DNA from: Chrysaora quinquecirrha | Lineage: Eukaryota > Cnidaria > Scyphozoa > Semaeostomeae > Pelagiidae | Length of the DNA: 64,000 bases | Direction of reading: 5' to 3' | NCBI GenBank assembly: GCA_014526335.1 | Contig: JACTAT010000037.1 | Location: 10,514,214-10,578,213, forward strand | Part shown: positions 1 to 64,000 of the stretch, in pieces | How positions within the stretch are numbered: the first letter of the stretch is position 1 | Layout: the number at the start of each line of letters is the position of its first letter | The notes under the pieces: generated by a model | What the model saw: only the letters and a program-made list of their open reading frames with translations | Database searches by the model: none | What the model was told of the DNA's origin: nothing | Translations under genes and position numbers: made by a program

Positions 1-280
1 TGGCACCATGCCCGTTGGTGGCTTGACGGCACTAGCGACAATGGCATCAAAGTCTTGGGAAAATTCAAGCTGCTCGATATCTTTGACGTCTATTAACTGT
101 GCAGCACTTTGTTCCGTGAAGTCATTGTACAGTGCTCCTTGATCTTCGGTTTCACACTGTGCTGACGGATCTTCGTCTGACCAAAGCGGTGTTTCTTTGA
201 GACGCTCAGCTGCCCAATGGAAACATTGCATGCAGTGTTTACGTAACCAGTTGGTAGCGTACGGATTTTTGACCGGCTAG
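1..280 (-). pseudogene. C-terminal part of a decayed SF3-helicase gene
   Basis: Read on the minus strand, about the first 260 bases stay open in one frame (motifs NPYATNWLRKHC and HWAAERLKETPLW, then an acidic Asp/Glu-rich stretch). The frame runs off the window edge. Upstream in the same frame, at about 275-277, is a TAG stop, and the coding sense is lost at the end of the inverted-repeat element that starts near 299. The other side of that element (4,353) ends in the C-terminal part of an SF3 helicase domain read on the same strand. I infer that this is the same gene, cut by the insertion. The function of this C-terminal region is unknown to me. Confidence 0.55.
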
Positions 281-298
281 TGCAATCGCTTAGGAGTC

Positions 299-3200
299 AA
301 ATTGTGCACTTTATGATACAAGCATGAAATTTGGCACAAGTACAGAGTTTGATGCGCCAAACAAAATTAGAAACAGACCCAACTCAGAAAATGCCCCCGA
401 AAGCTATTTTTAGACTGGGGTACTTGACCCCAATCCCCAAAAACTTTTTTTCTATAACTCGGAAACTATTAACGATACAGAACTGAAAATGAGTACAGTT
501 ACATATTTTAATATGCTTAATACAACGAAAAACAGATCCATTCAAAAAAATTCCCCCGAAAACTATTTTAAGACTGGGGTACTTGACCCCAGCCCCAAAA
601 ATATTTTTTTCGATAACTTGCAAACTATTTCCGATACGCAACGGAAAATGAGTACAGTTACATATTTGGTATGCTTAATACAACGAAAAGCAGATCCATT
701 CAAAAAAATTCCCCGAAAGCTATTTTTAGACTGGGGTACTTGACCCCAGCCCCAAAAGTATTATTTTCTATAACTTGCAAACTATTTCCGATACGCAACT
801 GAAGATGAGTACAGTTACATATTTGGTATGCTTAATACAACGAACAACAGATCCATTCAAAAAAATTCCCCCGAAAGCTATTTTTAGATTGGGGTACTTG
901 ACCCCAGCCCCAAAACATTTTTCCTCTATAACTCGGAAACTATTTACAATACAGCACTGAAAATTAGCAAAGTTACATATTTGGTATGCTTAATACAACG
1001 AACAACAGATCCATTCAACGAAATTCCCCCAAAGTTATCTTTAGACATGGGTACTCGGGTGTAGCCCTCTATAGGGTTTCCAGCTCAGAAGTTATTACGA
1101 TTCGAAATTCGTGTGACGTCATCAAAACGCAAAACTGATACCTTGAGTCTTAACCGTTTCGTGCATAAATCTTTCTTTTGATGTGTTCAGTGTTACTTTT
1201 AGGATAAAAGCATCATGTTCTCGATCACGTACGCTAATTTTTGTCATTTCAAATCTTAAATTATGAAGAATGCTCGTAATTTCAATTGCGATGCAGCTAG
1301 GGTTCCGAACTACTATGAATGTTGAAAAAGATGCAAAAGATAAAACATTTTCTGCTTACTTTCTCTGAGAATGGTAATATGATTGAGCTAGATAGATCTA
1401 AGCACTAAAACGTGGATCTCAAGGTAATCATATACCAAAAATAGGGGCACTGCTTACAAAAGTTGAACAGGCGCAGTTTGATACGTGGTCACTTGGTTAG
1501 GAAGAATGCTAAAAGAAAGAGGGGAACTGCCATTGAGGGTTGAGTTTCATTGCATAGACGAAACTCCATATCATCAATAGGTATGACCATTTCAGTCGAC
1601 AAGATTGGCGAAAGACAAGAAGAAATTGCGCAGCCACTTGCCAGCTACTTACGATTTTTCTGAAATGAACTGGAGCGAATCTTAGCGAAGCCAATCGACC
1701 GATTCAGTTTTAGTTCAATATTTCGGCAACAAAATTTGTGCCAGAATAGGAGCCACAAGCCAGAAATATCTGTATCTGCGAACTTACCCTATAAATCCTA
1801 TTTAGCCTTTTTCTTACGTTTTTTTATTATTATCATTCAGTGCTCGTCTCTGCTATTATAGGAGAACTCATCCCACAAAGCCGCACTTACAAAGTTATAC
1901 ATTTGTCAACGTAACAACTTGCGAACTGCGTCTCTCACCTTGAAGCTCTAAAAACGTAATCAAAATTCTTCGCAAAAGTCAATTCAAATAGCTTATCGAT
2001 TACTGTTATTGTAATCTTGTATAAATCTCTGTATTATGCCTATTAAGACTGATAAAAAGTGGCACACTTCGTACTTTAGCACGAAAGTGAACGGATTTTT
2101 CTGTGTCTCAGGTGAACCGTAGTATTTGAATTCCTCCAATCCACCACCAAGCCTGGTTTCCAAACTAGCAATATCCGTGCCTATGCCTTCGCCTACTTCT
2201 ATGCCTTCATCTACACCTTCGCCTGTGCCTATGCCTTGGCCTACAACAATGCCTCCATCTATACACATACACCTGTTCCTGTGCCTTCGCCAATGCCTTT
2301 GCCTTCGTCTACACCTGTGCCTATGCCTTCGCCTACACCAATGCCTACATCTACACCTACACCTGTGCCGATGGCTTTGCCTATGCCTTTGCCTTCATCT
2401 ACACCTGTGCCTGTGCCTATGCCTTAGCCTAGACCTATGCCTTCACCTACACATACACCTGTTCCTGTGCCTTCGCCTATGCCTTTGCCTTCGTCTACAC
2501 CTGTGCCTATGCCTTCGCCTACACCAATGCCTACATCTACACCTACACATGTGCCTATGGCTTTGCCTATGCCTTTGCCTTCGTCTACACCTGTAGCGAT
2601 GCCTTCGCCTACACCTATGCCTTCATCTACACCTACACCTGTGCCTATGCCTTCGCCTATGCCTTTGCTACATCTACACCTACGCCGGTGCCTGTGCCTA
2701 TGCCTTCGCCGATGCCTACACCTATACCTATGCCTTAGCCTAGGCCTATGCCTTCACCTACACCTACACTTGTTCCTATGTCTTCGCCTATGCCTTTGCC
2801 TTCATCTACACCTGTGCCTATGCCTTCGGCTACAACAATGCCTTCATCTACACATACACCTTTTCCTATGCCTTTGTCTATGCCTTTGCCTTCGTCTACA
2901 CTTGTGCCTATGCCTTCGCCTACACCAATGCTTACATCTACACCTACACCTGTGCCTATGGCTTTGCCTATGCCTTTGCCTTCGTCTACACCTGTAGCGA
3001 TTCCTTTGCCTAGACCTATGCCTTCATCTACACCTACACCTGTGCCTATGCCTTCGCCTATGCCTTTGCTACATCTACACCTACGCTGGTGCCTGTGTCT
3101 ATGCCTTCGCCGATGCCTACACCTATACCTATGCTTTAGCCTAGACCTATGCCTTCACCTACACATACACCTGTTCCTGTGCCTTCGCCTATGCCTTTGC

Positions 3201-4352
3201 CTTCGTCTACACCTGTGCCTATGCCTTCGCCTACACCAATGCCTAAATCTAGATCTACACCTGTGCCTATGCCTATGCCTTCGCCTATGTCTTTGCCTAT
3301 ACCTATACCTGTGCCTTAACCTACACCTGTGCTTTCATCTACACCTACACTTGTTCCTATGCCTTCCCCTATGCCTTTGTCTACAACTTATCGACATAGG
3401 TGTTTGCCGTCTTCTCGAACATTTACGGCTACATAATTCAAATTAAAGACCGTCGTCATAAAAAAGTAATTCGCTCTATCTGGCTCAATCATATTACCAT
3501 TCTCAGAGAAAGTAAGCAGAAAATGTTTTATCTTTTGCATCTTTTTCAACATTCATGATAGTTCGGAGCCCTAGCTGTATCGCAATTAAAATTACGAGCA
3601 TTCTTCGTAATTTAAGGTTTGAAATGCAAAAATTAGCGTACGTGACCAAGAACATGATGCTTTTATCCTAAAAGTAACGCTGAACACATCAAAAGAAATA
3701 TTTATGCACGAAACGGTTAAGACTCAAAATATCAGTTTTGCGTTTTGATGACGTCACACAAATTTCGAATCGTAATAACTTCTGAGTATTAAGCCAAATC
3801 GAATTGGTGTTTGATAATTTTTTGCTCCATTTCAGATGTTCTTTCTGACCATATCTTAAAAACACAAAATTCAAAAGTCAGATTTTCACTGACCGTAACT
3901 TTTCTACATCATCGATGACGTCACAACCATTGATTTGCCAGAATGTTCCCAAGTCTTAAAATGACCACCAACCACCAAAGAGTCCAAAGCTACTTTAAAA
4001 TTTCCGGTTACTCAGTGTGCTAGAATGTTGCCAAAAATGCCCTGTCTAAAATCTTTGGGGGCTGGGGTCAAGTACCCCAGTCTAAAAATAGCTTTCGGGG
4101 GAATTTTTTGAATGGGTTTGTTATTCCTTGTATTAAACATATTAAAATATGTAACTGCACTAACTTTCAGCTGCGCATCGCAAATAGTTTCCAAGTTATA
4201 GAAGGAAACTCTGTGGGGGCTGGGCCCAAGTACCCCAGTCTAAAAATAGCTTTCGGGGCCATTTGCTGAGTTGGGTCTGTTTCTAATTTTGTTTGGCGCA
4301 TCAAACTCTGTACTTGTGCCAAATTTCATGCTTGTATCATAAAATGCACAAT
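299..4352. mobile_element. 4-kb long-inverted-repeat element inserted in the SF3 gene
   Basis: The two ends are inverted copies: AATTGTGCA, then TTTATGATACAAGCATG, at the left, and the reverse complement ending at 4,352. Inverted similarity covers 299-1,060 versus 4,012-4,352, and again 1,075-1,385 versus 3,480-3,790. The left arm holds about four tandem copies of a unit of roughly 160 bp (near 415, 575, 734 and 892) that includes GGGGTACTTGACCCC; the right arm holds only one to two. The loop carries a hexamer minisatellite. No transposase reading frame is visible, so the element is non-autonomous or decayed. No convincing target duplication was seen. Confidence 0.75.
2177..3390. repeat. CCT-based hexamer minisatellite
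   Basis: About 1.2 kb of hexamers of the form CCTATG, CCTTCG, CCTACA, CCTGTG, CCTTTG, with a longer higher-order pattern that returns around 2,270, 2,450, 2,860 and 3,160. In one frame it reads Pro-Met/Pro-Ser/Pro-Thr, in others Leu-Cys/Leu-Arg. TAG stops and phase changes break every frame, so I treat it as non-coding satellite inside the inverted-repeat element. Confidence 0.85.
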
Positions 4353-6369
4353 TCATACCGATTTTGGTGTTTAGCGAACCCACTAGGCAGAGATTTTGTT
4401 TCGAAAACCATTATTCTTGAGCGAATGGCTTCTTCATCTACTTCGCTGAATGTTGGAATTTCGTTGCAGGTAATGTAAATTCCTGATCGATAGACCACTC
4501 TCACCGCTTCTTTGTGTTTCTGTGGGATTGCGACGTATCCACCCTGCAGGATTCTCTTGGCATCATCTGCTGTCAAGGCATCTGGAGGCCATTCATCGAC
4601 AAAAAGGCACTCCGTTTCTGATGTGAGCATGCTGGCTGAAAAATGTCGATCTCTCGTGACTGAGGCCAGTTTGTCCTGTGAAATTATACCCTCATAAGGG
4701 GCAAACCAATTTGTCTTGCCAGAGTCTGGGTCTCCAACGCAACACAACTTCTTTGTTTTCTGGGGAAACTGATCTTTCAGTGCAAGCTGATACCATTTTT
4801 GCAAAAAACCGAACTAACTGGTCGTCTTTTGGCAGGCTGTTGCGCAGACTATTCACAAACAAGCTGGGATATGGTACAACATCTTCTTTAAACGTATAGC
4901 TCACATAGGCTCTTGGAGAGATGACACCAATTTTTTCGTCTGCAATTATGTTTGGGTAAAAGGACTTCTTTGAGAAACTGAAACAGACACCATAAGGCTT
5001 CACCTCAACCAAGTCGTAGTCGATTTCGATCTGTCGTATGATTTTACAGCCCTTGAATGATAGGATACTGGCCACAGGATGCAATACAGAAGTGAGGACG
5101 TTGGCCAGCTGGGTGTTGCAGAGCAATGAATGCAGGAATTCCGTCACTGTAGAAGCTTTAATGAAAGCGTATTTTCCTGAAAAAGATAAATTTTTCAGAT
5201 TGATTGAGCTCTCAATTCACATGATATTTAAGTCATCAAGTTAATTGAAGAGGAATTTATAACGAATGCTAAACCGTTAACTTACCATTGGGTACTTTTT
5301 TGTAAATATATCCTCGATGGAGGCGTGCATCTAATCTTTCCATTGCTCGTTTTACGACATCTATTGCAATGCAGATTTTATCGCTCGGCTTTGCTTGCAG
5401 TTGCTGCGAGAAAGACGCATCTGATGTTGATGTTGATGACTGTGCATCGTCGGCCGTTGTCCTCTTGTCCACAAGATCGTACTCGAAATTGGTGTACTTG
5501 ATTTGATTGAGAGCTTTTATGAATGCTTCTCCAAATTCTCTTTTGCATTTTTCAGTCATAGTTATTCGTACTGGCTTGAATCCGAACTCTGCAGTTGGTT
5601 GAACCTAGAATAAATTGGAAGGGTTTACATCTGTATAAATAATCTGAGTTGATTAAAAGTGAGAATTAATGCTGATTTTTTTAAACACATAGATCATAAG
5701 TATTACCTCACAATTCGGGACTCGCACTCCAGTTGAAACATGAATGTACGATGATGTGTACTGTTGCGCTCCATCTTTGGCTAGCTGTTCGGCGTAATAG
5801 GACTTGTGGTCTTTCAAGGCTTGACATAACGTCGCTGTGTAGTAACTTGCCGTGTTTTCTCGTTTTCGAGCTTGTATCGGTCGACAGTTCTGAATCTCCA
5901 GTCCGGATGTCAGCATGACTTGAATCACTTTCTTCTCCATATCCTTTAGGCTGTGCTGTGGTACATCGACAACAATCCAAAAACTTATTCCCGGCTTGGT
6001 TTCTGAGTCATCACTGTCCGATTTATCTGAATCGTTTCCAACATTTTCTTCATTGTCATCTTGATTTTCCTGCCTCGCCGTCTTCTCAGTAGCCCCTCGT
6101 GTGTTACTTTTTCCTGCTTTTACCTCTATGCCTGTTATGCATGTCCAGACGATCAACGTATCCGGCTGATTTCGCAATAGAATCTCTAGTTGTCTTCTCT
6201 TCATTGCAATAAGACATTTTGCGAGTTCTTCATCTTTTTTCCTGGCATTCCAAAGAGCTCTCACACTGATTACCGAATAAGACTTTGCCACGACAGGCAC
6301 GACAAAATTCTCCAGAGCCTGTGACAGAGTTTTCGACCCAAGACGTCTAGCTGGCCTCTGTGAAGCCAT
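4353..6369 (-). pseudogene. SF3-type helicase (Rep-like) gene, three exons, broken
   Basis: Exon 1 is 5,707-6,369 (ATG at 6,369, ends with GTAATA donor), exon 2 is 5,286-5,604 (CTAG acceptor, GTAAGT donor), and exon 3 starts at 5,176 after TTTTTCAG; the phases agree (0, then 1). Exon 1 has a charged Asp/Ser-rich middle. Exon 3 carries Walker A GDPDSGKT, Walker B CLFVDEW, motif C IYITCNEIP and a later Arg pair (RSR), the order expected for superfamily-3 helicases, as in viral and mobile-element replication proteins. A one-base frameshift lies in a homopolymer near 4,805-4,812, and the gene is cut at 4,352 by the inverted-repeat element. The exact family is not recognised. An old viral or mobile-element copy that gained introns, or a host family, are both possible. 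Confidence 0.65.
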
Positions 6370-6475
6370 TTACCTATTTCAACTCTATATGTTTTTACCT
6401 ATTTACACTTAATACACCAACCTTTAAACTACATCAACTCCTTTGCTTCTTGTATGAATCGATGAACATTTACCT

Positions 6476-6477
<2 letters not shown>

Positions 6478-6527
<50 letters not shown>

Positions 6528-6540
6528 ATATATATAATAT
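6478..6540. repeat. (TA)n microsatellite
   Basis: About 60 bases of alternating TA, slightly degenerate at the right end, 80 bases upstream of the first MCM8 exon in the window. Confidence 0.95.
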
Positions 6541-6618
6541 GACAAGTATTATATGAAACGATTGCGAAAAGCTTCGAGACTTTTGTCAATTGACTGGCAT
6601 ATCTCTTCATATTTACAG

Positions 6619-6681
6619 CTTGTAAAAGCTGGATTGGTCCTTGGCTTATTTGGAGGAACACCAAGGTGTTCAGATGACAAA
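6619..6681 (+). CDS. MCM8: MCM8 exon: start of AAA+ domain
   Basis: After TTTACAG, 21 codons ([13 protein letters not shown]...DDK) up to a GTACG donor. This matches the MCM8 segment just ahead of the Walker A exon. Phase 0 on both sides. Confidence 0.88.
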
Positions 6682-9600
6682 GTACGTTTTATTATGCCAA
6701 TTACATTTTATCTTTTTGTAATCTTAAAGCAATGAATACACAATTAGGGGACAAAAAGTACTATTTTCAGCTAAATATATCAAGAGTTCTCTACGAAAGC
6801 AGCGATGCAAGAACCTCTTCTCTTATCTTTAGATATAAAATTTCATGGTTTTCCGAGACAAAATGGTTGTTTACCGTTAACATTTTCGTTTAAAGTGCAC
6901 TTCCAGAGCAGATAAATTGGATTGAAATTTTAATAATGCTTTTAGGTGAGTAATATTTGAAGCTGCTGAATTAGTAGCTACGAAAAAATTGTCATTTACA
7001 GCAGTCTTCAATTATGCAGGAAAATTCGCATTTTTCAAAACTATTGTTGCCGTGAAGTAGTTCAAATTATTATTCAAGCCAGTTCCTGACTTTTGTGAAA
7101 GAGGAAATGAAAAATTAGCACCATACCCTCCTTTGTGTCTTACCAAAGTTACTCATTTAAAATTGTTAATAACATGTCAACCCCATGCATTGTCTCTTCA
7201 AGTACTTGTTCCCTGAAAAATTTAACGGTCAACACGTTTGGACTAGCTTCACCCAAAACACCATAAAATTTTCTATTAAAAGATACGAGAAGTTGTTTTT
7301 GAAGCTTGACGTTGTTTTTGACTTTTCTACTTTTCTTTATTACTCATAGAGTCAGATTCCAATGAGAAGTGACCCACATGTCCTCACTGTTGGAGATCCA
7401 GGACTGGGAAAAAGTCAGGTGAGGACTCAGAAATTTCTAGGATGCATAATATCTTTATTTAAATTTAATTTACTGAATTTTCAATTTTCAGCTCGCAAGG
7501 CCGGCCTTTTGACCACAGATACGTTAATATTTATCAAAGTGTTAAAACTGAACTATCATGTATATTTGCAATATTTAAGCGTGTGCTTCTGTTGTTGTCT
7601 GAAGGTTTTCAATATCGCACTTCATCGTGGTGCAACTACGTTTTATTCAGCCACTTAACATTAAATTTATATTTTAGATGTTACAAGCGGTAGCGAATGC
7701 AGCTCCAAGAGGTGTCTTTGTTTGTGGAAATACAACTACTACATCAGGACTTACTGTATGCTGAGCATATTCTTATATCTAACTTATTTAACGCAATATT
7801 AACGCACATTCCATACCTGAATAGACTTTAGCATGTACTCGCGTTGTAAACATTATTGTCGCTTAGAAAAATTATATTCATTAATATTCTATAATTTCAG
7901 GTGACACTGTCTAAGGAATGTGGCTCGGGAGATTATGCCTTAGAAGCTGGAGCACTGGTGTTAGCTGACCAAGGTAAAGCAAGTTTCTTCCTTTAAATTT
8001 CTTTCCATTCTAGTTTAGAGAACTAAAATGACTGACTTCGAGCGCGATATCACTACAAGTGTTACGACACATTTCATCAAGTTTGTTGTTTGCACTCTTT
8101 CATGTTAATATCTTTCTAGCATGTAATTAATAAACGGTTTGAATTTTCTGCCTTAAGTTTCCTAAAACTCGTATGAAAATGCATCTCCTTGGTTGCATGT
8201 CAAGGCCACAGTTTTATCCTAACAAAACATGGCGATTACGTTCTTTCCTCGTCTTCGCCACTGATACTATGAGTTCATCATTATTTACCGTTAGCGTGAA
8301 ATATTTTCTAGACTTCTTAGCAATTCTGAATTTTTGCGAGGTTCTTTATCAGGCAATAGGAAACAAAATAGATGCATAATCAACAGAATCTTTAACTGCA
8401 ACTTCAAAAAAATATTTCCGTTTTCCTACAGATACATAAGATGATCAAAAATGATAGAAATTACATTTCTAGTTTTGAGTGGGTTTAACCTCATTTATAT
8501 TTCTTAAATGTAGCTCTTCATCATGTTTAAGAGAAAAAATGGGTCTCTATGGTGAACTAAAAGCCCTACAAGATCCTTACCATCATCATTTTGGCTATGA
8601 ATTTCACATTTTTATTCATCTTATTCATCTGTGATTTTGACTACTGCTTTTAAGATCGAGTTAATTATTTTTTCATCTTTAGTAACTGAATATCAATTAG
8701 GAATTAGTCGAAGCAATTTTTTAAATGTTTTTAAACAGGTATTTTCATCGTTTTATAAAATTTTGATCGTTGAATATTAAGGTTGCTGCTGTATTGATGA
8801 ATTCGACAAGATGGGAAATCAGCATCAAGCTCTGCTGGAAGCCATGGTATACTGCAATTAATCATGTTTTCAATATTGCTTATAAGGTAACTAATTTATA
8901 GTATCATTCTTCATTAGCTGAAGATGTCCTTGATCTTTGGTTTGTTTATTTGTTGTTTTTAGGAGCAACAGAACATTAGCATTGCAAAAGCAGGCATTGT
9001 TTGCAGGTATGTCAACCATTCAATCCCCTGAATTCAAATGATAATTGCCAATTTGTTTTCTCTGATTTCCCTTATTTCCCTGATATCCTTTTCTAAACAT
9101 GCTGAAAATCATAAATCTACAGTAATCTCACCGCATATTACGCCCGTCTGCTAACATTTAGAAATCGCAAGCAAATAATTGACAAATTTAGGAAATATCT
9201 CTGCCAACCTACCTTAAATATACGACTTATCAAATATTTAAAACAAAAATAAAATGACCAATTATTTGTTACTGTTAAGCAATTTGTAATTTTGTTACTA
9301 CGAAAACAATGTCCGATGATGATGCAGCATAGAAACTTTAGACAGATATTGCATTTTAAGCTTTGCTAATTATTGACTTGTAGACTTTTCATGTGATTGT
9401 TTTTGTTTTAGTTTGCCAGCTCGAACGTCCATAATTGCAGCCGCGAATCCTGTTGCAGGACATTATAACAAAGCAAAGACTATATCTGAAAATCTGAAGT
9501 AAGATGAGTTTAGCAGGACAAAATTCCCTATAACTTTTAAGTAATTAGGTATAAGATGTCAAAATATATGATAACATGTAACTTGCAAATTGAAAGACAT

Positions 9601-12600
9601 TTAAGTTCAGAATAAGTCGTTTTTTGCTTTTTAATGCGATTTTTGGTATTGATGAAATAAAACTCAGCTGAAACTCAGGTTTACGATAAGCTGAGGTAGA
9701 TCCTTATTTAGTCGAATCAAGTCTGCTGATCATCTCCAACTTTTTCTTTTTTGGAATAACTTTCATTTAGAACGCAAGATTGGTTCACAGCTTTACTGAG
9801 TTCTCTGATAGCTACCTGTGATAAACTCATAAATAACTGTATCTGCATCTGCACTCTCTTTCAGTATATAGCTAAATATGATGTCCCTCGTTTTTCTTCT
9901 AGATTAAACAGTGCCTTACTTTCAAGATTCGACCTGGTAAAGAATCTATTGAATTCCTTTTCATCCTACCCCTTCGTTATGATTATTCAGCTATAAACGA
10001 GTTTTATCATCTGAATTTAGGACTTTTGTTGTAAAACTATTATTTTTTTCAGGTGTTTATTCTTCTGGATAAACCCGACGAGGTTGGTTAAATTTAATAT
10101 TATACGAAACGTATTTGATAATGTCACATTGCTGTACTATTCCTTTCATGACACTAGAAGCAATAATATCATTGGTGGACAATAGAATTGCATCACCTAG
10201 TTGAATATGATACTCTGAAGCCATTAAAAATATAAAGAGGTCATGTGGCCATGTTCCCACTAAAATTAGGTGGCATAAAACGTCATTTCATTCACCTTCA
10301 CATAAAGATAAATTTGCTGACGTATAACGGATTGATATTTGAAAAAGAAAAAGAACACAAAAAATGAGGTGCTGTGACTTCGTAAACCAACGGAATGTTT
10401 TTACGACTAATTATTAATAAGAAATTTTGACAAGATAAAATACTTATTTAAATGAAAATATATGAAATATTATATTATATTTTGCTTTCAAACTTGAAGT
10501 TTGGTATTATGAAAATATTAAGTGAAAATATTCAATTTACTCTGATTTAAAGCCTGAGTCTGGAAGCTTTGCTTACGTAATTAAGGTTTTGCTAAAAGTT
10601 TGTCTTCTACGAAGGAAACGAAGATTAAGGTGTTGCTTATGATAACATTTCTTTATGATCAGATTCTACACTTTGGCTCACCAAGTGTAGATTGAATTTT
10701 AACAAATAGCTTCATAAAATAGAATATACAGGCATATGGCATCTCAAGTGATTGACAGAATCCGTGATCCTCTGTTAGCGCTGCATGCCAGTTCAGCTCT
10801 TGAGGTTTTTTTTTAAACGCCTAGAGTGTCTTTTGAAGGGGCTTGTTTTTCCATTATGTACCCCTCTGACTTACTCACGAGACAGGTTGGAGTCGGAGGT
10901 CCTCCTCCAGTCTAGCTGCACTGATATATGGTGCAACTAGTCTTAAGTCTACTGGTCGTATTTTTATTGGTTTCCTTACATCTCTATTGAGAAAATGCTA
11001 AATCAAATGGTTGAAAGCCCATTTGCAGCCTCTTAGTGCACTTAATGTCGGTATTGCTCTGTTGCAACCCTTTGGTGCTGTTTAATAGACTATCTGTGTC
11101 TCCAGGTTGCAGTGATCCTTGCTCAAACTTTGGTATCTCGATGACGTTGTTTGAGCATCACAAGGAATGCAGCAGCAATCGTTGCAATAGCTTCACATTT
11201 AACAATAAAGCTTCTGTTTGACCATGATCGCTGAATATTGCTCATCTTTATTTTCCCAACTATTCAGTTGATGTGAGGTTGAATTCCAAAGATTGATTTT
11301 TATAAACTCGCTGAGTGATGTCATATTTTCTTGTAGCTTGTAGTTTTCAAAAGATAATGTAATATTCTCTTGTAGCTTCTTGACTGTATCATATCTGAAC
11401 ATGTAATGGCTATGCATTCGGGAAAACAAAGGTATTTGCTTGTTGAAAATATTATAAACGCTTTTTCATTAATTGATGCTGTATATGCAAAATGACCCCC
11501 CAAGTCCTGCTTAGGCTTGCTCCTGGTATTGTTCGTTTTTTATTAAATTAATTTATCGTACTCAATATCAATTTTGTATGTGCTGTCTCCGTTAAACTCT
11601 TATTGTAAGATTGTCATCATGATGTTTACAATTTTTGAAATCTTCACTTATGTTTAACATTTTCTAGCGCACCTCCTACAAAAGAACACTCCAATGAGGT
11701 AATACCAAAGATTTGATTCTTTTGCCTTCTACCACAAGTTTGTTCTAAACTTTCATTGAAATTGATCAGATTTCATCTGATTTAAATAAGTAACAATATT
11801 GTAAAGGGTTTCGTTCCAGGTGATTCAATTCAATAGCTTTACTGCTATTATGCTCTTATATTGGTCAACAAATTACTTATTAGCATAGCTCGGTTAGCGA
11901 ATTTAGTGTGAAATCTTTTTCTATTGGACTCCTATAAAATTCTGGTTTACTTATCGACAATTTTGGTGCTTCCTACTTGCCCTGCAGAAACGATTCTAGG
12001 TCAGTAACCAGAACTGAATGGAGTTTCGTATGAGAAATTTGCAGCATGTCTGCCAACATCTTGCCATTGTGGACAAATCGAGATGTTCACTGCAACTCGT
12101 TTCCTCCATATGAGCAAAAATATCATGTTAGTGTTGGAATAGGATACTGAAGAAAACAACACAGAATACTCATACCAGTAATTTGCTTGTTTGCATCCTT
12201 AAGAACACCCCCTTATTTGTTCGTGCTGTAGTTTACATATCCGGTTTTAAATAAATAAAAAACATTTCAGAAAATCCCAGAAACTCCTGATCCATCAAAA
12301 GAGCAATGGGATGCTGATAAACCCTTATGTGAAAGATTAAAAGTAAGTATACGAATATAAATTGTCACACATTTGCTTGAACGTCGAATGTTTATTTCTC
12401 TCGTTTGACGTTAAGACGTTGGTTTCTTTACTCTACAGGTGTTAAAAAATGAGAAGTTTGATTCTTTGCCTATTCCCCTTCTTCGAAAGGTAGGACATAA
12501 TAAACTTTCACTAATTTGTCTTTATTATTGAGCATTAACCTTTCTCACAGGCACGCTAGTCCTATATTACTAATATGCTTAAATGCAAATCAGGTTGCCC

Positions 12601-14068
12601 CATTGTTATGGCCCTTTGTTCGATTGAACAAGAAAGGCTTTTTCCCTGGGCCACCTAGAGATGTGCTTCCTTCTTTAATCGATCCCGTTTCTGGCCGGAC
12701 ACTGTTTAAAGATTTTGCTAAGCGTTTTGAAACTTATAAGTTGGTTAAAATTTCAATTTTCTCTCGGCTCAAAAAAGTTTTGATTTTGATGGCGGCCATC
12801 TATTATGTTCCTTTCGCCACATGTACATTGAATCTTTTGCGTGCAACTCTCAGGGGTTTGTTTGTTCAATGACTTGCGACTTTAAAAGCCTGGATTCCAT
12901 ATAAAATCATGCAACTATCGCACAATCGTGAGACGTGAGAATTTCTTTTCGCGCGATTATCGCACGACCATAAATACAAATTGTGACGTTTTTGTCGTAG
13001 CAGAGCGTTCACGATTACATTTCAACGATTAAGTTGTGAGGCAGTCTTTCTTGCAAGATATTTTGAGATATGAAAATGAAACACGCTTTCCAGACAATGG
13101 ATACATTTCCCAACGGTATATTTATTGGAAGCGTGCGATTGTGTCTTATCTCTCAACTTCACGCTTAAATACAATACTACAGTACTGTTGTCAACAAAAA
13201 AGGCTATTCCGATTCAAACAATGTAAAAGCTTTTTATGTCAACAAAAGTCCCAAGACGAAAGTAGAATTGTAAGAGTTAAGAATAAAATTTGAAAGAACG
13301 TGAGAGTTTCTGGTTATTTTTCAAGGATTTTCTGCCACTAAATAAATGATTCGAGGTAAATTGGACATTTCTGAGTGGTTTTGGGTGCTTTTCGTCAAGT
13401 TATGGTTCGTTTTGAGTGCTTTTGGCTGGTTTTGGGCGATTTTGGGTTGTTTCGCGTTTTTGGTAAGTGCGTTTTTACGTTTTCAGGGGTCAAAGGACAC
13501 TAGGAGACTGTAGGCCTAATTCATTTTGCAATTTACTCATATTCTTTCCGTTTCAAGAAGAGTTCTTGCTTTGATTATTTCCATAAATCGCCAGGCTAAA
13601 CTTTGTGTTTACTGTTTCAGTGCATTTGAAACACTATTAAGAGGCCATAAATTTTTCGGGTTTCAAGTTGAATGTTCCTTTGAAAATTCAGAGCACAAAC
13701 ACACAAAATGAAAATCGTCCCGATATAGTGAGATACTTATAGTTCATGAAGGACATTTAAAGTTTGCGATGAGAAAGGGATAGGATTTCGAATTTACGCA
13801 GCAGTAACACTACTAATTTTGCGTCTTAAGTTGACACAAAAGCGTTGGCAATATTCTCAGTAGATCTGGCAATTCGGTGACAAAAAAATTCATTAAGCAT
13901 TTACCATACTGTCGAACTGTTAGACTTTCATTTAGGCTCTTAATGATAGGATTTTCGAGTGCAGATAGGGTATAGAAACGTTGCATTAGAATTCAAGTGG
14001 ATGGAACACAGTCAGAGATACCCTTAACCTCCGTGACTCACTGGCTGACATTCAGCTTTCATATTATA

Positions 14069-14100
<32 letters not shown>

Positions 14101-17100
14101 CATGATGATGATGATGATGACATGAAGATAATGATGATTGTGATGATGATGATGATTATTATTATTATCATTATTATTATTATTATGATTTTGAAGGCAT
14201 GATGATGATAATGATAATGATGATGATGATGATGATGATTTGATGATGATGATGATGATTATGATTATGATGATTAATATGATGATGGTAATGATGATGA
14301 GGATGAGGATGATTCTAATGGTGATCATAATGTTACGGTGATGATAACTATGATGATGATGATGATGATAATAATGCCCTTTTTTGACCACAGTTTAATA
14401 CCCTATTATCAATTCACTTATGTGTTTAGCATTAGACTAGCTTTTTAACTTGACGCCCGCGATGCGGGCGACATTTTTACCTTGACACCCGCGATGCGGG
14501 TGAGTTTCTATGACACCCGCGATGCGGGTGAATATTAGTACCAGATTAGCCTTGGAAAGACAAGATACCACTCAGCTGCCTTTTAACTTGCTGCATTTTA
14601 ACTTGCAGCCTTCTGAACTTTCGCTAGAGTCCGGGGAGGTTAGCTCCCCATGGCATCCCACAACCTCCCCGGACTCTAGCGAAAGTTCAGAAGGCTGCAA
14701 GTTAAAATGCAGCAAGTTAAAAGGCAGCTGAGTGGTATCTTGTCTTTCCAAGGCTAATCTGGTACTAATATTAACCCGCATCGCGGGTGTCAAGGTAAAA
14801 ACTCACCCGCATCGCGGGTGTCAAGGTATATTATCCTAATATAAGCATACAAAATATGACACCATTTCACTGCCTTTGGCTTACTATTTTCTTAACAGTT
14901 ATTTTATATTGTGTCTTATTCGAATGTTTTATTAGATATTTTATGTTGTCTTATTCGAATAAAGTAGACTAATGCTTGTGCAGAAAGGATTGGCATGAAC
15001 CGAAAATGCGAGGATTAGTATGGAGACTTGATACTGTGAAAGGAAATGGTGCTGATGAATCATAAGTGATGTTAGCGTAGTTAAAAGCAGAAGAATTAAT
15101 TACCTGAAAATAACTTAGCCCGAGTGGGGAAAGGCCAAAGGATTACGACACTTTTGTTAAATAAACAATGGTTTCTTCACTGTACACTTTACAGTAACAT
15201 CCTTAGAAAAATATTCTGTTTGATGCAGAATTTACAATCCATTTCCCTGTTTTACAACTAATATGCGTCCCATATTAAACAATGAACATTCGCATAGGCA
15301 TAAAAATCTGACTGTCCTTTTATATAATATGCTGCAATTCTAAAATCTAGAATAAAGATTCAGTATAATTTTATACCAATATGATGTAAAATATATATAT
15401 AGTACAAGATTTTTCCACAAGTGGCATACCACAATAGATGGGATTCCAACCTGGACTGCATGATCAGAGAGCCAACAACATTTCCAACTGAGCTATAGAG
15501 CTCAATGAAATCGCTGAGTAACTCTTTGAGTCATACAGCCCAAGGCTCCCCTCCGTTTGAATTTTGTGTTTCAGCTATGTTGAGCCTTCTTTAGCACCAT
15601 ACATATTTGTACATATTTTTCATGAATGGCGAACACTAGGATAAATCTATCCTAGTGTTCGCCATCCATGAAAAATATATATAGTACAAGATGTATCACA
15701 AATTAAAGTAAGATTGTAACAATGACCAATAAAACTTTGGTAAAGTCGTTTTGTATTCTTATCTCCCTATCATATTGACGTTAATTAATGGTTCTCTTTT
15801 TCAGATTATCGTCCTTTTGATCAATTTAGCTAATGCGTTTATATCAGTCTTGCTTTAATATTATCTCTTGTTTTATTTTCTTAAATCTTAGTATATTGCA
15901 TATGCAAGAAAATATGTTCATCCAAAGCTGTCCGAGGAGGCTGCCAATGTACTTCAGGTAACAACCGAAATACCGTGTTTCCTTCAACAAAGTTTTAGTT
16001 TTTAATGAATTTGAAGTGGCATTTATTAGAGCGCATTTCTTAATAAGTTATCGAAACAATTTACTGAGGTTTTTCATAATGAGAAAGATTAACAGAAATT
16101 TTTTCATTTCGGAATATTTAATGGATCGTTTTAAAGTAAATATAGATGCAGATATGTATAAACTTCAGAAGGAAGAAATTAATAATAATGTTGAAATTGT
16201 TCCGTTTTTGTCACACTGAACTTAAAAAAGTAGACTTGATAGTTTAGGACCTCCTATTCCTTTTACCTTTTAAGCCCTTGATCACTTGAGCACAGAAACC
16301 TGAGGCTTTTCCGTTGTTTATTTTTCTGCATAACGGCAGTAAAGTTAACACAAATAAATTTCTCCTTGTTTTTTTTCTGATTTTTCATGCATCCTAATCA
16401 CCATTCCCCAAAGACACTGAAAGGAATCATAACAAAAGTCCTTGACAAGAGCAATGATATATTTGATACATTTGGAAGCAAACAAATATGGCGCGCCAAA
16501 CCGGCCAAAAATATAACTTTTTCTGACAGCAATTTTATATATTTTTCTGCACGACTTTATATTTTTGTTGCACGACTTTACAACTTTGCAGACAGAACAA
16601 TATTTGTGCTCGATGATTATCAACTTTTGCTGACAGCAAAAAGTTTTACGTTTTTTACTGTCAGTAAAAGTTATTTCGCTGTCAGCAAAAGTTATATCTT
16701 TTTCAATTTCAACCTGTCAATCAATCAATCAAAAATGTTCACGGGGTTTATATGACAAAGCCTTTGTGGTTTATGGAGCGATTCTCAGCGAATACTCCTT
16801 TAGCCTCCTACCTCGCACGTTTATAGATTGTTAGTGGTATTTGTAACAAGATGGGAGGAAAAGAGGAAGAAGCTGGTGGATAATTAACACGGAATAGAGT
16901 ATACACTCTCTTTATGAGCAACTGGCCAATAAGAACCAATTAGGGCTGACATTTGTTAATCTTTTTAGATAGCTTTCTCTACACTGTATAGACTACATAT
17001 ACAGTACATCATAGCAAACTTGACAATTCCCGGGTATGTGCCGCCCATACATACATATGGGTGGGTGGGTTTTTGGCCCAGAAATTCTGTTAACATGGTT

Positions 17101-20100
17101 GATTTAAAAAAAATCATCATATAACAGGGGGTAAATCGAAAAAATGGAAAAATCGCTTTAATTCGAGTTAGTAGAATAACGTGCTGATATCTTATCGCCT
17201 TGTTGCAGATGTTTGCAGTGCAATTTCAAGCGATACACTCATTTTTTTTGCAAGAAACTATGCTCTGAGCCATATAGTAGAGTTTTTTAAACTTTGAGCA
17301 CAATTGGTAAGGTAATCGTAGCAGCACCTTTCCGCCCATCATCGATAGGTCATGTACCCCTGGGGTGAAGAAAGAGCTCTTCTGGCGATTTGACAAGAAA
17401 GGAGACCAGATCACCTCAACTCAATTATTAGGTATCCTAGGCCTGTATCCGCCTTCCTCCAGCATCTATTCCTTAACTCGTTGCTGCAGCTTTTCCTACG
17501 ATTTGTAGAGGGAATAAACCTACTATTAGGCCATATGAATAAAATGCTTTGATTTGAGTAGGTTGCAAAGGAGTGGCCAAACTGCAGTGATGGTGGCCTC
17601 AGCGCAGTGACGTCATAATCAGTGACGTCATCAGGTCGCGCTATAGTGCGACGGTTTTTATGAATATATTATGCTGGTTTCTCCAACCTCGTTTTCAAGA
17701 GTCTCACAGGGGTATCATCAGTGACGTCATCAGATCGCGCTATAGTGCAACGGTTTAATCTAGCGCGATGGTTTCTCCAACCTCCAACTTCGTTCCCAAG
17801 GATATCTGTTGTTGTTGTTGTTATCTCAAACCTCAACAGATACCCTTGGGACCGGCTTTCAAAAGTTTTTGGCTTGGAATAATTAGCATAAATTATGTAA
17901 ATGATTGCAGCAGTGGCCACAGCTCTTCAACTCGTCAATGAGTTTGAGACGCAGCAAAATGTTTTCGTTCGGTTGCACTTGCTTTCAACGATTCATTTCA
18001 AACAAAATAAAAAATAAATGCTTCAGAGGAATCAGAAGACAGAATGTTGAAGAAATATCTTAGAAATTCATGTTAGCAAGCTCTTGCTGTTGTTAGAAGT
18101 TATCAAGTTTGTTTATACTCGGGTTTATACTGAAAGTTTTATTGAGAGCTTCTACCGAGTTTTTACAAAAGCCATGAACTTGTATTACGTGAAGAATGAA
18201 GATTTTCGCTCATTATTGCTAGATACATTACTGCAGTGCCTTCCTATGCATTTCAGGTCAGAGCAATTTATTTAAGCCGGTAACTTTTTCTTCTTGAAGA
18301 TTCAAGTTGAATCATAAATATTTGCTGCAGAGAAGTTTGCTTTGCGATGCGTGAGCGTCAATGAGAATTCTCCACTTTTGAAGTTTTGTGCAACAAAATA
18401 AATGTTACAAAAAGCGACAAAAAGTTATTGCCGCTCAAATTTAAACAAACTTTTTTTCGAAAGTGCAAATTTTAAACTATTTCAGTTCATTTCGGCTTTC
18501 TTGAAAATTATTTTTCCTTTATCTTTTGCTGCTCAAAATTTTACCGCGGTAAATGCAAGTTTGTTTTCTTCAAATCTTCTGTATTTTTGCCGTGGAGATG
18601 TTAAACTGCAGCTATAATTTGCCTTCATCATTCCTTGTCTGTCTATTCTTTATATCCTAGTTCAAAGCAATAACATTTTAGCTGCTTTCTTTGTCATTTA
18701 GGAGTGGAAAAGCCCCGGGTTTGTTTTGAAATTTCTTTCATCAGGTCGAACGCCATTGGCGACTTTCTAATTTATGCGGACAACAAAATTTCTATTGTTC
18801 GGTCTTAGCCAATCAGAATGCAGAACAGCCAAACCGGTTCCAGGGTCAAATGTGGAAGGTTCTATTTGCCCTGGGTACGAGGTTGCTCCAACCTCAAGAG
18901 TTCTTACAATCCTTGCATGAAACCGCTAGCCTCGTTTCCGATTTAACAATCTAGAAGTTTCCAGAATGTTCCAGAACATCTCTAAGAATCCTACAATCTG
19001 ATTAGCTAGAACTTTCTAGAAGTTTCTAGAAGTTTCCAGAAATCCTACAATCTGATTGATTAATTATGATGGCGTAATAATAAATCGAACGCGACGTTCG
19101 AATCGTTTATTAAATAAAATAGCATAATAATCCTGCAATCTGATTGGCTAGAACTTTCTAGAAGTTTCCAGAATGTTCTAGAAGATGCTAGAACCGAGAA
19201 ATCTTACAATCTGATTGGTTTATACTCAAAACCGGTTTAAACCGGTTTGTTATGGATTTCATCATGATGGTGTAATAATTCGAACGTCACCTTCGAATCC
19301 ATGGCTTATGATAGCCTTATATTGTTTATACGCAAAAGTATTATCTAAACATTACAATATATTACCTATATACTCTATAGATAATAGCAATTTATTTATA
19401 GCATCGTTTTCAAAGAATGTTCACACAGAAACAAGATTATATTTCTAACAGACAACTAATAAAGAATAATTTCTAAACATTTTTTAAGTATAGCTATTTC
19501 TAGCTATTTCCATAGTATGGGAATAATCGAGTACTAGCATATTCAACTTCTTTCACACCAGCATCCTCAGAATTACTAGCTTCCTCTTCTTCATCATTCT
19601 TTGCTTGACGTATGATGAGATATTTTCTTTTTTCAATGGCATAATCTAAGGCCTCTTGCATATCCATACCATCTTCCTTTTGTGCTTTTCGCATCGTTGC
19701 TATGACTGCAGTCACAACAGCATCATTTTCAAAACTTCTATTATATAAAAATTTACGCCTGAAGACTTGCAGTATGTTTTCATCTTTATCAACTTCCCTA
19801 CGCATTGAAGGCCATACATTCCCTAAAGGAAGATCCTCCTCAGTGTTGACAGTTTCATCATCATCATGGTCACTTTCAGCTTCTATCTCATCATCATCTG
19901 AGTCAGACTCTTCACTACTCTCCTCATGCATCTCTTCTTCATGTCGCTTAACATTACTTTTAAACTTGGAAGAGAATTCACAATGATCACATTTATACTG
20001 ATTCATGATTAGCTGTTTGCTTATAATTGTCGACTACCACTTAAACACCTGAGTCCTAGAGCATAAACTCGCTTGAATTTATAGACTGATTCCTCCATTC

Positions 20101-23100
20101 AATATGATGCGGGAAAAGGAAGTCCGCACTTGCGCAGGAAGGTTGTTTCAAATCAAACCATACCTTATCCTTAACTAATCATCTCTTAATCATACTGACT
20201 AATCATACCTAATCCATAGTTAATCATTACTGATCCTTAACTAATCATTATTTCATCCTTGCTGATCCTAACCTAATCCTTACTGATCCTTAACTAATCA
20301 TTACCTGATCCTCACTAATCATTACTGATCCTTAACTAATGATTACCTGATCCTCACTAATCATTACTGATCCTCACTCATCCTTAGCTGATCCTTACTG
20401 ATCCTAACCTAATCCTTACTGATCCTCACTAATCATTACCTGATCCTCACTCATCCTTGGCTGATCCTTACTGATCCTAACCTAATCCTTACTGATCCTC
20501 ACTAATCATTACCTGATCCTCACTAATCCTTAGCTGATCCTTACTGATCCTTAACATATCATTACTGATCCTTAGCTGATCCTCACTGATCCTTACCGAT
20601 CCTTACCGATCCTTAACTAATCATTACTGATCCTCGCCCTGATCCTCACTAATCATTACTGATCCTCACTAATCATTACTGATCCTTAGCTGATCCTCAC
20701 TGATCCTTACCGATCCTTACCGATCCTTAACTAATCATTACTGATCCTCGCCCTGATCCTCACTAATCATTACTGATCCTCACTAATCATTACTGATCCT
20801 TAGCTGATCCTTACTGATCCTTAACAAATCATTACTGATCCTTAGCTGATCCTCACTGATCCTTACCGATCCTTACCGATCCTTAACTAATCATTACTGA
20901 TCCTCGCCCTGATCCTCACTAATCATTACTGATCCTCACTAATCATTACTGATCCTTAGCTGATCCTTACTGATCCTCACTGATCCTTACTTATCCTTAC
21001 CGATCCTCACTAATCATTACTGATCCTTAACTAATGATTACCTGATCCTCACTAATCATTACTGATCCTCACCCATCCTTAGCTGATCCTTACTGATCCT
21101 AACCTAATCCTTACTGATCCTCACTAATCATTACCTGATCCTCACTAATCCTTAGCTGATCATTACTGATCCTTAACTAATCATTACTGATCCTGGGCTG
21201 ATCCTTACTGATTCTTAACTAATGATTACCTGATCCTCACTAATCATTACTGATCCTCACTCATCCTTAGCTGATCCTTACTGATCCTAACCTAATCCTT
21301 ACTGATCCTGACTAATCATTACCTGATCCTCACTAATCCTTAGCTGATCATTACCTGATCCTTAGCTAATCATTACTGATCCTGAGCTAATCTTTACTGA
21401 TCATTGCTGATCCTTGCTGATCCTGAGCTGATCCTTAATGATCCTTAGCTAATCATTACTGATCCTCAACTAATCCTCCTAATACTTTACTAGCTATTTG
21501 AGCCAATGAAGTTGTAATGTTCTAGAATCTCTGATTCAAGACATTGCTCATTGGGTTAAAATAGCTAGTTAAGTATTAGGAGGATTAGTTGAGGATCAGT
21601 AATGATTAGCTAAGGATCAGTAAGGATTAGTTAAGGATCAGTAAGGATTAGCTAAGGATCAGTAATGATTAGTGAGGATCAGGGCGAGGATCAGGTAATG
21701 ATTAGTGAGGATCAGTAAGGATTAGTGAGGATCAGTAAGGATCAGCCCAGGATCTGTAAGGATTAGCTAAGGATCAGTAAGGATTAGTGAGGATCAGGTA
21801 ATGATTAGTTAAGCATCAGTAATGATTAGTTAAGGATCAGTAAGGATCAGCCGAGGATCAGTAATGATTAGTGAGGATCAGGTAATGATTAGTTAAGGAT
21901 CAGTAATGATCAGTAATGATTAGTGAGGATCAGTAAGGATTAGTGAGGATCAGTAAGGATCAGCCCAGGATCAGTAATGATTAGTTAAGGATCAGTAAGG
22001 ATTAGTTAAGGATCAGTTATGATCAGTAATAATTAGTGAGGATTAGTTAAGGATCAGTATTGATTAGCTTAGGATCAGGTAATGATCAGTAATGATCAGG
22101 TAATGATTAGTTAAGGATCAGTAATGATTAAGCAATGATTAGGTTAGGATCAGTAAGGATTAGCTAAGGATCAGTAAGGATTAGCTAAGGATCATTAAGG
22201 ATCAGCTCAGGATCAGCAAGGATCAGCAATGATCAGTAAAGATTAGCTCAGGATCAGTAATGATTAGCTAAGGATAAGGTAATGATCAGTAAGGATCAGT
22301 AATGATTTGTTAAGGATCAGTAAGGATCAGCTAAGGATTAGTGAGGATCAGGTAATGATTAGTGAGGATCAGTAAGGATTAGGTTAGGATCAGTAAGGAT
22401 CAGCTAAGGATGAGTGAGGATCAGTAATGATTAGTGAGGATCAGGTAATCATTAGTTAAGGATCAGTAATGATTAGTGAGGATCGGTAAGGATCAGTAAG
22501 AATCAGTGAGGATCAGCTCAGGATCAGTAATAATTTGTTAAGGATCAGTAATGATCAGTAAGGATAAGTGAGGATCAGTAAGGATCAGTAAGGATCAGTA
22601 AGGATCAGCTAAGGATCAGTAATGATTAGGGAGGATCAGTAATGATTAGTGAGGATCAGGGCGAGGATCAGTAATGATTAGTTAAGGATCGGTAAGGATC
22701 AGTAAGGATCAGTGAGGATCAGCTAAGGATCAGTAATGATCAGCTAAGGATCAGTAATGATTAGTGAGGATCAGGTAATCATTAGTTAAGGATCAGTAAT
22801 GATTAGTGAGGATCGGTAAGGATCAGTAAGGATTAGTGAGGATCAGCTAAGGATCAGTAATGATTTGTTGAGGATCAGTAATGATCAGTAAGGATCAGTG
22901 AGGATCAGTAAGGATCAGTAAGGATCAGTAAGGATCAGCTAAGGATCATTAATGATTAGTGAGGATCAGTAATGATTAGTGAGGATCAGGACGAGGATCA
23001 GGTAATGATTAGTTAAGGATCAGTAAGGTTTAGTTAAGGATCAGTAAGGTTCAGCCGAGGATCAGTAGGGATCAGTAAGGATCAGTAAGGATTAGTTAAG

Positions 23101-26100
23101 GATCAGTATTGATTAGCTTAGGATCAGGTAATGATCAGTAATGATCAGGTAATGATTAGTTAAGGATCAGTAATGATTTAGCAATGATTAGGTTAGGATC
23201 AGTAAGGATTAGCTAAGGATCAGTAAGGATTAGCTAAGGATCATTAAGGATCAGCTCAGGATCAGCAAGGATCAGCAATGATCAGTAAAGATTAGCTCAG
23301 GATCAGTAATGATTAGCTAAGGATCAGGTAATGATCAGCTAAGGATTAGTGAGGATCAGGTAATGATTAGTCAGGATCAGTAAGGATTAGGTTAGGATCA
23401 GTAAGGATCAGCTAAGGATGAGTGAGGATCAGTAATGATTAGTGAGGATCAGGTAATCATTTGTTAAGGATCAGTAAGGATCAGCCCAGGATCAGTAATG
23501 ATTAGTTAAGGATCAGTAATGATCAGCTAAGGATTAGTGAGGATCAGGTAATGATTAGTGAGGATCAGTAAGGATTAGGTTAGGATCAGTAAGGATCAGC
23601 TAAGGATGAGTGAGGATCAGTAATGATTAGTGAGGATCAGGTAATCATTAGTTAAGGATCAGTAATGATTAGTGAGGATCGGTAAGGATCAGTAAGGATC
23701 AGTGAGGATCAGCTAAGAATCAGTAATGATTTGTTAAGGATCAGTAATGATCAGTAAGGATAAGTGAGGATTAGTAAGGATCAGTAAGGATCAGTAAGGA
23801 TCAGCTAAGGATCAGTAATGATTAGTGAGGATTAGTAATGATTAGTGAGGATCAGGGCGAGGATCAGTAATGATTAGTTAAGGATCGGTAAGGATCGGTA
23901 AGGATCAGTGAGGATCGGCTAAGGATCAGTAATGATTTGTTAAGGATCAGTAAGGATCAGCTAAGGATTAGTGAGGATCAGGTAATGATTAGTGAGGATC
24001 AGTAAGGATTAGGTTAGGATCAGTAAGGATCAGCCAAGGATGAGTGAGGATCAGGTAATGATTAGTGAGGATCAGTAAGGATTAGGTTAGGATCAGTAAG
24101 GATCAGCTAAGGATGAGTGAGGATCAGTAATGATTAGTGAGGATCAGGTAATCATTAGTTAAGGATCAGTAATGATTAGTGAGGATCAGGTAATGATTAG
24201 TTAAGGATCAGTAAGGATTATGTTAGGATCAGCAAGGATGAAATAATGATTAGTTAAGGATCAGTAATGATTAACTATGGATTAGGTATGATTAGTTAAG
24301 GATAAGGTATGGTTTGATTGGAAACAACCTTCCTGCGCAAGTGCGGAATTCCTTTTCCCACATCATATTGAATGGAGGAATCAGTCTATAAATTCAAGCG
24401 AGTTTATGCTCTAGGACTCAGGTGTTTAAGTGGTAGTCGACAATTATAAGCAAACAGCTAATCATGAATCAGTATAAATGTGATCATTGTGAATTCTCTT
24501 CCAAGTTTAAAAGTAATGTTAAGCGACATGAAGAAGAGATGCATGAGGAGAGTAGTGAAGAGTCTGACTCAGATGATGATGAGATAGAAGCTGAAAGTGA
24601 CCATGATGATGATGAAACTGTCAACACTGAGGAGGATCTTCCTTTAGGGAATGTATGGCCTTCAATGCGTAGGGAAGTTGATAAAGATGAAAACATACTG
24701 CAAGTCTTCAGGCGTAAATTTTTATATAATAGAAGTTTTGAAAATGATGCTGTTGTGACTGCAGTCATAGCAACGATGCGAAAAGCACAAAAGGAAGATG
24801 GTATGGATATGCAAGAGGCCTTAGATTATGCCATTGAAAAAAGAAAATATCTCATCATACGTCAAGCAAAGAATGATGAAGAAGAGGAAGCTAGTAATTC
24901 TGAGGATGCTGGTGTGAAAGAAGTTGAATATGCTAGTACTCGATTATTCCCATACTATGGAAATAACTAGAAATAGCTATACTTAAAAAATGTTTAGAAA
25001 TTATTCTTTATTAGTTGTCTGTTAGAAATATAATCTTGTTTCTGTGTGAACATTCTTTGAAAACGATGCTATAAATAAATTGCTATTATCTATAGAGTAT
25101 ATAGGTAATATATTGTAATGTTTAGATAATACTTTTGCGTATAAACAATATAAGGCTATCATAAGCCATGGATTCGAAGGTGACGTTCGAATTATTACAC
25201 CATCATGATGAAATCCATAACAAACCGGTTTAAACCGGTTTTGAGTATAAACCAATCAGATTGTAAGATTTCTCGGTTCTAGCATCTTCTAGAACATTCT
25301 GGAAACTTCTGGAAAGTTCTAGCCAATCAGATTGCAGGATTATTATGTCTATTTGTGGAACTTTCTGGAAACTTTCTGGAAACTTCTAGTTCAGATTGTA
25401 GGATATTATGTTATTTTATTTAATAAACGATTCAACGTCGCGTTCGAATTATTATACGCCATCATAATTAATCAATCAGATTGTAGGATTTCTGGAAACT
25501 TCTAGAAAGTTCTAGCTAATCAGATTGTAGGATTCTTAGAGATGTTCTGGAACATTCTGGAAACTTCTAGATTGTTAAATCGGAAACGAGGCTAGCGGTT
25601 TCATGCAAGGATTGTAAGAACTCTTGAGGTTGGAGAAACCATCGCGCTAGATTAAACCGTTGCACTATAGCGCGATCTGATGACATCACTGATGATACCC
25701 CTGTGAGACTCTTGAAAACGAGGTTGGAGAAACCAGCATAATATATTCATAAAAACCGTCGCACTATAGCGCGATCTGATGACGTCACTGATTATGACGT
25801 CACTGCGCTGAGGCCACCATCACTGCAGTTTGGCCACTCCTTTGCAACCTACTGATTTGCTCAGAGCTCTGTCTTCGTCTTTTTCTTCCATCTTTGCACG
25901 CGGAGTGGAAAGAAGGCTAAGAGAGATTCCCCGTAGTTTTACAAAAGTTATATGTGCCCGATTAAAATATGTGCCCGTTTATAATAATCGATCACAAATA
26001 TTTAAAGTCGTGCAGTAAAGATATAAAGGCGTGCGATACAAATATAAAGTCGTGCAACTAAAATATAACAAATTACTGTCAGAAAAAGTTATATTTTTGG

Positions 26101-29100
26101 CCGGTTCGGCGCACGATAAATAAATGCTACAAGTTGCACTGACTGACTGCAAATGATTTGTGCGAAATGGTTCATTTCCTAGGGACTTCTTAGCAACATT
26201 TCTTATACTTCTGCAAAATAAGAAACCATATTCCAGAGGTTCAGGTTTAACATTTTCTGCTTGCTAAAGCCAAAACAAAAGCGCTGTTTTCTGTAACAGT
26301 GCAGATTTTTGCCTAATTTCCAACCTTTTCGATCTAGCTAATACTTACAAGAACAGAATTTAAATACGTATCAAGTAAATGTTGTAATGAATATTGAGGA
26401 AGTAAGTTGCAAAATAGATTTGTTGAATACGCACGCTAGTGAATCTATACGCACTACTGTGGTGGATACGCACTACTGTGGTGGTGTATTTTGCGTACTG
26501 TGGTGGGGTTTTTTGCGTACTGTGGTGGATAAGCTCTACTGTGGTGGGTTATTATGCGTACTGTGGTGGGTTATTATGCGTACTGTGGTGGGTTATTATG
26601 CTTGTTGTGGTGGGGTTTTTTGCGTACTTTGGTGGATAAGCTCTACTGTGGTGGGTTATTATGCGTACTGTGGTGGGTTATTATGCTTGTTGTGGTGGGG
26701 TTTTTTGTGTACTGTGGCGGATAAGCACTACTGTGATGGGTTATTATGCTTATTGTGGCGGGGTTTTTTGCGTACTGTGGTGGATACGCACTACTGTGGT
26801 GGGTTATTATGCTTGATGCGGTGACATTCTTTTGCTGTCTGTGGTCTGTGGTTGATACTCACTATTTGGGTGGTTTTTGCTTCATATTGTATGGATACGG
26901 CTTTGAAAAAACAGGTCATTTTTGATCGTCACTGATCTTTTGATCAACTACAAACAGATATTTTGACTATTTAAATTCGAAAGTCGAAAATTTTACCAAC
27001 TGTAGGAAATCGATGACAGTCTTGTGCTAAAAGCATAACCCCAAGACATACAGAAAGTCTTATATTTTCTGAGCCTGGTTTTAAAAAAAAAACGTAGCAT
27101 ATTATGAACTCTCAAAGATTGTAAAAAATCTCAGATAAACGTCAGAAAAAATTCTTTCGATGTGGTTTGGGCCGGGCCTGCCCGCATTATTCCAAACACG
27201 TGAAGTATTAAGAGAAGAAGAATATTTTTAGACTAAAAACCCAGGCTAAGCAATAAGACTTTCTGTGTGTTTTTGGGATATTCTTTTAGCTGGGACTGTC
27301 ATCAATTTCCTGTGGTTGATCAAAAGATCAGTGACGATCAAAAATGACCTGTTATTTCAAAGCCGTATCCATACAATATGAAGCAAAAAAACCACCCAAA
27401 TAGTGAGTATCAACCACAGACCACAGACAGCAAAAGAATGTCACCGCATCAAGCATAATAACCCACCACAGTAGTGCTTATCCACCACAGTGCGCAAAAA
27501 ACCCCGCCACATGAAGCATAATAACCCACCACAGTAGTGCTTATCCACCACAGTACGCAAAAAACCCCACCACAACAAGCATAATAACCCACCACAGTAC
27601 GCATAATAACCCACCACAGTAGAGCTTATCCACCACAGTACGCAAAAAACCCCACCAAAACAAGCATAATAACCCACCACAGTACGCATAATAACCCACC
27701 ACAGTAGTGCTTATCCACCACAGTACGCAAAAAACCCCACCACAACAAGCATAATAACCCACCACAGTACGCATAATAACCCACCACAGTAGAGCTTATC
27801 CACCACAGTACGCAAAAAACCCCACCACAGTACGCAAAATACACCACCACAGTAGTGCGTATCCACCACAGTAGTGCGTATAGATTCGCTAGCGTGATGC
27901 GCATCTCGTATAAAGTATAGCTATAGAATCTTTTGCAATGTTTGAAAATCAAAGCTTTTGCAATGAGTCTACTTAACCTAAGTTAGACATGAAATATTTC
28001 TGAAAAGGGATAAATAGCTTTTTAAGTCAGGCCTCTGTGGCGTGCTTTTCCAATGCCATTGTATCAGCACTCCATTTATCTCGTTAACAGCTTGTACGAA
28101 TGAGCTCGAAATGTTGCTTGCATTAATTTTGATTCAATTATTTTCTTGCAGGAGTTCTATCTTACATTAAGGCGACAGTATAGAGGTCCAGAAAGCACCC
28201 CGGTTACAACAAGGCAGCTAGAGTCACTAATTAGGCTAACAGAGGTAAGCTGATCGTTAGTTGGTTGTTTTATACTAGCCCTTGCCCTTGTGAGTGAGAC
28301 CACCGCCTGAGCAAGGACCTCCGCTTTCAAGGACTTCCTCCTCCCAAGGACTCTTGGGTGAGGGATTAAGCCTTTAATTTGCTATACTTGCTCTGAATGT
28401 TAATCTTAATGTTAATCCTAATCTTACTTACTCTTAATGTCAATCTTATTCTTAGTTTTGGTCTTTGTGTTAGACTGAAATTTAAAACTTAATGCTAATG
28501 TTTATCCTAGTCTTGAACTTAACGTATAGTTAATCATAATCTTAATCTCAATCTTGATGTTAGCCTTGTCTTAGTCTTAAACTTTAAATGAATCTCAATC
28601 TTGAATTTTAACTTAACTTCAACTTAAATTTCAAAATAAATGTAAATCCGATCCTCAACTTAAAATGCGTCTTAATGTTGCTTGCAACATAAGAATAAAG
28701 CAGTTTAAACTTAACCGTTTGCTGCTCATGTTCCTTAGTTTTGTATTTCTTGTTGCTGTTCAGTCATGCTCCTTTGTCCTACCTTAGCTTGTTCTTTATT
28801 ACGGTCATCAGTTCTGTTTCTTAACCTTGTTATTGCTCATGTTCTTCAGTCCTGTTGTCCTATTTTTTTGCCATGTTACTCTGTCTTGTTTCTTTTCATG
28901 GTATTCAGCCCTGTTCCTTCGTCCTGTTCCCTAGGCTTGTTCTAATTAATGTTCCCCAGTCCTGTTTCTGGGTCCTGTTCCTAAGCCTTGTCACTGCTTG
29001 TATTCTTCAGTCCTGTTTGTTCGTCCTTTTCCCTAGTCTTGTTCTTATTAATGTTCCTCAGTCCTGTTGGTCGGTCCTGTTCCCCAGCCTTGTTGTTGCT

Positions 29101-32100
29101 CATGTTCTTTCGTTCTGTTTCTGTGCTATTTTACTCCGTCTTGTCTTCAGTCCTGTTCCTTCGTCTTGTTACGTAGTCTTGTTCTGATTCATGTTCCTCA
29201 GTCCTGTTTCTCGGTCCAGTTCCTTAGTCTTGTTGTTACTTATGTTCTTCAGTTCTGTTCCTGTGTCATATTCCTTGGTCTTGTTTTTATTCATGGTCGT
29301 CAGTCCTGTTCGTTAGTATGTTCCTCAGTCTGGTTATTATTCATGTTACTCAGTCTGGAATTCTATGTTATATGACTACCCATAGAGTTATAAAAATTGT
29401 ATTTATATTCAACTTGTATTTAAATTCAACATTGCTTAGATTTAATTTGTTAAAATTTATGTTGAAACTTGAAAAGAATAATGTTACATTTAAACAGAAT
29501 TTGATTTAAAATTTAATTCAAAGTGAAAAGGCGGAAGTTGCTGTCACTACATGTTTTGCGGAAGTCATGTCAGTGATCACGCACGCACAACAGCAAACAG
29601 CGAGAACAGCGAGGGGAAGATGTTTTTGAGAGCGAAAATTCGCTGATGAATTCTTAATGTTTTGAATCATTTCAAAAGGAAATCGTCCGGTATGCCCAGA
29701 ATATGTAAATCCACAAGGAATCCCAGGGTAAGTTTTGTTAACAGAGCTTGGCGATTTAAAAACAAAGGCGCCAATTCGCCTCGACGTCTTCTGACGAAAA
29801 CCCATGCTGTGAAGACAATTGTGAAATTGTTCGAAACGTCGTGTTACGAAAGTCAAAAACGGGAAGCCCCAATTACCCCAGAAGAGAGAGAGGAAAGAGA
29901 AATTAGGGGCCGATGGCAAGCCTACCCCCAAGTCTGCGAGGAAAGAAAGCAGTTCGAGTTGGGCAGCTTGCACGGCAACCGAGGAATGACTATCAGCAAA
30001 ACGCGCGTAGCTTCGATCTCTATTTTAGTATATACTGACTAGCCCTTGCCCGTGTAAGACCACCGCCTTATGAGGACCACCGCCTCCAAGGAACTTCGCC
30101 AAAAACAACTTCCACCTAAAAGGCACCGTGCATTGAGGTGACTATATTTGCTGTTAATTGAAATCTTGACCCTAATCTTAATGTTAGTGCAGTCTTAATC
30201 TTAGTCTTCAACTTAAATGGAATCTTAATCTAGACTTGTACCTGAATTGGAATCTTAACCATAATCTTAATCTGAATGTTAATGTTAATCAGAATCTGAC
30301 TCTCAATTTCAATCCTAATCTTACTCTTAATCTTAATCTTAATGTTGATGTAATCTTAGTCTTAGTAAGTCGTTAAGTCCAGCTTGATATTAGTCTTAGT
30401 CTGTTTTAGTCTTGGTCTAAGTATAAGCCTTTGATTTTTGAAGTTAAACTTAAAGTTATTATTAATTTGTAAACTGAAGCTCATTTTCAAATCAGTCTTA
30501 ATCTGAACCTTTATGTTATGTTAATCCTGATGTAAATCTGAAATAACATTGAAACTTACAATTAATGTTAATGTTGTTGTTTATTACCACATGCAATACT
30601 GTCAATCTCAAACTTTATCATAATCTTAATTCATCTTCATACTCTTAGATGCCAAATAACCGTCCCCCCCGTTTACTAATTTAGTTTTTCCCCCCATCCC
30701 CGAATGTTGTTATGACCTCCATTTATTAATTTTCGAAGAAACAATTTCACTTGTGAAAAGATTAAACAATCCAGACCTTATAAGGACCCCCCAGTTTATG
30801 AATGTTTTGAACAAAATTGAGTATTGGCCTTCATGTTAATATTAGTGAAAATGAAATTAATGTGAAATTTAAAATAAATTTTTATATTATTCTAAATTCT
30901 TCAGCTGCAATAAAACTTTAAATTAAAATGAAAGATGAAATTAAAATAGAAATAAAAACCAAATGAAAATGAAAGTTAGTGTCGAGAGATAAATTGATAA
31001 TAAATTTATAACTGAAAAAATATGAGAAAAAATAGATCTAAAGATTTGAGTCATTCAAAAGACCTCCTAGTTTTGTGGAAGTGACTTTTATAAATTAAAA
31101 AGAATGTTGAACTATTTAAATCACAAAAACAAAAATACCAAAAATTTGCCCTTGACGGGACTTGAACTCCAGCCATTCTGGGTAGCAGGCGAGCATTTAA
31201 CCACTCAGCTACACAGCCGTATTGATCAGTCGACAATAATCTCCTAGTGATCCTTATGTTCATGGAAGGGAACAACAAAAAGCGTTAAAATATTATGTGT
31301 AACGAACTTAAAAATTACACCAAAAGCAAATTTTAGTTACCAGACGTCCCCTTGGCATTTTGAAAACATTTCCAACACGAAAATAACATAAATAAAAAAA
31401 ATCAAAAGGAAAAGATTTACCCCTAAGGGGAGTCGAACTCCCGACTCTGCATCGCAGCGCAGGAGACACGCCCCCTTACCGACCATGCTATTGTGCCTAT
31501 TAGTGATTTAGTGATAATCCTCCTACAGAAAACAATCGGGCGATGGCTAAAACAGGCACCAATGACGCACATCAAAGAAGGGTTAGCCCCTTTTACCCCA
31601 GATACTGCAGCAGACAGGGAAAAACGAAGGAGTTTTGGCTCGCCTACCCCACGGGCGGCAGGATAGCGTGAAAATTGCGTCTCGGAAACTCAAACGACCT
31701 TCCCGGGCGGATTTGAACGAAAAGGTGACTTAATCCGTTTTCTGTTTTAGTATATAAGACTAGCCCTTGCCCGTGTAAGACCATCGCCTCATGAGGACCA
31801 CCGCCTCCGATAAACTCCGCCAATAAAAACTTCCACCTAAGAGGCACTGTGCATTGAGGTGGCCATATTATCTGTTAATCTAAATCTTGATCTTAATCTG
31901 AATGTTAGTCTTGTCTTAATCTCAGTCTTCAACTTGAATGGAATCTTAATCTTAACTTGTACCTGAATTAGAATCTTAACCTTAATCTTAATCTAAATGT
32001 TAATCTTAATCAGAATCTAAATCTCAATTTTAATCTCAATGTTACTCTTAATCTTAATGTTAATGTTAATCTTAATCTTAGCCTTTGTAAATCTTGAACT

Positions 32101-35100
32101 CCACCTAAATATTTTCTTAGTCTGTGTTAGTCTTGGTCTAAGTATCAGTTTTTCATTTCTGAACTTAGACTTAAAGCTATTCTTAATTTGTAAACTGAAG
32201 CTCATTTTCAAATCAATCTTAATCTGAGCCTTTATGTTAATCGTCATGTAAATGTGAAATAACATTGAAACTTACAATTAATGTTGATGTAGTTGTTTAT
32301 CACCACATGCAAGAATGTGAATCTCAATCTTATCATCATCTTTATTCATCTTCATACTCTTAGATACCAAATAAACGTCCCCCGTTTATCAAATTTTGAA
32401 TTTTTCCCCCACCTGCAGGGCCTTATTAGGACCCCCCATTTATTAATTTTCAAAGAAACAATTTCACTTGTGAAAGGATGAAACTACGCTTATTATTTTT
32501 CCCCCAACCCCAGACCTTATAAGGACCCCTTGTTTTTTAAAATTTCTACATAAATTCCCAGCCCCCCCCCATTGATTAGGACCCCCTGTTTACTTGGTAC
32601 TTAATGGCCTTAATGTTAATTTTAGTAAAAGTGAAATTAGTCTTTAATTTAAAATAAATGTCAATATTGTTCTAATTTCTTCAACTGCAATAAAACTTTA
32701 AATAAAAATCGAAGATTAAATTAAAACTAAAATAAAAACCAGATGGAATTGAAAGTAGTGTCGAGATAAATTGAAAGTAAATTGAAAATAAATTTATAAT
32801 TGAAAAGATATGAGAAAAAATACATGTAAAGATTCGAGTCATTCCAAAAAGCATTCTAGCTTTGTCAAAGTGACTTTAAGACATCGAAAAGAATTGTAAA
32901 CTATTGAAAAAAATTGTAAACTATTTAAATCACAAAAACAAAAACACCAAAACTTTGCCCCTGAGGGGATTTGAACTCCAGACATTCTTGGTATCAGGCG
33001 AGCAGTTAACCAATCGGCTACATAGCCGTGTTCATGAGGACACGATAATCTCCTAGTTGTCCTAATGTTCATGGAGGGGACAATGAAAACACGTTAAAAA
33101 ATTATTTCTAAGGAACTTAAAAATTAAACCAAAAGCAAATTTTAGTTACCAGACGTCTCCTCGGCCTTGGGAAAACATTTCCAACACGAAAAGAACAGAA
33201 ATAAAAAAATTCGAAAGGAAAAGATTTTCCCCTGAGGGGAGTGGAACTCCCAACTCTGCATCGCAGCTCACGAGACACGCCACCTTACCGACAGCGCTAC
33301 CGTGCCTTGTTGCAATTCAGTGATAATCCTCCTACAGAAAACAATCGGACAATGGTTAAAACAGGCACCAATGACGCACATCAAAGAAGGGTTAGCCCCA
33401 GTTACCCCAGAGACTACAGCAGAGATGGAAAAACGAAGTAAACTTGGCTCGCCTACCCCAAGGGCGGCAGAATCGTGCGAAAATCGCACGTCCGAAGCTC
33501 TCACAGCCTTCCCACAGGGACTATTACAAAATCGGTTTCCACGGCAACAACTATTTTAGTATATAGAGACTAGCCCTTGCCCGTGTAAGACCACATGAGG
33601 ACCACCGCCTCCGATGAACTCCGCCAATAAGAGCTGCCACCTAAAATGCACTGTGCATTGAAGTGCCTATTTTTTCTGTTAATCTAAATGTTGATCTAAA
33701 TCTTAATGTTAGTCTAGTCTTAATCTTAGTCTTCAAGTGAAATGAAATCTTAATCTAAACTTCTACCTGAATTGGAATGTTAACCTTAATGTTAATCTAA
33801 ATGTTAATCTTGATCTTAATCTGAATCTGTATCTGAATCTAAATGTGAATCTGAATCATAATTCTAATATTAATCTTAATCTGAAGCTTAATCTTAATCT
33901 TAGTCTTAGTTAATTTTGAACTCCATCTTAATATTAGTGTTAGTCTTTGTTAGTCTTGGTCTAAGTATCAGTCATTAATTTTTAACTTAAACTTAAAGTT
34001 CATTTTCAAATGAGTCTTAATCTGAACCTTTATGGTAATGTTGATGTAAATCTGAAATAATGTTGAAACTTAAAATTAATGGTTAGGTTGTTCTTTATTG
34101 CCACATGCAATAATGCCAATGTCAAACTTTATCATCATCTTAATTCATTTTCATACTCTTAGGTGTCAAATAAGCCTCCCCCTTTATTAATTTTGAGTTT
34201 TTTCCTCCACCCTCCAGACCTTATTACACCCCATTTATTAATCTTTGAAGAAACAATTTCACTTGTGAAAGGATGAAACTACGTTTATTAATTGTCCCCC
34301 AACCCGGGACCTTATAAGGACCCCCCTTGTTTATTAAATTTTCTACAAAAAATTTCCCACCCACCCCTTTATTTGGACCCCCCGTTTATTTGGTACCTAA
34401 GAGTGTCAGCCTTAATGTTAATATTAGTAAAAGTGAAATTAATCTTTAATGTGAAATAAATTTTAATATTATTTTAAATTCTTCAGCTGCAATAAAACTT
34501 TAAATTAGAATCAAAGATGAAATTAAAATTGAAAGAAAAGCCAAATGAACATGAAAGTTAGTGTCGAGAGTTAAATTGGAAATAAATTTGTAATTTAAAA
34601 GATATGAGAAAAAATAGATGTAAGATTCGAGTCATTCCAAAAAGCATTCTAGTTTTGTCAAAGTGGCTTTAAAACATTGAAAAGAATTGTAAACTTTTTA
34701 AATCACAAAAACAAAAACACCAAAAATTTGACCTTGAGGGGATTTGAAAGTCATTCCAAAAAGCATTCTAGTTTTGTCAAAGTGGCTTTAAAACATTGAA
34801 AAGAATTGTAAACTTTTTAAATCACAAAAACAAAAACACCATAAATTTGCCCTTGAGGGGATTTGAACTCCAGCCATTCTGGGTAGCAGGCGAGCAGTTA
34901 ACCACTCGGCTACACAGCTGTATTGTTCAGTTGACGATAATCTCCTAGTGGTCCTCATATTCATTGAAGGGAACAACAAAAACATGTTAAAAAATTATGT
35001 CTAACGAAATTAAAAATTACACCAAAAGCAAATTGAAGTTACCAGACGTCTCCTTGGCCTTTTGAAAACATTTCCAACACGAAAATAAGAGAAATAAAAA

Positions 35101-38100
35101 AATTTGAAAGAAAAGATTTTCCCCTTAGGGGAGTCGAACTCACAAATACGCATCGCAACTTACGAGACACGCCCCCTTACCGAGCGTGCTAGCGTGCCTT
35201 ATTGCGCCTTGGTGATAATCCTCGTATGGAGAACAATCGGGCGATGGTTAAAACAGGCACCAATGACGCACATCAAAGAAGGGTTAGCCCCAGTTACCCC
35301 AGAGAATTTAGCAAAGACAGAAAAACGGAGGAAACTTGGCTCGCCTACCCCACGGGCGGCAGAATAGTGGGAAAATCGCGTCTCGGAACCTCGCACGGCC
35401 TACCCGGACGGACTCTCACAAAATTTTCGCTAATCCGATTCCTATTTTAGTATATAGAGACTAGCTCTTGCCCGTGTAAGACCACCGCCTCATGAGGACC
35501 ACCGCCTCTGATGAACTCCGCCAATAAGAGCTTTGACCTAAAAGACACTGTGCATTGAGGTGGCTATATTTTCTGTTAATCAAAATCTTGATCTCAATCT
35601 TAATGTTAGTCTAGTCTTAATCTTAGTCTTCAAGTTAAATGGAATGTTAATCTTAACTTCTACCTGAATTGGAATGTTAACCTTAATGTTAATCTAAATG
35701 TTAAATTTAATCTTAATGTTAATCTGAATCTGTATCTGAATCTAAATCTGAATCTAAATCTGAATCTTAATTCTAACCTTAATCTTAAGGTTAATCTTAA
35801 TCTTAGTCTTAGTTAATCTTGAACTCCATCTTAATATTAGTCTTAGTCTTTGTTAGTCTTGGTCTAAGTATCAGTATTTCATTTTTGAAATTAAACTTAA
35901 AGTTCATTTTGAAATGAGTCTTTATCTGAACCTTGATGTTAATCTTGATGTAAATCTGAAATAACGTTGAAACTGGAACTTAATGTTTAGGTTGTTCTTT
36001 ATCGCCACATGCAATAATGCCAATGTCAAACTTTATCATCATCTTAATTCATCTTCATACTCTTAGATGCCAAATAAACATCCTCCGGTTTATTAATTTT
36101 GAGTTCCCCCCCCCCTATTTATTAATTTTTGAAGAAACAAATTCACTTGTGATAGGATGAAACTACGTTTATTAATTGCCGACATTGATTTGGACCCCCC
36201 GTTGGTATACCTAATGGTATTGGCCTTAATGTAAATATAAATAAAATTGAAATTTAATATAATTTATAATTTAAAATAATTTAATATAATTCTAAATTCT
36301 TCAGCTACAATAAAACTTTAAATTAAATGAAAGATGAAATGAAAATAAAATCCAAATGAACATGAAAGTTAGTGTCAGTGTTGAGAGATAAATTGAAAAT
36401 AAATTTATAATTGAAAAGATGTGAGTAAAAATAGATCTAAAGATTTGAGTCTATCCAAAAAGCCTTCTTGTTTTGTCAAAGTGACTTTTTGTTATTAGAA
36501 AAAATTGTAAAATATTTAAATCACAAAAACAAAAACACCAAAAAATTGCCTTTGAGGGGACTGCTATATTTCTCAGTAGAGGATAATCTCCAGGTGGTCC
36601 TAATATTCATAGAAGGGAACAACAAAACACGTTAAAAAATAATGTAAAAAACAAAGTAAAAAGTTATACCCAAAGCAAATTTTAGTTCCCAGACATCTCC
36701 TCGGACTTTTGAAAACATTTCCAACACAAAAACGACAGAAATAAATTGAAAGTAAATTTATAATTGAAAAGATATGAGTAAAAATAGATCTAAAGATTTC
36801 AGTCATTCCAAAAAGCCTTCTTGTTGTGTCAAAGTGACATTTAGATATTAAGAAAAATTGTAAAATATTTTGATCGCAAAAACAAAAACACCAAAAGTTT
36901 TGCCCAGGAGGGGACTTGAACTCCAGACATTCTGGGTAGCAGGCGAGCAGTTAACCACTCGGCTACATAGGCGTGTTTTTTAACAGATGATAATCTCCTA
37001 GTGGTCCTAATATTCATGGAAGGGAAAAACAAAACACAATAAAAAATTATGTCTAACGAACTTAAAAATTAAACCAAAAGCAAATTTTAGTTACCAGACG
37101 CCTCCTCGGCCTTTTGAAAACATTTTCAACACGAAAATAACGGAAATAAAAAAATTCGAAAGGAAAAGATTTGCCCCTGAGGGGAGTCGAACTCCCAACT
37201 CTGCATCTCAGCTCACGAAACACGCCGCCTTACCGACCGTGCTACAGTGCCTTGTTGCGATTAAGTGATAATCCTCCTACAGAAAACAATCGGACAATGG
37301 TTAAAACAGGCACCAATGACGCACTTCAAAGGAGGGTTAGCCCCAATTACCCCAGAAGCGAAGGCAGTTTGCAAAAAACGAAAGGGTGATGACACGCCTA
37401 CCCCACTGTCGGCCGGGCGGCGAAAAAGTCGGAAAAACGTACCACGTACGAGGTCGGCTGAGCGACTCTTACAAAATCGGTTGCCATGGCACTTACCATT
37501 TTAGTATAGAGAGACTAGCCCTTGCCCGTGTAAGACCACCGCCTCATGAGGACCACCGCCTCTTGAGGACTGCCGCCTCTCACGAACTCCGCCAATAACA
37601 ACTTCCACCTAAAAGGCACTGTGCATTGAGGTAGCTATATTTACCGTTAATCTAAATCTTGATGTTAATCTTAATGTTAGTCTAGTCTTAATCTTAGTCT
37701 TCAACTTCAATGGAACCTTAATCTTAACTTGTACTTGAATTGGAATGTTAACCTTAATCTTAATCTAAATGTTAATCTTAATCAGAATCTAAATCTCAAT
37801 TGTAATCTTAATGTTACTCTTAATCTTAATGTTAATGTTAATCTCAATCTTAGCCTTCGTAAATCTTGAACTCCATCTTAATATTAGTCTTAGTCGGTGT
37901 TAGTCTTGGTCTAAGTATCAGCCTTTCATTTCTGAACTTAAACTTAAAGTTATTCTTAATTTGTAAACTAAAGCTCATTTTCAAATCAGTCTTAATCTGA
38001 GCCTTTATGTTAATCCTGATGTAAATCTGAAATAACATTGAAACTTACAATTAATGTTAATGTTGTTGTTTATTACCACATGCAATAATGTCAATCTCAG

Positions 38101-40374
38101 AATTTATCATCATCTTAATTCACATGCATACTCTTAGATGCCAAATAAACGTTCCCCTGTTTATTAATTTTGAGTTTTTCCCCCACCCGCAGGGCCTTAT
38201 TAGAACCCCCTGTTTATTTTTTTAGAAGAAACAATTTCACTTGTGAAAGGATGAAACTACATTTATTAATTTTCCCCCAACCCCAGATCTTATAAGGACC
38301 CCTGTTTATTGAAATTTCAAAAGAAATTGCCAGCCCCCCCATCAATTAGGACCCCCCGTTTATTCGGTAGCCTACTTAAGAGTATTGGCCTTAATGTTAA
38401 TATTAGTAAAAGTGAAATTAGTCTTTAATCTAAAATAAATATTAATATTATTCTAATTTCTTCAAGTGCAATAAAACTTTAAATGAAAATTGAAGATGAA
38501 ATTAAAATTAAAATAAAACCAGATGGAAATGAAAGTTAGTGTCAAGACATAAATTGAAAATAAATTTATAATTGAGAAAATATGAGAAAATATTGATCCA
38601 AAGATTTGAGTCATTCCGAAAAGCCTTCTAGTTTTGTGAAACTGATTTTAAAACATTGAAAAGATTTGTAAACTATTTAAATCACAAAAACAAAAACACC
38701 AAAAATTTTCCCTTGAGGGGATTTGTACTCCAGCCATTCAGGGTGGCAGGCGAGCATTTAACCACTCGGCTACACAGCCGTATTGTCTAGGGGAGGATAA
38801 ACTCCTAGTGGTTCTTGAATTCATGCAAGGGAACAACAAAACACGTTAAAAAAAATAATGTGTTACGAACTTAAAAATTATACTAAAGCGAAATTTTAGT
38901 TACCAGACTTGTTCTTGGCCTTTTGACAACATTGCCAACACGAAAATAACGGAAAGATAAAAATTCGAAAGGAAAAGATTCTCCCTTGAGGGGAGTCGAA
39001 CTCCCGACTCTACATCTCAGCTCACGAGACACGCCGCCTTACCGACCGCGCCACCGTGCCTTGTTGCGATTCACTGATAATCCTCATACAGAAAACAATC
39101 GGACAATGGTTAAAACAGGCACCAATGACGCACTTCAAAGAAGGGTTAGCCCCAGTTACCCCAGAGACTACAGCAGAGATGGAGAAACAAAGTAAACTTG
39201 GCTCGCCTACCCCAAGGGCGGCAGAATCGTGCGAAAATCGCACGTCCGAAGCTCTCACAGCCTTCCCACAGGGACTATTACAAAATCGGTTTCCACGGCA
39301 ACAACTATTTTAGTATATAGAGATTAGATCTGAAATGAGTTTTGATTTTTCCAGTCTTGTTGATATATACGTTGATGATGTGGGAAATTTGAATTTGGAA
39401 AGGTCTTTGCAAGGATCAGGAATGAGCAAACGTAAACAGGTAGAGATTTCATGTTTTTATGTTTGATACCATCATGTGTTAATATCATCATGTGTCACCT
39501 TAACGGAATGTACAATACTTTCTTCATTGTCGCTTTCTCTTATTTACGTTGTCGCTTAAGCACATTAGCTATCTCGTCTTATTCATACTGCATCGATTTT
39601 TCGGTTTCATTGGAATTAATTTGTAATATGACCATTTTCTTCAATTTTTTTATTCTATTATTTTTTAGATAAAAAAATTCATTACAGAGTTAACAAGAAT
39701 AGCAGATCGAGATTGCAATTCACTCTTCAGTTATGATCAAATGAAACAACTGGCTTTGGTAATAGCTTGCATTATAAATTTTAAGTTGAAATCTTCCAAA
39801 GTTTATTTTTCTAAATACCTATAATATGTCTAATGAATTTAACTAGTGCCATGCCATATCTGATGAACTTAGAAACTGGTCTGCATGATTGGAGAGCTAA
39901 CGTCAAGTCGTCCAGTCTACTGAGCTAAATATCTCAATGAATTGAACACCCAACTCTCCATGTCATTCGATCACAGGCTCTTGTCCCTGTAGCCTGCGCC
40001 GTAGACCCAAATCTCGAAGGACAAATCTTCGAGATTTGGGTCTCCGGTGCGAGGTGTTGTTCCTGTTAGTCTGAGGTTTTTCTAAAGATCTTTTGATCAT
40101 CACTGTTCGATTGTTGTTCATCTTGTTCATCAGTGCTTTATTGGTCCTCATATGATTCCATTGATTTTCATCGATGTTCACTGGTATCAATTAATGTTTA
40201 TCAGTGTTCCAGCTTGTATGATCCTGCAGTTCAAAATATTAAAACACATTTTTATTTCAGAGCATGAAGCTACAGACCGGTAATTTTCAAGAGTTCGTTG
40301 ACAGCTTGAACATTCAGAATTTTTTAATTAAAAAGGGATCTGGTTGTTATCAGCTGCAAACGACAAATTTCTGA
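6619..40374 (+). CDS. MCM8: MCM8 helicase gene, 3' two-thirds
   Basis: MCM8 is an AAA+ MCM-family helicase that works with MCM9 in homologous recombination, interstrand crosslink repair and meiosis, in the nucleus. Exons with GT/AG borders: 6619-6681, 7350-7418, 7678-7755, 7901-7973, 8782-8846, 8963-9006, 9412-9498, 9903-9936, 10053-10082, (10732-10804), (11668-11698), 12271-12342, 12439-12489, 15892-15957, 28152-28244, 39355-39439, 39669-39758, 40261-40374. The order of motifs ([66 protein letters not shown]) matches animal MCM8 rather than MCM2-7 or MCM9. The N-terminal OB/zinc region is outside the window. An expected exon between 28,244 and 39,355 was not found, so the gene model is incomplete or this copy is damaged. 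Most introns are crowded with repeats. Confidence 0.92.
7350..7418 (+). CDS. MCM8: MCM8 exon with Walker A
   Basis: 23 codons from [10 protein letters not shown] to GDPGLGKSQ, between a CATAG acceptor and a GTGAGG donor. GDPGLGKS is the Walker A (P-loop) ATP-binding motif in its MCM form. Confidence 0.95.
7678..7755 (+). CDS. MCM8: MCM8 exon: [14 protein letters not shown]
   Basis: 26 codons starting [18 protein letters not shown], after ATTTTAG and before GTATGC. The [11 protein letters not shown] run is the MCM8 form of the helix-2 insert entry. Confidence 0.95.
7901..7973 (+). CDS. MCM8: MCM8 exon: helix-2 insert region
   Basis: [20 protein letters not shown] then LADQG, from TTTCAG to GTAAAG. 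It ends one base into a Gly codon that is completed by the next exon. The [11 protein letters not shown] block is MCM-typical. Confidence 0.95.
8782..8846 (+). CDS. MCM8: MCM8 exon with Walker B
   Basis: [20 protein letters not shown] then Met, with IDEFDK as the Walker B segment. The acceptor is ATTAAG and the donor GTATAC. The reading frame continues phase 1 of the previous exon. Confidence 0.95.
8963..9006 (+). CDS. MCM8: MCM8 exon: [14 protein letters not shown]
   Basis: Follows TTTTTAG. It encodes the pre-sensor-1 hairpin segment [14 protein letters not shown], then splits a Ser codon at GTATGT. Confidence 0.94.
9412..9498 (+). CDS. MCM8: MCM8 exon with sensor 1
   Basis: [20 protein letters not shown] then AKTISENL, the sensor 1 Asn lying in AAANPV. 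The end is placed at 9,498 (GTAAGA donor) because the next exon needs phase 2 to read [10 protein letters not shown]. Confidence 0.94.
9903..9936 (+). CDS. MCM8: MCM8 exon with arginine finger
   Basis: A short exon reading [11 protein letters not shown] between TTCTAG and GTAAAG. SRF is the MCM arginine finger. Confidence 0.93.
10053..10082 (+). CDS. MCM8: MCM8 exon: [10 protein letters not shown]
   Basis: Ten codons after TTTTTTCAG, followed by GTTGGT. This matches the MCM8 segment directly after the arginine finger. It should end in phase 0, yet the next candidate exon needs phase 2, so a micro-exon or an indel may be hidden here. Confidence 0.85.
10732..10804 (+). CDS. MCM8: Probable MCM8 linker exon
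   Basis: Open in the frame [20 protein letters not shown] then SALE, after ATACAG and before a weak GTTTTT donor. Its position and loose similarity to the region after the arginine finger support MCM8. The entry phase does not fit the preceding exon, so its borders are uncertain. Confidence 0.55.
11668..11698 (+). CDS. MCM8: Possible MCM8 linker exon
   Basis: 31 bases after TTTCTAG, reading [10 protein letters not shown], ending at GTAATA in phase 0 as the next exon requires. Its entry phase does not match the candidate before it. Tentative. Confidence 0.35.
12271..12342 (+). CDS. MCM8: MCM8 exon: KPLCERLK
   Basis: 24 codons in phase 0 after ACATTTCAG, ending [10 protein letters not shown] at GTAAGT. 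KPL-ERLK is the conserved MCM8 start of the C-terminal AAA+ lid part. Confidence 0.9.
12439..12489 (+). CDS. MCM8: MCM8 exon: [11 protein letters not shown]
   Basis: 17 codons between CTCTACAG and GTAGGA, ending PIPLLRK, which corresponds to the segment before the YIxYAR block of MCM proteins. Confidence 0.92.
12490..14067. other. MCM8 intron, no recognised element
   Basis: An AT-rich intron part. It contains a TTTTGG-rich stretch (about 13,310-13,480) and short open frames without recognisable domains. I see nothing else I can name. Confidence 0.5.
14068..14375. repeat. GAT/ATT trinucleotide microsatellite
   Basis: Long runs of GAT on the plus strand, interrupted by ATT runs and a few unrelated bases. 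Frames on the minus strand give only His/Ile runs. Confidence 0.95.
14480..14826. mobile_element. 347-bp foldback MITE, TA target site
   Basis: An almost perfect palindrome. The left end reads CCTTGACACCCGCGATGCGG and the right end is its reverse complement, with TA on both outer sides (14,478-14,479 and 14,827-14,828). The inner arms (about 14,530-14,640 and 14,664-14,775) are near-identical inverted copies around a 22-bp spacer. Each end also carries copies of a self-complementary 19-mer (CACCCGCGATGCGGGTG core), and one further copy lies outside at 14,452-14,472. TA duplication suggests mobilisation by a Tc1/mariner-type transposase (inference). Confidence 0.85.
15411..15674 (-). mobile_element. 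tRNA-derived SINE with 18-bp target duplication
   Basis: The segment is flanked by direct repeats ATATATATAGTACAAGAT (ending at 15,410 and starting at 15,675). On the minus strand it has a pol III A box (TAGCTCAGTTGG, 15,484-15,495) and B box (GGTTGGAATCC, 15,441-15,451) about 30 bp apart, as in a tRNA. Upstream of these, the minus-strand 5' end is a near-perfect hairpin (15,617-15,675). Long direct repeats point to target-primed retrotransposition. Confidence 0.75.
15437..15503 (-). ncRNA. tRNA-like head of SINE
   Basis: Contains both internal pol III promoter boxes in tRNA spacing. It is not a functional tRNA as far as can be judged, because the acceptor stem does not pair. Confidence 0.6.
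15892..15957 (+). CDS. MCM8: MCM8 exon: [14 protein letters not shown]
   Basis: 22 codons after AATCTTAG, reading [20 protein letters not shown] then LQ, then GTAACA. This is the MCM lid helix block. Confidence 0.95.
17551..17556. repeat. Left target-site duplication GATTTG
   Basis: The six bases GATTTG touch the left terminus (AGTAGGTTGC) and recur directly after the right terminus at 25,854-25,859. Confidence 0.75.
17557..17784. repeat. Left terminal part with duplicated subterminal motif
   Basis: Contains two copies of a motif of about 35 bp (GTGACGTCATCAG, then TCGCGCTATAGTGC and ACGG), at about 17,622-17,655 and 17,721-17,755. The inverted counterpart is at 25,640-25,853. Repeated subterminal motifs are possible protein-binding sites. 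Confidence 0.75.
17608..17729. promoter_or_regulatory. CRE/ATF sites TGACGTCA, left tip
   Basis: Perfect palindromic TGACGTCA at 17,608-17,615, 17,623-17,630 and 17,722-17,729. Right-tip counterparts are at 25,780-25,787 and 25,795-25,802, with a third mutated to TGACATCA. These are consensus CREB/ATF sites; use in vivo is inferred only. Confidence 0.6.
17785..18885. mobile_element. 1.1-kb insertion in left arm, empty site in right arm
   Basis: The sequence between two copies of CTCCAACCTC (17,775-17,784 and 18,886-18,895) is absent from the right arm, where the arm sequence is continuous near 25,624-25,635. Its ends CAACTTCGTTCCCAAGG and CCCTGGGTACGAGGTTG are inverted matches (14 of 17). 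It is a non-autonomous DNA transposon with 10-bp target duplication; no coding region is recognised in it. Confidence 0.85.
18954..18976. promoter_or_regulatory. Heat-shock element cluster, left arm 1
   Basis: Five contiguous GAA/TTC triplets in alternating orientation, exactly 5 bp apart (GAA at 18,954, TTC at 18,959, GAA at 18,964, TTC at 18,969, GAA at 18,974). Three are enough for the HSF-trimer consensus. Confidence 0.75.
19009..19041. promoter_or_regulatory. Heat-shock element cluster, left arm 2
   Basis: Seven contiguous alternating GAA/TTC units in perfect 5-bp register (GAA 19,009; TTC 19,014; GAA 19,019; TTC 19,024; GAA 19,029; TTC 19,034; GAA 19,039). An exceptionally long perfect HSE. 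Confidence 0.8.
19142..19193. promoter_or_regulatory. Heat-shock element cluster, left arm 3, with CCAAT box
   Basis: Nine units in 5-bp register from 19,151 to 19,193 with one mismatch (TGC for TTC at 19,186). Directly left is ATTGG (inverted CCAAT) at 19,143-19,147. The same CTGATTGG-type motif precedes the other clusters in more or less mutated form. Confidence 0.78.
19215..19448 (+). CDS. 77-residue inward frame, left arm (doubtful)
   Basis: An open frame that starts about 20 bp inside the third heat-shock cluster and reads toward the satellite core, tail to tail with the 168-residue ORF. The right arm has an identical frame (25,022-25,255, minus). No domain is recognised. Conservation may only reflect arm identity, so coding is doubtful. 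Confidence 0.25.
   Translation: MVYTQNRFKPVCYGFHHDGVIIRTSPSNPWLMIALYCLYAKVLSKHYNILPIYSIDNSNLFIASFSKNVHTETRLYF
19500..20006 (-). CDS. Zinc-finger/acidic protein, left-arm copy
   Basis: 168 residues. The N-terminus has one C2H2 finger (Cys6, Cys9, His22, His27; spacing C-x2-C-x12-H-x4-H) in [20 protein letters not shown]. Residues 28-57 are very acidic (Ser/Asp/Glu). The rest is charged and probably helical ([34 protein letters not shown]) and ends in a second acidic stretch. It differs from the right-arm copy only in the last residue (Ser for Asn). A TATAAATT box lies 70-80 bp upstream (20,077-20,084) and transcription would run outward. It may be a DNA-binding accessory protein of the element; no transposase or integrase signature is visible. 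Confidence 0.7.
   Translation of the reverse strand: MNQYKCDHCEFSSKFKSNVKRHEEEMHEESSEESDSDDDEIEAESDHDDDETVNTEEDLPLGNVWPSMRREVDKDENILQVFRRKFLYNRSFENDAVVTAVIATMRKAQKEDGMDMQEALDYAIEKRKYLIIRQAKNDEEEEASNSEDAGVKEVEYASTRLFPYYGNS
20077..20084 (-). promoter_or_regulatory. TATA box of left-arm ORF
   Basis: TATAAATT on the minus strand, 71-78 bp upstream of the ATG, in a non-satellite segment between ORF and satellite. The same context is kept in the right arm. Confidence 0.5.
20176..21480. repeat. Left satellite block, 10-11 bp units
   Basis: Continuous units of consensus CTRATCMTNA(N), for example CTGATCCTTAG, CTAATCATTA, CTGATCCTCA. Ten- and eleven-base units mix, giving a mean near 10.5 bp. A longer pattern (the segment with CCGATCCTTACCGATCC and CTCGCCCTGATCC) returns near 20,595, 20,715 and 20,870, so a higher-order repeat of about 120-150 bp exists. 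Confidence 0.95.
21481..21584. repeat. Centre of the palindrome
   Basis: The inverted arms continue through CTAATACTTTACTAGCTATTT on the left and its imperfect complement on the right, leaving a unique spacer of roughly 40 bp near 21,510-21,550. No gene lies here. Confidence 0.8.
21585..24305. repeat. Right satellite block, inverse orientation
   Basis: The reverse complement of the left satellite (GATCAGTAAGGATCAG-type units, 10-11 bp). It is about 2.7 kb against 1.3 kb on the left, so the two blocks have expanded unequally, while the coding arms stayed equal. Confidence 0.95.
24387..24394 (+). promoter_or_regulatory. TATA box of right-arm ORF
   Basis: TATAAATT, 70-77 bp upstream of the ATG at 24,464. 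It is the mirror of the left-arm box. Confidence 0.5.
24464..24970 (+). CDS. Zinc-finger/acidic protein, right-arm copy
   Basis: 168 residues, the same protein as the left-arm copy except for the final Asn. It has the C2H2 finger at residues 6-27, an acidic block at 28-57 and charged helical segments after it. The ATG is the first one downstream of the TATA box and gives the finger at the extreme N-terminus. An AATAAA follows about 100 bp after the stop (near 25,074). The two ORFs are transcribed away from each other. Near-identity of both copies while the satellite and HSE blocks differ suggests either recent origin, conversion between arms or selection. Function unknown. Confidence 0.72.
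   Translation: MNQYKCDHCEFSSKFKSNVKRHEEEMHEESSEESDSDDDEIEAESDHDDDETVNTEEDLPLGNVWPSMRREVDKDENILQVFRRKFLYNRSFENDAVVTAVIATMRKAQKEDGMDMQEALDYAIEKRKYLIIRQAKNDEEEEASNSEDAGVKEVEYASTRLFPYYGNN
25022..25255 (-). CDS. 77-residue inward frame, right arm (doubtful)
   Basis: Identical in translation to the left-arm frame at 19,215-19,448. It starts next to the heat-shock cluster and reads toward the core, antisense to the 3' flank of the 168-residue ORF. No domain is recognised. Confidence 0.25.
   Translation of the reverse strand: MVYTQNRFKPVCYGFHHDGVIIRTSPSNPWLMIALYCLYAKVLSKHYNILPIYSIDNSNLFIASFSKNVHTETRLYF
25251..25319. promoter_or_regulatory. Heat-shock element cluster, right arm 1, with CCAAT boxes
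   Basis: Nine units in 5-bp register from 25,277 to 25,319 with one mismatch (GCA at 25,282), the mirror of left cluster 3. CCAATCAG occurs at about 25,253 and again just after the cluster at about 25,324. Confidence 0.78.
25358..25386. promoter_or_regulatory. Heat-shock element cluster, right arm 2 (imperfect)
   Basis: GAA at 25,358, TTC at 25,363 and GAA at 25,368 are in register. Then a one-base shift, and TTC 25,374, GAA 25,379, TTC 25,384 are in a new register. It looks like a slipped or rearranged copy. Confidence 0.65.
25490..25567. promoter_or_regulatory. Heat-shock element clusters, right arm 3 and 4
   Basis: Five perfect units at 25,490-25,512 (TTC-GAA-TTC-GAA-TTC) and five more at 25,545-25,567 (TTC-GAA-TTC-GAA-TTC), separated by CTAATCAG, a mutated CCAAT motif. 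They mirror left clusters 2 and 1. Confidence 0.75.
25854..25859. repeat. Right target-site duplication GATTTG
   Basis: Directly follows the CCTACT terminus and equals 17,551-17,556. Confidence 0.75.
26430..27903. mobile_element. 1.5-kb palindrome with minisatellite arms
   Basis: The outer ends GCTAGTGAATCTATACGCAC and their inverse (GTGCGTATAGATTCGCTAGC) bound two inverted minisatellite blocks (26,452-26,815 and 27,445-27,880). The unit is about 21 bp (ACTGTGGTGGGTTATTATGCG and variants). The inverted similarity goes on inward to about 27,080 and 27,225, leaving a spacer of about 140 bp. Frames read Tyr-Cys-Gly-Gly/Trp-Trp in the repeats and are not taken as genes. No transposase is seen. 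Confidence 0.8.
28152..28244 (+). CDS. MCM8: MCM8 exon: [13 protein letters not shown]
   Basis: 31 codons after TTCTTGCAG, ending [14 protein letters not shown] at GTAAGC, phase 0. TxRxLExLIRLxE holds the MCM sensor 2 region. In other animals the next residues read as an Ala-Arg-rich helix (ARARxELRE); no exon encoding this was found downstream. Confidence 0.95.
28730..29350. repeat. TCAGTCCTGTTCC-type minisatellite
   Basis: About 600 bp of loosely repeated units of 20-30 bp (CAGTCCTGTTCC, then CTTGTT and CATGTTC). Cys/Phe/Leu-rich frames are by-products. Confidence 0.8.
31150..31220 (-). ncRNA. tRNA-like sequence 1, unit 2
   Basis: On the minus strand, A box TAGCTGAGTGGTTAAA and B box GAGTTCAAGTCCC about 35 bp apart, Leu/Ser-tRNA-like. 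The T stem has mismatches and the acceptor ends do not pair, so it is a tRNA-derived promoter-like module, not a proven tRNA. Copies recur at 32,960-33,030, 34,850-34,921, 36,901-36,976 and 38,710-38,782. Confidence 0.6.
31423..31498 (-). ncRNA. tRNA-like sequence 2, unit 2
   Basis: On the minus strand it begins GGCACAATAGCATGGTCGG and contains GGGAGTTCGACTCCCC as the B box. The A-box region resembles type II (Leu/Ser) tRNAs. Further copies are at 33,229-33,306, 35,120-35,198, 37,173-37,251 and 38,982-39,060. Confidence 0.6.
32960..33030 (-). ncRNA. tRNA-like sequence 1, unit 3
   Basis: Same module as at 31,150, with TAGCCGATTGGTTAAC and GAGTTCAAATCCCC boxes. Confidence 0.6.
33229..33306 (-). 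ncRNA. tRNA-like sequence 2, unit 3
   Basis: Same module as at 31,423. The B box is altered (GAGTTCCACTCCCC). Confidence 0.5.
34850..34921 (-). ncRNA. tRNA-like sequence 1, unit 4
   Basis: Both boxes intact. A local duplication of about 112 bp just left (34,645-34,860) repeats the flank up to the B box. Confidence 0.58.
35120..35198 (-). ncRNA. tRNA-like sequence 2, unit 4
   Basis: The B box GAGTTCGACTCCCC is kept; the middle part is diverged. Confidence 0.52.
36901..36976 (-). ncRNA. tRNA-like sequence 1, unit 5
   Basis: Both boxes kept. A truncated copy of the same flank lies at 36,540-36,570, which explains the greater length of this unit. Confidence 0.58.
37173..37251 (-). ncRNA. tRNA-like sequence 2, unit 5
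   Basis: Complete copy with GGGAGTTCGACTCCCC and a GGTCGGTAAGGCGGCG A-box region. Confidence 0.58.
38710..38782 (-). ncRNA. tRNA-like sequence 1, unit 6
   Basis: Copy with a mutated B box (GAGTACAAATCCCC). Confidence 0.55.
38982..39060 (-). ncRNA. tRNA-like sequence 2, unit 6
   Basis: Complete copy, beginning GGCACGGTGGCGCGGTCGG on the minus strand, with an intact GGGAGTTCGACTCCCC. Confidence 0.6.
39355..39439 (+). CDS. MCM8: MCM8 exon: [18 protein letters not shown]
   Basis: After ATTTTTCCAG, enters in phase 2 and reads [20 protein letters not shown] then SGMSKRKQ, ending at GTAGAG. GNLxxERSxxGSGMS is specific to MCM8 among MCM proteins. Confidence 0.93.
39669..39758 (+). CDS. MCM8: MCM8 exon: C-terminal winged helix, part 1
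   Basis: 30 codons starting [20 protein letters not shown] after TTTTTTAG, ending QLAL at GTAATA. It corresponds to the C-terminal winged-helix part. Confidence 0.9.
39843..39960 (-). mobile_element. Old SINE copy in MCM8 intron
   Basis: Minus-strand TTTAGCTCAGTAGACTGG and a degenerate B box, with TCTCCAATCATGCAGACCAG resembling the SINE at 15,411-15,674. Truncated and diverged. Confidence 0.55.
40261..40374 (+). CDS. MCM8: MCM8 last exon with stop
   Basis: After TTTATTTCAG, 37 codons ending [15 protein letters not shown] and TGA at 40,372-40,374. The LIKKGxxxYQLQT ending matches the conserved MCM8 C-terminus. Confidence 0.94.
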   Translation, partial: SMKLQTGNFQEFVDSLNIQNFLIKKGSGCYQLQTTNF

Positions 40375-40722
40375 AATGTTGATAATTAGTCACCAAACTG
40401 TTTGTATATTTACTGTATGATATTTCGACAAAGAATATAGTTCTAAACAGAATAGTACTGAGTTAAAAGTTATTTTGTTTGTGTATAATATTTCATTCAA
40501 TACATATTGCAGTTTTTCGAGTTAAGAAGATTTGAGTAAAGAATGATGGCGCTTTGAAATTAATAATAAGATAAGTTTATTAGGAAAATTTTCCATGCCA
40601 GGAAAACCCATGGAAGACATTAAAGCCTGGGGCTCTATAACATAGAGTAGACACAATAAAACAGAAGAGTAGACATAATAAGATCCATTTGTTGAGAGTA
40701 TTTGCGATCTTTTTTGGCTTAA

Positions 40723-41244
40723 GCCAGGCGCAAACCGTGTCAACATGTTGGCCAACATCGCTGCCAACAATTGTTGGCCAACATGCTGGCACGGTTTGCT
40801 ATAGATGTTGGCCTAATAAGCAACATTTTGTTCACGAAAAAATGTTGGCCAACATTTTTTACATGTTTAAAAATGTTGGCCAACATTTTCATAGATTTAA
40901 TCAAAATTGGTGTGTTGGCACGGTTTGTTATGTCTCGCCAACTTTTTGGCACAACATTTTCAATTTTGGTTGTTATTTCGGAGTCCTTGAAATAATGAGA
41001 AATGGATTTAAGCTGGCGTTTTGAGTTGTACCACGAGTTTTTTCTTCTTCGTCGTCAACAAAAAGAGCAAGCAATAAATAAACAGCTGCTTCCTTTTTGG
41101 CCATGTTTGCAAACGATCATTTGTAGATGAGGTAGGCAACCCAATCATCTCAGATGCTGTGATGGTATGGCAAACCGTGCCAACATGTTGGCCTATTCTC
41201 AGTCAACATGTTGGCCAACAATGTTGGCACGGTTTGCGCCAGCC
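40723..41244. mobile_element. 522-bp MITE with TTAA duplications
   Basis: Flanked by TTAA at 40,719-40,722 and 41,245-41,248. The ends GCCAGGCGCAAACCGTG and CACGGTTTGCGCCAGCC are inverted. Inside are many copies of the self-complementary TGTTGGCCAACA and of GGCACGGTTTG. TTAA duplication fits piggyBac- or Kolobok-type mobilisation (inference). No transposase. Confidence 0.85.
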
Positions 41245-41248
41245 TTAA

Positions 41249-42238
41249 TTAATGCGATTATAATCAGAATATGATTCTTACTTGCGTCACCAAACCCTTA
41301 GGTTGCAAAATCCGCGTTCATCCGTCTTTGTTTGTTTTTTTTTTGTTTCAAATATGATCGATTTTTTTTGTACAGTGCATTCTCAATCAACCCAACTTCG
41401 ATTAAAGTAACGAGATTTGAAAGTATAAATTTTCTGTAAATTACGTAGTTGGTCTAGTAGCCCAGGGCTACCATATCTGCTTGCGCATTAAATGGGTAAA
41501 TATTTTCTGTGCGTTGTTAAATGCTTCAGCGTTTTCAGCAGTCTTGCGCGATACCAAGGTATCAGAACGAAACAGCTTCAAAAGCGAACGATCACAAGAA
41601 TTTTAAACTTGACTGATTTTGATCGGGTTTCGCAACTTCAGGCGGATGAAGTAAATCTTGTAAAAATCCAGCCTGTTAGTCACTACGACACCCTTCTAGC
41701 AGTTTTCAAGAATTACTGGCGTGCGTGATTGTACATTGTCATGATGATCACCATAAACAAAATCTTGTACCCTTATGCGGCGCGAAGGGCACTGCGTCCC
41801 TAACCGGAAAATCTGAAGAATTAGCGCATTTTGTAGATGAAAGTGTGACCGATATTGCGGGTTAACTCTTGTTCGACCCGACATTTGAATGAGACCTTGC
41901 ATTTTTTGCAAGAAGATTGAAAGTATTGTATAGTAGTACCTGTCTTCTAATAATAGGACTAAACCTCCAAGTGTCTTTACAAAATTAGATAAAGATCAAA
42001 CCTCAAGACGCTAACTTCTTTTGAAAGGATATCGCGAGGCTTTTTTAGAAAACAAATCAGGCTCCTATGTTGAACACATTTTCAGATGCAAACCAATCTA
42101 AGTTGTTAAAGTTGTCGTTTCCAGTGTTGATTAGATGTACCTGTCATGGCTTCTTACTTCATTATTCTTCTTGTTAGTTTTTGCTATTTTAATTCTTTAA
42201 TTTCAATTTTATTTCATTGTGTATTGACGTGATATAGA
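41249..42238. other. Intergenic, nothing recognised
   Basis: Short open frames only, without known domains. AT-rich unique sequence. Confidence 0.4.
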
Positions 42239-42465
42239 CCCCGTTTACACGGTAAAATACCATTAGGGTGCAATATGGATACGATTTCATTGCGTTTACA
42301 CTGAAACTCATCAGGAACGGATCCAAATGGATCTACCAGATTACCATAGATGACCAAAAAAGATAGGATCCGATCCCGTTCCGAAAAGGGAACAGATCCA
42401 TACCCGTGTAAACAAAAAGCCTTCGTAGCCTTTTTGGGAACGCATCCGTTCCCGTTTAAACGGGG
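42239..42465. mobile_element. Short MITE with CCCCGTTTA ends
   Basis: Left CCCCGTTTACACGG and right CCCGTTTAAACGGGG are imperfect inverted ends of about 227 bp. Inside are several GGATCC/GATCCG and GGAACGGATCC motifs in both orientations. No clear target duplication. Confidence 0.65.
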
Positions 42466-42659
42466 GTGTTAGTCCCACTTCTATCTACTTTGTTGTGATG
42501 TTTCTATTTAAAAATTAATTACTTCTTCTTGTTATGTTTTGTTTTGCTTCTTCTGCGGGCGTATGAAAATTTATGAATTTAGTTTTTCAATATATATGTT
42601 TTCCTTAAATCAATGTCATCGTCACACTCTGTGGTCTGTTTCTGACTTTTATCCTCTGA

Positions 42660-43980
42660 TTAGCACCCCGTGTAACGTGTGTGCAGTACCGTGGGGGATG
42701 CGCAGTACTGTGGGGACTTGGGGAGTGTTTAGTACATGCAGGGCATTTTTTAAGGATTGTTAACTAGTGGGGCAGGGCAAACTTGTGAAAAGGGGCCCAA
42801 AAATTCCGGTATTCAAAAATTGGTTTAAACAATGCATAGATTCTGAACAACAATACAAATAGGTCTGTAATTATATAACATTGTTGTTTTTATAGTACAG
42901 GCATCAAGTTTGCATTCAAAATCTTTTTAACAAAGTCATGTTTCTTTTACAGCTCTCAGGGCCGCCCGACAGAAGTTTTCTAGGGGGAGGGGGTTGATCG
43001 TCTCGATTTGCCGACTAAACAAAGTCAAATTAAAAACATCCTTCTGATCCATCAAATGGGCGTAGGAAGGTACCTAAATTTTGATGGCCACGAGTAAAAT
43101 GGGAGCACTGCAGTAGAGCGTGCGCCGAATGTGCACCCTATTGGGGGTCTGGGGGCATCCCATGCTCCCCGAAAAATTTTGAAGAACACTGAAGCAAGAA
43201 TCGCTCTAATGGCCCTTCCCGAATTCTTATAATGCTGTTTTGTCGGACATTAATTGTGGAGTTTTTACAGAATTCTTATGGTCTTTTAGTGGTACAAAAC
43301 TTCAAAGTTGTAATAAAAAGCCAAACATTTTTGAACATCTGAATTCCTTACGAATCCAAAAGACTGAGACTAACGTTATTGCTTGCTAAAGAGCCTAATT
43401 GATACAGCATTGCATTCAATGTATAGATCTCATGACTTGTTTCTTTGGGGCATAGCAGCTGGAGAAACGTCAGACATTGTCAGAAAATGGAGAAAATATG
43501 GCATATTCCCATGTTCCCGAAAATTTTGATTCTATAACTTTGATCTGTGGCATCGAAATCAATTGTCGTATACTTCATATATACTTCATATTCTTCACGT
43601 AGAGAGTTAGTTAAGCGACCAAGCAACAAGAAAGCAAAATCGTCATTACACATTCAACGCCCAGTTAACACATGGTCCACAAAGAATTATTCTTTGGTGT
43701 TTAAAATTATTTCAGTCCAAAAAGGGGCCCATGTTTTGGGGCAAATAGTCTGTTTTCTTCTTCACTACTGGGGCACAAAGAGGGGCCTACTAGGGCAATT
43801 GCCCCAAAAAACCCCCTTAAAAAATGCCCTAAGTACATGTGGGGAGGCATCCCTGAGTACCGTGGCGGGTGTTTAGTACCGTTGGGGATACCATGATTTC
43901 TGTAGGGAGGCATCCTGAATACTGTGAGGGTGTTCAGTACCAGGGAGCGCCTTTTAAGTACCGTGTGTGATTAGCGTCCA
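42660..43980. repeat. Region bounded by GTACCGTGGGG-type repeats
   Basis: Several copies of (A)GTACCGTG with G-rich followers lie at 42,687-42,735 and at 43,855-43,965. The middle has no recognised gene. It may be the remains of one element with repeat-bearing ends. Confidence 0.4.
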
Positions 43981-45082
43981 GATGATAAATATTGTAATAC
44001 AGCTACTTTTTAGGACTATATGTTTCTGTAAAATGTATTTCTCTTTCCAGTTTTCTAGTGTTTTCTAGTATTTCTTTACGTTTCTGTTAGATTTACTTTG
44101 TATTTAGCACATTAGGTAATCGTATTTTCTAGGTATCTTAGTTGCGTCATGCTTTGTTAGTTGGCAGCTTTCGCTTTCGTGCCCTTTCTAACTGTTTTTC
44201 TAATGATTTTCTTTGTTTTTTTTGGGTCATTTAGTTTCTGTGCGTGGGTCATGAGGCATCTTGCGCGCTTATTAGCATGGCTCATGTGTCGCTGGCTCCT
44301 CGTTATTCAGTTGATTAGGCAGCTATAGTTATTATCATGTTTAGCTTATTCTTTTCTCTGTTTGTAACAATGCTTTGTTTTACTTCTTTGCCAATTCGGC
44401 TAGATGCTTCATTTGTGTATTTAAGTCCGCTCATTTCATCATTTTCTTCAATTTACACTTAACAGTTGAGTTCATCGGATATGATTTTGTAGTGAATTAG
44501 ACATTCTTTAGTTTAGGCCCTTCCTTATCGTTTTTAGGCCATTTCTATAACCATTCATTCATTCTGTTGTTTCACATCACTCAGCAACGCATCTCATTAT
44601 TTCGGCATCACCACGTCATTCGCTACACCCACACATGCCTGCATTACATCATCTCACCAGGTCATTCCCGCATTGCTTCTACATTGCCTTATTTGTCACA
44701 CTTTTCGATTCTCGTTGCATTTCCTTCAACATCTATTTTCCTTATTTGTGACGTTCATATTCTCAACCAACTTCCGTATTTCAACTTTAAATATCTGTGT
44801 TTCCTTGTAAATATTTAGTTCAGTAGATAGTTCAGTAGATTGTTAATACGAAACGCTCGTCTCTTTCTCTGGTCTTTCTCTGGCTCCCTGTTCCTTGCAC
44901 GTTAAATCAAGCATCAATCGACGAAAGACAGTTCCTCTGGAGTTCACAAGCAGTTAAATTAGTAAAGCGGTAACACACGCATCTGTTTTACTAAAAGTTT
45001 GTGAAAATTATATCCAAGTGTTTTACTGGTGTTATGTCTGCGGCGCTCATTAGGTGCTTGTGAAAGACCTAAATGGAGTTTG
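43981..45082. other. Intergenic, nothing recognised
   Basis: AT-rich sequence with pyrimidine-rich stretches. I see no gene or repeat that I can name. Confidence 0.4.
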
Positions 45083-47093
45083 GGCTATCTGTAAAACATG
45101 GAGTGTGGAATTATGGAGTGGAATGGTGGAGTGGAGTGGAGTGATATGGAATACGCTTATTTTAGGATGTTTTGCAATAAAAAATACATCAAAATGCTCC
45201 TCGTAGTCTTCTCAACCTATTTAACTCATAATATTGCTAAAATATGCTAACATTTTCATGAAATTACCATCCCGATCAAAACAATTGAACAAGACAGCTT
45301 AGACGCGAGTTTTTGGATGAAAAATTTGTAAAACATGGAGTGCTGGAGTGGAGTGGAATGGTCAACTGGAATGTGAAAATTAAAGGACATATGTTGAGAA
45401 AAATGTAACAAAATTTATACCAAAATCTTCCTCTTGGTCTTCTGAATTGAAATAACAGTAAACTTTATATAAATATTTTCAAAATAAACGTCTTTTCGAG
45501 TATGAAGAAAGCCCTGCCTTCTGGCATCTTCCTTCACATTTCAAGAATGCAGACAGTAGATGAAAGTCGAGCCGCAGGGCAGACATGTTGCAATTATCTC
45601 ATTAATGTAAATAAGAAGTCTTGCCAACACTTGTAGCGTTTTCGACGGGGGTTCGTACAGGATCGTACAACAAAGGCTTACTCAAGTCGGAATGCTTTGA
45701 ATATTTATATTGCATCACGAAAATAATTGAAAACAATGTCATGCACATAAACTCGATCCCATTGAAATGCAAAAGCTTTTTTTCTGTGACACGGGAAATT
45801 GATGCAGGGAATCGCTTTTGTGAACCTCGGACTGAAATATCAAAGATTTTTCAGTATTATAAAAATCTTTTTCTAGTCGAAACACAGACTTATTTTATGA
45901 TTCCCAGTAACAGAATCAAAGCGAGAATAAAACCAAATTGAGATCGCTCAAACTAGCCCCAAAGGCCCCGTGGTTTTGACGAGCAACAATCAGAAAAAAT
46001 CTCTGAAACCGCTCCTTGTATAGACTTACCCTAAGTAGTCTAAATCTTTCTTTATCCCAAGACAAATTCATAACCGAAATGTTACAGCGTAGCGGAGGAG
46101 ACAATGAGAAAAATGAATTGAGTCCATTGAGTCTCATCTCAGTTCACTTTTCTCAATGTGTCCTCTGCAGCGCCATCATATTTCTGGCATGACTTAGTGT
46201 TGGGATAAGGGAAGTTTACCCCTTGTACAAACAACATCGAAAATCCACTTTTCCTCTCAGATGTAATAAGTGCAATACATAAGTCTGTATTTCTGTTAGA
46301 AAAAGATTTTTATAATACTGAAAAAATCTTTGATATTTCAGTCCGAGGCTCAAAAGAGCGACTCCCTGCATCAATTTCCCGTGTCACAGAAAAAAAGCTT
46401 TTGCATTTCAATGGGATCGAGTTTATGTGCATGACATTGTTTTCAATTATTTTCGTGATGCAACATAAATATTCAAAGCATTCCGACTTGAGTAAGCCTT
46501 TGTTGTACGATCCTGTACGAACCCCCGTCGAAAACGCTACAAGTGTTGGCAAGACTTCTTATTTACATTAATGAGACAATTGCGACATGTCTGCCCTGCG
46601 GCTCGACTTTCATCTATTGTCTGCATTCTTGAAATTTAAAGGAAGATGCCAGAAGGCAGGGTTTTCTTCATACTCGAAAAGACGTTTATTTTGAAAATAT
46701 TTATATAAAGTTTACTGTTATTTCAATTCAGGAGACCAAGAGAAAGATTTTGGTATAAATTTTGTTACATTATTGTCAACATATGTCCTTTAATTTTCAC
46801 ATTCCAGTTGACCATTCCACTCCACTCCAGCACTCCATGTTTTACAGATTTTTCATCCAAAAACTCGCGTCTGGAAGCTGTCTTGGTTCAATTGTTTTGA
46901 TCGCGATGGTAATTTCATGAAAATGTTAGCATATTTTAGCAATATTATGAGTTAAATAGGTTGAGAAGACTACGAGGAGCATTTTGATGTATTTTTTATT
47001 GCAAAACATCCTAAAATAAGCGTATTCCATATCACTCCACTCCACTCCACCATTCCACTCCATAATTCCACACTCCATGTTTTACAGATAGCC
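45083..47093. mobile_element. 2-kb palindrome with GGAGT/GGAAT repeats
   Basis: The ends GGCTATCTGTAAAACATGG and the inverse are complementary, and the arms 45,083-45,900 and 46,279-47,093 match over most of their length. Near the ends and once inside are runs of TGGAGTGGAATGG. The spacer is about 380 bp. A frame of about 90 residues (MPTLVAFSTGVRTGSYNK...) recurs in copies on both strands, as expected for arm duplication. No domain is recognised in it. Confidence 0.8.
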
Positions 47094-48505
47094 GTCTTGC
47101 CAACACCTGTAGCGTTTTCGAAGGGGGTTCGTACGGGATCGTACAACAAAGGCTTACTCAAGTCGGAATGCTTTGAATATTTATATTGCATCACGAAAAT
47201 AATTGAAAACAATTTCTTGCTCATAAACTCGATCGGCATAGTATAAAAACCATACCCCAGGATCCAGGACCCAGGACCCCAAGTATGACCCTTATGTACT
47301 GAAAATCGAAAATGACCCTTAAGTACAAGTGGACCTTTTACTTCCGTTAGTCAAATATGGCGTATCGTATATCAGCAGACCTGTCAAACGCTTCTGATCA
47401 GTGTCAAAAGCTCTAAAGCGTACTTCCTGTTCTTTCGTGATTTTGTAATGTACTTCGACTAGAAAAAGATTCTTATAATACTGAAAAATCTTTGATATTT
47501 CAGTCCGAGGTTCACAATAGCGATTCCCTGCATCAATTTCCCGTGTCACAGAAAAAAGCTTGTGCATTTCACTGGGATCGAGTTTATGGGCCTTTGCACA
47601 CTAGAGTACTTTTCCAAATTTTAGTAGGGATTAACAAATTAACACCTTTTTTCCTAGTGTGCAAGGACTTTTTTGCATTTTCTGCTATCCATAAATTCTA
47701 GTAAGGATGAAACAGGCCGACTAATTAAATATGGGCAGCTCCCGAGCTGCCCTTATTTCTGCCAAATGTCATCACGGATTAATTTCTTGACCTGAAGCGA
47801 CATTTTCTTGCTTTTTTCATTCGTTCTCGAAACAAGATGTCGGATGAAGAGTTTTTCATGCTTTTTTATGATTGTTTTCTATTTGCTGGAGCAAAGCGGC
47901 CAGGGCAGAATGCAAAGAATGATCTTGATATTATCTGCATATGTTAGAACTTTTACACTTTTACAAATGCAACAAGCGGCATTAAGGTTCTTTATTCAAC
48001 AATATTCTGAAGAGCTAAAGTCGGAGAACTCAGATTCTGAAATTTAATTCATGTCATTCACTAAATATCGAAAATAGGCCATTTCAAAATAAATATAATT
48101 CAAGTTGATGGTGCATTGAGGGTGAAAGAAAGAAAGAATTCTTCTCAGACGTTACCGTGAACCCTATCAAATCTGTCATCAGAAATGATTGATAGAGACT
48201 ATTTCAGGGCATCAGGAATTTATGGTCGGAACTGAATAATTAGCAATTTAGCAAATTTTGGCAGAATTTTAGGTCTAGTGTGCAAAGGGCCTATGTGCAA
48301 GAAATTGTTTTCAATTATTTTCGTGATGCAATATAAATATTCAAAGCATTCCGACTTGAGTAAGCCTTTGTTGTACGATCCCGTACGAACCCCCTTCGAA
48401 AACGCTACAGGTGTTGGCAAGACTTCTTATTTACATTAATGAGATAATTGCGACATGTCTGCCCTGCAGCTCGACTTTCATCTACTGTCTGCATTCTTGA
48501 AATTT
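47094..48505. mobile_element. Second palindrome sharing the arm module
   Basis: The module TTGCCAACACCTGTAGCG, then the GGGGGTTCGTACGG segment, is direct at 47,097 and inverted at 48,290-48,424. It is the same module as at 45,618 and (inverted) about 46,560 in the palindrome to the left, so four copies exist in alternating orientation. The centre (about 47,240-47,440) is unique and contains CAGGATCCAGGACCCAGGAC. Confidence 0.7.
47589..48291. mobile_element. 703-bp MITE with TATG duplication and empty site
   Basis: The ends GGCCTTTGCACACTAGA and TCTAGTGTGCAAAGGGCC are inverted. TATG precedes (47,585-47,588) and follows (48,292-48,295), and the homologous arm at about 46,420-46,430 reads straight through with one TATG. 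An inner CCTAGTGTGCAAGG repeats the end inversely. The internal frames have no domain. Confidence 0.82.
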
Positions 48506-48529
48506 GAAGCAATTTACAGAAACGTAATA

Positions 48530-48995
48530 AAGGTACCCATTAGCCATGTTTGAAGAATGAGATCAGCTCAGATCAGCCCGAGATAAGCCTATTAGCTTGC
48601 AGCTTGCAGTGTTGAACAATCTCCACAATTGTTCCCTCTGATTCTTACTGTTTCAGGCTTTGTTCCTGCTTTCCCCCGCAATCATCATTGATCCCTATTT
48701 AGTTTAAATTTGCCCTCGCTTGTTTGTGGTAATTTCTTTTTTCCGAGTTGTTCCTTCATCTTCTTCAGTGTTTCCCTGTATGTTCCACCTTGACCCCTCT
48801 CGTTCTCATTTATTCCCGCCGATTTCCACTTCGTCCCAGTTGTACCCTCCGATTCCAAGTTTTTCCCACTTCTTTTCAGCATGTTACAATGATTCTATTC
48901 AGTTCCGTTTATTCCCACTCATTCCACGAGTTCCCAGCTTTTTGTTTGTTCCAGATTTTAGCGCATGCTGGCTAATGGCTTCCTAATGAGTTTGT
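48530..48995. mobile_element. Probable MITE with pyrimidine-rich interior
   Basis: CCATTAGCCATG on the left and CATGCTGGCTAATGG on the right are inverted. Between them is a plus strand rich in TTCCC and GTTCC words (loosely repeated every 15-25 bp). No coding region. Confidence 0.5.
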
Positions 48996-49850
48996 TGTTC
49001 AAACTCATGCCAAATTTCAAAGACTCAGAACAACTCAGAACAACCTCTTCGATTGTTTTGATTGTATGCATTTGAATTGCAATTAAAATAATTAATTAAC
49101 TCAATGATTGTTTAAATTCTGTGCACAGAGAATAGAAATTCCGATCTTATTGTTACAACATTCCTGATTCCTATCTATCTAGGTGTATTTCATCCGGTTT
49201 GCCGAAAACCCCTGCATAATGATTGAATTCTTCAAACATAAAAACGAAATCAATGAATGAATATTAAAATACAAAATTAATTAAAACACAGAATCCGTGT
49301 ATCTTAGGAATCCGTGTATCTTAGGGCCATCTAATATTCATATTTAAAACTACTCACTGATTTTGCGATTCAGGCAAAAGTGTGTGGCATTTCGCTTTCA
49401 TATTTAGTAATCAAAAATCAAAAACAGATAAGCAACTGGCTACAACAAAAATTTTACAGTCAGTATTTGTATTCTTAAAACTAAATATAATCTTTGGAAA
49501 TTTTTTGCTACGTTATCAGTCAATGTAGATTTCATAAAATGATGTTAAATATCACCGAAACTTCCTAAAGCTGTTTTCAATTTTCTGCTCAAGAAAGAAA
49601 TTGTAATTTCTCGAGAAGACAGGGGGTTTCCTACAAAAATAATGCATAGAATACTGTCTGTCAACCCATGCTGTTTTTTAATGATACCAAAGCATGCCAC
49701 TAGCCAGCATACTGTTTGAATTTTCAATGGCTTGTTTGCAGAATCACACGAGACTCCGAAGGGCTACTGCTGTTGTTAAATATAGTAGACCGGTCGCTCA
49801 AATCATATCTCGGATATTATTATCATTATTATTTTGTAACAAAGGTATTA

Positions 49851-50330
49851 CACTCTTTTTTTATAAGAACCTGATAATTTTTTCCGAGGCTCGTAGCTCT
49901 TATTTTTTGAATAATTTGAGGCTCGAATGTTCTTAATTGGGTTCTTATTTCAACGTTGATATTTCTGCAACTAAATTGTTTCTACGAACAATAAATAACA
50001 GCTGGGCACATCTTCTATATATACATTTATTTAGTAATTTCATAGTTTTGTCATGTTAAGATAAAATAAGATAAAATTCCAAAAAAAAACATTATCTTGT
50101 TTCTTATTTTTCATCCGAGGCTGGACATTGTTCTTATTTTTTTGGCAACTCGAGCCTGGTGTTCTTATACATAAGGTGTGTTCTTATAATAAAAAAGACC
50201 GCAGGCCAAGAGGGCCGCTAACCTACAAACAAATAACATCAAATTTATTCACTATAAAGTTAAGGTTAAGAATAAAAATAAGATTAATTACTAGTGACTA
50301 CGGATAAATACTGATAGATACACTCTTTTT
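49851..50330. mobile_element. MITE fragment, CACTCTTTTTTTATAAGAAC end
   Basis: The left end is identical in type to the next element. The right end is degenerate near 50,196 (GTTCTTATAATAAAAAAG). Inner words GGCTCG and TTCTTATTTTT recur. Confidence 0.55.
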
Positions 50331-51002
50331 TATAAGAACCAGGAAATTTTGATCGTAGCTGGCTGTTCTTAATTTTTTTCTGTTTTTGAGCCTGAAATGT
50401 TCTTCATCTGTTCTTAATTCCTTGGTTACTTGGAAAGCTATATTTTTCAAGGAATGTCTGGGGTGGTAGTAGGTTAGCGTAAAAATGAAGCATTCTTGTC
50501 TATTTGTGTTTGTGTTGGCTTAAAATTTACGTTCAGTCTTACTGTCGTACTTTCATATGTAGGGACCCGTCATTATTTATGACCGGGTGGGGGCTGAAGA
50601 GAAAATGGCGGGTTAACTGAAAAATATTGATTGCATTGGGTGGGGTAATAAAACTGCCTTCAACATAAAGGTATATTCTATCGCAAAACCAAATTCATTT
50701 AAGCAATTAAGCCATCGATATTAAAATTACGCTTCGCGAAATGTCCATGCTTTGAGGGAATTAATTGCAGCTATTATCCTATTACCAAAAAAGTGCGAGG
50801 GTAGGGTTATTTTTCTGCTTTCCAGTTATGGGGTAAAGAAAATTTTAGACCAAAAATTGGTGGTGTAAAATTTTCTTGATGGTACAAAATACTTTCTCTT
50901 CGGCCCCTTAGCTGATATTCTTGGTGCTTTCGAAAAGGCCTTAAAATCTGGCCAAAATCCAGGCTCGTGTTCTTATAAAATTGTTCTTATAAAAAAATAG
51001 TG
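50331..51002. mobile_element. MITE with TA duplication
   Basis: The ends CACTCTTTTTTATAAGAACC and GTTCTTATAAAAAAATAGTG are inverted, with TA on both sides (50,329-50,330 and 51,003-51,004). The interior is non-coding with a GTTCTTAT word repeated. TA duplication suggests Tc1/mariner mobilisation. Confidence 0.65.
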
Positions 51003-54000
51003 TAATAAGCTACTGTAATCTTCATAGTATTAATAATGTTCAAGAGAAAAATAATAATACGTGAGCTAATTTTCCCAAATATGTAAATATAAAACTAGTT
51101 GACATTCAATTTTTAAACGTTTTGCTTTCGCTTTATCAGTACTTTGCTTACCAACTTAAGTGAAATCAAATTTTTCACATAATCTTTAATCTTTTGGGAA
51201 AAAAATTTGTTTGAAGTCAGTTTATTTTTTGCTCGTTTTGCAATTCTTTGTTATTCCTCTGATAAACGCCGCCCTATATTAAACGCCACACTGAAAAGTT
51301 TGATTTTGGAATAAACACGCTTTTAAGGGCAAAAACGGTATTCTTAAGGCAAAAAGTGCAAAGTTAAAATAACGTAACTAAAGCAACTTTTGTGTCTATA
51401 AGAGGTCCAACAATAAGAAACTTGTTGAATTGCCCGAGCGAAGTTTCTTATAAGAAAACTGTTTGTAAATTACTTACAATTGGGAAAGAAAGTTCAAATT
51501 TTCAAATATAGCTCTTCTTTCGTTCAAAAATTTGGCATAACATAAGGAAATGGATCTCGTCCCCCAGTATTATATTATTAAAAGTATTCCAGTATTTGCA
51601 GTATCTTTCAGATGTTACTATAAGAGGAGGAGGTGCTTGTAGGGCGTGTAATTTTCCACCTTCACTCTACTTAGGCCTATATGCTCCTTGCACAGAAAGG
51701 GTGAATTTTAGTGTCCAAACGACATTTGTACCATTTTAGGAAAAATTCAAAGTCCTTTTAGAAGGTGAGTCTTTCAGGCAATCTTTGATGCTTAGACTAT
51801 TGTTGAAATGACATATACATCGTATCGAACCATCCGAGATATGTCTATTTTTCATTTTCAGAAAATATGTCATTCAGGTAATCTTGGACAAAATATTTGG
51901 AAAAAGGCCTCTTAAAAAAAAGGAATCTTGCTTATTCAAGGGATCCTATTCTACAGTAATTCCAAAACTCTCTTAACCATAATATACAGGGTGTTCCAAA
52001 AAAAGGAACCCGGTAAAGAAACCATAATCGAGCCGTAAAAATTTAATTTTCCAGCATGAAATTTGGTACGCATATTTTTAAAGTAATGAGAATTATGCCG
52101 ACATCGATTTGCTTTACTTCATGAATGACCCTAGAATGAAGCAAAACTTTTGACACAATTATTTTTCAGTGAACACAAAGAACGCAAGACAGAGTCAAAT
52201 GTGTACTTCAAAAAAGCACAACTCACGATAAACAATTTTTTAAACAATTTTGTCCGTCTAAATCAATTATTTTTCAAACCCTTGGTTATATCAATAAACC
52301 CTTGCTGTAACTTATTGCAGCAACAGAAATCCTCAATTGCATGAAATGCGCATACAATTTGAACACATGCTGTTTTTTGTTAAATAATAATAAAATACAT
52401 GCATAAGCATGTTTAGCAAAAATATATAATGGTCTAATACCAACCCTCGCTTTGCGCCGCAGACCATGGCCATCTATTGCGCCCCCAGTACATCTATCTG
52501 AGCTTTGTATATTCATTTATTCTTTCTATAACTTTTGGTATATTTTGTGTATTCTTGTTTTGGTATATAGCCTCGTACTGACTCATCAGCTGATCCCCAT
52601 ATAAAGCATTTCGGGGCTAAGATCAGTATGCTTTGTTTACATATGGGTGCCCCATTGTTCCAGCGTACAGGAACAATGCCAGTATTATGAGGCCTCTCCA
52701 TCCAAATATGTGCATATGGTTTGTTATTATTCTATTCATGCATATTGAATATAAAGCCATGAAAATCTAGATTGATCTATACGCCCCTGCGATCTGCGCT
52801 GCATAAAATTATGATATAAGTTTCAGTTATGAAGAGTCGACTCGGTTGAATTTTCAAGTATATCAATCATAAGAAATCACCTATATTGTTTTACTGTTAT
52901 ATACAAAAACGTGTTATTTTTATATAAAAAAACGTGTAGTTGACCTATTACTGAGACCCTGGCTACTGGCGTTAAACCCAATTTCACCCTCATTTTGAAG
53001 ATAAGTCATCTGAAGTTGAGTCAAATTACAGAAGTGTAAGTGTGAGTTACCTAAAAGTGTAACAAGCAATTCTTGCAGCTACAAAGAAGTGCAGTTGTAT
53101 GGTATATTAACATGGATATCATATGTTGTAATTGTCAAAATAGAGGGATGAAGTTGTGTAGATATATATTTTGCGAGACGAGTTTCTCGTGTTACTAGTA
53201 CACTCTCTACCCTACAATAAATCTATATCTAAATCTTTCGAATATGTTGTATAAAATCTATACAACATATTCGATTTATCAGTATTATTTTTGTTGCAAA
53301 GCTGGGTTATTTGATGTTCGAGTTATCCGGAGGTCAAGTTACTAGGAGTTTAGTGTATACGCATTTTTTATAAAGAAGTGCTTTATAAGGAAGGTAGTTC
53401 TCGCCGCATGGTCAAAAATTAAGGAATTTCTAGTACTGGATGTAGGACCTAACACTAAGACTACTAAGGAATATGCAAAATGAAATATTTGAATCCAAGC
53501 GTTTTGTATTATGTATTTCAACCACAATTAGCAATGGAAAGCATACAGGGGTTTATAGCAAACACAGATACATGGCAAACGTGTGTTGTGTGTTTTCGGC
53601 CAAATTTTGGGAAACAGAATTACAATATACCCAATGAAGTTTGTCCATCGCAAAAATTATGCATCTTAAGCCCCGGCCAAATGACTAAATTTTTCGCTCG
53701 ATTTTTCAATATACATTTCGGCTTCGAAATTCTAGCGAAGTATAGTGTTCTGGCCAAACGGCTTAACAATCCATATTATACTACAAATTTCGCACTTATT
53801 TATCTAGTGAGACAATAAAGGCGCATGAAGAGGAAGAATGAACGATTTTAACGCGCTTCTTTACGAAGTACCCCGAAGTACCTATGCGTGCGCGAACAAT
53901 ACGAAAACCCAGATACTGGCCAAATGAAATCTAGTTGTTTGGTCGGGGCTTTAAATCACTTGAGACAGAATTTCTACCGCTCGCAAGTGGCTGCTTGTTC

Positions 54001-54237
54001 AATTCCCGAGTTCTCTGTTTGTTCTGCAATTTTAATTTTGTCCTTAATTTCAGAAAATTAAATTTAGTTGTTGCTGTTGCTCTTGCTTTCAATTCAATTT
54101 CAGTAGAAAATTGTCAAAAAATTGTCTGATGGTGGTGTGATTTTAGCACTAAATAAAGGCACATTTCTACTTCAGCAGTAACATAATGGGCCTTTGAGAA
54201 AGCTTATTTAATCAGCTGGATAATATTCATTTGAACA
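51003..54237. other. Intergenic upstream of RAB3GAP2-like gene
   Basis: Mostly unrecognised AT-rich sequence. At 51,987 the words CAGGGTGTTCCAAAAAAAGG resemble a transposon end, without a partner. A short perfect hairpin around TTGTATAAAATCTATACAAC lies at about 53,246-53,270. No gene is supported. Confidence 0.4.
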
Positions 54238-57200
54238 ATGTCTTGCCGACTTTTGCAGAGAAATAAAATTGCTCAGCTTGATAAAATAACAACTTTTCTA
54301 AATAAGAAAGATGATGGCCTAAATGCTCCAAATCAAAGTGAAGGTAAAAACTATAGGGTAGCCTTGTACCTGTAAAAAGACCACGTGTGATTTGTTTTGT
54401 TGTATTTAGTGTTAAGGAGTTAAGGTAAAGTTTTGGACAGGGTTTTAGGGCTAGGGTTTTGATTATGAGTTTTATATCAAAGAAAAGCGGAAGGGAGATT
54501 TTTTGTTTTGAAATTAACTAAACTTGTACATACTAGATATTATGATATATTGAAAAAAAACTGTTGCAAAGACATCGATTTCAGGTCAGTGACCCCAAGA
54601 ATAAAGCTCTGTACTACTGTTATGGTTTTCTCCTTAGGTCCAAATTTTGAACTACGAAATGAGTCCCTTTAAAAATTTTGAACAAAAATATACTTCAACA
54701 GGTACCAGACTCAAATTTGAATCATCAAAAATGCGAATCTTTTTCCAATGACATTTAAGTGCATTATGTTATTAACAAAATTTCAAGGCTGCATTCCATT
54801 TTCTTCTTAGGCCTGAAGAGGCCTTCAGCATGGGGAAAACAATTCCTATTGTTTCTGGTGTAGATGTAAATACTGTTGGTGTAACCTCTGGTGCCAGGTT
54901 TACACAGAATGTGCCCCAGTTTGAGAAGATCAGGCATTCTACTCATTGATTAGAATATTAACAAACATATTTCAGGCACAATTATACAGTGTTATGTTTT
55001 CTTATGAAGCACTATTATTATTATAATTATTCAAAATCTTTATACAGGATTACATTTCAATTGTACATACATTGCTAATAACATTAGTCAATCAGCTGGC
55101 ATGATTTTACTACTCACCTGGCTGAATCAAGCAAAATATAGCTCAAAAGATAGCTGTTTAGGACCTTGAATAAGAAAAATGATTTTGAAAATGGTAGCCT
55201 AGCGGGGAAATCGGGGGCAAAAGTTTCAGAAGTGGCTGCGGAAGAGAAAATACAGTTTTCATCTTATATCTATCTGCAAGGCTTTGAAAAAAGAAGTAAA
55301 CAAACTTTCCAAGAACAAGCAATCAGACCCTTTTAATGAGATTCCTAGAGTTGATGCAGTGAAAAGCTCAACGCACTTCAGTGTAAAAATATCTGAAAGG
55401 AACAGATCTCAAAAGTTCAACATGATTCAAATCAAGATAACTTCTGGAATAAATGGAAGAAGGAATTTGATGAAAATATCTCACAAAACCCATGGCAATT
55501 CAGGATAGTCTAATATGGGAAGACTAGTAAAAAAAAGCTTTTTGCATCGGATGAATTAGAAGGTACTGGACAATACTTTGAGACAGCTAATAGTGTTAAT
55601 AGTGATAAACCAATGCTATCCAAGGAAATGGATAATAAAGAATTCTCTAAAGCTGTTGGAAAATTGAAAAACAAAAAAGCTTTGGGATTTGACGGTATAT
55701 AAGCAATAAAATGATAAGAAATAGCCCTTGCGACCTGTTTTAATTGATAAAAATGACATTTAACTTGGTCCTTACAACAGGAACAATGCCTAAAACTTGG
55801 TGCAAAGGACTTATTACGCAAATAAACATGTTGAGCGTAGAAAGGAATAGAATGGTGGTATGTCTGAAAATTTAAAAATGATCGGCAAAATTCTATGAAG
55901 TCAAAAAGCACAATTCTTCAAAGATGAGTGCTGAATCTGATGTATATCAAAGCGATTTGATAGACAGTGCCGGGTGGTGAAAAGTAATTCAAGCCCTGAA
56001 AGTGCCAGGTTCTAGAAATTTCTGTCTGATCAAGCTATCAATCGAATGATACCATTCCTTGCATAAATGAATGGTTTCGTCCCAGGCTGGGAAGAAATCA
56101 CATTTGGCTACCAATTGTTAAAATGATAGAATGCCATAAGTTGCGCTGAATACATTCACAAACCGTAGCTGAGCGAGAGAGTATATAAGAAGAAATGGAA
56201 GAAGTTACCCGTTGTGATTTTCCGTGTTACGGACGGTGAAGCAAATTCTTCACGAATTCAAGATGGTTTTCCTATTTAGCTTATTCATAATCATATCTGA
56301 TATCTAGGGATATCTGAAAAAGGTACAGGTCCAAGTTCAACATTGAAAATGAGATAAATCTCTACGACCTTTTTTTAAGATTGAAGCACTTCTGGCCTTT
56401 CGCCGTGTTTCTTGTCAAACATTGAAAGGTTTTTAAGAATTTTCTTGCCAACTTTATGAAAAGAAGATCAGGGACACAAATCTTTTGCGATATAACCTCA
56501 ATAATACCGTTTCCTTATAGTATAACCAATTGTCAATAATAGCTATTTTGTAAAGAGCCAAATTTACATGCTCTGATATTTTGTATCCATTATTTTAAGA
56601 TTTCCAGCAGTTTCTTTACTACAAATGTTTCGCATTTAGGTCACTTTCTACGACGAATGACTCCAGAAATTTAGGGCTGTCATCTAAATCTTGCAAAAAA
56701 GCTGTAACCAAATAATATTGCTACAAGAAACAATTGCGGCTGCTTTGGCTGATGGACTTTAATTCACCGACTCGAACATTCCTTTACAAATTTTGATAAT
56801 ATCAGCCAGCAGTCATGATTCATGGGGGGAAGCGTGATAAAGAGTAAATTCGAAAACGGCAATATTTGTCTCAAAAAATGCCATTGTCCAGTAATTTTGC
56901 CCAAATTTCTAGAGTTTGTAATTAAAAGAAATAACCAGCACTCAGAGACGACTTTATATAAATGACCTTATATGGTAAAGGGTTACGTAACGTGACCAGT
57001 CAAGCTCCTGTTAAAATGAAAGATTAAGGCCTAAGCTCTTATCTTGGGTGTCTTCCTTGGCATTAAGGCTAGTATTACGAAGTTATGGCAAAGAAGAGTA
57101 TTTCTCATCCGTAGAGGCTTTTTACCGGAAGCGACAAGTTTACCCCCCCCCCCCATTTTCACCTTAAGCTACCATTTCCAAATGTCCATCATCATTTTTC

Positions 57201-60200
57201 ATTACCAGGGTTCTAAGAACTCTCTTTTGAGATATTTTTCGTTTGATTGGCCAGGTGGTGTCCTGTGAAAATAACGGTCAGATTTAAAAATAGGTAAAAA
57301 TATGTAACAAAGTTAAAAGTTATGTAAGGTAGTATGCAGGATACAATAATTTATTTACATTTTGAAATAATCAGTTGTAAGATCTCTAAAGGATGATAAA
57401 CTGTCAATTTCACGTTGTTCTGAAGGCAATGAATTATAGAGTTTCATTCCCACTATTACACAGCAAGATTTTGCAAGCTTAATATTTTTGGAATCTGCAG
57501 CATAAGTCTATTATTTCTTGTTGTTTTTTCGTGTTTCCTCATAACAAAAAAATTCTTGACTGGCATGACAGCATGTTTCTTCATTTCATTGTGTATAAGT
57601 GTTTGCTTTTTATGTTTTCTGAGTGATTCGGTTATCTAAAGATAATAGTTTTGAAAGCTGTGTGTTTGTCCGATTCATGTTGGTTGTGCAGCTATACAAA
57701 AGAGAAGGCAATAAAATCTTCTTGTAGACTCTCACAAGGGATTCTGGAGAAGATTATAATTAAGTGACGATTGCTGACATTTTATGGTAAAAGTACGATG
57801 GAAATTGGTACTAAAGTAGAGTATTTGGTCAAATATTGTGCCTATAAATACTTGTACTCTTTTGTGGAAGCAATTGTTTGGTGTTGTATTTGAGATTAAT
57901 GACGTCACTATGTTGATTTATTTTTTTGGGTGCAAAATAGCATGGACCCTGTCTTGCCTGCTTTCAGATTGATTACAAGTTCATTTCTGGCAAAACAATC
58001 TGCCATACTTCCTTAATCAGTATTAAGATCTTGTTGACTGTTAACATATGTTGTTCTGGATAAGTAGATGACTGTGTCATATGCATACATAACAGCTTTT
58101 GAAGTCTTAAATAGCTCTTGAAATCATTGAAATAGATAAGGAACATAATAGGCCCCAGAATAGACCCTTGGAGAACGCCACAGGTTAATGGGCACCGCTC
58201 AGATCTTTGACCATCGACTTGGTAAGACAATGATCGGTCGAAAGGGCAATCTTTGAACCAACACAGAGCATTTCCTGTTTTGCCTTTAAGATTCCATTTT
58301 CGAGATCAGGATAGAGTGGTTGAATATTTCGAACGCCTTGATAGATCGTCAGTCAGGAACAATGTAGCGAGCTCAGTTGAGCGCCCTTTTCTATATCTGA
58401 ATTAGTATTTTGACAGGATGTTGTTTTTCTCAACGTGCTTTGTTAGTTGGTCTTGGGTTGCTCGTTGAAGGATCTTTGAGATAGCTTGTCATTTCATCCT
58501 TCGCACCAACTTTATTCAGGGCTACAACCTTGGCAATTTTCCGATCATTTGGTACAGTGCTGGATTGGAGAGACAGGTTTATCATGAATGAAAGCGGGTC
58601 TGAGAGCACTGATGCGGCATCTTTTAACCTGGAGGTATTACCTGGAGGTATTTCAACAATGCCGGGTGCTTTCTTTCTCTTTAGGTTTTTCAGTTGGTTT
58701 TCACAAAATTTCTCGTTACGTGATTACAAGAACTTAAAAGTCAGCCAATCAACGTCTTTTCTGCCTTTCCTTGCTTTCCTTAACATTTTGTCGCGAGCAG
58801 CCATTGTGGTTTTGATTTCTGTAGACAGCAATGGCCAAAATCAGCCTTTTACTCGTTTCTTTGCCAATGGTGTATGGCGGTTTATGGTGACGAGTAAGAT
58901 TTTTTTAAGACTCTCACAGAATCTTTTACAATCGAACAGCAGTAAAGGGGTTTCCAATCATATGATCAAAGTTCCTTCGTGAAAATATCTGAATCATAAT
59001 CTTTATTATTGCGGGAAGTGATATCTCTCGGAGAATTTTTTATATTGCTTAACTTTTGTACAGTCATGATCACTTATGCTCAAAGAAAGGTATAACTTCT
59101 ATTTTTGATATGTTTAACGCCCTTTTTGATAACGATAAATCGATAACCGAACTTGAATCTCTGGTTGCTCTCGTGGGATCCTTTATAAGTTGTTTAAAAC
59201 CTTGACCTACAATTATCTCTTTTACATCACGATTTTCTGTTCTTTTGAGGTAATCGATATTAAGTTAAACTCTCCCAAAAGGATAACCTCGTTTTTGAGC
59301 TGTTGTTGTTTATTAACATCTCATTGAAGATGTCTTTTCAGTTTTTAGGTGGATATGATCTGGGAGCCTGTAGAAAGGCAACGGATTAGGATACCTTTCG
59401 CATTTTCAGGGCAGATTCCAATCCAAATACATGCAATATTTGCATTTTCGAGATCAGATCGATGAGTCCAATTTATGTTGTTCGGAATATACATCTGTAT
59501 ACCTCTGTTCAGTTTATGCAGGTTTTTTGATCATTTGGTGCATTAAACTCTTTTTGAAACCTGGTTCTTTTTTCAGGAAAAGAAGAAAAAGATGATGACC
59601 CTCAGGTACAGTATTTCCTACATTTATTCATGTAAATAGAAAAATTACTATCGTACTTCAATAACGTGTCAAGAAATTTATGTTTTGGAACCTGCCTTAC
59701 TTGAAAGCTTGTTTTTCATTACCTTGTAAAGAGGATGACCCGAATGACAGGTAAATCTGGTTGTTGAAGAGACGGTTGTTCTGTGCAAAGTGGCTTTTGC
59801 CAGAAGCCGGTGCATGAGTTGTACAATACGTTTCTTCAAAATTTAAACGCTACTCAAAAGCATGAAAAGAAGCAATAGAAAAGAGGAATTTAAAATAAAA
59901 AAAAAATCGGAAAAATTTGCATCAATCAAGTTTAAATATATGATTTATAGTGAATATTTATGTGTGGTAAATTTGTCCACAAATTATTCAAAAAATTTCA
60001 AAGCTACTAAGTGATTAGGTTATTATTTGTTGTTGAAATTATTTGTAATTGTTATTTGCAATATTGTTATTTGTAATTGCTGTTTGTAATATGTAATTTG
60101 TAATATTTAAATGTAATTTGATTAAGAATCTCTATGTTAAATGTTATGCCGCAGGGTTGCTATATATTTCCATGCTCCCTGTGGCATCGTCTTGTATAAC

Positions 60201-63200
60201 CTTTGTATGTTGATTGTAAATTTTATGGGAATATAAGAAAAAATTATTAGGTCACTATAGATATAACCGAACTGAGACAGACACAAACGGACACAAATAA
60301 TATAATTTCAGAAGTAATCAACAAAAACCCTATTATAACAGTGATGATGAAATATATGAAAAATCCATGTCATACTTAAATATTTGCAATATTTATGTCT
60401 CACGGATCATCCCAAGTAATTAGATTGATAGTTTGTTCATGTCCACGGTTTCTGATCTTCTGTTCGATCTCACTCATAGATTCACATCAACGCTCTCTCG
60501 CACATACTACCTTCTTTGAAGCATTTCATGACAATTTCATTGCAACTGAAGAATTGTTTTTCAAATTGTTTCACTCCCTCTATTTGGTGTCAAATTAGAC
60601 TTTTCCTGTTAAGATTGCTGGTAATGCTATTTCCATGGGGTCATATATTGCTGAAATGGTGCTTAAAAATCTCTTTTTGTCATTGGCGTCTCTTTCTTTT
60701 GAAAGACAATTGACTGACTTTCTTCCAATTTGTTCTACCTTATCTCAAGTATTTTCGTTTCAGTGCTCTTCAAATCCAAATTTAACTTTGCAAATGGCGC
60801 CTCACTGTTTGTTACTATTGGTTCTCCATCAAGCTCTGCTGCACTCGAGTGCCGCACAAGCTCGAAACCACAATCTGCAAATATTTAATCTGGTGTTTCT
60901 GTCATCTCTGCTACTTCTTCTAAATTGTTTCCTCCGAGGTGAACATAATCGACATCAATACCTTTAAATTTTCCTTTATACAATTTCAATGTGTACCATC
61001 CTTTTTCTTCTGAAAATGTTGTTGTAAATTTTCGATATCAATGGACTATGGCCTAGGCCCAAAATAATTCTTGTTAACACTAGGTTTGCTTTTTACTCTA
61101 AAGATCCAAAATCAACTCAAACCACAAAGCATCACGTTCACATTCGCGTATGATAATTTGTAAAAAGACTTGTTTGATATCTTCAGGTTATTTTAATTAA
61201 ATTTCCCGCAAAACTTGCTTGTGTGGGATATAATATTCTCAGCTTTGGGCTGTATTTGTGGCTACTTCTACTATCTCTTCTTTAAGCTGAGCATCACGTT
61301 CACGTTAACATTACACCCTTGTACTCTTTTGACATTTCTGGTTGTCTGTCCATCTTTCGTATAAGTGAGCTTGCTTCTGCTACTTGGTAATGAAGTTTCA
61401 TACTGTCAATCTGGTTTTCAATTCTTGATAGATACACTGCCTCTTGGTCTCTTTCGCAGTGATCTTCCAGGCCCAATACATCAAGACTACATCAAGTCCA
61501 TATAGTCCTCTTGAGAGGTTATTGTAAATCTTAGGGTAGCCTGTGTACTCCCCTGCCCGGGGAACATTATAGTACAGCCAAACGTTTTATACTCTGCGAT
61601 TGGTTGTCCACTTTGGTTGGCGTTGGTGTATTAATCATTGGCACTCAATGTCATGAGAACATGTAGTTTGTCTTTTGAATCATCATCCATCACCGCACCC
61701 TAAAGATTTGACTTTTCTTTAATTACTTTTCATATTCTGAGGTTTCTAATGTTAGAAGAACTTTTCGATCAACTTTATTTACTTCTGACCTGATCCAAAC
61801 TTTTCCCTTTACCGCATTGATTTGCATTTATTAAAACACATTCATCCTTTTGCTTGTTTTCTGCAGCATTTTCGACTTATATTCATGACGCACTGGATGA
61901 TACATCAGATACTGCTAGAGCCTGTATTTAACAATGCTCTACGCTTCATCCCCTCAACACAGACAGCAACAACTGGGTGTATAAGCTTTCTATGATTTTT
62001 ACTGCCAACAACTGATCCCCTTGTATTTTATCGCATATTGAGGCGTGGTGTCGTTTCATGGACTGTTGGAAGCGTGTTGTTGTTTACCTTTTTTATATAC
62101 TTTTTATTTTGATTTTTGTATGTCTCGTTAAGCCTGTTTCCATCAAGTCGTTGAGGGTCGTTGATGGTCTTTCAGTCTTTGCAAAAACCGAAATATACCG
62201 TCAGCAACTTTATGAAACCATTTAGACAAAATTTACAGGTTCTGTAAAAGACCGTCAAAGCCCCAGGGTGCTGGTATAGAAATCTGTTCTATCTCGGCTA
62301 CTCTTGTCAACGACTTTATGGTAATCTCGTGTGTGGCTGATTGACATCAAATCGAGCCATTTAAACTGTGAGCTGAACCTGAAACAAATAATCACAAATG
62401 GCGCCAAAAACAACAATACATCAACGATAATCAACATATCCCCCACCGTACTGCACATACATTACATGGATGTATTAACGGTAATAAAAGTGAATCATGT
62501 TCTTATTTTCATGATTTCTTGACCTTTGTCTTTTATTGGAAAGTGGAGGTATAGTTAGTTCATTCATGCTGTCAGATAATCTTTAAAATATCAAAAAGGA
62601 GTTTCATCAACCCAGTCGGTCGTTTCTTCATTCCAGTGCATTATTCTATTCTTAAATTCCTTCTTTTAATATTTAGTGTTTAAAAGATAGCCTCAGTTTG
62701 CCCCAAGGCTGATTTCTACTACAAAGTTTCTATGACAATTTATTTGTCAATAAGTTTAAGATAATAGTCACGTCGCTGAGGGACAGAAACAAGGGGTCAG
62801 ACTGCAAAATCGGTGGGCAATGCAAAAAAATGGTTTAAAACAAGCGCAAAAGCTTGTAGATAACAAATCAACTTGGTGGACAGCGCCAAATTACTTGTGT
62901 GGGTAATCCAACAGCATTTTGTGGATTCCCCATACAGTTTTTCATTTACTTCAAAATCTCGAAAATGTTCGAAATCCAAATTCACTGCATAAAAATTTAA
63001 ACTACTGCCAGAAAGGGCTTATTGAGTGCATTCAAAAGAGACCTTGTTTGTTAAATTTGAGCTCACCTGCCGGGAGTAATCGAAAGGTGAACTTTGAGTG
63101 CCCCCCTGCAATCTTGCGCGAGCGAGAAATTAATCGTGTTTGCAAGGGGGAACTCAGGTTTTACCAATCAATAACTCGGGAGGAGAGTGACCGATTTTCA

Positions 63201-63957
63201 AAAACAGCATATCTTCTGAATGTACTCTGCAAGCACTTTCTGACTGTTGTTTTCAATTTCTCATGCCCCGATTTTAAATTTGTGTCATTTTCAAGGTTTC
63301 GAAGTATATAGAAAAGTATACGGGAAAAGCACAAAATGCTGCCGGATTACAACCATAAGTAATTTGTAGAAGTCCAACAAGTTGATTTGTCATCTACAAG
63401 CTTTTGTGCTTGTTTTAAATCATTTTTTGCATTGCCCACAGATTTTGCATGCTGCTTTTACCATAGCGCCCTGACTATAAGAGCTCTTAAATCTCAACGG
63501 GCAGAACAGATAATGCTATCTTGAAAGCAAGCTTCAAGGTTAATGGAACTGGGAACTAGACATGCCAAAAATTCTCAAATTCTATTTGCTGAAGTGCTTG
63601 ACGGAAAAATGTACCTCAACCTTTTCGCCAAGAAACCTTTTACGATACAACTGTATACATTTTTCTACTGCGCATGTGCCATTATACTAAACTAATGACC
63701 GTGCTGAAAATTCATCTAATGGAGATTGGGCTTGATAAAAGCTTTTTCATAGCGTTCATGCATCGTTATAGTTTTGATTGTCGATAGACTACATGAAAGA
63801 ACTCAGTATTCCATTTAAGATAATAAAATCAATCTTTTTCTCTTACCATTTCAAGGAATGGAATTCTTGGTTATCAAACTGCATAATTGCTATTTCTCCG
63901 GCAGAGGATCTTCTTGCACTTGCTCAGGGGAAAAAGGCATTATTTTTAACAAGTACA
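54238..63957 (+). CDS. RAB3GAP2: Probable RAB3GAP2, first exons
   Basis: Three exons join in phase: 54,238-54,343 (ATG start, MSCRLLQRNKIAQLDKITTF, then GTAAAA donor), 59,577-59,605 (after TTTTTTCAG, KEEKDDDPQ) and 63,856 to about 63,957 (EWNSWLSNCIIAISPAEDLL, then ALAQGKKALFL). The last block resembles the N-terminal SWLQDCVLSLSP...MVIAREQKAVFL segment of animal RAB3GAP2, and the preceding acidic linker is also expected there. The product is the non-catalytic subunit of the Rab3GAP complex, acting on Rab3/Rab18 in membrane traffic. The rest lies right of the window. The last exon could end at 63,952 or 63,957. The first exon is assigned by phase and position only. Confidence 0.6.
55260..55960 (+). 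pseudogene. Decayed non-LTR retrotransposon RT fragment
   Basis: Plus-strand pieces read KLKNKKALGFDG (RT domain entry) and, in another frame, TGTMPKTWCKGLITQI, the next RT block of LINE proteins. Stops and frameshifts break the frame. It lies in the first intron of the RAB3GAP2-like gene. Confidence 0.65.
57300..59560 (-). pseudogene. Decayed LINE (CR1/L2/Jockey-like)
   Basis: On the minus strand, in order: an endonuclease-like piece near 59,400 (CIWIGICPENAKGILI), RT entry near 58,600 (STVPNDRKIAKVV), RT core at 58,150-58,200 (CGVLQGSILGPIMFLIY) and a C-terminal piece near 57,440 (LYNSLPSEQREIDSL). Frames are broken by several stops and shifts. The catalytic YxDD segment is degraded. The order APE-RT-C-term fits a CR1/L2-type LINE. 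Confidence 0.75.
60595..60990 (-). pseudogene. BEL/Pao-like Pol fragment (tentative)
   Basis: Minus-strand pieces ETPMTKR and, after a one-base shift, FLSTISAIYDPMEIALPAIL then TGK, resemble the block after the RT domain of BEL/Pao LTR retrotransposons. The sequence further upstream on that strand stays open for some 60 residues but is not recognised. No LTRs were found. Confidence 0.4.
61000..62790. other. Intron, nothing recognised
   Basis: AT-rich, with short frames only. It may contain more of the decayed retroelement on the minus strand up to about 61,480, but I cannot name it. Confidence 0.35.
62798..63462. mobile_element. MITE with 75-bp inverted ends
   Basis: Left CTGCAAAATCGGTGGGCAAT through AAATCAACTTG and its inverse at 63,376-63,462 are about 75 bp long. 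The interior is non-coding and without a recognised domain. No clear target duplication. Confidence 0.7.
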
Positions 63958-64000
63958 GTACCATTTTACATTTCATTTTGAGATTCATTGACACATTTCT

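What the first reader, a model, noticed from the sequence alone, without database searches (positions are those of the whole stretch)
18954..19193. Heat-shock-element clusters inside a transposon arm
Seen: three clusters of alternating GAA/TTC triplets in exact 5-bp register: five units (18,954-18,976), seven units (19,009-19,041) and nine units with one mismatch (19,151-19,193), with ATTGG/CCAAT motifs next to them. The mirror arm has the same set at 25,277-25,567. Seven perfect units are very unlikely by chance. Known: HSF trimers bind such arrays, and the plant retrotransposon ONSEN is heat-activated in this way. Inference: the element is heat- or stress-responsive and could give nearby genes heat control, here inside a DNA-repair gene.
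Basis: partly seen in the sequence, partly recalled or inferred. Interest (0 to 1): 0.9.

Follow-up and report, generated by a model that had tools for sequence, protein, structure and literature searches.

The report
Virus-like transposon with heat-shock promoters
The heat-shock-factor binding sites in this transposon are real and belong to a large family of virus-like (Polinton-type) transposons whose DNA polymerase gene carries what looks like a heat-shock gene promoter, so host stress may switch the family on; no expression was measured.

Summary
Perfect HSE arrays (5, 7 and 7+1 units) lie where reported; the mirror arm has a similar, not identical, set. 200 simulated windows gave no array of 5 or more units. 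Genome-wide the 7-unit pattern has 1,010 overlapping matches, the reversed control 0. The window element (17557-25853) is an 8.3-kb palindrome in an MCM8 intron with AGTAGG/CCTACT ends, a 6-bp target duplication and two 168-aa C2H2 ORFs. Larger elements (15-24 kb) with the same ends are Polinton/Maverick-type: protein-primed polB, and near many polB genes an A32-type ATPase. There the HSEs sit in promoter position: 14 of 14 polB starts read have HSE arrays upstream, 13 with CCAAT, 11 with TATA at -47/-48. 55 exact CCAAT-TATA cassettes exist, control 0; 35 lie within 400 bases of a listed polB hit. A second cassette precedes another gene, in one copy just before the ATPase. HSE triplets vary 3.3 times less than linkers. 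Best reading: host HSF drives this family; the window element is a non-autonomous derivative carrying the promoter arms. Heat control of MCM8 is not shown. Function is inferred from sequence alone.

The parts
17551..17556 (.). left target-site duplication GATTTG
   Evidence: repeated at 25854-25859
25854..25859 (.). right target-site duplication GATTTG
17557..25853 (.). palindromic non-autonomous Polinton-type element, 8,297 bp including a nested MITE
17557..17784 (+). left terminal inverted repeat, 228 nt, starts AGTAGG
   Evidence: (I8, 99% complementary)
25626..25853 (-). right terminal inverted repeat, ends CCTACT
17788..18897 (.). nested hAT-like MITE (similar inverted ends, 8-bp duplication CCAACCTC)
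   Evidence: read by eye; absent from the right arm; superfamily name recalled
18954..18976 (.). HSE array, 5 perfect units
19009..19041 (.). HSE array, 7 perfect units
19151..19193 (.). HSE array, 9 units, the eighth mismatched
19143..19147 (.). ATTGG (CCAAT box) beside the third array
19214..19218 (.). ATTGG (CCAAT box), place of the CCAAT of the polB promoter cassette
25277..25319 (.). HSE array, 9 units with one mismatch
25358..25386 (.). two 3-unit HSEs out of register by one base
25490..25512 (.). HSE array, 5 units
25545..25567 (.). HSE array, 5 units
25252..25256 (.). CCAAT box of right arm
25323..25327 (.). CCAAT box of right arm
19500..20006 (-). 168-aa C2H2-type ORF (left copy), reads outward
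24464..24970 (+). 168-aa C2H2-type ORF (right copy), reads outward; zf-H2C2_5 E 2.2e-5, just below the Pfam cut-off; 151 genomic matches
24387..24392 (+). TATAAA, presumed core promoter of the right ORF (no HSE array of 3 or more units upstream in the element's inner part)
   Evidence: read
20223..21466 (.). decamer repeat array, left arm
21592..24271 (.). decamer (AGGATCAGTA) array, right arm
28152..28244 (+). MCM8 exon right of the element (bounds approximate)

Best explanation
The arrays are genuine heat shock elements and belong to the promoter of a Polinton/Maverick-type family. In the larger elements HSE arrays followed by a CCAAT box and, mostly, a TATA box sit directly before the start codon of the protein-primed DNA polymerase gene; a second copy of the cassette precedes an unidentified gene that, in the one copy read far enough, is followed by the A32-type ATPase. 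Shown: the anatomy, its repetition in many copies, and lower diversity of HSE triplets than of their linkers. Inferred: that the host's heat shock factor binds, so that heat, other protein-damaging stress, infection, or normal HSF activity in germ cells switches on replication and mobilisation genes. The window element is a palindromic, non-autonomous derivative that kept the TIR-HSE arms, lacks the polymerase and carries a C2H2 ORF probably under selection. It is presumably mobilised by the larger elements and spreads HSF-binding arms through the genome, here into an MCM8 intron.
For: HSE excess: 3,008 five-unit matches against 19 reversed, 1,010 seven-unit against 0; matches overlap within arrays. 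Identical 6-bp duplications beside AGTAGG/CCTACT tips in 5 of 5 elements with both tips in hand. 115 polB-N matches; 14 of 25 PF03175 polymerase-domain hits within 3 kb downstream of one; 10 of 13 A32 ATPase hits within 15 kb of a polB-N hit, all convergent. Promoter: 14 of 14 polB starts with HSE upstream, 11 with TATA at -47/-48; 55 cassettes against 0 control, 35 of 55 before a listed polB hit, 28 of them at 32-33 bases. Diversity 0.043 in triplets, 0.142 in linkers, 0.076 in flanks; the true phase is best of five. One hsp70 promoter of the same genome has HSEs and CCAATCAG; HSF DNA-binding domains exist.
Against: No transcript or binding data. Only 14 polB upstream regions were read, 3 of them chosen by HSE, and L064 and L093 only partly; L074/L087 and L080/L083 are pairs of ends of single elements. 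20 of 55 cassettes have no listed polB within 400 bases (the list holds 115 matches out of 671 candidates). 5 of 30 TIR loci lack arrays. In the window copy the arrays lie 3' of the ORF and the polB-type TATA is gone. No adenain-like protease hit (19, PF00770) lies within 24 kb of a listed polB-N hit; the capsid protein was not identified. Alignments of periodic arrays could slip by one period, which would inflate linker diversity. The ORF copies used for dN/dS were the 30 best by protein score, which lowers dN.
Confidence: 0.75

Rival explanations
1. The arrays are subterminal binding sites for an element protein (replication, integration or packaging) that only resemble HSEs.
For: Many transposons carry subterminal repeats (general knowledge); the arrays lie next to the TIR and the elements encode C2H2-type proteins.
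Against: The exact alternation of GAA and TTC is conserved against the linkers; arrays come with CCAAT and mostly TATA at fixed distance before polB; in L091 a cassette lies about 5.8 kb from the element's tip before another gene; the other end of that element, L082, lacks arrays at its TIR.
Confidence: 0.1
2. The HSEs serve constitutive HSF activity in germ line or early embryo, not heat; they are a germ-line expression device.
For: HSF is active in oocytes and early embryos of several animals (recalled, no call); germ-line expression is what a vertically inherited element needs.
Against: Nothing here distinguishes the inducers.
Confidence: 0.3
3. The arrays are relics of a captured hsp promoter that now decays and does nothing.
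For: Many copies carry stops; the window copy lacks the TATA of the cassette.
Against: Triplets are more conserved than linkers and flanks; many open frames remain.
Confidence: 0.1
4. The insertion gives MCM8 heat control.
For: The element lies in an MCM8 intron.
Against: No promoter-proximal position was shown; no expression data.
Confidence: 0.05

Closest known systems
Polinton/Maverick elements (vertebrate Mavericks, PMC8097293, passages seen)
   Same: TIRs, 6-bp target duplications, ends close to AGTAGT (here AGTAGG), protein-primed polB, ATPase; rve integrase near some polB genes
   Different: HSE-CCAAT-TATA cassette before polB and before an ATPase-side gene; the word 'heat' does not occur in that paper's main text; protease not found here
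HSE-bearing Helitrons of Caenorhabditis (PMC6927752, passages seen)
   Same: a DNA transposon that multiplies tandem HSEs through a genome
   Different: Helitrons lack TIRs and target duplications (recalled); here a Polinton-type family, with HSEs in the promoter position of the element's polymerase gene
ONSEN, Arabidopsis (recalled only)
   Same: HSE-driven mobile element
   Different: LTR retrotransposon of plants
Foldback elements (recalled only)
   Same: long palindromic arms with inner tandem repeats
   Different: ends, duplication and partner elements are Polinton-type; arms carry HSEs and an ORF
Mavirus provirus reactivated by a giant virus (only its title seen, in the reference list of PMC8097293)
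   Same: integrated relative of Polintons waiting for a trigger
   Different: proposed trigger here is host HSF, not an incoming virus

Membership tests
Polinton/Maverick (larger elements of this genome) | terminal inverted repeats with AG(T)-type ends | tested here: met
   28 of 30 TIR loci have the exact AGTAGG tip; L089 has one change, L084 no tip
Polinton/Maverick (larger elements of this genome) | 6-bp target-site duplication | tested here: met
   identical in 5 of 5 elements with both tips in hand: C378, C271, C285, the short C368 one and the window element
[quoted passage not shown]
   25 PF03175 hits, all over cut-off (91 of 227 candidates scored), 14 within 3 kb downstream of a polB-N match
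Polinton/Maverick (larger elements of this genome) | A32-type packaging ATPase | tested here: met
   10 of 13 PF04665 hits within 15 kb of a polB-N hit, two of them beside the same one; over cut-off but weak, E 2.8e-4 to 1e-3
Polinton/Maverick (larger elements of this genome) | rve integrase | tested here: inconclusive
   one hit between the two convergent polB starts at C146 and one 13.7 kb from the C386 polB (left end of that element not seen); only 150 of 1,415 candidates were scored, and many are retrotransposons
Polinton/Maverick (larger elements of this genome) | adenain-like protease | tested here: inconclusive
   19 PF00770 hits in the genome, none within 24 kb of a listed polB-N hit; a diverged gene or an unlisted polB would be missed
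Polinton/Maverick (larger elements of this genome) | major capsid protein | not tested
Polinton/Maverick (window element as non-autonomous member) | same TIR and 6-bp duplication | tested here: met
Polinton/Maverick (window element as non-autonomous member) | own polymerase and integrase | tested here: not met
   within 17557-25853 the two 168-aa ORFs are the ones of 100 aa or more; the polB-like remnant of some sister copies was not found in this one. It is filed as a derivative, not as a full Polinton
Heat shock element | three or more inverted nGAAn units at 5-bp spacing | tested here: met
Heat shock element | bound by HSF and heat-inducible | not testable with these tools
   no binding or RNA data
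ONSEN-like (copia LTR) element | LTRs and reverse transcriptase | tested here: not met
   inverted, not direct, terminal repeats; no RT among ORFs of 100 aa or more in the element
Helitron | no TIR and no target duplication | tested here: not met
   TIR and 6-bp duplication present

The most novel reading that the evidence does not exclude
Host heat shock factor is the master switch of an endogenous virus-like Polinton: the same HSE-CCAAT-TATA cassette controls the replication polymerase and the gene beside the packaging ATPase, so host stress triggers a coordinated induction comparable to prophage induction. Non-autonomous palindromic satellites copied the arms and made this family the genome's main source of strong HSEs.
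Probability: 0.45. Interest if true: 0.92.

Novelty: new variant of a known kind. Interest (0 to 1): 0.8.

Why it matters
Polintons carry virus-type genes, yet what switches them on in animals is, to my knowledge, open. Here a testable answer is written in the DNA: HSE arrays, CCAAT and TATA before the polymerase gene, repeated in many copies of one genome. It would link host stress to the activity of an endogenous virus-like element and explain how a few hundred clusters of strong HSF sites (extrapolated from 26 clusters in the roughly 100 listed places) were scattered through a genome.

Tried and rejected
Rejected: chance arrays; an ONSEN- or Helitron-type element. Considered and not tested: a hairpin RNA read through the palindrome. 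A fold of the 168-aa protein gave mean pLDDT 51 and was not searched further. Relatives of the 168-aa ORF elsewhere: four proteins at 73-98% identity, without names. IMG/VR held no confirmed relatives of polB or of the ORF. Six-unit HSE arrays in IMG/VR: 15 stretches, against 28 for the reversed pattern, so HSE arrays are not enriched in that collection, and none of the 15 encodes a relative of the polB or ORF queries. ORFs of L082 that I first took as capsid-like lie outside that element's tip (coordinates) and are not used. Pfam (4 of the 6 proteins) and PHROGs (2 of 2) gave no match. The species stayed unnamed.

Print: searches that pair Polinton/Maverick with heat words were made; in their listings I saw no paper that joins Polintons with HSEs. 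One search found 1,030 papers and listed 15, all without 'Polinton', so that absence is weak; most subscription journals are not held. Papers seen in passages: PMC6927752, PMC13104882, PMC6505742, PMC8097293, PMC4642659; all others only as search listings.

Full report
Observation. The window lies in an unnamed 328-Mb genome (contig C290). The HSE arrays are at the stated places: 5, 7 and 7 perfect units on the left, the last extended to 9 with one mismatch. The right arm carries 9 (one mismatch), 3+3, 5 and 5. In 200 first-order Markov windows no array reached 5 units. Genome-wide, five-unit matches number 3,008 (1,470 + 1,538) against 19 (11 + 8) for the pattern read backwards, and seven-unit matches 1,010 (492 + 518) against 0. 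Matches overlap, so these are not counts of arrays.

The element. It is a palindrome from 17557 to 25853 with 228-nt TIRs of 99% identity, tips AGTAGG and CCTACT, and GATTTG on both sides. A 1.1-kb hAT-like MITE sits in the left arm (read). Each arm has, from the tip inward: TIR, HSE arrays with CCAAT boxes, the 168-aa ORF reading outward, and a long decamer array. The ORF has 151 matches (150 of 606 candidates scored). Of the 30 best matches, 23 were full-length and stop-free, 20 of them distinct: mean dN 0.012, dS 0.059, ratio 0.21 over 190 pairs. These were picked by protein score, which lowers dN, so selection on the ORF is probable, not proven. The element lies in an MCM8 intron.

The family. 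The outer 231 bases have 48 matches (40 of 624 candidates scored). 25 of 30 TIR-chosen and 29 of 30 ORF-chosen loci hold at least one perfect array of 4 or more units; without the window's own arms, 23 of 28 and 27 of 28. Without arrays are L066, L076, L077, L078, L082 and, among ORF loci, L017. Conversely, the first 30 listed places of the seven-unit pattern fall in 12 clusters on contigs C2 and C46. With arrays masked, 11 of 12 match the arm flank, TIR, ORF or polB (L031 only by 32 bases of arm flank, but it has the MAAIYEV cassette below). The twelfth, L039, encodes genes also found in L091 inside the C378 element. So 12 of 12 belong to the family. Of 26 clusters in the roughly 100 listed places, coordinates alone placed 14 within 4 kb of a feature I had typed in; those lists are truncated.

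The larger elements are Polinton-type. L082 and L081 are the two ends of a 17.6-kb element with duplication CACCGA; C271 (15.6 kb, CATGAA), C285 (23.6 kb, ACAGTC, with gypsy-like ORFs), the short C368 element (4.3 kb, ATCAAT) and the window element complete 5 of 5 with both tips in hand. PMC8097293 (passages) gives TIRs, 6-bp duplications and AGT-type ends for vertebrate Mavericks. A polB N-terminal query has 115 matches (114 of 671 candidates scored). PF03175 has 25 hits, all over cut-off, 14 within 3 kb downstream of a polB-N match on the same strand. Of 13 A32-type ATPase hits, 10 lie within 15 kb of a polB-N hit, convergent. One rve hit lies between the convergent polB starts at C146 and one 13.7 kb from the C386 polB. 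Against a complete gene set: none of 19 PF00770 protease hits lies within 24 kb of a listed polB-N hit, and the capsid gene was not tested. Nine convergent polB-N pairs 6.6-16.9 kb apart show that polB starts can occur at both ends. polB relatives in other databases include proteins of spiders, ants, beetles, a pearl oyster and a coral, mostly named uncharacterised.

Promoter position. For the 14 polB starts in hand (L034, L035, L045 chosen by HSE; L064, L069, L072, L074, L075, L080, L081, L083, L086, L087 by TIR; L093 by polB), all 14 have HSE arrays of 4 or more units within 490 bases upstream, 13 have CCAAT/ATTGG (L087 has none) and 11 have TATA at -47 or -48 (L045, L075, L087 have none). 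L064 and L093 were read only 164 and 318 bases upstream; L074/L087 and L080/L083 are two ends of single elements. The CCAAT-TATA cassette occurs 55 times exactly, 0 times in the control; 35 of 55 lie within 400 bases upstream of a listed polB match on the same strand, 28 at 32-33 bases; 20 do not. A cassette with HSEs also precedes the MAAIYEV gene in L031, L039 and L091 (in L091 the array has 4 units); in L031 the next ORF is the A32 hit. The one hsp70 promoter read (gene) has two 3-unit HSEs and CCAATCAG. Six HSF DNA-binding matches exist, two near full length.

Constraint. 56 loci (28 ORF-chosen, 28 TIR-chosen; the window's own four left out) were projected on the window arm; 53 aligned (not aligned L017, L066, L082). 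Diversity is 0.043 in HSE triplets, 0.142 in linkers and 0.076 outside; the true phase separates best of five shifts (ratio 3.29, next 1.97), permutation p 0.00035. The ratio is 3.73 for ORF-chosen (p 0.00015) and 2.64 for TIR-chosen loci (p 0.01). Slippage of alignments by one period could add to the contrast.

Reading. The short palindromes look like derivatives of a polB end: some sister copies keep a polB-like remnant of 49 residues at 65% identity inside the arms, and some keep the cassette with TATA. The window copy shows neither. Its ORF has its own TATA (24387-24392) without HSEs. Hence HSF would act directly on the parents' polymerase and ATPase-side genes, and in short elements mainly as carried arms. 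Heat control of MCM8 is a possibility without evidence. No expression, binding or induction was measured. In IMG/VR the HSE pattern is not enriched (15 against 28 reversed), so this is a property of this family, not of viruses at large.

Noticed in passing
window 4337-6369, minus strand: ORFs, one with an SF3-helicase-like motif (CCVGDPDSGKT), reminiscent of parvovirus NS1 (recalled resemblance); could be an endogenous viral element.
   Followed up: no
window 26411-27906: A second palindromic element next door, with 22-base ACTGTGGTGGGTTATTATGCG-type repeats in inverted arms.
   Followed up: no
window 21592-24271 and 20223-21466: Decamer arrays (AGGATCAGTA) upstream of the TATA of the 168-aa ORFs, where polB has HSEs; possibly sites of another activator.
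   Followed up: no
L087 (C285:466832): Gypsy-like integrase/RT ORFs near the Polinton tip, one stretch inside the element, probably a nested insertion.
   Followed up: no
C235, C290, C186, C320, C129, C146: Pairs of convergent polB starts 14.7-16.9 kb apart, perhaps Polintons with a polB start at both ends.
   Followed up: partly
C387:1757480-1768610 and C271:326638-341589: A protease hit about 10 kb from a PF03175 hit, and another about 14 kb from an A32 hit, away from listed polB-N hits: perhaps a second Polinton family.
   Followed up: no
window 2126-3446: Low-complexity tandem repeat coding Leu/Cys-rich or Pro/Ser-rich frames.
   Followed up: no
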